From positions 1-64,000 of the forward strand of contig JAJDWI010000006.1 in NCBI GenBank assembly GCA_022825665.1: 64,000 nt of DNA. The letters run 5' to 3'. Positions 1 through 64,000 of this stretch are shown here, piece by piece (the stretch's first letter is position 1; each line of letters starts with the position of its first letter). The notes below the pieces were generated by a model. That model had not been told where the DNA came from, did no database searches, and was given only the letters and a program-made list of their open reading frames with translations. Position numbers and translations under genes: made by a program. The DNA comes from Candidatus Poribacteria bacterium. GTDB taxonomy: Bacteria > Poribacteria > WGA-4E > WGA-3G.

Positions 1-140
1 AATAACCCTGTTAGTCGGGACTTTGGCAATCCCCTCGGTGTCAAATTTAATTGGCATCTCAGTAGTCTTGGATTAAACCCAAGAAACTTTGCTATAAGCA
101 AAGAAAGAATCCCATGCCTTTAGGCTTGGGAGTATGTCAA
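1..140 (+). mobile_element. IS200/IS605-type right end / omegaRNA-like relic
   Basis: The stretch ends in a short hairpin (111-130, arms CCCAxGCC and GGCxTGGG) preceded by AAAGAAT and followed by AGTATGTCAA. This arrangement is typical of the right end of IS200/IS605-group elements, where the 3' end of the TnpB guide RNA (omegaRNA) lies. No TnpB reading frame is visible in the window, so the element is cut by the window edge or is a solo end. A second, related end occurs at 21431-21566. The family assignment rests on remembered end architecture only. Confidence 0.45.
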
Positions 141-429
141 ATTAATAATAGTATTAGAGTTTCAAATTATGGTTTAATTTATTAGAATTGGTATAATCTT
201 GAAAATTCTGGTTCAGATAAACTGAAATTCTGAAAACTACATAAAACATATTGGATATCTATTGTTCCACTCCCATGATTAATTTCACTTTACATACCAC
301 CACCCGTTAAACTATAACATCATTTCGAAATGAAACTATTTATTGACTCAAATCTGTTTGTAGTCGCGCAATTAATTGCCCAAATCAACGTCAAATGTGT
401 TTATTGCATTTGCCGCCTCGGACATTATC

Positions 430-505
430 GTAGGGGCGAGGTCTCCTCGCCCGTATTCTCACATACAGTCCGTAGGGTCGGAGCGAGCAAAGCAACCTCC
501 GACTT
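430..505. repeat. Dispersed palindromic repeat (GGGCGAGG family)
   Basis: Inverted arms GGGCGAGG and CCTCGCCC around TCT are followed by a second palindrome with arms GTCGGAG and CTCCGAC. Relatives of the first occur at 825-856, 51621-51650, 54385-54415 and 57045-57075. Relatives of the second occur near 54336, 57000 and 59829. The copies lie in both orientations and only between genes, as expected of a REP/MITE-like family. Confidence 0.7.
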
Positions 506-654
506 GCACACTAAAGCCTCGGAGAGGCGACAGGTGTATCAGATGCACCAACGTTTCTCACTAAATTAACGCTTATAGAACAGACAAATTTAAAATCCTT
601 TTGTTTCCATTGTAATCCGAATACTAACGACTGAATATGAAAAAAAACCGAAAA

Positions 655-780
655 GGAAAAACGCACCAAAATGAAAATTTCAAAAAAATCGTACACACCT
701 ATAAACCCAGTTTCAGACTGGTCCAAACCCGAAAACCAAAACGCACCAATGTGCGAAAAACATCCGTTTTTAGTGCGTTT
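655..780 (+). repeat. AT-rich repeat element C (word CGCACC)
   Basis: This copy shares the core CCTATAAACCCAGT with element A (16012-16170) and is more distantly related to two minus-strand copies at 53505-53665 and 53765-54005. It carries CGCACC at 662-667 and 742-747 and the inverted form GTGCG at 751-755 and again near 773. A frame through it resembles the one in the 53505-53665 copy (P-x-NP-x-SDW), but whether it is translated is unknown. Confidence 0.5.
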
Positions 781-824
781 TTTTCGAAGCAATTTTATTC
801 ATATTAGGACATATTCTAACCACC

Positions 825-856
825 GTAGGGGCGGGTCTCCCCGCCCGTATTCAGAC
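825..856. repeat. Dispersed palindromic repeat (GGGGCGGG variant)
   Basis: A shorter member of the family at 430-466: GTAGGGG, then GCGGG and CCCGC arms, then CGTATTC, the same flank as the first copy. Confidence 0.65.
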
Positions 857-912
857 AAAAAAGAGGAAAATTAAAAAAATGCAAAAAATGTCAATTTGTC
901 AATTCTATAACA

Positions 913-941
913 TTGACATTCTTCATATACAATGATATAAT
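913..941 (+). promoter_or_regulatory. Sigma70-type promoter of the TonB receptor gene
   Basis: TTGACA (913-918) and TATAAT (936-941) with a 17-base spacer form a perfect consensus promoter. The start codon of the receptor is 36 bases downstream of the -10 box, giving a short leader. Confidence 0.8.
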
Positions 942-977
942 TCTCATGACTTGTAAATCACTGCCTTAGGATATAAT

Positions 978-2981
978 ATGTCTACCCTCAAGTTTCTCAT
1001 TTTCCACATACTCTTTTTTTATATTTCAAGTTTTCTTTGGGTTAATGCACAGGAAGCCCAAAAACCGGTAGTACTGGAGAAAATTGTTGTTACTCCTGGA
1101 CGATTTACAATTTATGACGGTGCAACACCGCAAATCTCTCTCTCAAAACAGGAGATAGAAAGGTTTCCGTTAATTGACAATGATATAATGCGATCAGGAC
1201 ATGTCTTCCCCGGTGTCATCGCAAGCGACTACAGTGCACGTTTCAGTGTGCGAGGTGGAGAAAAGGATGGTGTCGCCGTTAGATTAGATGGTATGGAGCT
1301 TTATAACCCGTATCATTTACAAGATTTCGGTGGTGCAGTTTCATTGGTTGGACTGGGTTTAATCCAACGTTCAGATTTGTTGATGGGCGGATTCCCAGCA
1401 GAATATGGTCAAAAAATGTCAGGGGTTTTTGACATCTCTACAAAGATGCCAAATACTGAAAAGGTCTCTGCAAATTTCGGACTTGACCTTATCAACGCAA
1501 CCGCTATGGTGGAGGGTCCCCTAACTGAAAAAGGAGGGTGGCTGCTGTCAGCACGCAGAGGATATGTGGACATCATTCTCACACTCATGGATATAGATGA
1601 AAAATACAAGCCACAATACGCTGATGTCTATGGAAAACTTGTGTATCAGTTGACAGATGTGGACACACTCACGCTCAACGGCTTATACGGTTGGGATAAG
1701 AACAGGATACGTATAGAGGACGTGGATAACAATTTGGATTCCCAATATGATAATACTACCGCTTGGTTAAAATGGAGACATACATTTGGCACTTCGCATT
1801 GGACAGATATTTATCTATTTGCTGGAACATCAAGCCAAGAGAGAACAACAAGAGAGACTGATTTTGACAATAGAGATTTCAGATTTATCGGTACAAAAGC
1901 GGAATTAACAGCAAATGTATTTGAGAAACACACTATTCGAAGTGGTATTGAGTGGCGTTGGTTGACTGCACAATATGCTTACGATGTTATGGAACGTATA
2001 GCAGGTGTAAATAATTATAAGCATATACTTGCAGATATTGACGACAATGGGAACGACATCAAATTCTTCTTGCAAGATGAATGGCAAATTCATCCGAAAC
2101 TCGCTGTCAACGTAGGAGGACGTTATGTCGTTCAAAACTATAGAAGACCAGATGTTCAAAACTACGAGATTGGACCTCGTGTTGCAATTGCGGTGCGTCC
2201 GAAGGAGAATTTAGTGTTTCGAGGTGCATGGGGAATCTACCATCAACCTGTTGATCTAATGTCAGTACCAGTTGAGGACGGTATTCAAACCGTTGGATTG
2301 GCGGAGCAGTCTACACATTACATTCTTGGTGGTGAATATAGTCGGAACAATTTTCTTATCAAATTGGAAGGTTACTACAAAAAGTTTGATAATCTTGTGG
2401 GTAGACTTAGAGAATTTGGTCGTCAAACACAGATTTTTACCTCCCCTGAATCCGCAGAGGCAACAGGATTTGATGTCTTCGCAACACAAGCCGTCTCATC
2501 AAGGTTCACATGGGGACTCGGCTACGCGTATGGAATTGCAGAAGAAACATCAGATAGCACAACCATCTATCGGCAATACGACAGACGACATTCTATTTTT
2601 TTGAGCAGTAGCCAGCAGATAACTTCAACATGGCATCTGTATGTTAGTTGGCGTTTTCACACCGGTGATCCAAGAACACCTTTGATTCACGAACTTATAG
2701 ATAATGGGACCGCATGCAACCGACAGTTCGGAGAAACGCATTCTGACCGACTACCACCTTATCACAGTCTTGATTTTCGAATTACAAAACGAAGCCCTTA
2801 TAAACGTTGGACACTCACATGGTATTTCCAAATTTTAAACTTGTATAACCATACCAATGTAGACCAATATGCGTTCAGTGAAGTATTAGATGAGGAAACA
2901 GGTGTAATAGTTGATTGTGCCATTGGAGAGGAACCACTGTTTCCAATTGTTCCCACGTTGGGCATGACGATCACATTTTAG
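978..2981 (+). CDS. TonB-dependent outer-membrane receptor
   Basis: The 667-aa product has a signal peptide (hydrophobic residues 5-22, likely cleavage after WVNA), a TonB-box-like stretch EKIVVTPGR near residue 35, a plug domain (about 45-155, with FSVRGGEKDGVAVRLDGM) and a long beta-barrel region ending in an aromatic residue (TLGMTITF), the usual signal for outer-membrane assembly. It should import a ligand using TonB energy, but the substrate cannot be inferred. AGGA lies 7 bases before the ATG, below a consensus promoter. The rhodanese gene follows after 13 bases and is probably co-transcribed. At 667 aa it is near the size of vitamin B12 or small siderophore receptors, shorter than SusC-type proteins. 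Confidence 0.9.
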   Translation: MSTLKFLIFHILFFYISSFLWVNAQEAQKPVVLEKIVVTPGRFTIYDGATPQISLSKQEIERFPLIDNDIMRSGHVFPGVIASDYSARFSVRGGEKDGVAVRLDGMELYNPYHLQDFGGAVSLVGLGLIQRSDLLMGGFPAEYGQKMSGVFDISTKMPNTEKVSANFGLDLINATAMVEGPLTEKGGWLLSARRGYVDIILTLMDIDEKYKPQYADVYGKLVYQLTDVDTLTLNGLYGWDKNRIRIEDVDNNLDSQYDNTTAWLKWRHTFGTSHWTDIYLFAGTSSQERTTRETDFDNRDFRFIGTKAELTANVFEKHTIRSGIEWRWLTAQYAYDVMERIAGVNNYKHILADIDDNGNDIKFFLQDEWQIHPKLAVNVGGRYVVQNYRRPDVQNYEIGPRVAIAVRPKENLVFRGAWGIYHQPVDLMSVPVEDGIQTVGLAEQSTHYILGGEYSRNNFLIKLEGYYKKFDNLVGRLREFGRQTQIFTSPESAEATGFDVFATQAVSSRFTWGLGYAYGIAEETSDSTTIYRQYDRRHSIFLSSSQQITSTWHLYVSWRFHTGDPRTPLIHELIDNGTACNRQFGETHSDRLPPYHSLDFRITKRSPYKRWTLTWYFQILNLYNHTNVDQYAFSEVLDEETGVIVDCAIGEEPLFPIVPTLGMTITF

Positions 2982-2994
2982 ATGAGAACTGGAC

Positions 2995-3438
2995 ATGTTT
3001 AAGCGTATTAAAGAACTGCTGCATAGAATCTACGAATCAGCCACAATTAACTCACGAGACAATACCATACCACGAGCAGCACCCAGTGTAGAAGAAGCAA
3101 TTCTACCATTTGATCCAGAGGATTATACCATTTATCCGCATGAACTGAAATATATGATAGAGACTGGTAGAGATTTTGTTTTGCTTGATGTTCGGGAAAA
3201 ATGGGAGTATGAACTGGTACACATTGAAGGGGCAGTATCTATTCCACTCGGTGAACTACCGAGAAGGTTCCGAGAACTCACACCGGTAGATGAGATTATC
3301 GTATATTGTCATCACGGTATGAGAAGCCTTGATGCAGCTTGTCTTCTTCAACAACTCGGATTCAAGTCCGTACTCAGTGTAGTCGGTGGGATAGACAAAT
3401 GGGCAATCGAAATTGATCATGACCTACACCGTTATTAG
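2995..3438 (+). CDS. Rhodanese-like domain protein
   Basis: The 147-aa protein has an unrelated N-terminal stretch of about 45 residues and one rhodanese domain (about 46-145). DVREKWEYELVHIEGA, the usual first half of the domain, is followed by the active-site loop CHHGMRS with Cys105 as the expected persulfide-carrying residue. There is no signal peptide, so it is probably cytoplasmic. Single-domain rhodaneses transfer sulfane sulfur; acceptor and donor are unknown here. It sits 13 bases behind the receptor gene, which suggests an operon but does not define a role. Confidence 0.88.
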   Translation: MFKRIKELLHRIYESATINSRDNTIPRAAPSVEEAILPFDPEDYTIYPHELKYMIETGRDFVLLDVREKWEYELVHIEGAVSIPLGELPRRFRELTPVDEIIVYCHHGMRSLDAACLLQQLGFKSVLSVVGGIDKWAIEIDHDLHRY

Positions 3439-3517
3439 TCTGTTAAGGCACAATAAATTGATCAACTACCAACGATTTTGTGGAAACAATCTAAATTGTG
3501 ATGACCAAAAACAGAAA

Positions 3518-3539
3518 GGACAGGTATAAATACCTGTCC
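3518..3539. terminator. Perfect inverted repeat between convergent genes
   Basis: Arms GGACAGGTAT and ATACCTGTCC (10 bp each, 2-base loop) lie between the convergent rhodanese and PII genes. There is no strong T-run on either side, so this may be a member of a dispersed palindrome family rather than a classical intrinsic terminator. Confidence 0.4.
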
Positions 3540-3570
3540 CTACTAATGATATGTTCAACAGAAATAGAAA

Positions 3571-3927
<357 letters not shown>

Positions 3928-3999
3928 CTACGCAAATTGGATAGGATTGTCTTGGCGGATCCAGAGATTCGCCTTAATTAGCCATAAGGTTGTTTTGTT

Positions 4000-4018
4000 A
4001 ACGGATACGTAATCCGTT
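4000..4018. promoter_or_regulatory. Palindrome in the glnB upstream region
   Basis: AACGGAT and ATCCGTT flank ACGTA about 90 bases upstream of glnB. The symmetry is compatible with an operator for a dimeric regulator or a small hairpin. No regulator can be named. Confidence 0.3.
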
Positions 4019-4080
4019 TTTACATAAGGATTAAGGCATCAACTTAAACACGTTTCATTACGAAGCATATTGAGTTAATG

Positions 4081-4191
4081 TGTTGTAGAACCCCGTCCTG
4101 CAAATTAAACAGATAACTACGAGCCAATTTACGCGTTCACCATTTCAACGCACGCGCTTATGTGATGCCTTGCAACAGGGTTCTAACAACA
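4081..4191. other. Long-range inverted repeat downstream of glnA
   Basis: Imperfect arms (4081-4101, TGTTGTAGAACCCC..., and 4172-4191, ...GGGTTCTAACAACA) of about 20 bp enclose some 70 bases between glnA and glnB. It could be a terminator-like structure separating the two genes, a small MITE or a structured RNA. It does not resemble the known glnA (glutamine) riboswitch and lies after glnA rather than before it. Confidence 0.35.
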
Positions 4192-4204
4192 CAATAATCA
4201 TGTC

Positions 4205-5620
4205 CTATATATCGTGATAGAGAAAGAACTCATACGGATGAGGACGCATATTGATTGCATCTACCTCATTTTCACGCTTATAATCGATCCAGACATCAAG
4301 GACATCTTCCGTAAACACATCGCCTTTGAGGAGATATTCGTGGTCATCCTCAAGAGCATCAAGGGCGTCGCCAAGTGATACTGGCGTGGATTCAATCTCA
4401 TCAAGTTCCTCAGGTTCAAGATCGTAGAGGTCCTTATCCAGCGGATCACCAGGATGAATTCTGTTCTGAATTCCATCAAGACCAGCCATCATCAACGCAC
4501 TGAATGCAAGATACGGGTTACAAGATGGATCAGGTGTTCGGAACTCAACTCGCTTAGCCTTTTCACTCTTGGAATACACGGGAATACGAACACAGGCACT
4601 ACGGTTTCTTTGTGAGTAAGCGATATTAACCGGTGCTTCATAACCGGGGACTAACCGTTTATAGGAATTAGTTGTCGGAGCGATGATCGCACATAATGAC
4701 CGGGCATGTGCAAGTAAACCACCGATGTAATAAAGTGCTGTCTCACTTAGAAGTGAGTAACCTTGTGGATCAAAAAAGACATTCTTTCCATCTTTCCATA
4801 AACTTGTGTGCACGTGCATTCCTGAACCGTTGTCTTGGAAAAGCGGTTTTGGCATGAAAGTCGCTACGAGGTTATGTGAACGCGCAACATTCTTAACAAT
4901 ATATTTATACAAAGCAATTTTATCGCCAACAGTGGTTAACGTGTCATAGCGAATGTCAATTTCACCTTGTCCTGCTGTGCCTACCTCGTGGTGATGTACT
5001 TCTACATCTACGCCAGATTCAATAAGCTTTAAGCAGATCTCTGAACGGATATCTTGAAGCGTGTCTGACGGTGGAACGGGGAAATATCCCTCTTTATAGC
5101 GGGGTTTATAACCGAGGTTTGGATTTTCTTCTCGACCAGAATTCCAACTTCCCTCAACGGAATCAACGTGATAAAATCCAGAATTTTGAGTCTGACTGTA
5201 CCTTATATCGTTGAGAAGGTAGAACTCAGCTTCAGGTCCCCAATAACTTATATCAGCGATTCCTGTAGACTGAAGATAAGCCTCCGCTTTCTGCGCAATA
5301 TGCCTTACGTCACGAGTGTAATTTTCCAATGTTATTGGATCTTTGATATTACAGGTAATACTCAACGTTGGTATTTGGCAGACAGGGTCAACCAGTGCAG
5401 TTGCGGGGTCTGGGAATAGCAACATATCACTCTCGTTAATCGCCTGAAAACCACGGATACTTGACCCATCAAAACCGATTCCATCCGTAAACAAGTCCTC
5501 GCTCAATTCATCAACCATAATAGAGAAATGTTGCCACATCCCTGGTAGGTCCATGAATTTTAGGTCAACTATTTTAATATTCTTTTCTTTTGCAAGTGCA
5601 ACCACCTCACTTGGTGTCAT
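4205..5620 (-). CDS. glnA: Glutamine synthetase, type I
   Basis: The product makes glutamine from glutamate, ammonia and ATP as a cytoplasmic dodecamer. Visible family motifs include DGSSIRGF near the N-terminus, the metal/substrate segment VEVHHHEVGTAGQGEID, NGSGMHVHTSLW, and the ATP-binding KRLVPGYEAPVNIAYSQRNR. DLYDLEPEE near the C-terminus contains the tyrosine adenylylated in the GSI-beta subclass. The upstream ATG at 5626 is only 2 bases from AGGAGG, whereas the ATG at 5620 is 8 bases away, so I prefer the latter (471 aa). A sigma54-like promoter lies upstream and glnB downstream. Length is normal for the family. Confidence 0.96.
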   Translation of the reverse strand: MTPSEVVALAKEKNIKIVDLKFMDLPGMWQHFSIMVDELSEDLFTDGIGFDGSSIRGFQAINESDMLLFPDPATALVDPVCQIPTLSITCNIKDPITLENYTRDVRHIAQKAEAYLQSTGIADISYWGPEAEFYLLNDIRYSQTQNSGFYHVDSVEGSWNSGREENPNLGYKPRYKEGYFPVPPSDTLQDIRSEICLKLIESGVDVEVHHHEVGTAGQGEIDIRYDTLTTVGDKIALYKYIVKNVARSHNLVATFMPKPLFQDNGSGMHVHTSLWKDGKNVFFDPQGYSLLSETALYYIGGLLAHARSLCAIIAPTTNSYKRLVPGYEAPVNIAYSQRNRSACVRIPVYSKSEKAKRVEFRTPDPSCNPYLAFSALMMAGLDGIQNRIHPGDPLDKDLYDLEPEELDEIESTPVSLGDALDALEDDHEYLLKGDVFTEDVLDVWIDYKRENEVDAINMRPHPYEFFLYHDI

Positions 5621-5732
5621 TCGCATTTCCTCCTAATAAATCAAATATAAATTATAATATCATAACTCGTGACGTACAATCATATTGAGTTCGCAACTGA
5701 CTTCGTTTCACAAGATTTCTTTGTTTAGATTA

Positions 5733-5749
5733 TGCAAAGTCTATGCCAA
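5733..5749 (-). promoter_or_regulatory. Sigma54-type promoter of glnA
   Basis: On the minus strand TTGGCATAGACTTTGCA has GG and GC separated by exactly 10 bases, matching the -24/-12 pattern (TGGCAc...TTGCa). It lies about 113 bases before the preferred glnA start. An almost identical motif precedes groES (24615-24632). RpoN control of glnA is common in other bacteria. Confidence 0.55.
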
Positions 5750-5784
5750 TAGTAAAACCTCTCGCAGTATTGACATTATACACA

Positions 5785-5813
5785 CTCTCTGATGACAATA
5801 GAATCACAGAGAG
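5785..5813. promoter_or_regulatory. Inverted repeat upstream of the glnA promoter
   Basis: Arms CTCTCTG (5785-5791) and CAGAGAG (5807-5813) lie 35-80 bases upstream of the sigma54-like site. The position would suit an enhancer-binding activator or another regulator. It does not match the NtrC consensus. The rest of 5621-5933 shows no gene. Confidence 0.3.
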
Positions 5814-5933
5814 CATAAGTTTCGTATAGAAACTAAACCGTTGAGAATAAGATGTCTACAAAGGAAAACGCAAGAAAGCGCAACAAAATATGCTAAATTA
5901 TTAGGCATAGAATTGCCCAAATTTTCAGCAGAA

Positions 5934-6527
5934 TCAGGATTCGTTCTTTTTCTTTAATTCAACATCTTCAGCAAATCGACTGGTTTCAGGTCCATCTTGA
6001 CCAGCATATTTATTCGCAGGTTTCAGACGGTAAGGCATACTTGATGGTGATGAAAGTTGTTCAAAAGTAAAAGCACAAATTCGCATACCCGGATAGAGTA
6101 AGACAGGCATCCGTCCGAGATTACCCAACTCCAATGTAGCGTTCCCAACCCAACCAGGATCGAATAGACCAGCGGTACTATGGACAATAATTCCGAGTCT
6201 ACCGACACTGCTTCTGCCTTCAAGCCGTGCCATCACGTCGTCCGCTAATTCCAGTTTTTCATGAGTTGCTGCGAGGACAAACTCACCCGGTTGCATCGTA
6301 AAAGCCTCACCATCAGGCACCTCCACTTTCCGCATCAGATCATCAGCGTCAACCTTTGTCTTTAAATCGATAAACGGGTATTTACTATGCTCAAAAACAC
6401 GAAAGGTATTGCCCAACCTGAAATCAATAGAACAACTTCCTAACTGTGTATCAAAATCTGGATCAGGAGTAATTTTAATTTTCCCTTCGCGTATATATTT
6501 TTCTATGTCAACATTTGATAAAACCAT
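5934..6527 (-). CDS. dcd: dCTP deaminase, probably dUMP-forming
   Basis: The 197-aa protein belongs to the trimeric dUTPase/dCTP deaminase fold: SCSIDFRLGN near residue 32 and the active-site segment EGRSSVGRLGIIVHSTAGLF, followed by DPGWVGNATLELGN. The catalytic general base is expected in the LEL segment. The C-terminal KYAGQDGPETSRF resembles the bifunctional dCTP deaminase/dUTPase enzymes (Mycobacterium-type), which convert dCTP directly to dUMP, rather than the E. coli enzyme. That functional subtype is inference. It supplies dUMP for thymidylate synthesis and stands alone between glnA and the GlcF-like gene. Confidence 0.92.
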   Translation of the reverse strand: MVLSNVDIEKYIREGKIKITPDPDFDTQLGSCSIDFRLGNTFRVFEHSKYPFIDLKTKVDADDLMRKVEVPDGEAFTMQPGEFVLAATHEKLELADDVMARLEGRSSVGRLGIIVHSTAGLFDPGWVGNATLELGNLGRMPVLLYPGMRICAFTFEQLSSPSSMPYRLKPANKYAGQDGPETSRFAEDVELKKKNES

Positions 6528-6638
6528 ATATCAATGTTACCATAATTGACTAAAGATGTCACGTTTTTATTCAGGTAAATCGGTGAAGATTAGAATATAT
6601 AATATTTGAACAAGGATTCTTACATTCAACCTACGATT

Positions 6639-7967
6639 CTATTCCTCCCAATCTTCTGGGGCAACACCGCGATAAGCATAGTCTAAGAGTGTTACAGGGT
6701 GTATTGCTTTCATATCTAAATTATGCTTCTTGATGCCGAGTTGAATCTGAAGTAAGCATCCGGGGTTACCTGTAGCCACAATATCCGCGTCGGTTTCAGC
6801 AATGTGTTCCATTTTCCGTTCAAGTATCTCCTGTGAAAGTTCAGGTTGTGTAATATTATAGATACCCGCGCTACCACAACACCACTCTGATTCTGTCAAC
6901 TCAATTAGTTCAAGTCCCGGTATTGCTTGCAAGACTTTACGTGGTTGTGATTTCACGCGTTGTCCATGTAATAGATGGCAAGGTTCATCGTATGTGACAC
7001 GTTGATGGATTTCACCTTGTGGAGGTATCATCTCAATTTCAGCTAAGAACTCACTGATGTCTCGCATTTTATTGCTGAAATGCTCTGCTTTCTCCGCGTA
7101 AACATTATCGTTTTCAAGTAGTGCCTTATATTCCTTGAGTGTTGCACCACACCCCGCAGAGTTAATAATAATTGCGTCTAATTGTTCCTCTTCAAACGCA
7201 TCAATGTTCTGTTTTGCAAGGTCTGAAGCAAGATCTCGCGAACCGTTGTGCAGGTGCAGCGCACCACAGCAAGTTTGCTTACGCGGTGTAACAACTTCAC
7301 ATCCATTTTCTGCTAACACGCGGATAGTTGCCAAATTAGTTTCCGTAAACATTTGGTTCATGATACACCCAGGAATAAATCCTACTCGATATCGGGTCTC
7401 ACCTACTGCTGGTGTGATGTCCCGTATAGTATATTTGAGATGAGGTGGTGGGATTTTGGGTAGTAACGATTCCATCTGCCCGAGTTGACCCATCAACTTG
7501 AGTATCCCTGATTTTTGGACTAACCACCTAATACCGAGCTTTTGGTAAAGCCACATCAGTTCAAAGATAAGGTCTAATCTTTCTCTATTCGGTAGTATTT
7601 GTTTGAAAACGAGGTTACTCCAGAATCTGTGGCTTGTTGATCTTTGTGCGTTTTGTTCATAAATTGCACGAGCCTGTTCGAGAAGTTCACCGAAGTGGAC
7701 ACCGGAAGGACAAGCGGTTTCACATGCCCTGCAATCCAAGCACCGGTAAATATATTCTGCCCAATCTTCGTTGAGTGGCGTGGCATCATGCGGTTTGAAT
7801 GCACTCCCCATAAGATACAATCGTCCTCTGGGGGAATCGGTTTCTAATCCTAATTCTCGGTAGGTTGGACAGGTAGGTAGGCAGAGACCACAATGGGTAC
7901 ATGCATCCCATTTTTTCCAACTGAAGGTCTCCATGCCAATCAAAGGCTGTGTTTGTAGGTTGGACAT
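6639..7967 (-). CDS. glcF: GlcF-like iron-sulfur (CCG-domain) oxidoreductase subunit
   Basis: The 442-aa protein has two 4Fe-4S ferredoxin motifs, CTHCGLCLPTCP (about residue 22) and CLDCRACETACP (about 75). Two cysteine-rich CCG domains follow: PGCIMN with QTCCGALH, and DEPCHLLHG with EWCCGSAG. This is the architecture of glycolate oxidase subunit GlcF and related lactate/glycerol-3-phosphate dehydrogenase electron-transfer subunits. The flavoprotein partners GlcD and GlcE are not adjacent, so the substrate is uncertain and glcF should be read as the nearest family name. It would pass electrons from a membrane-associated flavoprotein to quinones. Confidence 0.83.
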   Translation of the reverse strand: MSNLQTQPLIGMETFSWKKWDACTHCGLCLPTCPTYRELGLETDSPRGRLYLMGSAFKPHDATPLNEDWAEYIYRCLDCRACETACPSGVHFGELLEQARAIYEQNAQRSTSHRFWSNLVFKQILPNRERLDLIFELMWLYQKLGIRWLVQKSGILKLMGQLGQMESLLPKIPPPHLKYTIRDITPAVGETRYRVGFIPGCIMNQMFTETNLATIRVLAENGCEVVTPRKQTCCGALHLHNGSRDLASDLAKQNIDAFEEEQLDAIIINSAGCGATLKEYKALLENDNVYAEKAEHFSNKMRDISEFLAEIEMIPPQGEIHQRVTYDEPCHLLHGQRVKSQPRKVLQAIPGLELIELTESEWCCGSAGIYNITQPELSQEILERKMEHIAETDADIVATGNPGCLLQIQLGIKKHNLDMKAIHPVTLLDYAYRGVAPEDWEE

Positions 7968-8050
7968 ATCAGGTTTGTTACTTAAGTAATATCACTCCGA
8001 CTCCAGATGTTCATTATCGTTTATAAAATTGTCTTCATTTTACAAGAATA

Positions 8051-8455
8051 TTATCGGTGAAATCTTTCCAATATAATGTGTGTAAACCAAAGCAATACTA
8101 ACAGAATCAAGCCGATTGTGGCAAATATCATACCGTAGGAACTTACTGTACCAGCAAAGGTTTTCTTTATATTATCCCTTCTGCTTTCATTGATCTTATC
8201 AGCAAGTATCCGCTTATCGTAATCCGTCATATTCTTTTTTTGTACAGGTAATATGTCAGATGGCGTGCGTCTGTAAATTCTACTTTTCCACTTTCTGTAT
8301 AGAATACGAAGAATTACCACACAACCCACACTGCCGAATAAGACAGCGACGATAATAAGAATATCTGTAAATGGCAAGAATTCAATCGGATCAACAGGAC
8401 TCGGTTCAGCGTACAAAATCTTACCTATAGTGTAAGCCACTTGAGTTGAGTTCAT
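8051..8455 (-). CDS. Small two-helix membrane protein of unknown function
   Basis: I do not recognise this 134-aa protein. It has two likely membrane helices (about residues 29-51, ILIIVAVLFGSVGCVVILRI, and 104-126, MIFATIGLILLVLLWF) separated by a basic, hydrophilic loop. Its ATG follows the TAA of larE with no gap, so translation is probably coupled and the gene belongs to the def-larE unit. Confidence 0.65.
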   Translation of the reverse strand: MNSTQVAYTIGKILYAEPSPVDPIEFLPFTDILIIVAVLFGSVGCVVILRILYRKWKSRIYRRTPSDILPVQKKNMTDYDKRILADKINESRRDNIKKTFAGTVSSYGMIFATIGLILLVLLWFTHIILERFHR

Positions 8456-9289
8456 TTATGTTCCTGTGATGATTTTTGTTATCCCTTCATTTAGACTACC
8501 AGAGCGATACCCTTGCAGATCAAGTGTGACGTGTGTGTATCCGAGTGATTTAAAGTGGTCGCTGATTTGACTACGTCTTTCTTTTTTCTGCAACAGCGCA
8601 ATTTCCTCTGCTTCAAGTTCAATTCGGGCAAGTTCACCGTGATGGCGAACACGGAATTGACGAATACCTAAATCATAGAGGAATTGTTCTGCAGCATCCA
8701 CCTGACGTAGCAATTCACGGGTGATACGCATACCGTAAGGAAACCTTGAGGATAAGCATGCAAACGCTGGTTTATCCCACGTCGGTAGATCCCATGCTTT
8801 TGAAACCTCACGTATTTCTGCTTTTGTTAGGTCAACATCAATTAAAGGGGCTTTGATTCCCATCTGTTTCGCAGCATCCATGCCGGGACGATGATCCCCT
8901 ACATCATCAGGAATTGCACCGTAAACAATTGTTCCCACATCATATTTATCAGCGATTGGACGTAGTTTATCGAACAACTCCGACTTACAAAAGAAACATC
9001 TGTTCGTCGGATTGCTCGCGTATCCTTCCTGTTCTAACTCTTCTGTGTTGACCGTTTCAAAACGGATACCAATCTGTTTGGCAATATCCTGTGCTGCTTT
9101 CATCTCGCGGATAGGATAGGAATCAGAGATAGCAGTAACAGCAAGGGCATTTTCACCTAACGCGTTTTGCGCAGCTTCTGCGAGAAATGTGCTGTCTACA
9201 CCACCTGAAAATGCAACAATAACTTTTTGGTAATCGCGTAGGCATTCATAAAGTCGATCTATTTTTGTTTGTAAAGGTATCGATAACAT
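8456..9289 (-). CDS. larE: LarE-type ATP-dependent sulfur transferase
   Basis: The N-terminal PP-loop SGGVDSTFLAEA (residues 28-39) binds ATP for adenylylation. Cys178 in PAFACLSSRFPYG matches the sacrificial cysteine of LarE, which donates its sulfur to the nickel-pincer nucleotide cofactor of lactate racemase. A Cys pair, NRCFFC (98 and 101), is also present. At 277 aa the length is normal. LarB, LarC and a racemase (LarA) are absent from the window, so the client enzyme is unknown. The gene lies 19 bases after def and runs directly into the small membrane protein gene. Confidence 0.88.
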   Translation of the reverse strand: MLSIPLQTKIDRLYECLRDYQKVIVAFSGGVDSTFLAEAAQNALGENALAVTAISDSYPIREMKAAQDIAKQIGIRFETVNTEELEQEGYASNPTNRCFFCKSELFDKLRPIADKYDVGTIVYGAIPDDVGDHRPGMDAAKQMGIKAPLIDVDLTKAEIREVSKAWDLPTWDKPAFACLSSRFPYGMRITRELLRQVDAAEQFLYDLGIRQFRVRHHGELARIELEAEEIALLQKKERRSQISDHFKSLGYTHVTLDLQGYRSGSLNEGITKIITGT

Positions 9290-9308
9290 CTATTCGTATC
9301 CTTAAGAT

Positions 9309-9902
9309 CTATGTAGGGTGTTCGGCTTGTTGGATTTTCTTCAGTTCATTCCTGAGTAGTTGTCTCTTCAAGCCGCTAATTCTATCAATAAAAAGTGTTC
9401 CGTTGAGATGATCAATTTCGTGCTGAAGCACACGGGCGATAAGTCCATCCGTTTCAATCCCAATTTCTTCACCTTTTAGGTTCATTGCTTTAACGACTAT
9501 CTTCTCAGGTCGTTTCACATCTGCCCGAACATCGGGTATGCTCAGACAACCTTCCTCAGCAACAGACTCCCCTTCATAACTCAATATTTCCGGATTAAAT
9601 AACAGCAACGGTTCAAATTTTTCCTCATCAGTGTCACCTATATCTACAATGAGAAATCTTTTTAAAATCCCTACCTGTGTCGCTGCGAGTCCAATACCGT
9701 TACCGGTATCATACAACGTCATTAACATATCATCAGCAAGTTTGACTTCTGCCTCGGTAATCTCTTGAACTGGTTCTGCCCTCTTACGGAGCACAGGATC
9801 CCCATAGTAGCGAAGTTGTAGTGGTTTTGTTTTTGCTAAACGTGGTATTTCGTCTATGTCTTCAGATTGTCTGTCTTTGCGTTTTCTTTTCGGTTTTGAC
9901 AT
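9309..9902 (-). CDS. def: Peptide deformylase
   Basis: Peptide deformylase removes the N-formyl group from nascent proteins, using a metal held by the three motifs seen here: GIGLAATQVG, EEGCLSIP and QHEIDHLNG. An upstream TTG (9935) would add 11 residues but has no ribosome site. I prefer the ATG at 9902, giving 197 aa. Even so, a lysine/arginine-rich extension (MSKPKRKRKDRQ) of about 25 residues precedes the usual start of the fold, and it might contact the ribosome. It heads the def-larE-membrane protein cluster. Confidence 0.93.
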   Translation of the reverse strand: MSKPKRKRKDRQSEDIDEIPRLAKTKPLQLRYYGDPVLRKRAEPVQEITEAEVKLADDMLMTLYDTGNGIGLAATQVGILKRFLIVDIGDTDEEKFEPLLLFNPEILSYEGESVAEEGCLSIPDVRADVKRPEKIVVKAMNLKGEEIGIETDGLIARVLQHEIDHLNGTLFIDRISGLKRQLLRNELKKIQQAEHPT

Positions 9903-9935
9903 GCCTTCGTCATTACTCCATAATTCTATCGTCAA

Positions 9936-10514
9936 AGTAAAGTCTTATAAATCTTAACACCTACAACGCGTTATGTCAAGTGAAATAAAATTCATTTCAG
10001 GTTGATTTAGTTTTTAGTAATTCTAACCCATTCTTTCACATCCGTGGATGTTTCAAATATACTTCAGCAACTCAGAAAATGTTTGTGGGTCTGAGCAAGT
10101 ATAATGACCTTCAACGTTTGTCTGATTCACAGAACTTTAGACTCAAAAACCCACGCAATCTGTCCGAATTGCGGATGAACGTAGTTGGATTTCAAACGCA
10201 TCAAGAATTTTTTGTAGTATAATCTTTTAGTTTGTGCTGGAGTTGTTATAACACAAACCGAAAGTGGAACCTACAAAGAGATATTGATATACCAACTCTT
10301 TCAGTGTCTTCTGTGTCTTCAGTGCTTTCTGTGATTCAGACAATAGGCAAGGCACTATCAAATAACTTTCACACGAGGCATAATGCATAATCCTTAAATT
10401 GACGCTAATGCTGCGGTTTCCTAACCAATGCAGAATGCCAAACGCGCATTCTGCTAAGTCCAAAATATGATTTATCAAACTCACGTTCAATACTAAATAA
10501 ACCTGATAATTCGG
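9936..10514. other. Intergenic region without a convincing gene
   Basis: Some 580 bases between def and the GT-C gene hold no supported reading frame. A low-complexity CTTCTGTGTCTTCAGTG-like run lies near 10305-10345. The 87-codon open frame at 10227-10490 on the minus strand lacks a ribosome site and has unusual composition. Confidence 0.5.
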
Positions 10515-12107
10515 TTAGATGTATTTTAGCAGATAAAGGTGGAATCCCTCACTACCAATTGTAGAACCTGTGAAAGATTCCAACTGTGTAAGCTGATATT
10601 TTTCTATCAATTCATCCGAGAATGTGCGATTCATGATAATCAAGACATCTTGCGAATATCGTTTGTTCAGCATTCTTGCATCAATGATAATGCCTTCGTT
10701 AACAACACCATGTGTCCTCAAATTATCCCATCTAACAAAGGAACCAAATCTACAACCCTTTGGATAGTACACCTTATCCTTCTCTAAATATCCGACAACA
10801 GTACTGACGGCAAAATCTGTGTCACCTACCATTGGCAGGTCTTGCATATCTTGTTGTTTTATATACTCGGCAGTTTCTTTTCCGTAAGAGAATACGTGCC
10901 GTTTTTCCATTGCAATGGCGGTGATACCACCGAGATAATGAATAATCAGAATGCACGTGAAAACGAAACTGAAACATCGTTGTGCTAAATTACTAATAAA
11001 GTTTGTTGGTAGTTTTATCTCAGGACAGTCGTGGTAAATCCAACTCGTTAGAATGAATGTTGCAAATAGAAACCCGTGATGACGGATACTACCACCATAT
11101 TTTACATAGAAGAACGCGAGAAGTCCAACGGTGGCAGTAACATATATGATGAGCGCGGTGGGACGTTTCAAGAACCGTAAAATGCACCAGAAAATGATCA
11201 AATAACAGAGTGATAAACGAATTAATTGAAAAAACTCCACACTATAGAGTCGATTGCTACCCCAAAAACCTCTTGCAGATCTTGTGAACGGGAGAAATGC
11301 ATTCGTTATGATTCTGACGATGTTATTCATGCGTTGAATGGTAAAGTTAAAGTTCCAGCCAACCGCAAAGCCTGTATCTGAAGGGGGATTGAGTTGTAGC
11401 ACAGCAGTCACGATACCAAAACCGATGAGAACAAAACCGATCCAGATGTGTTGTCTATTTTCAGTGAGTTTCTCTGTCTTACAACAGTAGAAATATAGAT
11501 ACTCACACATGAGACCAAATCCAATGGCTATTGCTACAATCAGTGCATGTACGCTGGTGTGGGAAAGCAAAATTAGAACGATACCGATCCATACAAATCG
11601 CTTATAACGTTCTCGATAGAGTATGCAGAAGATTATAATTAGGAGAATACCGATTGCATAATTTCTGGCAACGATAGCGTATTCGTAGAGTGCAAAATAT
11701 CCGAAGGAGAAAAGAAATTTTTGGACTTTATTGAACGGGGCATATCGTGTAAATAGGAAAACTGTGGTAGCAGCAATTAAGAAATGAAACACTTGCATCA
11801 TAATAGGAGATGCATTTATACGTGTGAGGGGCATCAGGCAAAGGTGCCAGAATGCTGGGTGTCCCTCATATTTCATATTAGCAAAAAGATCTATAATAGA
11901 TGTGCTGTCCCTCGCGAGTAGCCATGCTTGGACTTCGTCTCGCCACATTTCATGGTGTATCGCCCCATAGCCACCAACGAGAAGGAAAAGGAGGGTCACG
12001 CCTATCGCGTAGAAATCTTTTGTTACTATGGGTATCTGACGGTTGGATTTTGGGAAGGTTGATCTATCTACATGCTGCGGAGATTGTGAAAAATACTGGA
12101 GAAACAT
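10515..12107 (-). CDS. GT-C fold (GT39/PMT-like) membrane glycosyltransferase
   Basis: A 530-aa polytopic membrane protein with about ten hydrophobic segments between residues 32 and 400. The first extracytoplasmic loop contains HHEMWRDEVQAW, the acidic motif (Asp57, Glu58) that in GT-C enzymes binds the metal or lipid-phosphate sugar donor. A soluble C-terminal part of about 110 residues follows. It probably transfers a sugar from a polyprenyl-phosphate donor at the outer face of the inner membrane. The vWA protein gene upstream ends 9 bases before it, so the two are likely co-transcribed. Exact donor and acceptor are unknown. Confidence 0.72.
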   Translation of the reverse strand: MFLQYFSQSPQHVDRSTFPKSNRQIPIVTKDFYAIGVTLLFLLVGGYGAIHHEMWRDEVQAWLLARDSTSIIDLFANMKYEGHPAFWHLCLMPLTRINASPIMMQVFHFLIAATTVFLFTRYAPFNKVQKFLFSFGYFALYEYAIVARNYAIGILLIIIFCILYRERYKRFVWIGIVLILLSHTSVHALIVAIAIGFGLMCEYLYFYCCKTEKLTENRQHIWIGFVLIGFGIVTAVLQLNPPSDTGFAVGWNFNFTIQRMNNIVRIITNAFLPFTRSARGFWGSNRLYSVEFFQLIRLSLCYLIIFWCILRFLKRPTALIIYVTATVGLLAFFYVKYGGSIRHHGFLFATFILTSWIYHDCPEIKLPTNFISNLAQRCFSFVFTCILIIHYLGGITAIAMEKRHVFSYGKETAEYIKQQDMQDLPMVGDTDFAVSTVVGYLEKDKVYYPKGCRFGSFVRWDNLRTHGVVNEGIIIDARMLNKRYSQDVLIIMNRTFSDELIEKYQLTQLESFTGSTIGSEGFHLYLLKYI

Positions 12108-12116
12108 TGTGTTATT

Positions 12117-13178
12117 CTAATGTGCACCTAAACTTGAAATTGGTAGCCATAAACCCCCAGTGCTACTTGCGATGAATTTTTGGAACGGTTCATCTCGACC
12201 AATGACATCCACTTTGATTTTGGCACGACTGATTTTGTTCAATACATCTTTCGCTGAATAGTTTCCACTAACATATTCATCTGTAATAAGGATGAAGTGG
12301 ACATCTGCGTTCTGCCTAAAATCAACTTCGTCAGCAGCACGGATAAGTGCATCCAAAGCTTTTTCTCCACCTTGACATTTCACTTGTGCGAGGAGTCTTT
12401 TGGTTTGTGGTACAGAACGAGTTTGTGGAAATATTTCAAAATCAACACCAAACATTTTATCACGAAACACAATAATACCAAGTGTAAAATCTATTTCTGC
12501 TTCATCAAATAGTTCTGTCATACGGTTCAGATGACTCCGGACTGCGTTGATGTTATCTTTCATACTACCACTGCCATCAATAACAAAGGTAATATCCACA
12601 TTATTACTGGAACGGTTTGCTACAATATGCTGTCCAATTCTTACTAAAATTACATGTGGCAACGGAAGATCACTGACCTGAGGGAGTGCATTATCAATAG
12701 GTGGTTTGAAAGTTTTTTGTTTTGTGTTTCTAAGCACACGCGGTGATATGATTTTTCCTACTCGTGGTTGATTGCTAATATCTTGATTGACTGTAGGAGT
12801 TGTAGAATCTATTACTGAATTACCAGTTCCCAAAGTGTTAGAAGTCGAAAGTGAAAAACCGCTGTTCTGGGTGATAGGATTTTGGTGCGCTATCGGCTGT
12901 GGCGAGGGAACTGATGCCAACGAAGGATTGACGTTAACCTCAATCTGCTTATGTGTTATTGGTGTGATTTTGGGAGGAATAAATTTGTCTCGTTTCAGGG
13001 GACGTAAAGCACGTTGAGAACGGACTTCGGAGATTTCAAGATATGTTATATCATCAATAGAACGTGGTTCACTTTGATGTAGACCGATGACAACAAAACC
13101 CAGAACAACATGAATGCTTATGGAAATAAGAAGGGCACTGCGGATGGACTTACTGACTTTGGTTTTCATTTCGCGCAC
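12117..13178 (-). CDS. Membrane-anchored von Willebrand factor A domain protein
   Basis: The 353-aa protein has a short cytoplasmic start and one TM helix (about residues 15-33, ALLISISIHVVLGFVVIGL), reminiscent of TonB-type anchors. A proline- and serine-rich linker (about 55-175) leads to a C-terminal vWA domain (about 190-345) with the metal-binding MIDAS motif DGSGSM. The domain should face the periplasm and bind a protein ligand in a Mg2+-dependent way. It precedes the GT-C gene by 9 bases. No partner such as a MoxR ATPase is nearby, so its role remains open. Confidence 0.78.
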   Translation of the reverse strand: MREMKTKVSKSIRSALLISISIHVVLGFVVIGLHQSEPRSIDDITYLEISEVRSQRALRPLKRDKFIPPKITPITHKQIEVNVNPSLASVPSPQPIAHQNPITQNSGFSLSTSNTLGTGNSVIDSTTPTVNQDISNQPRVGKIISPRVLRNTKQKTFKPPIDNALPQVSDLPLPHVILVRIGQHIVANRSSNNVDITFVIDGSGSMKDNINAVRSHLNRMTELFDEAEIDFTLGIIVFRDKMFGVDFEIFPQTRSVPQTKRLLAQVKCQGGEKALDALIRAADEVDFRQNADVHFILITDEYVSGNYSAKDVLNKISRAKIKVDVIGRDEPFQKFIASSTGGLWLPISSLGAH

Positions 13179-13342
13179 CCAGATATTCAGAGATGTAAGT
13201 TTTTGCTCTGATAGGATAAAAGTAAGGTTATGGATATTTGTTTATGCATTTAATCATATTGATATGTATTAGTATTATCTCATTAACGTTGTGAAATATC
13301 AAGGTAAATTGTCCGTTGAGGTGTGTAGGATTATCATGATTT

Positions 13343-13371
13343 ACTTGTCCAATATACTTCATTGTGATATA
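13343..13371 (+). promoter_or_regulatory. Probable promoter for the TIR-TPR gene
   Basis: TTGTCC (13343-13348), a 17-base spacer and TATAAT (13366-13371) point toward the TIR-TPR gene and imply a leader of about 260 bases. The 456-base region between the divergent vWA and TIR-TPR genes holds no other supported feature. Confidence 0.5.
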
Positions 13372-13634
13372 ATTTCCATACATTTATTTGATAATTAAAG
13401 CAATAGCAATCCAATGCTCGTTTCAAAAACCGCATAATCAACACTGATACCGTTTTCTTAGAAAACTCTGACGAAATTGACTCTGTTCTCGCGTTGATCC
13501 GCAATGAGGAAACGAATGTAACGCTCTCGTAGAAGCAATTTCCGAATTTCGACTTATCTGTCATTTGGTCGCAATCTCTTCACCGAATTTTTTATTATTA
13601 ACTCCAGCAAGTTAGCATTGTGGAGGAAAAAAAC

Positions 13635-15995
13635 TTGAACAAACCACTAAAAGGATTCATTACTTATTCACACAAGGATGCAAAACAGAAAGATGAATTA
13701 CGAGAACATCTTGCTGTAATGGAGCAGCAAAACGAGTTAATAACTTGGGATGATTGCCAGCTCACTCCAGGGGACCAAGCACTTCAGGAAGATATTCTCG
13801 AAAAAGTTGCTGATTCAGATTTGCTTCTCTATCTCGTCTCCGCTGCCAGTCTCGCATCTAAAAACTGCAACAGGGAATTAGCAGAGGCATTGAAGCGAGA
13901 GATAAGAGTTATTCCCATTCTCCTTGAGCATTGTGATTGGCTCAACCATCAAATCAGTCGTTTTGAAGTGCTTCCTCACAAGGGTAAACCTATTAGTAAA
14001 TGGGAGGATCCGAGTGAAGGTTGGCAAAATGTCGTAGATGGGGTTCGAAAAGCTGTACACAAAAAGCAGGCTCAAAAGGATTCTCCATCTAGTAGACCTG
14101 AAGCAGACATACTCACTGGAGAGGTATTCCAATATGGAAATGTTCAATTGCTGCTTGGACAATTAAACAAGGCGATAGAAGCCTACTCAGATGTGATTGA
14201 ACTCAATCCACTTTTCGTTAATGCATATAATAACCGTGGAGTTGTTTATGCTATGCTTGGTAAGTTTGACAAAACTATTGCAGATATGAATGAGGCAATT
14301 AGACTTGAACCTAATTCCGCTGATGTCTACACAAACCGTGGGTTTGCTTATGCCAAGAAAGGCAATTACGATCGTGCCATTACAGATTATAAAAAAGCGA
14401 TTAAACTGAATCCGAATTTTTCTAATGCCTATACTAACCGCGGGATTGCTTATGCCGAGAAGAACGATTATGAACGCGCTATCGAAGATTATAATAAAGC
14501 AATAAGACTGAATCCAGATTTTCCTAACACTTATACCAACCGTGGAAATGCTTATGCTGAGAAAGGTGATTATAATCGTGCCATCAAAAACCATAACAAA
14601 GCAATAGAATTAGATCCAAATAATGCTAATGCCTATGCTAACCTTGGAAGTGTTCATGCCAAGAAAGGTGATTATGATCGTGCCATCAAAAACTGCAACA
14701 AAGCGATAAAACTAAATCCAAATTTTGCTAATGCTTATACTAATTGTGGGGTTGCATACGCCGGAAAAAACAATTATGAACTTGCCATTGACAACTTCAA
14801 CAAAGCAATAGAATTAGATCCAGACGCTGCTAATGCCTTTGCTAATCGTGGTGCTGCTTTCGCTATGCTTGGTGAGTTTGACAAAGCCTTCACAGATTTG
14901 AATGAGGCAATTAGGCTTAAACCCAATTCTGCTAATGCCTTTGCTAATCGTGGTGCTGCTTATAACGGAAAAAACGATTATGAACGTGCTATTACAGATC
15001 TTAATAAAGCAATAGAATTAGATCCAGATATTGCTCATGCTTACAGTAGTCTTGGTAATGCTTATGCCAAGAAAGGCAATTACAAAGTTGCTATTACAAA
15101 CCATAACAAAGCAATAAAACTGGATCCGAATTCTGCTGAGGCCTATAATAGTCGTGGCAATGCTTATGCCCAGAACGGTGATTATGATCGTGCTATAGAA
15201 GACTATAACAAAGCAATAGAGTTGGATCCAGATATTGCTCATGCTTACACTCACCGTGGTGCTGCTTATAACGGAAAAAACGATTATGAACGTGCTATTA
15301 TGGACCATAATAAAACGATAAAACTGGATCCGAATTCTGCTAATGCCTACATGAATCGTGGGGTTGCTTATGCCGGGAAGAATAACTATGAACACGCCAT
15401 AGAAGACTATAACAAGGCAATAGAGTTGGATCCAGATTTTGCTAATGCCTATACTAATCGCGGTCAAGCTTATGCTATGCGTGGTGAGTTTGATAAAGCT
15501 ATCACAGACCATACTACAGCAATAACCCTGCAAATTAATGATTATAGATTCTATAGCAATCGCGGTTATGCGTACTTCTGCAAAGGGGATTTTGACCCTG
15601 CAATAAAAGACTTTACAAAATCAATACAATTGGATCCCAAGCATGCTGATACTTATTATAATCGCGGGGCAGCTTACAGCAAAAAAAGCAAACTTGATAC
15701 GGTAATTGACGACTTCACCAAAGCTATTGAGTTAGAGCCCAATTATGCCGATATATACTTTAATTGTAGGATAGTCTATAGAAAAAAAGGTGAACTTGAC
15801 AAGGCAATTAATGACTTAACTAAAGCTATAAATCTCCGGTATGATTACGCCAAAGCCTATTTCGTTCGGGGCCTCGTGTGGTTTCATCTCAGAGAACGCG
15901 ATAGAGCCAAATCTGACTTAACAACTGCCAAAAATATGGGAATGGTTAATGTTTCTAATTTAGACAAAATCTTACAAGTATTGGAAAACTCTTAG
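13635..15995 (+). CDS. TIR domain - tetratricopeptide repeat fusion protein
   Basis: The N-terminal 145 residues form a bacterial TIR domain: KGFITYSHKD at the start, LTPGDQALQEDI, LLLYLVSAASLASKNCNREL, and VIPILLEHCDW, with PHKGKPISKWED near its end. The Glu of NCNREL (codon 13875-13877) sits where catalytic TIR NADases have their glutamate. About 17 TPR units (34 residues, type NAYxNRGxAYAxKGDYxxAIxDYNKAIELDP in outline) fill the rest. I choose TTG 13635 because GGAGG at 13622-13626 lies 8 bases before it; the GTG at 13620 overlaps that site. It may be an immune NADase effector or a signalling scaffold. There is no STAND ATPase domain. Divergent from the vWA gene. Confidence 0.83.
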   Translation: MNKPLKGFITYSHKDAKQKDELREHLAVMEQQNELITWDDCQLTPGDQALQEDILEKVADSDLLLYLVSAASLASKNCNRELAEALKREIRVIPILLEHCDWLNHQISRFEVLPHKGKPISKWEDPSEGWQNVVDGVRKAVHKKQAQKDSPSSRPEADILTGEVFQYGNVQLLLGQLNKAIEAYSDVIELNPLFVNAYNNRGVVYAMLGKFDKTIADMNEAIRLEPNSADVYTNRGFAYAKKGNYDRAITDYKKAIKLNPNFSNAYTNRGIAYAEKNDYERAIEDYNKAIRLNPDFPNTYTNRGNAYAEKGDYNRAIKNHNKAIELDPNNANAYANLGSVHAKKGDYDRAIKNCNKAIKLNPNFANAYTNCGVAYAGKNNYELAIDNFNKAIELDPDAANAFANRGAAFAMLGEFDKAFTDLNEAIRLKPNSANAFANRGAAYNGKNDYERAITDLNKAIELDPDIAHAYSSLGNAYAKKGNYKVAITNHNKAIKLDPNSAEAYNSRGNAYAQNGDYDRAIEDYNKAIELDPDIAHAYTHRGAAYNGKNDYERAIMDHNKTIKLDPNSANAYMNRGVAYAGKNNYEHAIEDYNKAIELDPDFANAYTNRGQAYAMRGEFDKAITDHTTAITLQINDYRFYSNRGYAYFCKGDFDPAIKDFTKSIQLDPKHADTYYNRGAAYSKKSKLDTVIDDFTKAIELEPNYADIYFNCRIVYRKKGELDKAINDLTKAINLRYDYAKAYFVRGLVWFHLRERDRAKSDLTTAKNMGMVNVSNLDKILQVLENS

Positions 15996-16011
15996 CATTA
16001 TATTCCGAACA

Positions 16012-16170
16012 AAAAATGCAAATTTCCCAGCAAATACAAAATGTACCAAAATTAAATTTTTTCATTATGAAAAATCCGATTTTAACAACCTATAAACCCA
16101 GTCAAGCACTACGTTTAGACGCAATGTACCAAAATGTACCACTGAACGAAATTAATGTACCATAGGGTAC
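16012..16170 (+). repeat. AT-rich repeat element A (word TGTACC) with a 49-codon frame
   Basis: Located just after the TIR-TPR gene. It contains TGTACC four times (about 16042, 16125, 16135, 16156) and an inverted GGTAC. An open frame 16016-16165 would encode 49 residues with NVP three times. It closely resembles, in DNA and in peptide, the minus-strand copy at 53765-54005 (shared VP/IP-KLNFF-MK-P pattern, then KPxQAL and YQxxP). No ribosome site precedes the ATG, so translation is doubtful. The rest of 15996-16281 shows nothing else except a GTCGCGTAATTCATCGC repeat fragment near 16200. Confidence 0.5.
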
Positions 16171-16281
16171 ACTAATTTTAAGGAAAATCTACCCACGTTT
16201 GTAGTCGCGTAATTCATCGCACCTTTAAAGTTAAAAGGACATATACTAAAACGGATTAGTTATGCTAACCGTATTAATTGG

Positions 16282-16310
16282 TTGTTATTTTACTGACCTG
16301 TTGTTATAAT
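16282..16310 (+). promoter_or_regulatory. Promoter of the aminotransferase gene
   Basis: TTGTTA (16282-16287), 17 bases, TATAAT (16305-16310). Transcription would start near 16317, which excludes the upstream in-frame ATG at 16278 and supports the start at 16344. Confidence 0.65.
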
Positions 16311-16343
16311 GATGTTAAATTGGAATCAGTTAAGGAGACCTAT

Positions 16344-17489
16344 ATGAAAGATTTTGCGTTTACAGGAGGCAGACCAGACCCTTATACATTTCCCACCGAG
16401 GCATTGATTGAAGCAAGTGCAAAGGCACTTCGCAAATTAGGAGGGCAACTGGTCAATTATCCGGGTGAGTCTGGCTACCGCGGGCTACGTGAACTGGCAT
16501 CAATGCGTTTTGAACGTAGAGAAGGCGTTCCACTTCCAGTGGATAATACTTCAATTACTTCAGGTTCAATGCAGGCACTTGAATTGGTCTTGGGAACATT
16601 CATTAAACCTGGGGATACGGTATTAACAGAGGAATATACCTACAGTGGCACCCTCGGTATTATGCGACACCTCAAAGCAAATATTGTTGGTATCCCGATG
16701 GATTATATAGATGGCATGGATATGGACGCGCTTGAGGAAAAGTTAAAGGAACTTAAACGACAAAATGTCACACCTTCTCTCATCTACACCACTTCCAATC
16801 ACCAAAACCCTACTGGTGCAATCTTGTCACTTGAACGACGGGACCGCATGCTCGAACTTGCAGAGGAATACGACACGCTCATCGTTGAAGATGACTGTTA
16901 TGGTGATATTGATTTTGTGCCGAATCCGACTCCTGCATCACTCTTTAAGTTAGATACAGCAAATCGGGTTATCTTCATTGCGACATTCTCAAAGATACTG
17001 GGTGCAGGTGTTCGACAAGGTTACTTTGTAGCAAAACAACCTTATTACGGGATGATTCATCAGAACCGATGGGATGGTGGTACGAGCGCACTTGCGAGTG
17101 CTATTGTGGCAGAATTTTTTATGGAGCATCTTGAAGCACATCTTGAAAAAACAAACGCTGCTGTTGGTGCTAAATGCAAGGCTGTAGTGGACACACTTGA
17201 AGAGCATGTCAGTGATATATGCTCGTGGACAAAGCCGCGTGGGGGTCTATTCCTCTGGATTGACCTTCCTGAAACAACCGATATGAAAAAGCTAAATGAG
17301 TATGCATCTGCAAAAGGTGTTGGTTATAGTAATGGTAGTGCATTCCACTATGCTGGTGACCCTGTGAAAGCAATACGTTTGGCGTATGCATATTGCCATG
17401 TAGATGATGTTCCTGAGGGTATAACCTATTTAGCAAATGCAATTCGTAACGCACAGATAGCAGCAGTTGATGCAGCCGCAGCCGATTAG
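16344..17489 (+). CDS. PLP-dependent aminotransferase, class I/II (2-aminoadipate/aromatic type)
   Basis: AAGGAGA lies before this ATG, giving 381 aa. The open frame reaches further upstream, but that part lies ahead of the promoter. Fold type I motifs are visible: TSGSMQALELVLGTF (cofactor phosphate region), TTSNHQNPTGA, VEDDCYGDIDF (pyridine-nitrogen Asp) and the Schiff-base lysine in ATFSKILGAGVRQGY. This pattern fits the LysN/Aro8-like group (2-aminoadipate or aromatic amino-acid transaminases, also the catalytic half of MocR proteins), but there is no DNA-binding domain. The exact amino donor is not readable. The sulfatase-like gene follows 62 bases later. Confidence 0.83.
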   Translation: MKDFAFTGGRPDPYTFPTEALIEASAKALRKLGGQLVNYPGESGYRGLRELASMRFERREGVPLPVDNTSITSGSMQALELVLGTFIKPGDTVLTEEYTYSGTLGIMRHLKANIVGIPMDYIDGMDMDALEEKLKELKRQNVTPSLIYTTSNHQNPTGAILSLERRDRMLELAEEYDTLIVEDDCYGDIDFVPNPTPASLFKLDTANRVIFIATFSKILGAGVRQGYFVAKQPYYGMIHQNRWDGGTSALASAIVAEFFMEHLEAHLEKTNAAVGAKCKAVVDTLEEHVSDICSWTKPRGGLFLWIDLPETTDMKKLNEYASAKGVGYSNGSAFHYAGDPVKAIRLAYAYCHVDDVPEGITYLANAIRNAQIAAVDAAAAD

Positions 17490-17551
17490 TGTCTACCTCA
17501 GTTCCCATATAGCATTACTTTTCAACAATAAATTTGCTCCGGAGGAGTATA

Positions 17552-18928
17552 TTGCGTAATATCATCCTTTTTTCATTAGATACATTACGTGCGTCAAGTA
17601 TGAGTTGTTATGGAAATAAACACCTAACCACACCACATCTTGATGCTCTTGCAGCAAATGCGACCCTTTTTGAGAGTTGTATCAGTCCACATATCCCGAC
17701 TCACCCGGCACATACGACGATGTTTACCGGGAAAGATGTACTGACCCACCATATTATCACGCAAGGTGGACGTGTAGATCTTGCTGAGAACATCAAAACA
17801 CTTCCAGAGTTGCTTAGCGAAGCAGGATATTTTACTGTGGCAGCTGACAATTTGGAACGCTGGTTTCAACGCGGTTTTCCAGATAATCAATACCGTGGTT
17901 ATAGTTGGGAAAGTCGTTATCAAAATGCACGCAAAGCAGAGGCAGTTAATCAGACAGCCGTAGAACTGTTGGAACTCGCGCAATCACAGGATAAACCGTG
18001 GTTTGCATTTCTACATTATTGGGATCCACATACACCTTACCTACCACCGCTTCCGTTTGAGCGGATGTTCTATAGTGGTGACGAATGTGATCCAAATAAT
18101 CGGAGTATGGATGATGTTTATGCTTGTGAACCTTTCACAGACTATTTTCGTCAGTGGATGTGTAAGCCAGATCCGGATGACCCAGACAATATAGAGAAAA
18201 AGCGTCTATGGACTGACCGTAGGTATGTGAACTCACAATATGACGCTTCTATTGCTTATATGGATGCATCCTTAGCACAACTTTTTCAATATCTGTACGA
18301 CTGTGACCTCATGAATGAGACGCTTTTGGTTATTACAGCTGATCACGGTGAGGAACTTGATGAACACGAACTTTGGTATGACCATCACGGGTTGTATCAG
18401 ACAAATTGTCATATTCCGCTGTTCCTACACTGTCCCAACATTATTCCAAAAGGACAACGTCTTGAAGGGATTGTGACGTTGAAGGATATTGCCCCCACTA
18501 TTTTGGATTATGCTTCACAGAATACACTGGCAGAACGTGAAAAGATGGAGGGAACAAGTCTCCGCTCTTTGGTAGACAATGGATCAAATGACGGTTCGTG
18601 CGATGCAATCTATCTGACTGAATGTGGTTGGATGAAAAAGCGTGGTTGGCAGACACGTAAGTGGAAACTAATTGTTGAGACAGGTGGCACCCCCGCTGTT
18701 TACAATAAACCTGATATTGAACTCTATGATCTTGAAGACGACCCAGATGAGATATACAATTTGGCTGAGGAAGCGGAGGACATTGTTCTGCAATTGAAGA
18801 ACGAGATGGATGAATTTTTGAAACGACGATTGTCTGAAACAGGGTTACCTGATCCAACAGTTGAACAGGAAATTACAATGCGGAAGATTGGAGACGAAAC
18901 AAAAGCAGTACCGTTACCCGAAAAGTAA
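17552..18928 (+). CDS. Sulfatase-like hydrolase of the alkaline phosphatase superfamily
   Basis: GGAGG six bases before a TTG supports this start (458 aa). Metal-binding segments of the superfamily are clear: NIILFSLDTLRASSMSCYG at the N-terminus, HYWDPHTPYLPP in the middle, TADHGEELDEH and DHHGLYQTN later, and a typical C-terminal ELYDLEDDPDEIYNLAEE. The nucleophile region reads HIPTHPAHTTMFTG, with Thr where true sulfatases have the Cys or Ser that becomes formylglycine. The enzyme may therefore hydrolyse phosphate, phosphonate or other esters instead of sulfate esters. No signal peptide is seen, so it is probably cytoplasmic. Confidence 0.82.
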   Translation: MRNIILFSLDTLRASSMSCYGNKHLTTPHLDALAANATLFESCISPHIPTHPAHTTMFTGKDVLTHHIITQGGRVDLAENIKTLPELLSEAGYFTVAADNLERWFQRGFPDNQYRGYSWESRYQNARKAEAVNQTAVELLELAQSQDKPWFAFLHYWDPHTPYLPPLPFERMFYSGDECDPNNRSMDDVYACEPFTDYFRQWMCKPDPDDPDNIEKKRLWTDRRYVNSQYDASIAYMDASLAQLFQYLYDCDLMNETLLVITADHGEELDEHELWYDHHGLYQTNCHIPLFLHCPNIIPKGQRLEGIVTLKDIAPTILDYASQNTLAEREKMEGTSLRSLVDNGSNDGSCDAIYLTECGWMKKRGWQTRKWKLIVETGGTPAVYNKPDIELYDLEDDPDEIYNLAEEAEDIVLQLKNEMDEFLKRRLSETGLPDPTVEQEITMRKIGDETKAVPLPEK

Positions 18929-18943
18929 AACAGAGGAATAAAG

Positions 18944-19981
18944 ATGGAAAATAAAACACAATTTCTACAAACTGGTACAGGTAATATACAGATTCTTACC
19001 CTCCTGATTTTTCTACTTGGATTCGTTTTTAATGGGTGTGCAGCATTACAAGAAGCACAGAAACAGAGACAGAAACGACTTGATGAAAGACGAAAAGTTG
19101 ATCAACTATTGTTAGCAGCGTCAGATGCAAATATTGTTGTTGATCCGACACCTATTGAAGGTAAACCACATGGTGAAAGCGACCACTATACATTGACATT
19201 CGCAGACGATTTGCTGGTTAAGGCTGATTTTGATGAAGAAGATGAACGGAAGATGTTTGCTAACAGTGCACTCAGTTATATGGAAAGCCTTTATAACGCG
19301 CTGCACTCCATTTTCGGATTTAAACCAAAGCACAAAATACATGTGACCTTATATGACCTATATCAAGGTACAGATAGAATAGCCACAACTGGTACTCAAT
19401 ATGGTTTCAGGAATAATGGAAGATTTGTCGCTGGTATTGAGATGAATTTTCCTATGAATATGTATGATAGGCATGAAGTTCGGGTGCACGAGTTAACACA
19501 TGCCTTTACTAATATATACTACTTACCCACATGGTTCTCAGAAGGAATTGCTGTGTTGATGCAGACAGAGTACGCAAAAGGCGGAGGATCACCTAAATAT
19601 GATAATTTGAAACAAAGTATGAAACTTGATCCGAACGGTATAAATGAATTAGAAAATTGGGGTAGCCATAGAGAATCCACATCATTGACCCCGTGGAGAT
19701 ACAGTTATGCCTATACCGTTGTATCAGAACTCCGAGAAAAGTATGGGAAAGAATTATATATCAGACTTTTTGAATTAATGGACGCTGATCAACTTCATCT
19801 TAGACTGTATGGGAAGATGCCGTCAAGTTTTTTGATTTACTATATGAGTCAAGCAGCGGGAAAGGATCTTGTGCCATTCTTTAAGGAATTACAGTTTAAA
19901 GTACAAAAATTGGAAAAAGACGATCTTGTGAAATATATTCAACAGATAAATGCCGAATCCCAAAAGGGGCATCAACATTGA
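18944..19981 (+). CDS. Lipoprotein metallopeptidase (gluzincin-like)
   Basis: The 345-aa product starts with a lipoprotein signal: hydrophobic residues 16-30, then FNGCAA with Cys32 as the lipidation site. It is therefore tethered to a membrane on the periplasmic side. HELTHAF (HExxH zinc ligands, around nt 19487-19507) is followed 12 residues later by WFSEGIAV, supplying the third ligand Glu, as in peptidase_MA/M1-like gluzincins. A basic coiled stretch (EAQKQRQKRLDERRK) follows the lipid anchor. AGAGGA precedes the ATG. It lies 15 bases after the sulfatase-like gene. Substrate unknown. Confidence 0.75.
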   Translation: MENKTQFLQTGTGNIQILTLLIFLLGFVFNGCAALQEAQKQRQKRLDERRKVDQLLLAASDANIVVDPTPIEGKPHGESDHYTLTFADDLLVKADFDEEDERKMFANSALSYMESLYNALHSIFGFKPKHKIHVTLYDLYQGTDRIATTGTQYGFRNNGRFVAGIEMNFPMNMYDRHEVRVHELTHAFTNIYYLPTWFSEGIAVLMQTEYAKGGGSPKYDNLKQSMKLDPNGINELENWGSHRESTSLTPWRYSYAYTVVSELREKYGKELYIRLFELMDADQLHLRLYGKMPSSFLIYYMSQAAGKDLVPFFKELQFKVQKLEKDDLVKYIQQINAESQKGHQH

Positions 19982-20021
19982 ATATAGAAAACCGTGTGTC
20001 GTTATGGAATTATACACCATT

Positions 20022-20050
20022 TTGACTTGAATTTACTCATTGCATACACT
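20022..20050 (+). promoter_or_regulatory. Promoter of the GT9 gene
   Basis: TTGACT (20022-20027), 17-base spacer, TACACT (20045-20050), with about 105 bases to the start codon. Confidence 0.55.
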
Positions 20051-20154
20051 GTTAGTCAACAGTGGAGTGATAACTACTCTTATATGGCCGGTGTAAGGTC
20101 AAGTGCGGAGATCGAATTATTCGGTTCTGCTTATGGCACACAATAACAGATTGA

Positions 20155-21342
20155 ATGCAGTCAAATAGAGTTCTAAAATTCTTTGATAGATATGTCGGTA
20201 TTCCGATCTGCATATCGTTGTCCATCATCAAATACATTAGATCTTTTCTGGATAGAGAAGTTGAAGCACAAAACCGTGAATTTCAATCTGAGAGTGCATC
20301 CGTATACTCTATAGATGAACCGAAAAAGATATTATTTATACAACTCTCTGCGTTGGGCGACACAATCTTGGCAATTCCCACTGTTCGGGCTATACGTCGT
20401 CGTTATCCGAATGCAGAACTTTCGTTTTTAGCATCACCTACAAATCTATCGTACTTAGAACGGTGTCCCTATATTGATCATCAGATTCTATTTCGTTCTC
20501 GACTTTATCAACTAATTCAAACTCTACGACGTGAGCGTTTTGACTTGGTGATTGATTTGGAGCATTGGTCTCGATTCAGTGCCCTCTTTGCGTATACGAC
20601 TGGTGCCTTTCGTCTTATCGGTTTCAGTGCTGCACATCAATATCGGCACTATCTATTTAACGATACCGTTCCACATATCCCAGGAAAGCATGAAGTCCTT
20701 AATTTTTTAAGCATTGCACATGAATTAGGCTGCAATACCGATGATTTGAAACTTGAAACTTGGGTAGATAAGACAGAAGAGGAATGGTGTTGTAACCTGT
20801 TAGTACAGAAACATATCCACCCATCTGACTTGTTGATTGTGCTTCATCCTGAAGCAGGTAGACGCGGTGAACCCCGTCGTAGGTGGTCTCTTAAAAAATA
20901 TGTGGTGTTAGCGGATACACTATCGGAACAATACAATGCCCGAATCGTCTTGACAGGTGCCCCGAATGAGGTTGTAGTATCGGAATGGATTGCTGAACGG
21001 ACGAAGTGTGAGACGGTCTGTCTTGCGGGTCAAACGCAGGTGAATCAACTTGCTGCTTTGTTTATGCGTGCAGATTTAGTGGTCTGCGGGAATTGCGGTC
21101 CAATGCATCTTGCTGCAGCAGCAGGAACACCGGTAGTCGCTATTCACGGTCCGACGAATTCGAAACAGTGGGGTCCTTGGGCTGAAAAGTCAACTTGTCT
21201 TGAGTCAAATCTACCATGTAGTCCGTGTCTCAATTTGGGATTTGAATATGCTTGTCAAGCTTTACCGGATGGGACATCGCCTTGTATGCATACCATTAGT
21301 GTCGAGGATGTATTAATGGCATGTGACATGTTTTTCAAATAA
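20155..21342 (+). CDS. Glycosyltransferase family 9 (ADP-heptose:LPS heptosyltransferase-like)
   Basis: The 395-aa protein has about 55 poorly conserved N-terminal residues and then the GT9 GT-B fold: ILFIQLSALGDTILAIPTVRAIRRRYP opens the acceptor domain. The donor-binding domain shows LHPEAGRRGEPRRRW, VLTGAPNE, DLVVCGNCGPMHLAAAAGTPVVAIHGPT and a late Cys-rich CSPCLN segment common in the family. It should add a heptose or a similar sugar to an outer-membrane glycolipid core at the inner leaflet of the cytoplasmic membrane. The gene is not in a recognisable LPS cluster here. Confidence 0.87.
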   Translation: MQSNRVLKFFDRYVGIPICISLSIIKYIRSFLDREVEAQNREFQSESASVYSIDEPKKILFIQLSALGDTILAIPTVRAIRRRYPNAELSFLASPTNLSYLERCPYIDHQILFRSRLYQLIQTLRRERFDLVIDLEHWSRFSALFAYTTGAFRLIGFSAAHQYRHYLFNDTVPHIPGKHEVLNFLSIAHELGCNTDDLKLETWVDKTEEEWCCNLLVQKHIHPSDLLIVLHPEAGRRGEPRRRWSLKKYVVLADTLSEQYNARIVLTGAPNEVVVSEWIAERTKCETVCLAGQTQVNQLAALFMRADLVVCGNCGPMHLAAAAGTPVVAIHGPTNSKQWGPWAEKSTCLESNLPCSPCLNLGFEYACQALPDGTSPCMHTISVEDVLMACDMFFK

Positions 21343-21371
21343 TTACTCAATGTTATCAGATTGTAGGTTTA

Positions 21372-21401
21372 TTGACAGACTTATTTAATTTGTTGTATAA
21401 T
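21372..21401 (+). promoter_or_regulatory. Strong promoter ahead of the omegaRNA-like element
   Basis: TTGACA (21372-21377), 18-base spacer, TATAAT (21396-21401). It would start transcription some 22 bases before the omegaRNA-like sequence and could also serve the Rpn nuclease gene. Confidence 0.7.
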
Positions 21402-21430
21402 ACACTTGTTGACTGATCCTGATTTTTGTT

Positions 21431-21566
21431 ATTAATATAGGGTGAAGTCCGTGTCAGACTCACCTACGGAGCAGTGGGTGCTGAAGCAGGCAACGTCATT
21501 TAGAGGTTAAACTGAAATATAAGAACGAAAGAATCACCAAAGCTTAGTTCGGTGAGTATGTCAGAT
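21431..21566 (+). ncRNA. Orphan omegaRNA-like / IS605 right-end element
   Basis: A GC-richer block with GGTGAAGTCCGTG, ACCTACGGAGCAGTGGGTG and CTGAAGCAGG-like segments is followed by AAAGAATCACC, a short hairpin (CACC...GGTG) and GAGTATGTCA. The ending matches that of the 1-140 element and the general layout of IS200/IS605 right ends, whose transcript is the TnpB guide RNA. No tnpB is adjacent. The Rpn gene starts 4 bases after the element, so the guide portion would correspond to its beginning. Identification is by remembered pattern and needs covariance-model support. Confidence 0.45.
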
Positions 21567-21569
21567 TAA

Positions 21570-22466
21570 ATGTCACAACAATACGATAGTGCGACCAAAT
21601 ATTTAACACATGAATATCCGCTGACATTCGCTCAATTTGCTTTCGGTATAACAGATATCACAGTGTTAGAACGTCTTGATACAGAACAACCGACTATCAA
21701 AACACACCGTAATGACTGCACGCTTAAGGTAAGAATTGATAATGAAATAACGATATTTCATGTTGAAATTCAAACGCATAACAGTCAAAAACCGATGCCC
21801 TGTCGTATAGCGGGGTATCAAGGGTTTCTGATAAGTGAACATCAGATGCCGGTTTATAGTTGTGTCGTATACTTGCATCCGGATGCAGGATTAAACGACC
21901 CAGGTTATTACGCGTATGAAGGGCATGGTTGTAAATATGTCAACGAATACAAAGTCATTCGTCTGATAGAGATTGAAGGACAACCAATTTTGGAGGCACA
22001 AACGTCCGGTTTGTTACCGTTGACACCTCTAATGAAACCACCTACGGGAATGGATTCAGAACAATGGTTACGCACTTGTGTTGAGGTAATAGCCTCATCA
22101 AGTAAAAGTATTTCGAACCGTAATCAATTAATGGAAACGTTGGGTATTTTTAGCGGTTTGGTTTATCGAGCTGAATTGATTAGACAATCTTTACCGGAGG
22201 GTATTATGAGAGAATCATCTATTGTCCAACATTATATGGATGAAGCTAAAGCACAAGGGATTGAACAAGGGATTGAACAAGGTGAAAAGAAGGCTACCAT
22301 TGAATCTATCCTTGCTTTTCTTTCAACACAATTTCAGTCAGAGGTCGTTCAATCTTTAAGACCACAACTTGAAGCGATTGAGGATTTGAACTTACTGAAG
22401 GAACTACTTCTTACTGCATACAGAACAAAAAGCCTCGGTGATTTCACTCAAACACTACCTGAGTAA
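21570..22466 (+). CDS. Rpn/PD-(D/E)XK nuclease family transposase-like protein
   Basis: The 298-aa protein resembles recombination-promoting nucleases (Rpn family, formerly transposase_31/DUF4351-like). The nuclease core lies in residues 25-110, with Asp49 in RNDCTLKVRI and FHVEIQTH (Glu66, Gln68) forming the D...ExQ variant of the PD-(D/E)XK site. A helical region follows, then a coiled stretch with EAKAQGIEQGIEQGEKK, highly typical of this group. Such proteins are mobile, often multicopy genes of uncertain function. The omegaRNA-like element directly upstream is unusual. Convergent with groEL, with a strong hairpin between them. Confidence 0.8.
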   Translation: MSQQYDSATKYLTHEYPLTFAQFAFGITDITVLERLDTEQPTIKTHRNDCTLKVRIDNEITIFHVEIQTHNSQKPMPCRIAGYQGFLISEHQMPVYSCVVYLHPDAGLNDPGYYAYEGHGCKYVNEYKVIRLIEIEGQPILEAQTSGLLPLTPLMKPPTGMDSEQWLRTCVEVIASSSKSISNRNQLMETLGIFSGLVYRAELIRQSLPEGIMRESSIVQHYMDEAKAQGIEQGIEQGEKKATIESILAFLSTQFQSEVVQSLRPQLEAIEDLNLLKELLLTAYRTKSLGDFTQTLPE

Positions 22467-22526
22467 TTAATTCTATGTATGGTGTAGTAGTTTGCCTTGC
22501 TCGAATTTTCATGGTTTGGTTTGCTC

Positions 22527-22565
22527 AAAGTAATAGAGTGGATGTTCAATCCACTCTATTACTTT
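22527..22565. terminator. Bidirectional terminator hairpin between the Rpn gene and groEL
   Basis: A perfect 17-bp stem (arms 22527-22543 and 22549-22565, 5-base loop) lies between two convergent genes. The U-runs are short on both strands (CTTTT; ACTTTG), but the position and stability fit termination from both sides. Confidence 0.75.
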
Positions 22566-22584
22566 TACCAGAGAGTCTCTGAGA

Positions 22585-24231
<1,647 letters not shown>

Positions 24232-24522
24232 TTAGTTAACCTTGGCTAAGATATCATCTTCGCGCAAGATGAGAAATTCAACATTATCGTATGTAACTTC
24301 GGTACCGCCGTATTTCGCGAACAAGACCTTATCACCGACTTCTACATCAACGGCTTGTCGTTCGCCACTATCAAGTATACGACCTTTACCGACCGCAACA
24401 ACCTCACCTTCTTGAGGCTTCTCTTTAGCGGTGTCTGGAATAATGATCCCACCACTGGTTTTCTGTTCATCCTCTTCAGAACGTTTCACGAGGATACGAT
24501 CGCCAAGGGGTACAAGTGCCAT
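24232..24522 (-). CDS. groES: Co-chaperonin GroES (Hsp10)
   Basis: The 96-aa product shows the family motifs [32 protein letters not shown] (mobile loop around SGGIIIP), [15 protein letters not shown] and a hydrophobic C-terminus. It forms the heptameric lid of GroEL. AGGAGG precedes the ATG. No CIRCE (HrcA) element is seen upstream, but a sigma54-like promoter is. Confidence 0.97.
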
Positions 24523-24614
24523 ATTAAATATTTCCTCCTAATGAGTAATTAACGTATCTCGGGCTTTATTTGAATTCATAAAACCCAAACTTAGTTTTCA
24601 ATATGGTATAAACA

Positions 24615-24632
24615 TAGCAAGATATATGCCAA
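24615..24632 (-). promoter_or_regulatory. Sigma54-type promoter of groES-groEL
   Basis: Minus-strand TTGGCATATATCTTGCTA has GG and GC exactly 10 bases apart and shares TTGGCATA...TTGC with the glnA site. It lies about 95 bases before groES. An overlapping sigma70 alternative also exists (TTGGCA, 16 bases, TATACC at 24605-24610), so the sigma54 call is not certain. Confidence 0.45.
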
Positions 24633-24721
24633 TTTGAGGAATCCAGACAAAACACACTGTTAGAGGGTCTGACAGTATTTTCAATATGTGAAATCTATGA
24701 CAATTTGTCCCGCATTATGAT

Positions 24722-24752
24722 GTGTGAAAAATAAATGTGCCATTTTGGCACA
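24722..24752 (-). terminator. Intrinsic terminator of the Gfo/Idh/MocA gene
   Basis: Reading the minus strand, TGTGCCA and TGGCACA form a 7-bp stem with a 3-base loop, followed by TTTATTTTT. It lies about 65 bases after the stop codon of the oxidoreductase gene and ahead of the groES promoter. Confidence 0.7.
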
Positions 24753-24818
24753 CATTTGAAAACTGAAAGAGATTAACGATGAATAATTACATTGTTCTGC
24801 AGAATTTGTCTGTTGTTA

Positions 24819-25796
24819 TCAGCAATGAATCACTTTACCAGTTTGAGCAGATTGGTATGCTGCATCTAAGATAACATTTGCTCTCAGTCCATCATCACCA
24901 CTCGCGAGTGGTGCAACTCCAGTGCTTACACATTCTGCGAAATGTTCAAATTGGTGTTGATATAGATCCTCGTATTGAGAAGCGATAATCTGCTTTTCAC
25001 CGTCAAAGTATGTTTGGATTTTCCATCCGTCGTCGTTGATTACAGTAACAGTCCCTTCTGTTCCGTAGATTTCAAGCACTATGTCGCACTGTGCAACAGA
25101 GAAACTGAGATCAGTGAATCCTTGCGCCCCGTTCTGAAACTGCATGAGGATTCCACCAGTTTCTTCAACCTTATAATTATGGATTGCGCTGTTACAAAAT
25201 GCCGATACCTGTGTCACTTCACCGATGAGATAACGTAGTAAATCAACACTGTGTGGTCCCAAGTCCATCAGACACCCACCGCCACCTTGGTCAGGTTGTG
25301 CACGCCATTCATCAGCAGACAATAGGTATTTTTTCAGGAAAGGCATCCTGCCATGAACTATCTTTCCGAGACGGTTTTCGTCAATCCATGTCTTGATTTG
25401 TTGGAAGCAAGAGTGGAATCGGAATAAGAAACATACTTGAAGATGTACGTTGTTTGCATTGCATGCGGTGATCATCCTCTCACATTCCTGTGGAGTGAGT
25501 GCCATCGGTTTGTCACAGAGGACATGTAATCCGCGTTCTGCGGCAGCTATGACCTGTTCACAGTGGAGATTAACCGGTGTTGAGACGTAGATAGCATCAA
25601 TTTCACTGTCGTCGAGTAGGTCGTCAACACTGCTATATGGTTTTGTAGCGTTATGTTCTGTTGCGAGTTGTTTGGCACGTGCTGCGTCTCGTGAGAAGAG
25701 CGCGTGTAGTTCTGCGTTTGTTGCTTTGTGAATAGCAGGCATAGCACGTCGTTGTGCGACACTACCCGCACCGAGCACACCCCATTTTAGTGTCAT
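24819..25796 (-). CDS. Gfo/Idh/MocA family oxidoreductase
   Basis: The 325-aa NAD(P)-dependent dehydrogenase opens with the Rossmann motif WGVLGAGSVAQRRAMPAI and continues with DAIYVSTPVNLHCEQVIAA, the family motif LCDKPMALTPQECERMI (EKP variant DKP) and GGCLMDLGPHSVDLLRYLIGE, where the His is the usual catalytic or substrate-binding residue. It should oxidise or reduce a sugar or inositol derivative. A second, more distant paralogue lies at 50450. It stands as a single gene with its own terminator. Confidence 0.88.
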   Translation of the reverse strand: MTLKWGVLGAGSVAQRRAMPAIHKATNAELHALFSRDAARAKQLATEHNATKPYSSVDDLLDDSEIDAIYVSTPVNLHCEQVIAAAERGLHVLCDKPMALTPQECERMITACNANNVHLQVCFLFRFHSCFQQIKTWIDENRLGKIVHGRMPFLKKYLLSADEWRAQPDQGGGGCLMDLGPHSVDLLRYLIGEVTQVSAFCNSAIHNYKVEETGGILMQFQNGAQGFTDLSFSVAQCDIVLEIYGTEGTVTVINDDGWKIQTYFDGEKQIIASQYEDLYQHQFEHFAECVSTGVAPLASGDDGLRANVILDAAYQSAQTGKVIHC

Positions 25797-26118
25797 TTAT
25801 ATGACTCCTTGTGTTTTTAATCGATCAATTCTTCTTGTGTGCCTTACGGCAACTTCAGACATGTATAGATTGTGCATACTTTCACACTGACAAATAACAT
25901 ATCATATTCTTTGAATGAAATCAAGGGATTGTGGATACTTGTTGAACCAAGATTTTCAAGATTGTTGTCTGAATCGCGGATTTCACGGAGGACGCGGATC
26001 CATGAGTCTGTTCATTCTGTCCGTAATGTTACAAATGACACCGATTCAGAAGGTTGCACGGTTTCATTCCAAAGAAAAGACTGTTAAGCGTATCTCTCTA
26101 TCTGCTTTGGAAAAGAGA
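25797..26118. other. Intergenic region with degraded repeats
   Basis: Holds a relative of the dispersed GAACCAGGATTTTCAGGATT repeat at 25937-25965 and a GCGGATTTCACGGAGGACGC-like segment at about 25976-25998. No gene is supported. Confidence 0.5.
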
Positions 26119-26147
26119 TTGATAAACGTGTATATACGTTGTATAAT
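26119..26147 (+). promoter_or_regulatory. Promoter of the TPR-UPF0175 / DUF3368 operon
   Basis: TTGATA (26119-26124), 17 bases, TATAAT (26142-26147). The start codon lies 38 bases downstream of the -10 box. Confidence 0.7.
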
Positions 26148-26185
26148 TTAACAGCAGAAGAAATTGCTATTGTGGAGGAAGAAAA

Positions 26186-28336
26186 GTGATGCTACAACCG
26201 AACTCGAATCTTTCTACTGCCGGCAGTGCATACAGCCATATTGGTAAGCCTAACATGGTCGTTGGAAGGTATATAAAGACAACAACTGCCATCAATGATG
26301 AAGCGGATGCGTACAACAAACGTGGCATTGTTCATTGTGAAAATGGTGACTATAAGCAGGGAATCGCACAGTTTAACAAAGCGATCGCATTAGCACCAGA
26401 ATTTACCAGTGCCTATTACAATCGAGGCATCACTTACGCTCGCAAAGGCGATTTCGACAACGCTATCAAGAACTTCAATAAGACGATACAACTCAAACCG
26501 GATTATGCCAATGCTTACAACGGTCTCGGATTTGCTTACGCCAATAAAAACGATTTTGATAACGCCATAAAAAACTTTGATAAAGCAATACAACTTAACC
26601 CCGATGATGCTAAAGCATACTATAATCGCGGTACTGCTTACTTCAATATAGACGATTTAGACAATGCTCTAGAAGACTATAATAGATCAGTAAAACTAAA
26701 TTCCAATGAGGCAAACACCTATTACAATCGTGGACTTACTTACGCCAATAAAGACAATTTTGATAACGCTATAAAAGATTGTACTTCCGCTGTAGAACTT
26801 AAACCCAATTATGCTGAGGCATATAACTGTCGCGGTGCTGCTTACGCCAACAAAAGTGATTTTGATAATGCTATAAAAGACTATAACATAGCAATACAAC
26901 TCAAACCGGAGTGTGCTGGGTTCTATTACAATCGCGGTGCTGCTTACGCCAATAGAGACGATTTTGATAATGCTATAAAAGACTATAACATAGCAATACA
27001 ACTCAAACCGGATTTTACCGAGGTATACAACAACCGGGGTACTGCTTATGCTAATAAAGACGAATTGGATAATGCCATCATAGACTTTAATAAAGTAATA
27101 CAACTACAACCAAATTATGTCAACGCCTATCATAATCGAGGTACTGTTTACCTCAACAAAGGCGAGTCCAACAAAGCCATTAAAGACTTTAGTAGGGCTC
27201 TTGATCTGAATTCGGAGCATGTGGCCTTTATTTATAGAGGTCGCGGCTTGGCTTACTACGCAGAAGACAGATTCTACCGAGCAGTTGATGACTTTAGCAA
27301 AGTCTTAAGTCTCACACCGGACGACCCAGTTGTCTACTATAACCGCGGGTTAGCTTATCGCAATCTGCTGGTTTTTGAAAAAGCAATCCAAGACTTTACC
27401 AAAGCAATAAATCTCAAACCTGAGACAGCTGCCGATGCCTACACCCAGCGCGGTATAACCTACCACATCAAAGGGGATATAGACAAGGCGATTGAAGACT
27501 ATAACGCTGCAATCACGTTAGAGGCAGGATTTGCAGAGGCATGGACAGAACGCGGTAAAGCTTACCGTGATAAAGGCGAGGTGAACAAGGCGATTGAAGA
27601 TTACAATAAAGCGATCGAACTCAATCCAGAACTTGCTGAGCCTTATACTTTACGCGGTCTCATTCACACCGAACAGGGCGAGGTGAATAAGGCGATTGAA
27701 GATCATAGTAAAGCGATCGCGTGCTACCCGGATTTTGCTGAAGCATATCTCAATCGGGGGCAGGCTTACCACGCCAAAAACGATTTGGATAAGGCAATTG
27801 AAGATTACGATAAGGCAATACAACTCAATCCAGAACTTGTTGAGGTATACACGCATCGGGGTAAAGCGTATCACGACAAGGTTGAGTTAGACAGCGCGAT
27901 TGCGGATTATACTGAAGTCCTAAAACTCAGACCGAAGGTTGCTGAATACTATTACACACGGGGTGAGGCGTGGCTGCTTGCGAAAGATTGGGAAGAAGCG
28001 AAAACCGACCTGACAGCTGCACTCCTACAAGACGTAGATGTCGCCGCTGCGTTTCACAATACCTACAAGAGCATAGATGCCTTTGAACAGAAAATAGAGG
28101 ATCGTTTGCCAAAAGAGATTGTAGCATTATTGACACCACGAAGCGAGCCGTTTGAAATTGATAAAGAGGCGCGGATAGCATTAGGAATGAAGTATTACGG
28201 AGAAGATATACTCAGCAGTGGACTCGCGGCGCGCCTTGCGGGGGTACCACGCGAAGAGTTTTGGTATCTGATGGAGGACTACGGACATTATCTCTTGACT
28301 CTTGATGAAGAAGATCTCATCAATAGCGGATTTTAG
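26186..28336 (+). CDS. TPR-repeat protein with C-terminal UPF0175 antitoxin-like domain
   Basis: The 716-aa protein carries about 17 TPR units between residues 35 and 620 (typical unit: YNRGxAYANKxDFDNAIKDYN). The last 60 residues, IDKEARIALGMKYYGEDILSSGLAARLAG and onward to the end, match UPF0175, a small ribbon/helix antitoxin-like domain that is normally a stand-alone 80-100 residue protein. GGAGG sits 7 bases before the GTG and 10 before an alternative ATG at 26189. The next gene begins 2 bases after the stop and encodes a DUF3368 PIN-like protein, the usual partner of UPF0175. The protein may be an antitoxin whose long TPR array senses or binds something else. Confidence 0.82.
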   Translation: MMLQPNSNLSTAGSAYSHIGKPNMVVGRYIKTTTAINDEADAYNKRGIVHCENGDYKQGIAQFNKAIALAPEFTSAYYNRGITYARKGDFDNAIKNFNKTIQLKPDYANAYNGLGFAYANKNDFDNAIKNFDKAIQLNPDDAKAYYNRGTAYFNIDDLDNALEDYNRSVKLNSNEANTYYNRGLTYANKDNFDNAIKDCTSAVELKPNYAEAYNCRGAAYANKSDFDNAIKDYNIAIQLKPECAGFYYNRGAAYANRDDFDNAIKDYNIAIQLKPDFTEVYNNRGTAYANKDELDNAIIDFNKVIQLQPNYVNAYHNRGTVYLNKGESNKAIKDFSRALDLNSEHVAFIYRGRGLAYYAEDRFYRAVDDFSKVLSLTPDDPVVYYNRGLAYRNLLVFEKAIQDFTKAINLKPETAADAYTQRGITYHIKGDIDKAIEDYNAAITLEAGFAEAWTERGKAYRDKGEVNKAIEDYNKAIELNPELAEPYTLRGLIHTEQGEVNKAIEDHSKAIACYPDFAEAYLNRGQAYHAKNDLDKAIEDYDKAIQLNPELVEVYTHRGKAYHDKVELDSAIADYTEVLKLRPKVAEYYYTRGEAWLLAKDWEEAKTDLTAALLQDVDVAAAFHNTYKSIDAFEQKIEDRLPKEIVALLTPRSEPFEIDKEARIALGMKYYGEDILSSGLAARLAGVPREEFWYLMEDYGHYLLTLDEEDLINSGF

Positions 28337-28338
28337 GA

Positions 28339-28830
28339 ATGCCGATACAACCAGTTATTAGCAATAACAGTCCGCTTGTTGGACTTATGGGGATTAACCT
28401 TCTTTCTCTGTTGCAAGAGCTTTATACAGAGGTGTGGATTCCACGAAAAGTTGAACAGGAGTTTCTCAAAAAAGAACCGATAGTCCGTCGGAAAGTCCTT
28501 GAAAATGTTCCCTGGATTAAGACTGTTGATTTAACGGATCCGCAAACCGCTGAGGCTTATGTAGGACTTGATGAAGGTGAAGCCGAGGCCTTGGCACTTG
28601 CGGTTGAACATGATGCACGTCTCATTCTTCTTGATGAAAAGAAAGGGAGACAGAGGGCGAAAGAAATTGGATTAACGGTCGAGGGCACATTAGGCGTTTT
28701 GTTGGAAGCAAAGGAAGAGGGTTTAATAGTTGCTATCAAACCACTTTTAATTCAGTTACGGGCTAACGGCATTCGTATGAGCGATTCGCTCATCAATAAA
28801 GTCTTACAAAAAGCAGGTGAGATAGATTAG
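28339..28830 (+). CDS. DUF3368 PIN-like ribonuclease toxin
   Basis: The 163-aa protein matches DUF3368, a VapC-like PIN family: VISNNSPLVGLMGI at the N-terminus, EVWIPRKVEQEF, the acidic DEGEAEALALAVE, LILLDEKKGRQRAKEIGL with VEGTLGVLLEAKEEG, and RMSDSLI near the end. Asn replaces the first Asp of classical PIN domains, a change that I recall as frequent in DUF3368. It would act as a metal-dependent endoribonuclease held in check by the UPF0175 domain of the upstream product. Close spacing indicates coupled translation. Confidence 0.85.
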   Translation: MPIQPVISNNSPLVGLMGINLLSLLQELYTEVWIPRKVEQEFLKKEPIVRRKVLENVPWIKTVDLTDPQTAEAYVGLDEGEAEALALAVEHDARLILLDEKKGRQRAKEIGLTVEGTLGVLLEAKEEGLIVAIKPLLIQLRANGIRMSDSLINKVLQKAGEID

Positions 28831-28866
28831 CTGAACTTGCTTTCGAAAACTATTCAGATGCACCCC

Positions 28867-29625
28867 TCAACTGATTAATAGATGTACCCCAGTTGCGAAT
28901 AGAACGATAAGTACGATTCTTGAAAAGTTGCGTTCCGAAAAACGGCTGTTTAGATATACACCTGCTTGTACACCGAGTCCAACAAACGGGAGCAGTACCA
29001 ATGCCTCAATAATGATTTCAAATGAAAATAATCCGAGTTGGTAATAGGCAGGTATCTTTGTAAGATTGATACAGAAGTAAAGTAGTGTTGTTGTTGCTAC
29101 GAATTTACGGTTACCTAATCTTTGCGGTAAAAGGTACATAACGATGACAGGACCAGCCATGTGCGCGAGCGTTGAGAAAATCCCTCCGAGGATACCTAAT
29201 AGGACACCGTGCCATGCTTTGAATTGTAGTGCTGGCACTTCATCAGAGACATCTGGGTTGAGTCGTCGTATTATCCGAGGACGAAGAAATTCTAATACTG
29301 AAAATAGACAGGCAATACCTCCGATTGTTTTCTTTAAATGAATATCAGAGATGTCATTTAAGATAAAACTTGCTAATACGATACCGATGATTGCCCCTGG
29401 GATCAAACGCCAGATGCTTTTTCGATGCCACTGTTTCCAGTAATGCCCCAAAGAGATAACATCGGTTGAGATGAGAAGGAGAACCATCAGTGGAAGCACT
29501 TGGTTACGAACAGGACGAAATTGTGCAAATAGTGGCACGACAATCATACCGATACCACCCCCGAAACCTGCTTTGCTTACACCTGTTAACCATGTCCCAA
29601 AACAAAAGATTAATATTTCGTAAAT
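28867..29625 (-). CDS. TSUP-family permease (TauE/SafE), apparent AUU start
   Basis: The frame from the first ATG (29547) gives 226 aa but starts in the middle of the conserved N-terminal motif. The same frame continues upstream, without a stop, through YEILIFCFGTWLTGV and SKAGFGGGIGMIVVP, which are essential to the family. AGGAG at 29634-29638 lies 8 bases before an ATT at 29625, and the promoter -10 box is just upstream with no ATG, GTG or TTG between. I infer initiation at AUU, giving 252 aa with about eight TM helices. The family exports or imports sulfite, sulfoacetate or similar anions. Confidence 0.75.
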   Translation of the reverse strand: MYEILIFCFGTWLTGVSKAGFGGGIGMIVVPLFAQFRPVRNQVLPLMVLLLISTDVISLGHYWKQWHRKSIWRLIPGAIIGIVLASFILNDISDIHLKKTIGGIACLFSVLEFLRPRIIRRLNPDVSDEVPALQFKAWHGVLLGILGGIFSTLAHMAGPVIVMYLLPQRLGNRKFVATTTLLYFCINLTKIPAYYQLGLFSFEIIIEALVLLPFVGLGVQAGVYLNSRFSERNFSRIVLIVLFATGVHLLIS

Positions 29626-29664
29626 AAGGATTTCTCCTGTTACTGTTTGATGTTTGTGTGCTTT

Positions 29665-29693
29665 ATAATAGCGGTTTGTGTCGGTTTTGTCAA
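29665..29693 (-). promoter_or_regulatory. Promoter of the TSUP permease gene
   Basis: On the minus strand TTGACA (29693-29688), 17 bases, TATTAT (29670-29665). The predicted transcript starts only about 20 bases before the AGGAG ribosome site. Confidence 0.7.
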
Positions 29694-29764
29694 CAGGGTG
29701 TGTTAGTCATGACAACTAAATTACCATACTACAGAATTTGAGAAGAGATTGCTTCCTTGCTGAA

Positions 29765-30958
29765 TCAACGTCCATGCTGTCTCATTATCTGTTTTAATTT
29801 ATCCAGTGGAATGGTATGCATGGTTCGATTGTTACGTCCAGTCGTTGTTGTTGCCATTGTCATAGAATTAATGATTGCTTCCTCAGTTGCCTCCATAACT
29901 GCCTGAAATAGAGAGCTTAAACGACTGTTTACGACCATCTGAATCTGGAATGTTCCGTTCTCTGTGCGGCGTGGAAAAACATTTGCCGTTGAAAACGCAA
30001 TGACGAACTCTCCACTACTGTCTGTACTTGGTGTTCCTGTGCGCGCAAGACCGTGTGTAGCACGAATTGCTAACTGTTTCAACTGACGGTGAGTCAACGG
30101 CGCATCCGTTGCAATTACAATAATAAACGAACCATCTCTACCCGGTTTCAGTTGATCGTTTTCCAAAGCCTTGCCAACAGGTACTCCATCAATACGTAGT
30201 TGGTGCCGTCGTCCACCGTTAGAGTTTACCAGTACTCCAACTTTCCATCCGCCACTGTCATTTGGTAGCACTCGCGAGGCAGTACCGATGCCAGCTTTGA
30301 AACCGTAGCATCGCATACCTGTGCCTGCCCCGACACACCCCTCTGCAACCGGACCAGACTTTGCCTTTTCAATCGCTTCAATAGCGTGTTCTGGCGTTAC
30401 GTGTAGTCCACTGATGTCATTTAAGCCACCGTCGTAGCACTCCGCCACAATAGGTAGCACGATGTTATTGTCAGGATATCGTTTGACAATATATCGGACG
30501 ACCCCATCGTGTACAGCACCAACACTGAGCGTATTTGTCAGCAAAATTGGTGACTCAATCCAACCTGCTTGGTTGATTCGAGCAATACCCGTAGCTTCAC
30601 CGTTTCCGTGGATTGTATAACCAGCACCAAATAACCGTGATCTCCAAATATCATCGTGTGGAAGGACTGCGGTAACACCTGTACGAATGGAGTCTCCTTC
30701 GTTCAATGTAACGTGTCCGACTTTCACACCCGGAATATCGGTAATAGCATTATGTTCACCTGTAGGATATATCCCTATATGGATACCGAGTTCACGCACA
30801 CGTACACGGGAACTTTCTTCCGCTTGCGCATTGATAGATAATCCTATCTGCATTAATAATACACTGAGAAACAATAATGAGAACAATTTTGGTCGTGTGT
30901 GTGAACAACCGATAGGTTTTTTATTATATTTTTTGATTGACGACAGACATATTTTCAT
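29765..30958 (-). CDS. P1 family (DmpA/BapA-type) aminopeptidase
   Basis: The 397-aa precursor has a signal peptide (basic start, hydrophobic LFSLLFLSVLLMQIGLSI, likely cleavage near AQA-EES), so it is exported. Family S58 motifs: NAITDIPGVKVGHVT, GAGYTIHGNGEATG, GAGTGMRCYGFKAGIGTASR and the autoprocessing site GRDGSFIIVIATDAPL, where cleavage before the Ser creates the N-terminal nucleophile. These enzymes release N-terminal D- or L-amino acids or beta-amino acids. Its ATG overlaps the TGA of the upstream DUF4416 gene (ATGA), so the two are translationally coupled. Confidence 0.87.
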   Translation of the reverse strand: MKICLSSIKKYNKKPIGCSHTRPKLFSLLFLSVLLMQIGLSINAQAEESSRVRVRELGIHIGIYPTGEHNAITDIPGVKVGHVTLNEGDSIRTGVTAVLPHDDIWRSRLFGAGYTIHGNGEATGIARINQAGWIESPILLTNTLSVGAVHDGVVRYIVKRYPDNNIVLPIVAECYDGGLNDISGLHVTPEHAIEAIEKAKSGPVAEGCVGAGTGMRCYGFKAGIGTASRVLPNDSGGWKVGVLVNSNGGRRHQLRIDGVPVGKALENDQLKPGRDGSFIIVIATDAPLTHRQLKQLAIRATHGLARTGTPSTDSSGEFVIAFSTANVFPRRTENGTFQIQMVVNSRLSSLFQAVMEATEEAIINSMTMATTTTGRNNRTMHTIPLDKLKQIMRQHGR

Positions 30959-31485
30959 GAGTTGAGCTGCTCCCGATAAAGTGTGCGAATATGATTAAAT
31001 ATATTAATGTAAGATTGGGAACGATAATCTGGATATGTCCATTCCCATGGTTGGAACGTTTTGTGATAAAACCGTAGTGTAATTTCTGCATAGATACTGT
31101 TGCTGAGATAGATTCGGTGTGCATGATCCTTTGTTGAGGCAAGTACTAACTTTGCCATACAGATATAACCGACATCTAAATTGACACGTCTTCGTGAAGA
31201 ATTTTCTTCCGTAAACTCCTGTTCTACCTGATTTGTAAAGAGCTTTTTGTCCGACAATGTACCTGCATCAATCAAGTTTTTAAAACTGATGAATTGCCTT
31301 TGGATTCCTTGTCCCATCTCTGCTTCATAATAGTTAGTATAGGTGAACGGTAAAAGTTCACTGGTATAGTCTAAGGGACCGAATTTATCTGTGAGTCGTT
31401 GATAGACGGTTGGTAATATTGGGGGTTCTGCTGTCAGCACACCGATGATTGCTTTGACAGGTAATTGTTCTACAAGTGTTCCCAT
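30955..31485 (-). CDS. DUF4416 family protein
   Basis: A protein of about 176 aa from the ATG at 31485 (GAG five bases before it); an in-frame start 14 codons further up is less likely. Conserved DUF4416 segments are seen: LTAEPPILPTVYQRLTDKFG, LPFTYTNYYEAEMGQG, FKNLIDAGTLSDKKLFTNQVE, RVNLDVGYICMAKLVLASTKD, HRIYLSNSIYAEITL and QPWEWTYPDYRSQSY. The function of the family is unknown. It is the first gene of a two-gene unit with the DmpA-type peptidase. Confidence 0.8.
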   Translation of the reverse strand: MGTLVEQLPVKAIIGVLTAEPPILPTVYQRLTDKFGPLDYTSELLPFTYTNYYEAEMGQGIQRQFISFKNLIDAGTLSDKKLFTNQVEQEFTEENSSRRRVNLDVGYICMAKLVLASTKDHAHRIYLSNSIYAEITLRFYHKTFQPWEWTYPDYRSQSYINIFNHIRTLYREQLNS

Positions 31486-31587
31486 AATTCTCGTGTAGAT
31501 AGTTAATCTAAATACAAGACATTTCAAACAGTAAAATGTAAAAATTAGATCAAATTAAAAAATAATCACAAAATATTACATTTTTTC

Positions 31588-31616
31588 TTGACATTAATTA
31601 AACCTTGATGTATAAT
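31588..31616 (+). promoter_or_regulatory. Consensus promoter of rpoBC
   Basis: TTGACA (31588-31593), 17 bases, TATAAT (31611-31616): both boxes match the sigma70 consensus completely, as expected for a highly expressed operon. Confidence 0.75.
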
Positions 31617-32273
31617 TTTACGTTACGCATTTAAGAAGTTTTAAAATCATACGTATATTATAAATTTAAAAGGTGACTTTTAAGGAAGTATATAACTTCT
31701 ACAAAAAATAGGCAACTGTTTTTGAAACTAAGTGATAAGATAGTATGTATAATCTTTTCGTTTATACTGGAGGTCGTTTAGTACTTCATCCGCTTTTTCC
31801 TGTCGGTATGTGAAGTCAAGAACTTTGTCGCGCCTACTACCTGATATCATCAACTAACTCAACTTTTATTGTATTGACATACTACTCCGTTGTGTGGAGG
31901 AATTGAGACAACAAGAAACAAGTCTTAATTTATGCTACCCCCATAACCTAAATAATGAACATTAGTTCTTCTGAGAATTCGTTTCTCTTTTGAAGAAACA
32001 CGAATTGATTATCAATTGTTAGTTGCGTGAATAGGATTCCGACTACTATTTCACTACGCAACACGATACCGAACTGTTCTTATATGAATATCCTTTAAAG
32101 TAATTCAACTATATGTCAAAAGATGTGAAGGTATTTTTCAGAAGCAGTTTGTTCCTGTTTTCTGCAAGAATCTTTTATTCTATAACTAAAAGGTGTTCTC
32201 TGTCAATTTGTTCGGGACAGTTGTCCAATCGTTAAATCTTCAATCCATCCGCTACTTTGCAAGGTGAAAATAT
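31617..32273 (+). other. Long untranslated leader of rpoBC
   Basis: About 650 bases separate the consensus promoter from rpoB, with no supported gene. Hairpins are visible at about 31978-32006 (ATTCGTTTCT...AGAAACACGAAT) and 32023-32061 (TTGCGTGAATAG...CTATTTCACTACGCAA). The usual upstream genes rplJ and rplL are absent. The leader may carry a regulatory or processing site. Confidence 0.45.
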
Positions 32274-35200
32274 ATGCCCAATATAAGTAAAACTAATGGA
32301 AGTCCGGCTGCGTTACGACGGCGCGTCTCCTTTGCTAAAACCCCATCAGTTCTTGAACTGCCTGATTTAATTGAGACACAAAAACGTTCATACGCCGCAT
32401 TTCTGCAACGTTTTGTTGCAGATAATGAACGTGAGTCTAAAGGACTTCAGGCATTGTTCGAAGAAGTTTTTCCGATTTATGACTTTAAAGAAACTACAAG
32501 CCTTGAATTTGTCAGTTACACACTCAGTCCACCGACACATGATCTTGCGGATTGCCAAGCACGCGGTCTGAACTATCAGGTCAGATTACAAGCCCGTCTG
32601 ATGTGTGTTGAGCGCGAAAAAGATGAAGATACTGGTCAAACGCGTGTGTTAGACATCACCGAATCCGATGTGTACCTGGGTGATATTCCTTTGATGACAG
32701 AAAATGGCACTTTTATTATTAATGGATCGGAACGTGTCATCGTGAATCAGTTGCAAAGGTCTCCTGGTGTAATATTTCTTGATAAATCGCATGCGTCAAG
32801 TGTACAGAAACTTCCTACAGGACAAATAATCCCATATCGCGGTGCTTGGATAGAGTTTGAATATGATTCAAAGGACTGCATTCATGTCCGATTAGATCGT
32901 AAGAAAAAACTGTTGGTCACTGTGCTTTTACGCGCACTCGGTTGGGAAACAGATGCGGAAATCCTCAAACTATTCGGGAACACAGAGATCGTTCCATTGA
33001 CTCAGGATGTTGTCGGACGCGTAATTGCTGAATCTGTGATTGATAAGAAAACTGGTGAAGTTCTACTTGAAGCAAATACAAAGATGTCTGAGATAGAATT
33101 TGATAGACTCATGGATGCAAAGATTTCGGAAGTAGAAGTGCTGTTGGAATCAGATGAACAGGAACTTCGCTTTTTGCGAAATACCTTGTCCCGTGATACA
33201 GTCAAGGCTTATGCAGGTGGAACATTGCAGGAGGGTGCGTTACTTGAGATCTTTCGTACGTTGAGACCTGGTGATGCCCCGACACGTGAAGCCGCTTCAT
33301 CATGTTTGGAACGTCTCTTTTTTGATGGTGCTCGCTACGATTTAGGTGTCGTCGGTAGATATAAAATAAATTCAAAACTCGGCGATCTATCTACCTATCA
33401 GGACGAATCCGGCGAGATGCCGTCAGAAGAAATACGTGTGCTTCGGAAAGAAGATATTGCTGCCACACTGCAATACCTCATGGATATCCGAAACGGTCAC
33501 CGAAATGTTGATGACTTAGACCACCTCGGAAATAGAAGGGTGCGAGTTATCGGTGAACTTCTTGAGAATCAATTTCGCATTGCGTTACTGCAGATTCGTC
33601 GGTCAGCCCGGGAAAAATTGAGCACTACCAGCGATGCACAGCTCAAGAACCCTAAGAATATAGTGGTACCAAAACCTCTCATGATGTCACTCCGTGAGTT
33701 TTTCGGTTCTAACCAACTTTCGCAATTCATGCAACAGATCAATCCATTGGATGAACTTACCCATAAACGTCGGATTTCAGCGATCGGTCCTGGTGGTTTA
33801 CACCGTGACCGTGCGACTGCTGCCGTACGAGACGTACATCGCACTCACTATGGGCGTGTCTGTCCCTTAGAAACTCCCGAAGGTCCCTCTATTGGTCTCA
33901 TCGTGTCTTTAGCGACATTTGCACGAGTTAATCCGTATGGATTTTTAGAAACACCCTACCGTGCAATCGAGAACGGTAAGATCACGAAAGATGTTCAATA
34001 CTTAACTGCTGATGCAGAAGACAAATACAATATTGCTCCTGCAGATGCCATCTCTTCAGGTAAAAGAGCAAAAAGTTTACGTAGCCGCAAAGGTGAAGAG
34101 GTAATTGAACGCGACATAAAAGAGATTGACTACATTGGGATTGCACCTCAACAGATTGTTGGTGTCTCTGCAGCACTTGTTCCCTTTTTAGAGCATGAAG
34201 ATGCCAACCGAGCGTTAATGGGGGCAAACCACCAACGTCAGGCTGTCCCGTTGATCCGTCCGGAGGCACCGTGGGTCGGTACAGGTATGGAACATCGTGC
34301 TGCACGCGACGCAAATGCAATGGTCGTTGCAAACCGTGGAGGTGTTGTTTCCAGCGTTGATGCAGAAGAAATACTGATACGTACTGGGCAAGCATTGCAT
34401 CTGGAAGAGGGTGAAAACACTTTCAGTGAAATGGGCTACGATGTCTATAAACTGAAAAACTTCAAACGAAGCAATAGTGGCACTTGTATCCATCAACGTC
34501 CGCGTGTGAATATCGGAGATGTTGTGGAGGCTGGAGATGTAATTGCAGATGGCACTGCTACAGAAGGTGGTGAACTTGCTCTCGGAAGAAATATTCTATG
34601 TGCCTACATGCCATGGGGTGGACATAACTTTGAGGATTCAATCCTCATCAGTGAATCACTTATCAAAAACGATACATTTACCTCTATCCATATTGAAGAA
34701 TTTGAAGTTGCAGCACGGCAAACGAAGATGGGAGACGAGGAGATTACCCGTGACATACCGAACATGTCTCCCCGAAGTCTCGCACAACTGGATGATGAAG
34801 GTATCATTCGGATAGGGAGTGTCGTTGGTACAGGTAGTATACTCGTTGGCAAAATATCTCCGAAAGGGGAAAGTGAATCTGGTCCAGAGGAGAAACTCCT
34901 AAGGGCTATTTTCGGAGAAAAAGTCAAGGAGGTCAAAGATGCATCCGCATATACACGTCCTGGTGTTGAAGGTGTAGTTATTGATGTGAAGGTGTTCTCT
35001 CGACAGGCGACACCTAATAGCGAACGAACAGCATGGAGGCAGGACGCACAACGTAAAAAGATTGAGCAGACATATCAGGAACAGTGTCAACAGGTATTAG
35101 AACGTCTTACTGAAGGACTACGCGAGACTTTGATTAACAAAGAACTTGCATATCCAACGACTTTTGAGACAAGTAATGACAGCGAAGATGCAAGTAACGG

Positions 35201-36299
35201 CGAATCACCCGCACAGTTGAATGCAGGCGATGTGTTGACGCGTGAGTATCTGGAAGCATTGTCAAAAAGCGAACTGGAAACGCTTCAGGTTACTGACAAA
35301 GATGCATCTACCTATATAAAAAGCCTACAAGAACTTGCTAAAGGTCGCATTGATGCCTATACCAAGGAAAAAAATGATGCTTTGGAAAAACTTGATGCTG
35401 GTGAAGAACTGAAACCGGGTGTATTAAAACTCGTGAAAGTTTATGTTGCAAGCCGCCGTCCTATCTCTGTTGGAGATAAAATGGCAGGACGTTATGGCAA
35501 TAAAGGTGTGGTGGCAAAGATACTTCCTGATGAAGATATGCCATACATGCCAGACGGTACACCTGTTGATATTGTTTTGAATCCTCTCGGTGTGCCTTCG
35601 CGAATGAATGTTGGTCAAATCCTTGAAATTCACTTAGGTTTAGCATGCAAGGAACTCGGATTGCATATTTCTTCACCGGTATTTGATGGTGCTACGGAAG
35701 ATGAGGTGTTTGGCATGCTGGATAAAACGGATTTACCGGATAACGTCAAGGAGACCGGAAAAAGTGTTTTATACGATGGACGCACTGGTGAACCGTTTGG
35801 ACAGGAAGTGACTGTCGGCTATGTCTATTTCCTCAAACTAAATCACCTTGTTGCTGATAAGATGCATGCGCGGTCGACAGGACCTTATTCACTGGTAACA
35901 CAGCAACCACTTGGCGGTAAAGCACAGCATGGTGGACAACGTCTCGGTGAGATGGAGGTGTGGGCATTAGAAGCTTATGGTGCTGCACATACCCTGCAAG
36001 AGATGTTGACCATCAAATCCGATGATGTTAAAGGTAGAACCAAAATCTATGAATCTATTGTAAAAGGGCAAAGCCCTATGAAACCCGGAACTCCTGAATC
36101 ATTCAATGTATTGGTCAGAGAACTGCAGAGTCTCGGTTTAAATGTAGAATTAACTGAAGGGGATCCCTCAGATGCTGACGCGGAACAAACAGGACTTCAC
36201 GATACCGACTTCCCACTCTTACATACATTGGATACAATGGAGCCCATAGAAGATGAACCGCCTTTGAAACTGACATGGGACACCGACGATACCGAATAG
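32274..36299 (+). CDS. rpoB: DNA-directed RNA polymerase subunit beta
   Basis: The 1341-aa length is typical. Signature regions in order: the N-terminal lobe with VNQLQRSPGVIF; the rifampicin region QLSQFM...ELTHKRRISAIGPGGL; HYGRVCPLETPEGPSIGLI; GRNILCAYMPWGGHNFEDSI; GDKMAGRYGNKGVVAKILP with the catalytic-centre lysines; NPLGVPSRMNVGQILE; and the C-terminal QPLGGKAQHGGQRLGEMEVWALEAYGA. In the rifampicin pocket Gln stands where E. coli has Asp516, and Asp where it has Ser522. AAGGTGA precedes the ATG. rpoC follows after 95 bases containing a hairpin. The ribosomal protein genes normally upstream are missing. Confidence 0.98.
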   Translation: MPNISKTNGSPAALRRRVSFAKTPSVLELPDLIETQKRSYAAFLQRFVADNERESKGLQALFEEVFPIYDFKETTSLEFVSYTLSPPTHDLADCQARGLNYQVRLQARLMCVEREKDEDTGQTRVLDITESDVYLGDIPLMTENGTFIINGSERVIVNQLQRSPGVIFLDKSHASSVQKLPTGQIIPYRGAWIEFEYDSKDCIHVRLDRKKKLLVTVLLRALGWETDAEILKLFGNTEIVPLTQDVVGRVIAESVIDKKTGEVLLEANTKMSEIEFDRLMDAKISEVEVLLESDEQELRFLRNTLSRDTVKAYAGGTLQEGALLEIFRTLRPGDAPTREAASSCLERLFFDGARYDLGVVGRYKINSKLGDLSTYQDESGEMPSEEIRVLRKEDIAATLQYLMDIRNGHRNVDDLDHLGNRRVRVIGELLENQFRIALLQIRRSAREKLSTTSDAQLKNPKNIVVPKPLMMSLREFFGSNQLSQFMQQINPLDELTHKRRISAIGPGGLHRDRATAAVRDVHRTHYGRVCPLETPEGPSIGLIVSLATFARVNPYGFLETPYRAIENGKITKDVQYLTADAEDKYNIAPADAISSGKRAKSLRSRKGEEVIERDIKEIDYIGIAPQQIVGVSAALVPFLEHEDANRALMGANHQRQAVPLIRPEAPWVGTGMEHRAARDANAMVVANRGGVVSSVDAEEILIRTGQALHLEEGENTFSEMGYDVYKLKNFKRSNSGTCIHQRPRVNIGDVVEAGDVIADGTATEGGELALGRNILCAYMPWGGHNFEDSILISESLIKNDTFTSIHIEEFEVAARQTKMGDEEITRDIPNMSPRSLAQLDDEGIIRIGSVVGTGSILVGKISPKGESESGPEEKLLRAIFGEKVKEVKDASAYTRPGVEGVVIDVKVFSRQATPNSERTAWRQDAQRKKIEQTYQEQCQQVLERLTEGLRETLINKELAYPTTFETSNDSEDASNGESPAQLNAGDVLTREYLEALSKSELETLQVTDKDASTYIKSLQELAKGRIDAYTKEKNDALEKLDAGEELKPGVLKLVKVYVASRRPISVGDKMAGRYGNKGVVAKILPDEDMPYMPDGTPVDIVLNPLGVPSRMNVGQILEIHLGLACKELGLHISSPVFDGATEDEVFGMLDKTDLPDNVKETGKSVLYDGRTGEPFGQEVTVGYVYFLKLNHLVADKMHARSTGPYSLVTQQPLGGKAQHGGQRLGEMEVWALEAYGAAHTLQEMLTIKSDDVKGRTKIYESIVKGQSPMKPGTPESFNVLVRELQSLGLNVELTEGDPSDADAEQTGLHDTDFPLLHTLDTMEPIEDEPPLKLTWDTDDTE

Positions 36300-36307
36300 T
36301 TATCTGT

Positions 36308-36368
36308 TGTCAGTTATCGGTTAAAAGGGAAGATTTATTATTTAGTACCTCTTAACTGATAACTGACA
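36308..36368. repeat. Inverted repeat (TGTCAGTTATCAGTTAA family) between rpoB and rpoC
   Basis: Arms of about 20 bp (36308-36329 and 36347-36368) form a near-perfect hairpin in the short rpoB-rpoC spacer. The same word is repeated in tandem at 56638-56672, so it belongs to a dispersed family. In this place it could modulate read-through or create a processing site. Confidence 0.6.
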
Positions 36369-36394
36369 CTATTATATTATAAGGAGCATGAACA

Positions 36395-39300
36395 ATGGCA
36401 GACAAAGAGAATCGTTTTAATCGTATATCTATCAGTATCGCCTCACCTGATCAGATAAAAGAATGGGCAAAACGAACATCTTGTAAACGACGAAATCCAG
36501 CAAATGATACATGGTCGTGTCCAGAAAAAGACACGTGTGATTGCGGTGAAATAAAGAAAGCGGAAACGATCAATTACCGTAGTTTTCGTCCTGAACATCA
36601 AGGTTTGTTCTGTGAAGCCACATTCGGTCCTCAAAAGGATTTTGAATGCAGTTGTGGTAAATACAAACGGATTAAGCACAAAGGTCTTATTTGTGACCAG
36701 TGCGGCGTTGAGGTTACAAAATCCCAAGTCCGTAGAGAACGCCTCGGTTATATCAAACTCGCAACCCCGGTCTCACATATATGGTTTTTCAAAGGGATAC
36801 CGTCGCGTCTCGGAACATTTCTTGAACTTGCCTCCAGACAAGTTGAACGTGTGCTATACTTTGATGCATTTATCGTCACAGAGGTAATGGATGACAGTTG
36901 TGGCTTAGCGGTAAAAGATATACTCACCGAATTAGAAGTACATACTAAGTTACGTGAACACCCAGAATCGTTTAAAGCGGGAACTGGTGCGGAGGCGATT
37001 CAGGAACTACTGCGCAATATTGATCTACCAGAAGATGTGAAAAAGTTTAGAGAGGAACTTGAGGCGACATCAAGTCATCAGAAAAAAGTAAAACTCTCAA
37101 AACAGCTCAAAATGGTCGCTGGATTTGACAAGGCAGAAATGCAACCTGACTGGATGATTCTTGATGTCCTTCCAGTCATTAGTCCTGACCTACGTCCTTT
37201 AGTATCTCTGGAAGGTGGTAGATTTGCAACAAGTGATCTCAACGATCTATACCGTCGCGTCATCAACAGGAATAACCGTCTACAGAAACTTATTGATCTT
37301 CGGTCTCCAGAAGTTATCCTACGAAATGAGAAACGGATGCTACAAGAATCTGTTGATGCATTCTTGGATAATGGTAGACATGGACGACGTGTAACAGGTC
37401 CTGGTAAACGCGCACTCAAATCTTTGTCCGATATCCTCAAAGGTAAAGTCGGAAGGTTCCGTCAGAATCTGCTTGGAAAACGGGTAGACTATTCCGGTAG
37501 AAGTGTGATTGTTGTCGGTCCAGAATTAGAACTTCATCAGTGTGGGTTACCGAAATTAATGGCTGTTGAACTCTTCAAGCCATTCATTATAGAAAAACTT
37601 TTGACATCTGGAGAAGTCCAGACTATCAAACGCGGAAAATACTTGACGGAACACGTTACACCTGACTCACCTGTCTGGGAAGCATTGGAAGAGGTTATCG
37701 CTGATCATCCGGTGTTATTAAATCGTCCGCCAACACTCCACCGTCTTGGTATACAAGCGTTTATGCCGGTGCTCGTTGAAGGGAAATCGATACGAATTCC
37801 GCCGCTTGTTTGTAAAGCGTTCAATGCTGACTTTGATGGTGACCAGATGGCAGTTCATGTGCCGCTGTCTATTGAAGCACGGACAGAAGCAAAGATGTTG
37901 CTGCTGAGCAGTGGAAACATACTCAAGCCTTCACATGGAGAACCAATTTCAGTGCCGGAACTTGATATGATTTTGGGGGCGAGTTTTCTAACGAAGCAAC
38001 TCCCGGAACATCAAAAACGAGCGGAACAGCTGCATGCTGCATACACTGAGAAGAAAAAGACTACGTTTGCAAAATTGGAAAACGAAGTTTGGGCGAAACG
38101 ACGTTTTACAACTTTGGATGAGGTGACACACGCGCACGGTTGCGGAACGCTAAAACTGCATGATTCCGTTGTGCTGTTCTTTAAAGGTGTACGTGAACCG
38201 ATTCTAACAACCGTCGGACGCGTAATCTTTAATGAGGTGCTTCCACAGACAAACGGATCTGCTTCACTTCTATGGAAAGATGAAGTAACAGGTCTTGAAT
38301 TGCCGTTCTTCAATGAAGAGGCGCGCGGCAGGCGTTTATCAGAACTTATCAAAACATGTTTCAACGAACTTGGCACCGCCGAAACTGTATCCCTGTTGGA
38401 TAGATTACAGAAACTTAGTTTTGAGTATGCTACCCGCAGCGGGATTTCTCCTGGAATAAAAGACTATCTAATACCACCTGAAAAGGAAAAGATTCTTTCC
38501 GAAGCAAGAAAGCAAATTGAACTTCTCTACGAACAAGATAACCTTGAGGTGGAGGAATTAGAGAACCAGAAGATTAGGATATGGTCTAACGCAGTTAACG
38601 AAGTAGGAGAGACCCTGTTCACCGTTCTTCCTGAAACAGAAACCCATCTGGTTGAACAAGGGAAAGAAGTAGAAGGATTTAGTCCGGTTCATTTGATGGC
38701 AGACAGTGGTGCACGTGCTCGTAAAAACCCATTCACGCAAATTAGTGCTATCGTAGGATTGAAGTCTAAACAAAGCGGTGAAATTCTATCTACACCAATC
38801 CAATCCTCTTATCGGGAAGGTTTAGATGTACTTGACTACTTTACCTCAACCTACGGTTCACGTAAAGGGTTGGTGGATACTGCTATGAAAACAGCAGCAT
38901 CGGGCTACCTCACGCGGAAACTCGTTGATGTCGCACAAGATGTTATGATTACTGAAGAGAATTGTGGTACAACGCACGGTATCCTTAAATTTACCACAGA
39001 TGCTGGTTCAATCAGTTTCAAAATCAGTGGACGTGTTACGGTGGAACCTGTTAAGTTTTCTATTGAACACTATAATGCAAATACAGCACCTAATATACAA
39101 GGGCGTGTTGTGTTCATGGTGACCGAAGTGCCTAAGGTAACTGATGGAATTATCGGTCAAGTAGATCATTATGAGGTGACCGAAGTACCCAATACCAATA
39201 TAAAGATGACAAAGGTTCCTGATGGTATTATAGGTCAAATAGATCATTACAAGGTGACCAAAGTGCCCGATGGTATTATAGGTCAAATAGATCATTATAA

Positions 39301-42300
39301 AGTAATTAAAGTGGATCCTCCTCATTTCCATTCGAATTTTGAGAAGGAAGTCTATCAGTTTCTCTCGGATAGCAAATATGAAGTCACTTCACAAGTTAAA
39401 GTTGACACACCAGAAAGTTCTAATGATTACCGTCTAATTGATGTTGCAGTAAATGCCACTAAACAGGGAGAGTATTGGATTGGAATAGAATGTGACGGTC
39501 CCGATCACGATGAACCTGAGAAAAAAGAGAAAGATAGTGCAAGGCAGCAAGAACTTGAAAAATTAGGATGGAAAATTCTGCGTATCTCTGGGGAAGATTG
39601 GTCCGAGAATCGTAAGGAAACTGAACAGAGAATTCTTGCCGCTGTGAAGGATGCTGAAAAAGCAGGCTCTACCGGTAAGGGTAGTAGTCTAAGCAAAGCA
39701 GAATGGGAAAAATTTTACAACACTTATTCTAACATTTGTCCTATTAAACCCAAAGATAAAAATAACGATGCGATAAAGATAGGTCATCAACTTACTCCAG
39801 AAGAATGGAAAGACCTCAACGAGACATGCGAGGGATTAGAAGTTGATTGTTTCTGGAAGATTACTGAAGTCCATAATAAAGAGTGTTCCTTGAAAGTAGG
39901 AAAGGTCATTTCCAATGCTGAATACCAAGAAGCACTTCAGGATAATCAATCTCCTGTGAAGGTAGGAGACCAAATAACTCCAGAAGAATGGAAAGACCAC
40001 AACAAGACATGGAAGGGATTGAAAAGTGAACAATGTCCTGTGAAGGTAGGAGATCAACTTACATCCAAAAAATGGGAGAACCTCAGCAATGACTGGAAAG
40101 GATTAAAAGTTGATACCTTCTGGAAAATCACTAAAGTCAATAATCTAAAGTGTCCATTGAAAGTTGGAATTGTCATTTCCGATGTTAAGTATCAGAAGGC
40201 CTGTAATGATTATTTGTGTCCGAAAGTCGGTGATGATTTGACTCCAGAGGAATGGGAATATCACAGTGAGGCTTGGGAAGGAAAAGGACTAGAAACTGAA
40301 CGCTGCTGGAAGATTGACGCAGGAATATTCCTTACTCCCAGAGATGCTGAACAAATTGAAAAGGAAGACGTTCCAAGTGTACGAGTTAGATCCATATTGA
40401 CATGCGAAGCGGAAAAAGGTGTCTGTGCAACCTGCTACGGTGCGGATTTAACATCAGGGCAACGCGTCAATGTAGGAGAAGCAATTGGCATTATTGCAGC
40501 ACAATCCATCGGTGAACCCGGCACACAGTTGACAATGCGGACGTTCCATACGGGGGGCGTGGTTGAAGATGTGAGTGAAGGTCTTGCAAGAAAAATTCTT
40601 GCCAAGACTACGGGAACTGTGCGATACCGAGATTTCATCCCAGGACGCACCGTCCGTGAAGAAAGTGGACTTTTTATTGCACAACAGGTCGCTGAACACC
40701 TTGACCAAGCAAAATATAAAGTCAAAACAGTCGAACATCCTGAATGTAAGTTGCAACCCGACGAGCTTCTCACTGAGAAACAATACCAAGAAAACCTTGA
40801 ACGTTTTCCCGGATTTGAGGTGGAAAACATCGTATATCAGGTAGCGAAAGTGAACCGTCCTGATGTCGTTGAGGCGAATGCAGGAAAAGATATTTCGTTA
40901 CAAGAGCGACAATATCTAACGGAGCATGAATATGTTAAGTTTTCACAAATGTTCTCCCTTTTACGATGCTCTGAAGCACTTTATCGGGTTGAGAGTGTAA
41001 AACATCCAGAAACATCTCTCAAACCTGGTACCATGCTGACAGATAGTGAGGCAGAAACTTGGCGTGCGGAAATTCGACCTTTTGACGGTGAATGGGTGTA
41101 CCTAACAGATGATGGCACTACACTGACTGAAAGCGAATATTTACAAAAGCAGAACAGTGTTACTGCTGAGATGAAGTTTCTAATTAAGTCGGTAACGCAT
41201 CCAAGTTGTCCATATAAGGAAGGTAAATTACTTACACCAGAAGAAGAAAGTCAATACCATCTGGAACTCAGTGAACCGGTGTATACCGTGACAGAGGTTA
41301 GTGAAGGTATTGAGACAGAAGTTGGTGAGGAATTGTCTGCCGCAGAATTCCGTCGACTACAAGAGATGCACAAAGCATTTGATGTGCAACGTCCCTCAAC
41401 ACCACAATGCAGGGTCACTCATGTTACGCATCCAGATTGTCCGTTAAAGCCGGGAGAACTCGTTGAAATTGATAAGTTAGAGGCACTCCAGGATAAATTC
41501 AGCGGATTTACTGCTGAACGATTAAAATATCGAATAACTGCTGTGCATCATCCAGAATGTAATTTAGACCCCGAAACGCTGCTCACAGAAAATGAGAAAA
41601 AAGCGGTGTTAAAGGTTTATCCAGGATTTGAGGTAAATGTCATCAAAAATGAAGACGCTTTTGAAGTTGAACGGCTATATCGCGTTGTTGCCTCACATCA
41701 CCCAGACTTTCCAGTACCTGTAGATGAACTCATCACACAATCTGAGTCAAACCGCTATCGTCGCAATTATAAAGGGTTTGATTTTGAGAAACTTTACATA
41801 CGAACTGTTGATGGTGATGAGACTGAAGAAGTATTAGTTGAGGCTGACTACAAATTACTCGTTAAACAGCACAGAGATACAGATACACCGCTACCCGAAT
41901 TAAAACTTGTGTATCATGTACTCGCTGTTCATCATGAGGAATGTCAGTTCACCGCAGGACAGCAAATTGATGAAACTGAATATAAACGCGCACAACGTCT
42001 CTATAAAGGTTTTGATACTGAGCGCGTATATAAGGTGACGAAAGTCAACGCAGCGGATGCGGAAGTTAAAGTAGGCGAAATCCTCAGTGATGCAGACTAT
42101 AAGAAAGAAGTATCATCCACTTCAAGGAATACCTATCAGGTAACAAAAGTATTGCATCCGAACTGCACACTCAAAGTTGGACAAGATCTAAAAGACTGGG
42201 AATATAACACGGCTCTTGAACAATACACGGGAGTTGATGTTGACGGTCTCATTGAAACCTTCCGGATAGAAATCCAAAATCCAGATGGTGGTCACAAATC

Positions 42301-43222
42301 ACACCTTATCCCAGCTGGATATTCCGTTTCTGTGAAAGATGGCGAGGAAGTCAAAGCTCAACAACCGTTAGCAGAATTGCACGAAAAAACTACTAACCTT
42401 GACATTGTTGTCGGTATCCCACGTGTGACTGAACTTTTTGAAGCACGTCGTCCAAAACGTGAAGATGCTGCCGAAATCGCTGAGATTGACGGAACTATCC
42501 AACTCACTGGACAGAAAGCGGGTGTTCCGCAGTACCGTATCGTAGACGGTGCTTCAAGAAGTCGTTTGTATTCTATACCGGACGAGAAACGTCGCGTTGA
42601 CGATGGCGACTGGGTGGACGCAGGTCAACCCTTAACAGACGGATATCTCAATCCACACGATATCCTTGCAATCGGTAGAACAACGTTGAATGGACATTCT
42701 CTCGAAGGTGAAGAAGCACTGTGGACATATCTCGTTGATGAAGTACAGACTGTCTACGGAACCAACACGATCAACGACAAACACGTGGAAGTGATTGTGC
42801 GGCAGATGCTTCAAAAAATACGTATTCTAACTGTCGGTGATACGACGTTCTACGCGAATGATGAAGTCACCAGATTCAAGTTCCATGCAGAAAACAGACG
42901 CGTTGAACAAGATGGCGGTACACCCGCAACAGGTGAACCTGTCCTGCAAAGTATTAGCAAAGCTTCGTTAAGCACGGATAGTTTCATTTCTGCAGCGAGT
43001 TTCCAGCAGACACCTAAAGTCCTAACTGATGCTGCTGTTGAAGGTCAAACTGACATGCTAACGGGTCTGAAAGAGAACGTCATTCTCGGACGACTCATTC
43101 CCGCAGGAACCGGTTTCTCTCAGTGGCAGGAACTTGATGTATCTTATGACGCAATTGAAGATCAAGAACCCGAGGCAATTCCAGAAGATCTACCTGAACA
43201 AATCGCTGAAGTTGAAGATTAG
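36395..43222 (+). CDS. rpoC: Giant RNA polymerase beta-prime subunit with three lineage-specific insertions
   Basis: AAGGAG precedes the ATG. At 2275 aa it is far longer than the usual 1200-1450. Canonical parts are intact: N-terminal zinc ribbon (Cys85, 87, 100, 103), catalytic NADFDGD (477-483), bridge-helix region, C-terminal zinc ligands Cys857, 1337, 1344, 1347, trigger-loop helices ([10 protein letters not shown] 1379-1388; [14 protein letters not shown] 2007-2020) and the normal C-terminus. Three insertions are added. Residues 26-50 hold four Cys. About 905-1326 split the second zinc site and include a nuclease-like domain (974-1092). About 1436-1950, in the trigger loop, consist of degenerate repeats. 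The frame is uninterrupted. Confidence 0.96.
39212..39307 (+). repeat. 48-bp tandem duplication inside rpoC
   Basis: Two adjacent 48-bp units (39212-39259 and 39260-39307) encode [15 protein letters not shown] in near-identical DNA. More diverged relatives precede them ([14 protein letters not shown]). The similarity at synonymous sites suggests recent expansion. Confidence 0.85.
39314..39670 (+). other. REase_MTES_1575/DUF559-like nuclease domain within rpoC
   Basis: Residues 974-1092 of the beta-prime subunit read [10 protein letters not shown], then LIDVAV (Asp1016), [11 protein letters not shown] (Glu1032, Asp1034), then [17 protein letters not shown] and DW (1068-1069). The order Asp, ExD-type IECDG, then basic helix with LGW and the terminal RI..DW is the signature I know from the MTES_1575/DUF559/Vsr-like branch of the PD-(D/E)XK fold. 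The presumed active-site acids are conserved. Confidence 0.75.
40700..42244 (+). repeat. Repeat array in the trigger-loop insertion of rpoC
   Basis: About eleven degenerate units of 35-45 residues follow the pattern YxVxxVxHPxCxLKPG, then LT-x-x-E-Y and GFE. Units start near residues 1441, 1480, 1530, 1595, 1630, 1672, 1712, 1762, 1840, 1879 and 1914. Related units also occur in the second insertion (about 1126-1300, [17 protein letters not shown] type). The site corresponds to SI3 in other bacterial polymerases. Confidence 0.75.
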
Positions 43223-43254
43223 TCGTAAGATAAACTGTTTTTGAGTAAAAAAAT

Positions 43255-43285
43255 AACGCCAAATGCCACATGTGCATTTGGCGTT
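43255..43285. terminator. Terminator after rpoC
   Basis: Perfect 12-bp arms AACGCCAAATGC and GCATTTGGCGTT with a 7-base loop, A-rich before and T-rich after, lie between convergent rpoC and the small basic gene, so it probably works in both directions. Confidence 0.8.
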
Positions 43286-43377
43286 AATTTCTTTAACGTT
43301 ATATGTAAAAACTTATCATTGCATAATTATCTTCTTCAACGGGCAGGATACATTCCTGTCCACATTAGAAATTGATA

Positions 43378-43491
43378 TTAACGATTCTGCAATAGTTCTT
43401 TCAATGCTGCTTTTTTCTTTTTTGAACGACGTAGTTGACGTTGACGTATTTGTGTTCGTCGTCTCGTTTGTCCACTTTTACTCCGTGGCAT
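43378..43491 (-). CDS. 37-residue, highly basic small protein
   Basis: The frame starts inside the last codons of the upstream gene: GATGCCACGGAGTAA contains its ATG and the upstream TAA, a 14-base overlap implying coupled translation. The product begins MPRSKSGQTRRRTQIRQRQL and is about 45 percent Lys plus Arg, with a short helical end KKKKAALKELLQNR. I do not recognise a family. The composition suggests RNA or ribosome binding, like small ribosome-associated proteins, but that is inference. Confidence 0.6.
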   Translation of the reverse strand: MPRSKSGQTRRRTQIRQRQLRRSKKKKAALKELLQNR

Positions 43492-44611
43492 CAGGTCTAC
43501 CTCCTTCATCAATAGTTTTCGCCAGATACATTAAAGCTGATTCACAGTGTGCTTCCAGAGATTTCATTGCTACAGTCAATTCTTCTACAGAATGTGTATG
43601 TAACTGGACCCTATTTTCAGTGATCGTGATATATAGGGCTTGTTCCTGAAAAAATAAATCATGTTGTGTATCTGTTTCTATCTCAAGTGTATCAGTATGC
43701 CATTCTTTTAAAACATCTTTAATTGCTAAACCATCAAAGTTCTTATATAGTGCTTTAGCCGGAAATGTGTCAGGAGATGGGAGAGATATGGGTTCATCTA
43801 CAGGCGTTTCTTTGTCTGAAATCGACAAAGATGAATCCGAAATATGAGATGGTTCATCCTGTATCAGTGAAGTTTTTCCAGTTATCGCGTTAGAAAACAT
43901 ATTTGTCTGTTCTTCATTACCTTTGTTATTTACATTCTCGGTTTCTAAGGCTTCTGAAAGGATGTCTCCTACAACTGAATCTTCCTCGTCAATATGTAGT
44001 TGATCAACCATAATACTCATAGATTTTAGACCGATATGTTGAATCAACGGATGTTCCACAATTATATGTGGTGGAGCAATATCAAAAATAGAGTTAGAGA
44101 CAAATGCTACTTCTGCTTTATCATAATTTCCGTGACGTCTAAGTCGGTTTTCACACGCGGTTAACGCTGAAGACAAGGTGCGCATAAATCTTGATGTAAT
44201 TAATTGAGGTAAGATTTCTGTCTGAAATAATCCGATAATTTCATCCGGTTCTTGTAAGATTGATGGCTTATCATCTTGTTTTTGAAACTCTGTGTCTTGC
44301 CCTACTACTGTTGTTTCAACTTCAGCATAAACTGAGGAATCAGTATTTTCTGATACTTCACTATCTATGAACATGTCTGTTAACGCTTTGTACATCAGGT
44401 CAATATCAAAGTTCACTTTTTCCAGTTCGGGTTCTTCAAGCAGATCCAGACTTAGTAAAATACACGCATATAACCTTTCCTCGTCCATTGTTTCTAAGTG
44501 TAGATTACGGTGTTTCGCAACTGCAAGTTGTTTTTGTCTTGATTTACGGTTGCGATTTCTCTTTTCCCGTTTACGGGCAATATTTGTTGATCTACTTTTT
44601 TTCTTTGCCAT
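43478..44611 (-). CDS. Unknown acidic protein with Lys/Arg-rich N-terminus
   Basis: I do not recognise this 377-aa protein. Residues 1-35 are extremely basic (MAKKKSRSTNIARKREKRN...). The rest is acidic, with no membrane segment, and contains a helical block at about 40-75 (LYACILLSLDLLEE) and one at about 120-165 (GLFQTEILPQLITSRFMRTL). A low-complexity Ser/Asp/Glu stretch covers about 205-270. The C-terminal half ends in a helical segment (ELTVAMKSLEAHCESALMYL). The basic start shared with the overlapping downstream gene suggests that the pair acts on RNA or ribosomes. Divergent from tyrS. Confidence 0.65.
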   Translation of the reverse strand: MAKKKSRSTNIARKREKRNRNRKSRQKQLAVAKHRNLHLETMDEERLYACILLSLDLLEEPELEKVNFDIDLMYKALTDMFIDSEVSENTDSSVYAEVETTVVGQDTEFQKQDDKPSILQEPDEIIGLFQTEILPQLITSRFMRTLSSALTACENRLRRHGNYDKAEVAFVSNSIFDIAPPHIIVEHPLIQHIGLKSMSIMVDQLHIDEEDSVVGDILSEALETENVNNKGNEEQTNMFSNAITGKTSLIQDEPSHISDSSLSISDKETPVDEPISLPSPDTFPAKALYKNFDGLAIKDVLKEWHTDTLEIETDTQHDLFFQEQALYITITENRVQLHTHSVEELTVAMKSLEAHCESALMYLAKTIDEGGRPDATE

Positions 44612-44764
44612 ATCAATATCTTCTGTGATACTTGATGGAATTGTTACATACTAATCCTATGTAGAATGAACATATCCAAGTTTATTTTTCATATAAGTAT
44701 ACTCATTCATTTTACATCTGTCAACTGTTATTTCTCTGATGACATTTTGTTCTATGGTATTGGT

Positions 44765-44793
44765 TTGACAAACGGACATTGCTATGGTATTAT
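44765..44793 (+). promoter_or_regulatory. Promoter of tyrS
   Basis: TTGACA (44765-44770), 17 bases, TATTAT (44788-44793), with a short leader before the start codon. No T-box is present. Confidence 0.7.
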
Positions 44794-44831
44794 TAACATC
44801 GGTATAACATTCTTGGAAGGAATAATTACTC

Positions 44832-46073
44832 ATGTCAAATGTATTTGAAACCCTTAAGGAACGCGGTTTCGTCCAGCAATGTACGAATGAAGAAAATGTT
44901 GCCCATCTGCTATCTGGCAATCCGATTACATATTATGTTGGTTTTGACCCAACAGCAGATAGCCTCCATGCAGGCAGTCTTGTTCCGATAATGGCGATGG
45001 CGCATTTGCAGCGTGCAGGACACAAACCGATAGCGATTATCGGTGGTGGTACTACAATGATCGGAGATCCAACCGATAAAACGGAGATGCGTCCGATGAT
45101 CACTGCTGATCAAGTTGAAAAAAATGGAGAGCGTATTCTCAAACAGCTACAGCGATACCTTAATTTGGATAATACTGTAGGTTTTTTTCTCAATAATGCT
45201 GAATGGTTGTTATCGCTAAACTATATTGATTTTCTACGTGATATTGGGAAGCACTTCCGTGTCAATGAGATGATACGTGCTGAAGGGTATCGGCAACGTC
45301 TTGAAAGAGAAATGGGACTATCATTCCTTGAATTTAATTATCAACTGTTGCAAGCGTATGACTATTTATGTCTTTTCCAAAAATACGAGTGTGTTTTACA
45401 ACTCGGAGGTGATGACCAGTGGGGTAATATTCTTGCTGGTGTTGATCTTGTGCGCCGGATTGAGGGTGAACGGGTACACGGTTTGACCTTTCCACTTCTC
45501 ACGACTGCTGGTGGAGCAAAAATGGGTAAAACTGCTGGTGGTGCTGTATGGCTTGATTCTGATAAAACATCTCCATACCAATTCTATCAGTATTGGATCA
45601 ACATTGATGACCGTGATGTTGAACGGTTCTTGGCATATTTCACCTTTTTACCGATGGATGAAGTCCGGAAACTCGGTAACTTAGAACATGATGCGATTCG
45701 GGAAGCAAAGGCAGTACTCGCTTATGAAGTCACGAAACTTGCACACGGAAAAGATGAAGCAGACAAAGCACAGGAAACATCTCGCGCTGCATTTGGTGGA
45801 GGTGGACTCGATCTTGATGCAATGCCTACGACATCTATTTCCACCGACAGACTCAACGTTGGTATTCCCATATTGGAGTTGTTTCATGAAGTTGGTTTAG
45901 CCACATCAAAAAGTGAAGCGCGCCGTCTCATACAACAAGGGGGTGCTTATATTAACGACAAGCAGTATAAGGCTATAGATGTAATTATTGACGTTAAGAT
46001 GTTGGAAGAAAACATTCTACTTTTACGCGCGGGTAAAAGACGTTACCATAGAGTTGTTCTGGAGGAAAGTTAG
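44832..46073 (+). CDS. tyrS: Tyrosyl-tRNA synthetase
   Basis: Class I synthetase of 413 aa. YYVGFDPTADSLHAGSLVPI contains the HIGH-equivalent HAGS. GGGTTMIGDPTDKTEMR, the tyrosine/tRNA region YDYLCLFQKYECVLQLGGDDQWGNI, and the KMSKS-equivalent KMGKT follow. The C-terminal S4-like RNA-binding domain reads LATSKSEARRLIQQGGAYIN. It charges tRNA-Tyr. AAGGA precedes the ATG by about 10 bases. The downstream gene makes the first precursor of the aromatic amino acids, so the neighbourhood is thematically linked. Confidence 0.97.
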   Translation: MSNVFETLKERGFVQQCTNEENVAHLLSGNPITYYVGFDPTADSLHAGSLVPIMAMAHLQRAGHKPIAIIGGGTTMIGDPTDKTEMRPMITADQVEKNGERILKQLQRYLNLDNTVGFFLNNAEWLLSLNYIDFLRDIGKHFRVNEMIRAEGYRQRLEREMGLSFLEFNYQLLQAYDYLCLFQKYECVLQLGGDDQWGNILAGVDLVRRIEGERVHGLTFPLLTTAGGAKMGKTAGGAVWLDSDKTSPYQFYQYWINIDDRDVERFLAYFTFLPMDEVRKLGNLEHDAIREAKAVLAYEVTKLAHGKDEADKAQETSRAAFGGGGLDLDAMPTTSISTDRLNVGIPILELFHEVGLATSKSEARRLIQQGGAYINDKQYKAIDVIIDVKMLEENILLLRAGKRRYHRVVLEES

Positions 46074-46153
46074 GATAGAACTGTTATAGTTCATCATTTC
46101 AATGGAGTTGATATCATCTCAAGCCGTAAAAAAATAAAATATTCCAAAATAAT

Positions 46154-46183
46154 TTGACTTAACCTTATAACATGTGTTATAAT
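46154..46183 (+). promoter_or_regulatory. Promoter of the aroF leader
   Basis: TTGACT (46154-46159), 18 bases, TATAAT (46178-46183), starting a leader of about 365 bases that contains a leader peptide and a terminator. Confidence 0.7.
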
Positions 46184-46270
46184 ATAAAAAATATGTTTTG
46201 TTACGTAATATATCGTAGGCAAGTTCAGAATAGGTTTTACAATCTAAAGTATGTATTAGGTGTCTTTGTA

Positions 46271-46411
46271 ATGCAAAAGCTTGAACACACTGTTATCTCT
46301 TCAGTACAACGGAATTTATCATCATTTTTATCGATTGAAAGTATCAACCTTTGGACGTTATTTACGTTTGGGTTATACCCGTTTTTGTACTTCGGCGGTA
46401 GGTGGTGTTAG
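46271..46411 (+). CDS. Aromatic-rich leader peptide of the aroF attenuator
   Basis: A 46-codon frame starts at an ATG preceded by TTAGGTG. Its last 20 residues, INLWTLFTFGLYPFLYFGGR followed by WC, contain four Phe, two Tyr and two Trp plus four Leu, a density not expected by chance. The stop codon overlaps the 5' arm of the alternative hairpin. The peptide should be a sensor of aromatic aminoacyl-tRNA supply, as in pheA and trp attenuators. Confidence 0.75.
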   Translation: MQKLEHTVISSVQRNLSSFLSIESINLWTLFTFGLYPFLYFGGRWC

Positions 46412-46461
46412 TTTGTAAGCACTCATGAAAATGTAATAAACCAATCGCATTCATCACCACC
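46401..46461 (+). promoter_or_regulatory. Candidate antiterminator hairpin
   Basis: GGTGGTG (46401-46407, the last leader codons) can pair with CACCACC (46455-46461). The 3' arm overlaps the first two bases of the terminator stem, so the two structures should compete. A ribosome at the stop codon would mask the 5' arm and permit termination. Confidence 0.6.
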
Positions 46462-46498
46462 CAGCGTCGAGAACAATTCGATGTTGGGTTATTTTTTT
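46460..46498 (+). terminator. Attenuator terminator upstream of aroF
   Basis: CCCAGCGTCGA and TCGATGTTGGG form an 11-bp stem (two G-U pairs) with a 7-base loop, followed by TTATTTTTTT. It stands 56 bases before the aroF start, in the right place for premature termination. Confidence 0.82.
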
Positions 46499-46554
46499 AC
46501 ATATTATTCAACATTGACTTGAAACAGAGTTAGTTGTCGGAGGAATTCAATACA

Positions 46555-47571
46555 ATGGTAGTCATTACCAAACCGGATGCAACACCTGGACAGATTGACG
46601 CAATAGTAAACAGGATTGAAGGTGTGGGATTGAAAGCACAGGTTTCAACAGGTGAACAACGCACCGTTATCGGTGTAATAGGAGATAAAACATTGCTTGG
46701 GGATATTCCGTTGGAGTCAATGTCAGGCGTTGAAAGGACGATGGCGATCACTGCACCATATAAGTTAGCAAGCCGTCAGTTTCGCGAGGAATCCACGGTT
46801 GTCGCTGTCAATGGTACAAAGATTGGTGGGCGGAAACTGGCAGTTATGGCGGGACCATGTGCAGTTGAAAGTACTGAGCAGATTGTAACTATAGCACACT
46901 TTGTAAAGAAAGCGGGTGCAGAATTTATTAGAGGTGGTGCCTTTAAGCCTCGTACTGGTCCATATAGTTTCCAAGGTTTTGGTTTAGAAGCTTTGAAAAT
47001 GCTCGTAACTGCGAAAGAGGAAACGGGTTTAGGGATTGTCACTGAGGTATTAACACCAGATGAAGTTGAACTCGTCGGTGATTATACAGATATATTTCAA
47101 CTCGGTACGCGGAATATGACGAACTTCTGTTTATTACGTGAAGTTGGTCGTGCCAGGAAACCTGTTATCCTAAAACGGGGTATGGCTTCTACGATTGAAG
47201 AATGGTTGCTTGCAGCGGAATACATTCTGTCTGAAGGTAATCAGGATGTCATTCTGTGTGAACGAGGGATACGCACTTTTGAAACCCACACGCGTAATAC
47301 GCTTGATCTCAATGCTGTTCCAGCGATTCATGAATTGAGCCATTTGCCTATCATCGTTGATCCGAGCCATGGAACTGGTATCCGCAGCCTTGTATGTGAT
47401 ATGACAAAAGCATCTGTTGCTGCAGGTGCAGATGGACTTTTATTGGAAGTTCATCATGATCCAGATCATTCTATGACAGGTGATGGTGCACAGTCCCTAT
47501 TTCCTGAACAATTTGAAACACTGCTCAAAGAACTAAAACCGATTGCTATTGCTGTCGGACGTGAGATATAA
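46555..47571 (+). CDS. aroF: 3-deoxy-7-phosphoheptulonate (DAHP) synthase, type I-beta
   Basis: The first step of aromatic amino-acid synthesis: condensation of phosphoenolpyruvate and erythrose 4-phosphate. An N-terminal ferredoxin-like regulatory domain (MVVITKPDATPGQIDAIVNR..., about 70 residues) precedes the TIM barrel, as in Thermotoga-type enzymes. Barrel motifs: MAGPCAVES, RGGAFKPRTGPYSFQG, QLGTRNMTNF, LKRGMASTIEEWL, PIIVDPSHGTG and LLLEVHHDPD. The N-terminal domain is where feedback inhibitors usually bind. GGAGG lies 11 bases before this ATG; a TTG seven codons upstream overlaps the ribosome site. Downstream is leuA, 67 bases away. Confidence 0.95.
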   Translation: MVVITKPDATPGQIDAIVNRIEGVGLKAQVSTGEQRTVIGVIGDKTLLGDIPLESMSGVERTMAITAPYKLASRQFREESTVVAVNGTKIGGRKLAVMAGPCAVESTEQIVTIAHFVKKAGAEFIRGGAFKPRTGPYSFQGFGLEALKMLVTAKEETGLGIVTEVLTPDEVELVGDYTDIFQLGTRNMTNFCLLREVGRARKPVILKRGMASTIEEWLLAAEYILSEGNQDVILCERGIRTFETHTRNTLDLNAVPAIHELSHLPIIVDPSHGTGIRSLVCDMTKASVAAGADGLLLEVHHDPDHSMTGDGAQSLFPEQFETLLKELKPIAIAVGREI

Positions 47572-47638
47572 CAGAATTACTATTTAATGAAAACTGATTT
47601 TGATAATAACAAACGGGTACCCTTTGGAGGACACAACC

Positions 47639-49192
47639 GTGGATGATTTTGAATCTAACCAAGAAAAGGTCTATATTTTTGATACAACACTCCGTGATGC
47701 TGAACAAACACCCGGAGCCGCACTTGGTATTGAAGAAAAATTGGAAATAGCCAAGCATCTTGCGAAATTAAATGTTGATGTCATTGAAGCGGGATTCCCA
47801 ATTTCGTCACCGGGAGATTTTGATGCTGTTCAACGGATTGCTCACGAGGTGAAGGGACCGGAAATTTGCGCGCTCTCCCGTGTCGTTGAAAAGGATATTA
47901 CGGCAGCATGGAAAGCGATTCAAGATGCCCCGCGTGCGCGTATACATACCTTTGTTGGCACATCAAATATACACATGGAACGTATCACCCGAACAACACC
48001 GGAAAGAACTTTGGAAATGGCAGTTGATGCAGTCGCTTATGCGAAAAGCTTATGTGCGGAACACCCGGATGCGACCGTTGAGTTTTCACCGATGGATGCG
48101 GGACGGACAGAATTAGCGTACCTCTACAAGGTGGTAGAAGCCACTATCGCAGCGGGTGCGACAGTGGTCAATATCCCGGAAACTGTCGGATGGACTGTCC
48201 CTGCTGAATTTGGCAATCTTATTGCGGGTATTAGGGAGAATGTATCAAATATTGATGATGCTGTCATAAGTGTTCACTGCCATAATGATTTGGGGTTGGC
48301 TGTTGCTAACAGTCTAACTGCGATTGAGCAAGGTGCACGACAAGTAGAGTGTACTATCAATGGACTTGGTGAACGTGCAGGGAATACCTCTTTAGAAGAG
48401 GTTGTGATGGCGATCCGAACAAGACGCGATTACTTTAAGGCGTATTACACTGATATTAATGCTAAGGAGATTGTTCCTATTAGTCGTCGTGTAAGCCGTA
48501 CTATGGGTATTCCTGTTCAACCGAACAAGGCAATTGTCGGTGAAAATGCATTTGCACACAGTTCAGGAATCCACCAAGATGGGATTATTAAGTCACGAGT
48601 AACCTTTGAGATTATTGATCCGAAAGAAATAGGTTGGAAAGAGAGCCAACTGAGACTCAGTCCGCGTTCTGGACGCAATGCCTTGAGACATCGCTTGAGT
48701 GAACTTGGTTATGAGTTGGATCAGGAGCAGTTAGAACAAGTTTACGAACGCTTCTTACGTGAAGCAGATAAGAAAAAAGAGATTCATGATGCTGACCTTG
48801 AAGCAATTATGAACGATGAGATTCGATCAGTTCCGGCAACCTTTGAACTTGACTATATTCAGGTTGTCAGTGGTACAAAGATTTCCTCGACAACTACTGT
48901 GGGTATTCGCACAGAGGAAGGGATAGTTGAAAATGCATCAACTGGTGATGGTCCTGTTGATGCTGCCTTTAAAGCGATCAATCAGATTGTTAAAATCAAG
49001 TTGAACCTTATTGATTATCAACTCCGGTCAGTAACAGAGGGCGAGGATGCCATTGGTGAGGTAACCCTAAAGGTGCAAGACAATGGACACATCATCACGG
49101 GTAATGGTGCAAGCACAGACATCATTGAAGCGAGTGCAAAGGCTTACATCCATGCTGTTAACAAACTAATTCAGCTCCGTTCAGAGGGTTAA
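47639..49192 (+). CDS. leuA: 2-isopropylmalate synthase
   Basis: Condenses acetyl-CoA with 2-ketoisovalerate, the first committed step to leucine. GGAGG eight bases before a GTG defines the start (517 aa). FDTTLRDAEQTPGAAL opens the catalytic barrel with its metal-binding Asp; VSVHCHNDLGLAVANS and NGLGERAGNTSLEEVV are the other signatures, and NAFAHSSGIHQDG covers the helical subdomains. The C-terminal part from about residue 380 is the allosteric leucine-sensing LeuA dimer domain. As it follows aroF closely without a visible promoter, it may be under the same attenuator, whose leader also contains several Leu codons. Confidence 0.94.
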   Translation: MDDFESNQEKVYIFDTTLRDAEQTPGAALGIEEKLEIAKHLAKLNVDVIEAGFPISSPGDFDAVQRIAHEVKGPEICALSRVVEKDITAAWKAIQDAPRARIHTFVGTSNIHMERITRTTPERTLEMAVDAVAYAKSLCAEHPDATVEFSPMDAGRTELAYLYKVVEATIAAGATVVNIPETVGWTVPAEFGNLIAGIRENVSNIDDAVISVHCHNDLGLAVANSLTAIEQGARQVECTINGLGERAGNTSLEEVVMAIRTRRDYFKAYYTDINAKEIVPISRRVSRTMGIPVQPNKAIVGENAFAHSSGIHQDGIIKSRVTFEIIDPKEIGWKESQLRLSPRSGRNALRHRLSELGYELDQEQLEQVYERFLREADKKKEIHDADLEAIMNDEIRSVPATFELDYIQVVSGTKISSTTTVGIRTEEGIVENASTGDGPVDAAFKAINQIVKIKLNLIDYQLRSVTEGEDAIGEVTLKVQDNGHIITGNGASTDIIEASAKAYIHAVNKLIQLRSEG

Positions 49193-49235
49193 TTCCCATC
49201 TCCTGTGAAATATAGGAACAAGTTGATACATTTTA

Positions 49236-49302
49236 TGTAGGAGCGATCTCCGAATCGCGACGAAGTGCCTTGGTAGTCAGGAATCGGAGTTCCCTCCTAC
49301 AC
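49236..49302. repeat. Long palindrome (TGTAGGAG...CTCCTACA) between leuA and a methyltransferase gene
   Basis: Outer arms TGTAGGAG and CTCCTACA and inner arms CTCCGA and TCGGAG form an interrupted hairpin between convergent genes. It resembles the dispersed palindromes elsewhere in the window and may double as a terminator. Confidence 0.6.
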
Positions 49303-49327
49303 CTAAACTGTCAAAGTAATTCTAATG

Positions 49328-50272
49328 TTAAGTGTTCTTGACGATTAAGAGTTCATGAGATCGTTTGACGTGTCCTGTTCCATTTTCAATTCTATTCTTA
49401 CCGATACGGGTTTCACCTTGTCCTAAGGTGTACTGCCACTGTACTTCAACAATTTGGAAATCTTTATACCATTGTCGTATAGTTTCACAGTCGTTATACG
49501 ACAAGACGAAACCGCCTTTATGTTTATGCAGTAGGTCGCGCAGCAGTTTGTGGTTGAAGCCTTTGTGGTGAACAGGAAAATTCCGTTGTGGATAGATACC
49601 ACGGAACATCTTACCTTCATCAAGATAATAGGGTGGATCGCAATACAGAAAGTCGCCTATGTGTGTTGGAAGGGTTTCCTCAAATCTACCGGGATAGACA
49701 GACAAATTAGGGCATTTAAAATCACGTATAGTCTGCATAGTTCGCATATATTTTTCTGTTGATTCGTAGATCTTTGACATCCATCCGAGGAAACCAGGAC
49801 CGTAAGATAGATTGTGATTGAACCAGTAATGTGCTGCCAATACCAGCGGGTCAGAGATAGTTGTTTCACCTGTCCAATGTTCTTTTAACCTGCTCTTTAT
49901 TTTTGTATATTGTGTCTTTGTGGGTTGCCATTTTTCAAGTTTGTCGGCAAGGGAATTACCTGACATAAGTTGAACCTGCCAATAGTTTACGAGTATGTCA
50001 AAGATGTCATAGGCACAAACCTGCATATCGAGTTCTTTTGCACAGGCAATTTCGACAGCACCGCCACCCATAAACGGTGATACGAGTTTTTCAAGTCCAT
50101 CGGGGATTTGCTCTATAATATACCCAACTCCAAGACTTTTCCCACCAGCATACCGCAACGGAAGTCCTCTGTAGCGTGCATATTTATATTTACCTTGACT
50201 TTTGAGTGAATCTAAAAATTGTTCTCTTAAATATGTTCTGGTAAGGTCATGTCGTGTTTCTTTAGTTTTCAT
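49328..50272 (-). CDS. D12-class adenine-specific DNA methyltransferase
   Basis: The 314-aa protein has the Dam-like order of motifs: LRYAGGKS (N-terminal S-adenosylmethionine contact), SPFMGGGAVEIACA (motif I), and after a target-recognition region of about 120 residues the catalytic motif IV FLYCDPPYY. It should methylate adenine N6 in a short DNA sequence. No restriction endonuclease gene is adjacent, so it looks like an orphan (regulatory or anti-restriction) enzyme. A perfect promoter lies 45 bases upstream. Confidence 0.87.
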   Translation of the reverse strand: MKTKETRHDLTRTYLREQFLDSLKSQGKYKYARYRGLPLRYAGGKSLGVGYIIEQIPDGLEKLVSPFMGGGAVEIACAKELDMQVCAYDIFDILVNYWQVQLMSGNSLADKLEKWQPTKTQYTKIKSRLKEHWTGETTISDPLVLAAHYWFNHNLSYGPGFLGWMSKIYESTEKYMRTMQTIRDFKCPNLSVYPGRFEETLPTHIGDFLYCDPPYYLDEGKMFRGIYPQRNFPVHHKGFNHKLLRDLLHKHKGGFVLSYNDCETIRQWYKDFQIVEVQWQYTLGQGETRIGKNRIENGTGHVKRSHELLIVKNT

Positions 50273-50316
50273 TTTTTCTTCTTTCCTCTTATATAATCCT
50301 TACAAAAGTATAACAC

Positions 50317-50345
50317 ATTATATTCAAACGTTAATATTATGTCAA
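50317..50345 (-). promoter_or_regulatory. Consensus promoter of the D12 methyltransferase gene
   Basis: On the minus strand TTGACA (50345-50340), 17 bases, TATAAT (50322-50317). Confidence 0.75.
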
Positions 50346-50449
50346 ATGATTTATGTTTTCAATTTCCTTTACAGAGATCTTCATTTGTGGTAAATTTGGT
50401 GTAAATTAAATCTTGGAATATGCGTATTTAAACGCACAAAGGAACAAAT

Positions 50450-51403
50450 ATGGAACCTCTTCGAATTGGATTTCTTGGTGCTGGTGGCTTTGCGAGACAT
50501 ACGATCTACCCAGCATTGCATTTAGCACCTGTGGCATTGCAAGCGGTTTGTGATGCAGATGAAAATAGGGCAAAGGCAGCCGCTGGTAAGTTTGGCACAG
50601 GAAGATACTACCTTGATAGACACGAAATGTTTGAAAAAGAGGACTTGGAAGCGGTCATTATTTCTATGGGACCAGATCCGAGACAGCCTCTTGTGTTGGA
50701 AACGCTTGCGGCTGGGTATCACGTTTTTACACCGAAACCTCCTGCGCCATCGCTTGAAGAGACACTTGCATTGGCAGAAGCCTCTGAAAAGCATGGGAAG
50801 ACTCTAATGGTTAACTTCCAACGTCGGTTTAGCCTTGGTGTGCGGGAAGCAAGGAATATCATGCAGACCGAATCTTTCGGTCAACTGACGCAACTGTTCT
50901 GTTCGTTTTGTAGTGGCAGGTATGGTTCGGTTAAACATTATCTCCTTGATTTTGCTATCCATCACTTTGATTTAGCGCGGCATATTGCTGGTGCGGAAGT
51001 CAATGAACTGAGTGTTTTCCACAATGAAGTTGATGGACAAGGATCCTTTGCTGTGGCGGTAGAGTATAGCAACGGTGCTGTAGGCACTTTGCAACTCAGT
51101 AGTCAACGGTTATGGCAGCGAAATTACGATCACATTGAGATTACGGGACAAGGCGAATACATCGTGTTAGAAGGGTTATGGGGATTTGAACACTATACTG
51201 GTGGTGGTAATACATTTAAATCAAACTTTTCTGATGAACGTAATGGTGAGTTGACCGGTGATGGTATCAGCCTTACTGAGTTTGTGAATGCGATTCGTGA
51301 AGATCGTGAACCGATTGCAAGTATCCATGACTGTGTTGGAACGATGCGGTTCTATGATGCTGTACTGCAACGCAAGAAGGGTGTTATCTCTCTTGCTGGT
51401 TAA
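50450..51403 (+). CDS. Gfo/Idh/MocA family oxidoreductase
   Basis: A 317-aa NAD(P)-dependent enzyme: RIGFLGAGGFARHTIYPAL (Rossmann fold), DLEAVIISMGPDPRQPLVLETL, the family motif TPKPPAPSLEETLALAE (usually EKP, here PKP), and HYLLDFAIHHFDLARHI with the likely catalytic His. The substrate, probably a sugar or cyclitol, is unknown. AAGGA precedes the ATG and a clear terminator follows. Only distantly similar to the 24819-25796 paralogue. Confidence 0.86.
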   Translation: MEPLRIGFLGAGGFARHTIYPALHLAPVALQAVCDADENRAKAAAGKFGTGRYYLDRHEMFEKEDLEAVIISMGPDPRQPLVLETLAAGYHVFTPKPPAPSLEETLALAEASEKHGKTLMVNFQRRFSLGVREARNIMQTESFGQLTQLFCSFCSGRYGSVKHYLLDFAIHHFDLARHIAGAEVNELSVFHNEVDGQGSFAVAVEYSNGAVGTLQLSSQRLWQRNYDHIEITGQGEYIVLEGLWGFEHYTGGGNTFKSNFSDERNGELTGDGISLTEFVNAIREDREPIASIHDCVGTMRFYDAVLQRKKGVISLAG

Positions 51404-51436
51404 TTGATCTGATTCAACTCATAGGTAACAATGTAG

Positions 51437-51465
51437 GACGAGGTCTGTGTGCCTCGTCTTTTTTT
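51437..51465 (+). terminator. Intrinsic terminator of the Gfo/Idh/MocA gene
   Basis: GACGAGG and CCTCGTC arms with an 8-base loop and seven T form a textbook terminator about 35 bases after the stop codon. Confidence 0.88.
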
Positions 51466-51732
51466 ATGGTTTCTCCTTTCGCCCCTCTGTGGCTTGATTT
51501 TGGTAATATCCCTATAACTATACACCTTTCGCCTCTCCGAGGCTATTGCGATTGCATTTCAGCAGGACCATCTGTTGTCCGTTGGGATTTATACCGAATT
51601 AACCTGATTCGTCTTGTTTGCACGGGCGAGGGGACCTCGCCCCTACGGAATGTAAGAGACGTAATGAATTGCGCGACTACATACGTGTTTACTTTATATG
51701 GTAAGTCAGCATTTAGTAAATGTTTCATATCC
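51466..51732. repeat. Intergenic repeats between convergent genes
   Basis: Contains a GGGCGAGG-family palindrome (51621-51650) followed by the TAATGAATTGCGCGACTAC repeat (about 51662-51681), the same order of repeats as at 54385-54508 and 57045-57110. No gene is supported. Confidence 0.6.
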
Positions 51733-53178
51733 TCATACTATACTCTGCAAAATTTCTAAGCAAGTTTTTCCGTTGACTAACTGATGATAATATTCTGCCA
51801 CGCGTTTGCAAAAGTCTCGGTTTTTGCTTAATGCGTTGTCAGTAGTTGGGTTTTGTGGTGCCCATAGGGTTGCATTTGAGAAGATGATGTCAAGTCGATT
51901 TTCTACGTCTGTTTTATCTGCACCATAAGTATCTTTTAGGGCAATCTGTATTGTTCGGTCAGGATCACGGATTTCGTATTCTTTGCCAGTATCAGTGATG
52001 CCTTTGTAGTCATCACCAGAGATGGTATGCGGTGTGAGAAATCGGAACACTGTTGCGAATGAATATGCAAAGTCGGATTTGAATAGTTCAGTGCTGCTGT
52101 GATAGTTAGGTGATCGAACGATGTCAGCAGCGCGTTCACGGAGTTTTACTGTTTCAATGATGTTGATGCGTGCGTTGTCATCTTTGACGCGGCGGATGCG
52201 ATCTACAAACTCAAGGGTATACGCATTGGCACTCTTTCCCGTTATTGGAATATCCGCTTCAACGATTTTAGCGTATCCGTTCATCAACCGTTCCAGATGT
52301 GGGGCAAACAGAGGATGTGATGCTGCCTCATTTACATATTCAATGCCGGAGAGTTCGCCTTTGTGTGTAATTCCTGGCACATGCACTGAATTTACGAGTA
52401 GCAACTTCCAATCGTGGTAAGGTTCAATGCTATCCTGTTTGACAACAACCCCGTAGTCATCAAGTTTTCCAAAGGGAACGCGTAGTCTGTTCTCCATGTC
52501 TTCTAAGATAAGCGGGGTAGCTGGCATCTCTTCTGCGTAGGTAATCAATTCATCTGAACCATCAATCTGTGCTTGTGCTGCTTGCTTAATCTCATCGGGA
52601 ACAGCGTAGACTTGCGGTACAAGTCGGTCTCCCATCTCGTTGAGAAATCCAACTTTGTTTTCTAACCACTTTGCATAATCCTTATTGCGTTGTGGATACT
52701 CATTGATTAGGATTTCCCGGATTATATCTCCATTATTTCGTAAGTTGTCGGTGTTGATTACACATAAGTCCGCATCTGTCCCGTGTTTGCTATAGTAGCG
52801 ATAAAGCGTTTCATCTAACACATCCATCGCCAATTCACCTTTTGCAATACCTGCTTCGGTTACTCCGATGAGAATAAGGTCTAAAGGATTATCGGTTTGT
52901 TCGTAGAATTGTTCGCGTCCTGTTTCTGTTGCGAGTGTGGTTGCACCGACAACACTTGAAATCTGGTCTATGTTATGGATGCCGTTAAGGTCAAACGTTA
53001 CGACATGATATACCCCGTTTTGTCGGTTGAAAGCGTCTGCTTTTTCAGTGCCTGTTGGTTGCCCGACAAAGATACCACCGTTATATTGATTTCGCTGGTT
53101 GAGGATATGAACAAATTGATGTGTTAAGGCGCGTTGTAGTCCGCCTGCACCGATAGCAAGTATTTTTATTGGAAGCAT
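51733..53178 (-). CDS. Mannitol/polyol dehydrogenase family (long-chain) protein
   Basis: The 481-aa protein has an N-terminal nucleotide-binding motif AIGAGGLQRALTHQFV and a middle VINTDNLRNNGDIIREIL, equivalent to the conserved TxDN-x-NG of polyol-specific long-chain dehydrogenases. The catalytic segment DWKLLLVNSVHVPG has the family pattern K-x4-N-x2-H. It should interconvert a sugar acid or polyol and its keto form (mannitol, altronate or tagaturonate type), but the substrate is not readable. AAGGAG lies about 14 bases upstream of the ATG, rather far. Single gene. Confidence 0.8.
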   Translation of the reverse strand: MLPIKILAIGAGGLQRALTHQFVHILNQRNQYNGGIFVGQPTGTEKADAFNRQNGVYHVVTFDLNGIHNIDQISSVVGATTLATETGREQFYEQTDNPLDLILIGVTEAGIAKGELAMDVLDETLYRYYSKHGTDADLCVINTDNLRNNGDIIREILINEYPQRNKDYAKWLENKVGFLNEMGDRLVPQVYAVPDEIKQAAQAQIDGSDELITYAEEMPATPLILEDMENRLRVPFGKLDDYGVVVKQDSIEPYHDWKLLLVNSVHVPGITHKGELSGIEYVNEAASHPLFAPHLERLMNGYAKIVEADIPITGKSANAYTLEFVDRIRRVKDDNARINIIETVKLRERAADIVRSPNYHSSTELFKSDFAYSFATVFRFLTPHTISGDDYKGITDTGKEYEIRDPDRTIQIALKDTYGADKTDVENRLDIIFSNATLWAPQNPTTDNALSKNRDFCKRVAEYYHQLVNGKTCLEILQSIV

Positions 53179-53504
53179 TTGTGTGTTTATTTCTCCTTAA
53201 AGATAGTGACACGATACGTATTTGACGTGAGTTCGGGAAAACGAATTTTGGCGTGCTGTGCGGTTAGGAAACCGCACCTACCGTTGTTATTAAGGTAATA
53301 TTTGGGAAAATAGCATATCATTTTTCTTATACCGAACTCACGTTATTTACAATAGTTGGACAGAAGCATTCTGTGGCCGCAACAAAGGATAACAGGAATA
53401 TACATCTATGTCAAGGTGTGGAATGACAGAGCCATTCAATTGCCACTGAAGATATTGAAATATACCTCGTTTTTGTCTTCCAATTCTCTGGAATTTGCTT
53501 CCTT

Positions 53505-53665
53505 CAAACCGTACCAGTTTTCGTTTTTTGGTACGGTTTTGGTACGGTGGTGTTATACCAGTCACTGTCTGGGTTGACTGGGGTTTTTATGTAGGTTTTT
53601 GCATTTTTTAATTTGCCATTTTTGGTACGGTTTGGGTTTTGGATGATTGACTGTTTATTGGTGTT
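53505..53665 (-). repeat. AT-rich repeat element D (word CCGTACC)
   Basis: On the minus strand CCGTACC (GGTACGG on the plus strand) occurs at about 53530, 53541 and 53624, with an inverted copy at 53509-53515. Its central part aligns with element C (P-V/I-NP...SDW in the translated frame). Confidence 0.5.
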
Positions 53666-53764
53666 ACCCTCCTGTATGGAAAATTGGTTGTGATGGTTCT
53701 GTTCATGTGTGTAATCTGCTTTTTGACGAATAGTTTTTCTTAAAAATTTCATAAGATTTTCTAC

Positions 53765-54005
53765 CTTTAAAAAGATACAAACGGTATCTTAATTTTACAT
53801 TACGGTATCTTTTGGTATATTCGGTCTGCGTATAGTGCCTGTCTGGGTTTATCGGTGATTTTAATCGGTATTTTCATGAGAAAAAAATTTAATTTTGGTA
53901 TCTTTTGCATCCTCTGGAAAAATACCAGTTTTTTGACTGCAATTTTGTATATTTTTTCTAATTTCATAAGAATGTTGGTATCGTTAAATGTTAACATAAT
54001 TGGGT
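53765..54005 (-). repeat. AT-rich repeat element B (word GATACC)
   Basis: GATACC on the minus strand (GGTATC on the plus) recurs at 53783, 53804, 53897 and 53976, with near-copies at 53814 and 53866. DNA and translated frame align with element A (16012-16170). The longer open frame (53800-54108) has no ribosome site and an AT-rich, unlikely N-terminal part. Confidence 0.5.
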
Positions 54006-54515
54006 TACCTATAATCAAAATGTTTATGTGACATGTAGTATAACATAGGTAACTAACGAATGTCAAGTAAATATTTACATTTTTTGTGTTTTTTTGAAAT
54101 TTATTCACTTTTTATTGTGAAGTGGTTGGAAAATTGGATTATAAGTGTGTATTTAGGGTTTCTTAAACTGTCTGAACCAGGATTTGCAGGATTATAGGAT
54201 TTGCAGGATAAGAGTATTGACTATTACGTTCCTTGCCAAGTATCTACTGTTCTGCATCTACTATTATTGATTCGTTTCAATTATTAAAAGAGACCGTTAA
54301 TAAAAGGCATCCTGAAAATCCTGGTTCAGACAACATGTCGGAGGTTGCTTTGCTTGCTCTGACATCAGGATTGTATGTGAGAATACGGGCGAGGAGACCT
54401 CGCCCCTACGGAATGTAATACAAATTCTAATAAATAAAATCACATTTTGAGACTTTAATACTAATCCTAATGTCCGAGGCGCAATGAATTGCGCGACTAC
54501 AAACGCATCTCGTCC

Positions 54516-55721
54516 TCACATAGCATGTCTGCTGCTTGTTCGTTTGTCCTGAGTTAGTGTTTTCTCATAGAGGGAGAGGTATGCATCAGCGATGTTTTTC
54601 CAATTGTAGCGTTCGTTGCGTTTAAGTTTTTCTACACTTGCGTTGCCCATCTCAATGCGTGATTCCCCTGCGTTGATTAGTTTTATGATGCATTCTGCAA
54701 GTGTGTCAACATCACCAGGATCAAAGAGTGCGCCGTTAAAGTCATGTTCCACCAGTTCATCAATTCCTTCAACACGGCTTGCAACAATGGGTAAACCTGT
54801 TCCCATCGCCTCTAAGACAACAAGTGGCATGCCTTCTGATAATGAGGGTAAAACGAAGATGTCAGCATCACGGTACTTTTGCGGTAAATTGGGATACTGA
54901 ACTGCGCCAGCAAAACGGATATGTGAACGTACATTGAGATTAGCTGCTAAACTTACTAATTCATCTTCATAGGGTCCATCACCGACAATTTCAATCTCAA
55001 AGTTATGTTTGGTTTTGTCAATAATCTGCGGCAGCGCACGAATGAGAAACTGGAAACCTTTGCGTGGAATGAGTCTACCAATCGCAAGGCATCGGACAAT
55101 TTGAGGGTTCGGTTGGCGTTGGACCGGTTCAAAACTATCTGGGTCGAACCCATCAGGAATGATGTCAATTTTGACATCGGCATCTGTTTCGCGTGCAAGG
55201 TCGCGTAAGCCATCGCTACAAGATACGACTGCTGCAGCATTGTCCCAAATCGCTCGGATAATAGGCTTTAACAGCATGTATAGCCAACGGTAATAAGGTG
55301 GATCGGGATCGGGACGAGGAACGTCTCTGCCACCTAAAAACACAACGTACGGAACATTTCTGAATTTCTGGAGGAGGAATGCACCACCACCTGCTGGAAT
55401 ACCGAAGAATACCTGAACGATGTCGGGTTTGAAGTGCTTAGCGAATTTTATTCCGTATATGCTGGAACTGATTGCGTAGGTTAACATCTCGTGGACAGCA
55501 CATACATTCGGGTTTTTACGCATTGCTGGTATACGATGAATATGAATACCATCTACTTCCTCTCTTTTAGCACAGTCATGGAATTGTGATGTAATGAGAT
55601 GCACCTCATGTCCTGCTGCTGCGAAATGTTTGCCCAAATAATAACTTACCCAACCACCTCCGCCGCCGATTGGTGGGAACTCGTGATTGAACATCAATAT
55701 CTTTCGTTTATAAGATGTCAA
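54516..55721 (-). CDS. Glycosyltransferase family 4
   Basis: A 401-aa retaining GT-B enzyme: ILMFNHEFPPIGGGGGWVSYYLGK (acceptor-domain glycine loop), AVGRLIPRKGFQFLIRALP-like LAIGRLIPRKGFQFLI (donor-domain start), IVGDGPYEDEL, and ADIFVLPSLSEGMPLVVLEAMGTGLPIVAS with the EX7E acid pair. It transfers a sugar from a nucleotide donor. The TTG start directly follows the stop codon of the RimK-like gene (TAATTG); an ATG nine codons later is the alternative. Coupling with the RimK-like gene suggests one pathway, perhaps an envelope polymer. Confidence 0.87.
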   Translation of the reverse strand: MTSYKRKILMFNHEFPPIGGGGGWVSYYLGKHFAAAGHEVHLITSQFHDCAKREEVDGIHIHRIPAMRKNPNVCAVHEMLTYAISSSIYGIKFAKHFKPDIVQVFFGIPAGGGAFLLQKFRNVPYVVFLGGRDVPRPDPDPPYYRWLYMLLKPIIRAIWDNAAAVVSCSDGLRDLARETDADVKIDIIPDGFDPDSFEPVQRQPNPQIVRCLAIGRLIPRKGFQFLIRALPQIIDKTKHNFEIEIVGDGPYEDELVSLAANLNVRSHIRFAGAVQYPNLPQKYRDADIFVLPSLSEGMPLVVLEAMGTGLPIVASRVEGIDELVEHDFNGALFDPGDVDTLAECIIKLINAGESRIEMGNASVEKLKRNERYNWKNIADAYLSLYEKTLTQDKRTSSRHAM

Positions 55722-56630
55722 TTATTTACCCATGCCTTTTCGGGAGTGATTTTCTGCTAACTGAACAGCGAATGCAATCATTGCCTCGGCAATATCAATT
55801 CCTGAGACGGACTGGAGTTCCTCAAATCCGGGTGAAGGATTAACTTCAAGGATGACCGGTCCGTTTTTTGTTTGAAGTAGATCTACGCCTGCGATATTTA
55901 GTTGTAGTGCCTCCGCTGCAGCAGTTGCAATTTGTTTGTATTCTTCTGTTATCGTTATCGCTTCTCCGTTTGCCCCTTGGTGTATGTTTGCTCGGAATTC
56001 GCCATTGACTGCACGTCTTTTCATCGCTGCTATTGGCTTACCGCCGACTACAAGTATTCGGATGTCAACACCGGCGGCTTCTGCAATAAAGGATTGAATT
56101 ATATAATCCCGATGCATGTCACAAAGTGCATCTACGGTAGAGGTGAGTGATGTAGGTGTATCTAACAACATAACTCCCATGCCGTGCGTGCCGTAGAATG
56201 GTTTTAATATAAATGGGTATTCGCCTATATCCTGTGCAATGTCTTCTAAATATGTTGCGGAACCGACAGTGAGACTTGGTGGAATTGGCAACCCGTGTTG
56301 TGAGAGGATGCGTAGGGAACGGAACTTGTGCCGTGCATCCGCGATTGCACGTGCTGAGTTTACTACTGGAATTCCGAGCCATTCATATTGGTAGACTACC
56401 TCGCCACCATATCTTGCTGTTGCGCTTGAGAGTCGCGGGATAACGACATCACAATTATCTGCTGGTTTTCCGTGGTATGTGATCTGATTTCCGTTTCCAC
56501 CGATTTGTAGGTAGAAACCGAATGGGTCATAGACAATAGCAGTATGTCCTGCTTTTTCGGCTGCAATAACAAGGCTACGGGTTGAGTGGTTTTCGGGTCC
56601 ACGGGAAAGGATGGCGATTTTCATAGTCAA
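55722..56630 (-). CDS. RimK-like ATP-grasp ligase
   Basis: The 302-aa protein has an N-terminal pre-ATP-grasp domain (MKIAILSRGPENHSTRSLV...) and an ATP-grasp domain: NSARAIADARHKFRSLRIL, FILKPFYGTHGMGVML (ATP lysine and glycine-rich loop), QSFIAEAAGVDIRILVVGGK, FRANIHQGA and PVILEVNPSPGFEEL with metal-binding Glu and Asn. RimK/LysX relatives attach glutamate or other amino acids to proteins, peptides or cofactors (also F420 and lysine carrier proteins). The specific acceptor is unknown. It is followed without a gap by the GT4 gene. Confidence 0.86.
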   Translation of the reverse strand: MTMKIAILSRGPENHSTRSLVIAAEKAGHTAIVYDPFGFYLQIGGNGNQITYHGKPADNCDVVIPRLSSATARYGGEVVYQYEWLGIPVVNSARAIADARHKFRSLRILSQHGLPIPPSLTVGSATYLEDIAQDIGEYPFILKPFYGTHGMGVMLLDTPTSLTSTVDALCDMHRDYIIQSFIAEAAGVDIRILVVGGKPIAAMKRRAVNGEFRANIHQGANGEAITITEEYKQIATAAAEALQLNIAGVDLLQTKNGPVILEVNPSPGFEELQSVSGIDIAEAMIAFAVQLAENHSRKGMGK

Positions 56631-57145
56631 GATTGTTGTCAGTTATCAGTTTTCAGTAGTCAGTTATCAGTTGTTGGAACAAGGATTTTCAGGATTAGTT
56701 ATCTGCTTAGTCAATGTTTCATTAATAATGATACAGTCTATCTCATTAATACAATAGTTTGTCAAGTTAAATTGTTGAATCTTGTTTGCTGTCAATTAGT
56801 TATACACCATGAGCGTTAATTTAGCGATTCTTGTCTGTCTGAATCGCTTGTTGTCTGAACCAGGATTTGCAGGATTTCAGGATTTCCAGGATTAGGAGTT
56901 AGTTATTATATATTCTGTTGTAAAGGATGAAAGGCTATCTATTGCAAAAGAACTTTGGCATATAAATTTTATCCTGAAAATTCTGGCAGACATAATTCAT
57001 GTCGGAGGTCGCTTTGCTCGCTCCTACCTACGGGCATGTATATGAGAATGCGGGCGAGGAGACCTTGCCCCTACGATAATGTAAGAACCGTAATGAATTC
57101 AGCGACTATATATGTATCTCCTCCTAAAATTGACGCGTATGGGTG
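56631..57145. repeat. Repeat-rich intergenic region
   Basis: Contains tandem TCAGTTATCAGTT words (56638-56672), GGATTTTCAGGATT repeats (56679-56696, 56856-56896), a GCGATTC...GAATCGC palindrome (56823-56845), a CATGTCGGAGGTCGCTTTGC copy (56999-57018), a GGGCGAGG-family copy (57045-57075) and a TAATGAATTCAGCGACTA fragment. No gene is supported. Confidence 0.6.
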
Positions 57146-58183
57146 TCAATTATTTTTTGTATTATACGTGATTTTCAGAAATTCGTCTAATTCTTCAAAG
57201 GTATCAAATATTTTGTCACATAGATTTTCAAAGAAGATGCTACGGGTCTCGTTGTAGACGGCGTATACGGGTTTGTTATGACGGGTGGCGTAGTTCATCT
57301 CGCTTAAAACACCGGGGGACAATTTGTCGGTGGGATAGATGACTACGACAAAATCACTCTGGTGGACGAACTGGTAATCCCGTGAAATAGTTCGGGTTTT
57401 TATCTGCTCAATGACATCATCATCTAACTCACTCATCGTTTCGGGTACGTTCAGCATGTCGTCATCTGCTTCTGCTTTGGAGAATGTGACAAGTGCCATG
57501 TCCTTTATGGCAAGCGGGTCGAAACAGATATATGATTTGGAAAGTTTTTCTCCTAACTTGCGTATTCTCTGTATTTCTTCGGGTGTGTCTCTTAAGAGTG
57601 TTATCGGATAACTGAGATAGAATTTCGGTTTTTCTGAAAAGAGTAGTTCATAGAAATTTACGAGATTATGTTGTCTTGCGACGGTGTAGTGCGGTTTTTC
57701 TGTGAGATGTGCAAGTTGTCTTGTAAGGAATTCTTCCTCGTCTAACCAGACGTTGAGGGCTGCTTTTCTGGTCCCTGACCATTGCGTGCTTTTTTCCATG
57801 CGTTGGTAGATGTCGGCTATGTTGTCAACGACATTGATGAACATATCGGGTGGAAGTATTTCTATGTCTTTGAATGAGAAGCCTTCCAGTAGGCTGCCAC
57901 GCCATCGGAAGCATGCGTGTAATCCTATGATTGCATGTTGATAGGCTTGGGCATCTCTTGCTATTTCGTAGAATGCGGTGCGTCGCGCAAGGGATAAGAC
58001 GGCTGGGTCGGAGTCGAGGACTTTTTCTGTGAAGTGGACGCGGGATTCTGCGGCTACGCGGTGCATGTAATCGCCTACGTTGAAGAATCCGATGTTGAGT
58101 TGTCGCTGGATGCAGAGTGCTTCGAAGTCTTTTATGAGTTCTTTGCGTCCTGAACAACTAATGCCTGTGCAGATGATGTTCAT
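57146..58183 (-). CDS. P-loop-like N-terminus fused to a nucleoside deoxyribosyltransferase-like domain
   Basis: The first 130 residues look like a nucleotide-kinase-type P-loop domain (MNIICTGISCSGRKELIKDF, then FFNVGDYMHRVA), but the Walker A is unusual: GISCSGRKE instead of GxxxxGK(S/T). From about residue 185 the protein resembles the NDT/DUF4406 fold: PKFYLSYPITLLRD, FVVVIYPTDKLSPGVLSEMNYATRHNKPVYAVY, where the Glu of SEM matches the catalytic glutamate of N-deoxyribosyltransferases. It may act on nucleotides. Its first 20 codons are duplicated 1.4 kb upstream, on the far side of the DUF2971 cassette. Confidence 0.6.
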   Translation of the reverse strand: MNIICTGISCSGRKELIKDFEALCIQRQLNIGFFNVGDYMHRVAAESRVHFTEKVLDSDPAVLSLARRTAFYEIARDAQAYQHAIIGLHACFRWRGSLLEGFSFKDIEILPPDMFINVVDNIADIYQRMEKSTQWSGTRKAALNVWLDEEEFLTRQLAHLTEKPHYTVARQHNLVNFYELLFSEKPKFYLSYPITLLRDTPEEIQRIRKLGEKLSKSYICFDPLAIKDMALVTFSKAEADDDMLNVPETMSELDDDVIEQIKTRTISRDYQFVHQSDFVVVIYPTDKLSPGVLSEMNYATRHNKPVYAVYNETRSIFFENLCDKIFDTFEELDEFLKITYNTKNN

Positions 58184-58196
58184 TGTTTGGTGACCT
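58125..58196. repeat. Direct repeat, left copy, flanking the DUF2971 cassette
   Basis: About 73 bases including the first 20 codons and the ribosome-site region of the P-loop/NDT gene. It is repeated at 59522-59594 in the same orientation with about five mismatches. Confidence 0.8.
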
Positions 58197-58254
58197 TAGT
58201 GCTGATATAACCTTTCTAAACTTGTGTCTTTGCCAGTGTTATCTAAAATAGACG

Positions 58255-58623
58255 CTATCCTTTAAATTCCGTAAAAATATCACCAAGTCTTACGGCTATA
58301 TCTTTAATTGTTCCTTCATTACCAAGACTAAGCATATCCATTTTTTTAGTTTCTGTATCAAAAGTTTTATAATAAATACAATATGTGAAACGATAAGAGC
58401 GGAACCAACTGTCTACATCCATGGCTGGAATTTCTCCTTTGAATCCTAAAACTATCATTTTAACCATTTTTTTATTCAAAGGAGGTTTTAAATGACTTAA
58501 TAATAATTCCTCGTAAAGAACCCAATTAATATCTACTAATGACCAATCTATAGAAAAATCTTCTGCTTCTTCTTTCAGAATTTGTTCAAATTTTTTGTCA
58601 ACAACAACCTTTATTTTTTTCAT
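58255..58623 (-). CDS. Unknown small protein paired with a DUF2971 protein
   Basis: I do not recognise this 122-aa protein. It is soluble, with no membrane segment; a basic start (MKKIKVVVDKKFEQILKEEA) precedes an aromatic-rich centre (WFRSYRFTYCIYYKTF). Its ATG overlaps the TAA of the DUF2971 gene (TAATG), so the two are translated together, as in many toxin-antitoxin or abortive-infection pairs. Base composition is more AT-rich than in the neighbours. Confidence 0.6.
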   Translation of the reverse strand: MKKIKVVVDKKFEQILKEEAEDFSIDWSLVDINWVLYEELLLSHLKPPLNKKMVKMIVLGFKGEIPAMDVDSWFRSYRFTYCIYYKTFDTETKKMDMLSLGNEGTIKDIAVRLGDIFTEFKG

Positions 58624-59471
58624 TATAAACCTCCGTCTGTGATAATTTCGTCTAAAGCAGGAGAGTCTAAAAGTGTTGATGGATTAACTCGAAAATTAAA
58701 TCCGTATTTGTCAACTACTGATCTGACAGTCTCTGTAATCCAATTCTCGGCATAAGGTGAAACAATGACTTCATCAATTAACGTATCAACATCAATATTA
58801 AAAAGCATGCCGATATCACATATATCCGGCAATCCAATCTCTAAAAAAGAGTCTACAGTCTGATTATTTAAAGCGTCCATGACGAAAGGATCAATATCAA
58901 CGACTAACCGAACTTCTTGCTCATGTTCATATTCTTTTCTCTTTTGGAAATAAGGGAAATATGTCAACTTTTTAGCTAATGGGATTTCGCTGTTTAGAAA
59001 GTTTTGCATATATTGGTTGTCATCTGTGTTATCATAGATATACTCTATTTTACCGATATAAATAGAATGTGTGTTTGTTAGACTATTTTTCATTTTTTGC
59101 ATAGTTGTTTTGATAGCAACACCACTGTTACGCATGTAATATTTTTCCCACATTGCCATCGACTCTACTATATTCTGATGCCAGCAGTTACACATAACAT
59201 ATTTACGAGAATCTTCATTTCTTTTCATTATTGCTTCTACAAACTCTTCTGGTGCAACACGCGTAAGGGAATGTTTGTAAGCATCTATAATACTTTGTGG
59301 TATAAATCCTTCGTATGGATCCTCAAATTTATCAGCTCTTGTAAAAAACAAAGATTCTGTAACTAATAAATTAACAAATTTCTCAAAGTTTGTGTATCGC
59401 CACAAAGTATCTTCATCGTTTGGAGGATTAATTCCCTCTAATTCTTCATACATTAAAAACACCTTATACAA
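58623..59471 (-). CDS. DUF2971 family protein (possible phage-defence/Abi-type)
   Basis: The 282-aa protein shows typical DUF2971 segments: LWRYTNFEKFVNLLV, SLFFTRADKFEDPYEG (about residues 37-55), CNCWHQNIVESMAMWEKY (about 94-112), GVAIKTTMQ, a KRKEYEHEQEVRLVV segment where the family has a conserved E-x-E-x-R, and VIVSPYAENW. The biochemical activity is not established to my knowledge; members frequently sit in defence islands and resemble the AbiGi group. It forms a two-gene unit with the downstream 122-aa gene inside a repeat-flanked insert. Confidence 0.75.
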   Translation of the reverse strand: MYKVFLMYEELEGINPPNDEDTLWRYTNFEKFVNLLVTESLFFTRADKFEDPYEGFIPQSIIDAYKHSLTRVAPEEFVEAIMKRNEDSRKYVMCNCWHQNIVESMAMWEKYYMRNSGVAIKTTMQKMKNSLTNTHSIYIGKIEYIYDNTDDNQYMQNFLNSEIPLAKKLTYFPYFQKRKEYEHEQEVRLVVDIDPFVMDALNNQTVDSFLEIGLPDICDIGMLFNIDVDTLIDEVIVSPYAENWITETVRSVVDKYGFNFRVNPSTLLDSPALDEIITDGGL

Positions 59472-59521
59472 GGATAATAAAAATTCTTACGCAACCTATC
59501 GTATATCTGTTCCCCTCATCA

Positions 59522-59594
59522 AAGTCTTTTATGAGTTCTTTGCGTCCTGAGCAACTGATGCCTGTACAGATGATGTTCATTGTTTAGTTACCTT
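59522..59594 (-). pseudogene. Truncated 5' copy of the P-loop/NDT gene (right direct repeat)
   Basis: On the minus strand ATG at 59580 opens MNIICTGISCSGRKELIKDF, identical in sequence to the start of the 57146-58183 product, then diverges into DEG and unrelated sequence. It marks the right boundary of the cassette. The ancestral gene start probably lay here before insertion or duplication. Confidence 0.75.
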
Positions 59595-59912
59595 TACTTG
59601 TTCTCAAGTTCTCTACTTATTCTCCCATTCTCTGTAGGAGCGACCGACGAATACCCATATACGTCAATTTTAGGATCTGTCTGAACCAGGATTTTCAGGA
59701 TTACAGGATTTTCAGGATAAGAGAGTGGTATGCCAATGTTACTTGGCAAAGGTAGCCCTTCATCCTGGACAACGGAATATATATATACACAAACTCCTAA
59801 TCCTGAAAATCTTGGTTCAGACAAAATACATGTCGGAGGTCGCTACGCTCGCTTAGACCTACAATATAAACTCAGGTTCGGTTAGGAAACTGAACCTACC
59901 GTTATGGCGTAC
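59595..59912. repeat. Repeat-rich intergenic region upstream of the cassette
   Basis: Holds a CTGAACCAGGATTTTCAGG repeat (about 59676-59716), its inverted copy (about 59791-59822), so that they enclose some 75 bases, a CATGTCGGAGGTCGCTACGC copy (59828-59848) and a GGTTAGGAAACTGAACCTACC palindrome (about 59878-59900). No gene is supported. Confidence 0.6.
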
Positions 59913-60716
59913 TTACTCCCTTTCTGCTGCTAAGGATTTTAGTTTTGCGAGTGCTTCTTGCTCCTCTTCTATCCAAGGTCGGTGTGCGGGTTTGTCCAAC
60001 TTTTGGGACGGACCGCTGAAGACAAGGATATATGCCCTACGTTCTTGGTCTGTGCTGTTGGGTGCAGAATAGTGTAGGGTGCGACAATGATGGAACGTTG
60101 CTCCGCCTGCGGGTATGGGACATACTACTGCCTCTGATGGATCAACATCATCGGTGACTAAGCCGTGTACGAGTGGATCGTTGTTGATGTGCCGATGCCA
60201 ACGCACGTCGCCTTTGTGGGATTTAGGGATAAAATGGAGACATCCACTTTCAAGCGTTGCTTTGTCAAGGGGAAGCCAAACGCTCAAACTATGTGGCAGG
60301 ACGGTTGGATTCCAATATGCTTCGTCTTGGTGCCACGGGGTTTCGTTTCCGTAGTTTGCAGGCTTTAGTATCATGTGTCCACCGCCACCGACATTTTCCA
60401 TTTCAACGCTGAGCAGTTTTGCTGCGAGTCTGCGTGCGTTTTGGAAATAGATAGATTCTCGGAGTTCAGGGAATTGTGCTTCAGGACCTAAGACTTGGGG
60501 TAGTGTCTCTCTACCTTTATGTGCACGGGGACCTGCTAAATCAAAATAACGTCCCTGTTCCTCACCTGTGCGTTCAGTGAAGAGTTCATCGTAAATTCCC
60601 TTGAGCCATTCTATTTCTTTATCAGTCGTGATGCGCGGAATGCTGAGATATCCGTTTTCTTGAAAAAAGGTTACTTGTTCGTCGGTTATATCCACATGAA
60701 AATCGTTGTTATTCAT
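59913..60716 (-). CDS. Phytanoyl-CoA dioxygenase (PhyH) family protein
   Basis: A non-haem Fe(II)/2-oxoglutarate oxygenase of 267 aa from the ATG at 60716 (the frame extends 6 codons to a TTG without support). FFQENGYLSIPRI is the family start. TPWHQDEAYW gives the His-x-Asp iron ligands, and GATFHHCRTLHYSAPN with ERRAYILVF gives the distal His and the 2-oxoglutarate-binding Arg. Substrate unknown; bacterial PhyH enzymes hydroxylate lipids, amino acids or secondary metabolites. This family is often expanded in Poribacteria-like genomes. Confidence 0.88.
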   Translation of the reverse strand: MNNNDFHVDITDEQVTFFQENGYLSIPRITTDKEIEWLKGIYDELFTERTGEEQGRYFDLAGPRAHKGRETLPQVLGPEAQFPELRESIYFQNARRLAAKLLSVEMENVGGGGHMILKPANYGNETPWHQDEAYWNPTVLPHSLSVWLPLDKATLESGCLHFIPKSHKGDVRWHRHINNDPLVHGLVTDDVDPSEAVVCPIPAGGATFHHCRTLHYSAPNSTDQERRAYILVFSGPSQKLDKPAHRPWIEEEQEALAKLKSLAAERE

Positions 60717-60784
60717 ATATAGTAAACCCCACAATTATTGATATGTATTGTCCCAGTGGAAAATTCAAAAATAGATAATGAATA

Positions 60785-60822
60785 TAAGAGGCGCAATGAA
60801 TTGCGCGACTACAAACGCGTTT
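60785..60822. repeat. GCGCAATGAATTGCGC dispersed palindrome
   Basis: AGGCGCAATGAATTGCGCG then ACTACAAACGCG matches the copy at 54478-54508 almost exactly. It lies after the sppA stop codon and before the PhyH promoter region. Confidence 0.7.
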
Positions 60823-60837
60823 AAGATTTTGCTAAAA

Positions 60838-62658
60838 TCACCGGATTGTAATATCAAAAGGTAGTGCTGTGATTACTCGTTCCTTTTCAAATAGGGTTAT
60901 CCATGTCATTATCTGATGCCATTGTCCTTTTAACAATGGAAATAGCGGATGTTGTTGTGCTATTTGCAGAGGTAATGATTCTGAAATTTCCATCTCTACT
61001 TCAAGCATGCTTTCTAAGAATTGTTCTAAAAAAGGTCTTTCTTCGGGTAGCACGATGATGTCGTATTTATCATCATCGGCAATTTCACCTTGTTTTTTTG
61101 CGATTGTTAGGGCAGATTCAAGTCCACCGATTTCATCAACGAGTCCGAGTTCTTTTGCTTGTTTTCCTGTCCAGACTCTGCCTTGTGCGACGGCATGAAT
61201 TTCGTCATAGGTTGTTTTTCTGCCAGCAGCAGCTTTGTTGACAAAATCGTCATAGATAGTCTTCATCATTTTTTGAACGCGTTCTCGTTCTGTCGGTGAA
61301 AAGTTGCCGTAATCTGAATAGATTGTGGCGTTTTGTCCGTGTGTGATTATCTCTTTTGTCAGACCGATTTTGTTATAGAGACCTTTCATATTGAGTTTAC
61401 CACCGTAGACTCCGATAGAACCTGTGAGTGTTCCGGGTTGTGCGACTATTGTTCCTGCTGCCATTGAAATGTAATAACCACCAGAGGCAGCATAGTTTGC
61501 CATAGAGACGATGACAGGTTTTTTGCGTTGTGTTAGCATAACTTCACGCCAGATTAGGTCGGATGCGAGTGCGGAACCGCCCGGACTATCTACGCGGAAA
61601 ACTACTGCTTTAACAGCATCGTCGGAACGTGCTTTCTTAAACGCATCCTTTAATCCCTTCGGTGTAATCATAGACGTTGTAGGGAAAGGTGAGTTAAAAT
61701 CGGGTAAGATGGGACCGCTTGCATAGATAAGTGCGATTTGTTTGTCTGCTGGTCGAGGTTTAGCACGTTGAGGTGGGTTTAACATACTGAACAGCTGCAT
61801 CATTCCAGCGAAACTATTCATGTTAGGCACTTTTCGTTTCTTTTCGCTGTCTTTTGGAGCAACTTCTGCCTCTCCCTCATTTTCTGCATTGATTGTATCC
61901 AGAAGTTCATCGTAGTATTGTAGTTCATCAACGAGATTTAATTCGTGTGCTTCTTTTGCAGTGAAGGGACCGCTATTAACCAACTTTGCAGCAAGTTCAG
62001 GTGTTATTTCGTCTCTTCCGTCAGCGATCTTACCCAACATTTGGGAGTACAGGTCGTCAAGTAATTCGGTCATGGATTCTCGGAAGGCATCAGACATACT
62101 ATCGCGTGTAAACGGTTCAACACCTGATTTGAATTTACCCATTGCGAGCATATCTGCTTCAATATCCAGTTTTTCTAAAAGACCTTTGAAGAAGAATATT
62201 TCGGAACGTAAACCGATTAGATTCAGTGTTCCCACGGGCATCAGAACGATTTTGTCCATTGCAGCGGCGAGGAGATATTGTGCATTACCACCACCTTCAA
62301 GATATGCGATCATCTCTTTGTCTGTCTTACGGATTTCATCTAATTTCTCTCTTAATTCCTGTAAGTTTGCCCATCCTATACCGATGTTTCCGATTTTGAA
62401 GATGATGCCTGCGACTTCATCGTCATTTTTGAGTGTGTCCAATTTCTTGAAAAGTCCGCGTAGCGTTTTTGTTGAAGAAGTTCCAAAAAAGCTGATCTCT
62501 TTTGTGTCGGTATAGGTGCCGCTGAGGGTGAATTCAACGTATTTTTTGAGAGGGAGTGGTGCTTCTTCGGGTTGCTCCTCAGCAGATAGGGGTAGGGTAA
62601 TGAGGAGCAGTAGAAGCAGTGCTGTTGCTATTTGCTTGAAGGTATGTAGAGATTTCAT
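60838..62658 (-). CDS. sppA: Signal peptide peptidase SppA, 67-kDa type
   Basis: The 606-aa protein has an N-terminal signal/anchor (hydrophobic residues 10-24) and two tandem S49 domains, as in E. coli protease IV. The catalytic dyad is split between them: Lys177 in MGKFKSGVEPFTRDS and Ser392 in MANYAASGGYYISMAA, after VVFRVDSPGGSALASD. It degrades cleaved signal peptides in the membrane on the periplasmic side. AAGGAG lies just before the ATG; TTGACA (62741-62736) with an 18-base spacer and TAAAAT (62717-62712) is a plausible promoter. Confidence 0.94.
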   Translation of the reverse strand: MKSLHTFKQIATALLLLLLITLPLSAEEQPEEAPLPLKKYVEFTLSGTYTDTKEISFFGTSSTKTLRGLFKKLDTLKNDDEVAGIIFKIGNIGIGWANLQELREKLDEIRKTDKEMIAYLEGGGNAQYLLAAAMDKIVLMPVGTLNLIGLRSEIFFFKGLLEKLDIEADMLAMGKFKSGVEPFTRDSMSDAFRESMTELLDDLYSQMLGKIADGRDEITPELAAKLVNSGPFTAKEAHELNLVDELQYYDELLDTINAENEGEAEVAPKDSEKKRKVPNMNSFAGMMQLFSMLNPPQRAKPRPADKQIALIYASGPILPDFNSPFPTTSMITPKGLKDAFKKARSDDAVKAVVFRVDSPGGSALASDLIWREVMLTQRKKPVIVSMANYAASGGYYISMAAGTIVAQPGTLTGSIGVYGGKLNMKGLYNKIGLTKEIITHGQNATIYSDYGNFSPTERERVQKMMKTIYDDFVNKAAAGRKTTYDEIHAVAQGRVWTGKQAKELGLVDEIGGLESALTIAKKQGEIADDDKYDIIVLPEERPFLEQFLESMLEVEMEISESLPLQIAQQHPLFPLLKGQWHQIMTWITLFEKERVITALPFDITIR

Positions 62659-62809
62659 TTCGTCTCCTTGCTGGGCGGGTATGATGGTGCCGCCGCTACG
62701 ATTTTTGTTTTATTTTATAATATTATGGGTAAAGGTGTCAATGAAAAAGTGGGAAGAGGGTAGTGTAGGGTTTTGATATTGGCTGAACCAGGATTTAAAG
62801 GCAATACTA

Positions 62810-64000
62810 TCAAACAGTCGTTTTTCTCAATATAAGCAAGTATTCTGACTTCATTCCATCGGGGTTTTTATTCTTACGCACTCCGAACAGTTGGCGTGTC
62901 TTAATCCTATCTTCGTAAACTTTTTCAAATTGGTAACCGCGTTCTGTAAAATATTCTACTAAGATTCTCCAGAGTTCAACAGTAATACCATCAATGCGTG
63001 GATTACCCACAAAAATACATGCGGATGCATTCGGTTTCAATCGGTTCATGGTATTTTCAAGTGCGTTTATCGTGTGGCAAAAGTAGGAGTCAAGGCGATT
63101 GCATAGGTCTTGACGAGTGAGTTTGTCCCTGATATTGTCCAATGTTTTTGTATGTATAATACGATCTGCTTTCCGATACGGGATTTCAAGACGTGATAAC
63201 GTTTGAATCTCTTCATCGTTATGTCCTAACCAGTAGAGATCCATCTTTGTTGAGCGGATGTATTCTTGTGCTTGTAGATAAGGAGGAGAAGTGATAAGTG
63301 CGTCACATTCGCGTGGTAAATCAATATAAGAAGAATCAACGCCGCCATGAAAATCTACCTGATTATTATGATGTCGTGTGAGTGTTACAAAGTCGTTTAT
63401 GCGATTTAATGTTTTGAAGGAGTGGTCGTAGACTATATCAATAAGCTGTTCTCTCCAATTTTCCGTGAGTAGTTCTTCAATTGTAGCTAACTTACGTTTG
63501 GATCTGGCTAATTTTGGTGTTCTGTGTTCGGTGTAGGAGAAGCGTTTGCTGACCTTTAGTAGTGCTGCTTTGATAATACCAGTATATGCGTCTTGTTCTA
63601 TATTATGGATATACCCCCAATATTGCGAAAGCAGCTCTAAGATTTCAGGTGCGTACCAATAGTTGACATTGGACCAGGAAGGAGTAAAACGGTGTGTATT
63701 ATTCTTTATCATACCGTCTAATAGATTTCCTAACGATTCTATCTTCAGCCGTTCTTTTCCGCGATAAACCTTTAGCGGCATAATGTGATTTAAAAACAGG
63801 TTTAAGTCAAAGAGGATGGCGTTACGTTTGCATAGATATGCTTCCACGCCTACAGTTCCTGAACCGGCGAACGGGTCAATAATCCAATCACCTTCTTTTG
63901 TGTAGGTGTTTATTGCATATCTGACAACTTGAGGGATGAATTTTGCGGGGTATGAGACGATGGCATGGGTAAGGTAACCTGTGTCGGTGATTTCTGGGAC
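62810..64000 (-). CDS. DNA methyltransferase, 5' end outside the window
   Basis: The frame is open to the window edge and its start is missing; 396 codons plus the stop are visible. Near the edge is WIIDPFAGSGTVGVE (AdoMet-binding motif I), preceded by THAIVSYPAKFIPQVVRYAI. The catalytic motif TSPPY (in DALITSPPYLQAQEYIR) follows some 190 residues later. This order, motif I before motif IV, differs from beta-class enzymes. The spacer is long and basic (KLARSKRKLATIEELL). Target base (adenine N6 or cytosine N4) cannot be decided; ASACIFVGNPRIDG and SEYLLILRK complete the fold. No restriction partner is visible downstream. Confidence 0.8.
   Translation of the reverse strand, partial: VPEITDTGYLTHAIVSYPAKFIPQVVRYAINTYTKEGDWIIDPFAGSGTVGVEAYLCKRNAILFDLNLFLNHIMPLKVYRGKERLKIESLGNLLDGMIKNNTHRFTPSWSNVNYWYAPEILELLSQYWGYIHNIEQDAYTGIIKAALLKVSKRFSYTEHRTPKLARSKRKLATIEELLTENWREQLIDIVYDHSFKTLNRINDFVTLTRHHNNQVDFHGGVDSSYIDLPRECDALITSPPYLQAQEYIRSTKMDLYWLGHNDEEIQTLSRLEIPYRKADRIIHTKTLDNIRDKLTRQDLCNRLDSYFCHTINALENTMNRLKPNASACIFVGNPRIDGITVELWRILVEYFTERGYQFEKVYEDRIKTRQLFGVRKNKNPDGMKSEYLLILRKTTV

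Follow-up and report, generated by a model that had tools for sequence, protein, structure and literature searches.

A DUF2971 gene pair in a Poribacteria defence hotspot that has no integrase and retains orphan tips of its two boundary genes

The entry of defence genes into integrase-free islands has so far largely been inferred from the statistics of flanking genes. Insertions with a long target duplication go back to Nobusato et al. (2000); as PMC1643837 and PMC2749054 recount them, long direct repeats surround an insert in which restriction-modification (R-M) genes are frequent, an arrangement that suggests gene mobility. Homology-facilitated illegitimate recombination, and the arrays of orphan immunity and Rhs genes (PMC5361080; PMC3240628), involve one homologous and one illegitimate end. 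Finally, Oliveira et al. 2017 (PMC5635113) described integrase-free hotspots in which the core genes on the flanks are the sites of recombination.

The locus considered here lies in a stretch of 64,000 nucleotides (the window) of a contig (JAJDWI010000006.1) from a sponge-dwelling Candidatus Poribacteria bacterium. It shares with long target duplications, as those accounts portray them, a long direct repeat around an insert and a single copy in an empty relative, but here the repeat is the end of a boundary gene and its length varies between genomes, the cargo includes toxin-antitoxin (TA) and DUF2971 modules, and the two copies of one genome come from different lineages. As in the orphan immunity and Rhs arrays, displaced old gene parts are kept beside a new module; unlike those arrays, the parts belong to ordinary boundary genes of a defence hotspot, 5' tips coming from one neighbour and 3' tips from the other, and have no evident function. 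Varied acquired genes between conserved neighbours, the absence of visible mobile-element genes and the exchange at the flanks recall the hotspots of Oliveira et al.; the tips, however, record single events, whereas a double crossover in the flanks would leave none. Because each acquisition leaves a tip of a neighbouring gene, single events become visible and testable.

A two-gene unit between a gene start and its copy

The first-pass annotation had described a two-gene cassette flanked by 73-bp direct repeats derived from a gene start. The flanking repeat stands, with a length of 76 bp and with every feature on the minus strand:

57146..58183, minus strand: host gene (right boundary), 345 aa, intact, with an AAA_17 P-loop N-terminus and a nucleoside 2-deoxyribosyltransferase (NDT)-like C-terminus (ORF, Pfam)
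58122..58197, minus strand: working copy of the direct repeat, spanning host-gene positions -14 to about +61
58255..58623, minus strand: 122-aa ORF, companion of DUF2971 (putative antitoxin, immunity protein or partner), without Pfam or NCBIfam match
58623..59453, minus strand: DUF2971 gene, 276 aa, ATG at 59453 (PF11185, PADLOC PDC-S31, predicted DarT-like ADP-ribosyltransferase fold)
59464..59580, minus strand: orphan-tip mini-ORF, 20 host-gene codons followed by 18 unrelated codons (sequence reading)
59519..59594, minus strand: direct repeat, orphan upstream copy, 92% identical (repeat search)
59913..60716, minus strand: left boundary gene, phytanoyl-CoA dioxygenase (PhyH) family (PF05721, E 2.3e-32), a conserved neighbour of the host gene by synteny

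The two repeat copies agree at 70 of 76 positions (6 mismatches; spacing 1397). Within the window the next best ungapped 76-mer match reaches 42/76, and no other direct repeat of at least 50 bp at 90% identity is present. A search of the window's own genome returned these two places only, the second copy with an E value of 1.8e-25, so the pair is not a chance resemblance. The same 20 residues, MNIICTGISCSGRKELIKDF, are encoded by each copy, and the copy nearer the gene is its working start; the insert thus regenerates the 5' end of an intact host gene, as had been read at first sight. None of the four coding differences between the copies changes a residue, an outcome with p 0.002-0.01 under neutrality. 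Since some of these synonymous changes fall in the working copy, they were not used as evidence for a donor allele. The host gene itself, of housekeeping type, matches PF13207 (E 2.7e-8) and, just under Pfam's cut-off, PF05014 (E 3e-6), and has orthologues in 48 of 60 relatives.

Between the repeats lie only DUF2971 and the family-less 122-aa ORF, overlapping by TAATG, and no integrase or transposase, in agreement with the earlier reading. Nowhere else in the window is GC as low over 1.2 kb as in this unit, at about 32% where the mean is 41%, and this foreign composition, together with its absence from close relatives, bears out its description as acquired. The far repeat copy, the orphan tip, runs into the 38-codon mini-ORF, whose stop lies 10 nt before the DUF2971 ATG and which may act as a leader or couple its translation to that of DUF2971. 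Since homology among copies of the pair begins right at the ribosome site, expression would depend on an upstream leader; a promoter scan gave no match above chance.

A transposon does not fit the unit, the repeat search of the window finding no inverted repeat pair at the cassette ends and the repeat length not being fixed between genomes. A phage or plasmid origin was set aside as well: relatives of the small ORF are absent from viral contigs and plasmids, and one distant DUF2971 occurs in a phage. An assembly artefact is unlikely, part of the same junctions being independently present in another genome, G015.

Other repeats and genes were recorded in the window. A dispersed intergenic repeat, TGTCTGAACCAGGATTTTCAGGATTA, flanks the locus in direct and inverted orientation (56672-56877 and 59678-59823). 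Tandem repeats of 102 bp with about 70% identity, at 14195-15740 and 26317-27844, are probably repeat-containing coding regions. A 345-aa ORF without Pfam match at 62810-63847 (minus strand) carries TSPPY, a motif characteristic of amino-DNA methyltransferases.

A defence hotspot confined to one genus

A PhyH-family gene precedes the host gene across the family. The search for an uninterrupted gene start, proposed in the first-pass annotation, found PhyH adjoining the host gene with a single start in three genomes (G014, G008 and G011) and in ten genomes of other genera, the spacing being about 14-307 bp in the ten genomes outside the genus, 58 bp in G008 and G011 within it, and 324 bp in G014, whose gene product is 98% identical to that of the window. 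The two-copy arrangement is therefore neither ancestral nor universal, and a conserved regulatory duplication common to all relatives was not seen. When G014 is taken as the empty site, the right flank matches and the left intergenic flank has diverged after about 100 bp, so that the site is not clean on its left side. Parts of both junctions are common to G000 and G015, which leaves the count of independent insertions uncertain.

The gap between PhyH and the NDT gene is a defence hotspot that is confined to the genus and has no integrase of its own. In other species it is occupied by different cargo. G003 has a type III R-M system, and G015 another, distinct one together with a ThsB-like TIR protein. 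Type IIG enzymes are present in G016 and in G007, the latter also holding RmrA-like, DUF4411 and HigA-like proteins. HigBA (Gp49 and antidote) is found in G017 and a DUF4258 pair in G013, the small partner of DUF4258 surviving as a relic in several other genomes. PIN modules also occur among the cargo of the genus, and several cargoes sit outside any repeat pair. In G015 the toxin-side gene of the DUF2971 pair is gone and the small partner kept, as is the case for DUF4258 in G003 and G017. The hotspot of G001 is split over three contigs, which carry a type IIG gene with a tip of the host gene (locus L158, 13960-14101), the end of a TA partner with a tip (L156, 4943-5011) and the gene itself without PhyH (L108, 12249-12593, reverse strand); a rearrangement seems to run through it.

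Origin of the orphan tips

Of the 18 genomes searched within the genus, six (G000, G001, G003, G013, G015 and G017) possess extra copies of the gene start; none of the 41 genomes from the rest of the family does, a weak match in G060 not having been reproduced. These orphan starts set in near -14 to -27. They stop at about +61 in G000, at +105 in G003, G017 and G013, at about +107 in G015 and at about +150 in G001, and the cargo beside them differs between genomes. In a tree of the first 105 nt, the tips fall into three lineage-specific groups. Those of G003, G017 and G001 cluster, and in G003 and G017 they adjoin the same TA relic; the G000 and G015 tips are placed with other lineages, the tip of G000 belonging to the same lineage as its own gene. 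The opposite boundary behaves as a mirror image: in G017 (locus L035, G017:C144:17000-27000), orphan 3' tips of PhyH lie on both sides of HigBA, at 4965-5034 (71 bp) and 5814-6012 (199 bp), and a further PhyH 3' tip is listed at 3734-3932 of the same locus. The phenomenon is more general than first noted: at this integrase-free defence hotspot, acquisitions leave behind orphan tips of the one boundary gene and of the other.

The two copies in G015 speak most directly for recombination at the boundary gene. Beyond +204, its gene groups with those of G006 and G012 with full support. Of the diagnostic sites of the gene, those at 73-129 are of the other clade's type (8/8), and most of the remainder agree with G006 and G012 (p 0.0002 in a longest-run permutation test). 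At sites 45-99, the orphan tip has the native type. The functional gene start of G015 is therefore a mosaic and its orphan tip native, as expected if the cargo brought its own gene start and left that of the recipient behind. In the window's own genome, the gene follows G014 and G002 along its full length, with no visible mosaic or foreign tract.

We consider these patterns best explained by recombination at the boundary genes of an integrase-free hotspot, combined with a foreign, selected two-gene cargo that probably encodes an ADP-ribosyltransferase-like effector and its antidote or regulator, a reading to which we assign a probability of roughly 0.6. Incoming DNA from a relative would carry the cargo joined to the boundary gene; one end would recombine homologously inside that gene, and the other would be joined at a non-homologous or micro-homologous point. 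The donor would thereby supply a complete new gene start, keeping the host gene intact, and the old start of the recipient would be stranded as an orphan tip beyond the cargo. Unrelated cargoes would in this way come to lie between direct repeats whose length varies. The copy in the window would have arisen by the same route.

The variation of tip ends and cargo, the lack of a recombinase and the occurrence of tips on both sides argue against att integration and against a target duplication of fixed size. The likeness to an att site, to which the first-pass annotation had drawn attention, does extend to the regeneration of the gene end, but an integrase-mediated element is very improbable: the insert contains no integrase, no constant att core is found among the carriers, and the other DUF2971 loci have no such repeats. 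An end-joining or transposition-like event duplicating about 75-130 bp, as described for Helicobacter R-M units, is unlikely. It accounts for a repeat at both ends, a single copy in relatives, defence-type cargo and a missing recombinase, and also for the common lineage of tip and gene in G000; a tip length that differs among genomes, the two lineages represented in the copies of G015 and the PhyH tips on the opposite side weigh against it.

Slightly less likely still is a single old partial duplication of the gene start, followed by unrelated insertions and deletions between the copies. The clustering of the G003, G017 and G001 tips, and the TA relic shared beside two of them, would be natural under such a history, and gene conversion could have masked a common origin, but the tips of G000 and G015 fall with other lineages, and both cargo and tip ends differ. 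Integration of the Campbell type, in which a cassette circle recombines homologously within the gene start and the resulting repeats would permit loop-out, predicts direct repeats with an intact gene, suits the empty close relative and is compatible with the mosaic of G015; we nevertheless hold it to be improbable, because no circle was seen, the tips are truncated at differing points and there are cargoes outside any repeat pair. Recombination at the boundary genes, our preferred reading, can tentatively be extended: integrase-free defence islands might in general expand through one-sided recombination events at both of their boundary genes, each leaving a datable tip, so that the tips would reveal in which order and from which donors defence genes were acquired, and the DUF2971 unit might be a new ADP-ribosyltransferase-type TA or defence system with exchangeable small partners, although we regard this wider proposal as doubtful.

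DUF2971 and its exchangeable small partners

DarT is a DNA ADP-ribosyltransferase toxin. The DUF2971 protein of the window matches PF11185 (E 9.5e-8) and PADLOC PDC-S31 (E 1.7e-25), a candidate entry whose S label denotes recognition by a single gene; in the present case a conserved small partner accompanies it. Its AlphaFold2 model (pLDDT 86.9) retrieved DarT chains as the top six matches in the PDB, with probabilities of 0.95-0.99 and E values of 1.4e-3 to 6.2e-3 at low TM scores of 0.33-0.38, followed by weak fold matches to tRNA 2'-phosphotransferases. Across 22 sequences E178, E180 and R182 are invariant and R19 nearly so, putative counterparts of the catalytic glutamate and NAD-binding arginine of DarT-type enzymes. 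DarT thus comes first among solved structures for the predicted fold, and DarTG likewise forms a two-gene operon, but there is no sequence match to DarT, and neither a macrodomain nor NADAR is recognised in the partner. Almost no literature on the DUF2971 domain was found in the library searched.

Relatives of DUF2971 with up to 76% identity occur in Candidatus Poribacteria records. Purifying selection acts on both genes, with dN/dS of 0.18-0.25 for DUF2971 against G025 and G027, which belong to another genus, and 0.31-0.40 for the 122-aa ORF against its relatives, or 0.31-0.34 when these are of another genus. The 122-aa protein has no Pfam or NCBIfam match, and a fold search gave no confident match. 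Its family adjoins DUF2971, on either side, at 10 of 17 small-ORF loci (at one of the ten, only a DUF2971 fragment is left) and stands alone at several loci. DUF2971 comes first in the window, and the partner first in several other genomes. DUF2971 pairs were thus found elsewhere. Among these other DUF2971 or small-ORF loci, flanking repeats were seen at two, as short pairs that resemble chance matches; the long repeat therefore belongs to the site rather than to the gene pair.

The pair resembles type II-like TA systems in being two small co-directional genes that overlap by TAATG and are found together. With the PDC-S31 match, a hotspot rich in R-M and TA modules and the DarT-like fold, it is probably a TA-like defence unit, much as the first-pass annotation had ventured. 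More specifically, we lean slightly towards an ADP-ribosyltransferase-like effector accompanied by an antidote or regulator; the loss of the toxin-like gene and retention of the small one in G015 fit an antidote role. The locus connects DUF2971 with a DarT-like fold, with a defence context and with two small partners that can take each other's place, and so offers a concrete biochemical test. At five loci an unrelated 105-aa family replaces the 122-aa partner upstream of DUF2971, and profile comparison found no relation between the two families; members of the 105-aa family (alignment A5) were recorded in other Poribacteria at L192 (2661-2975), L193, L194, L203 and L204.
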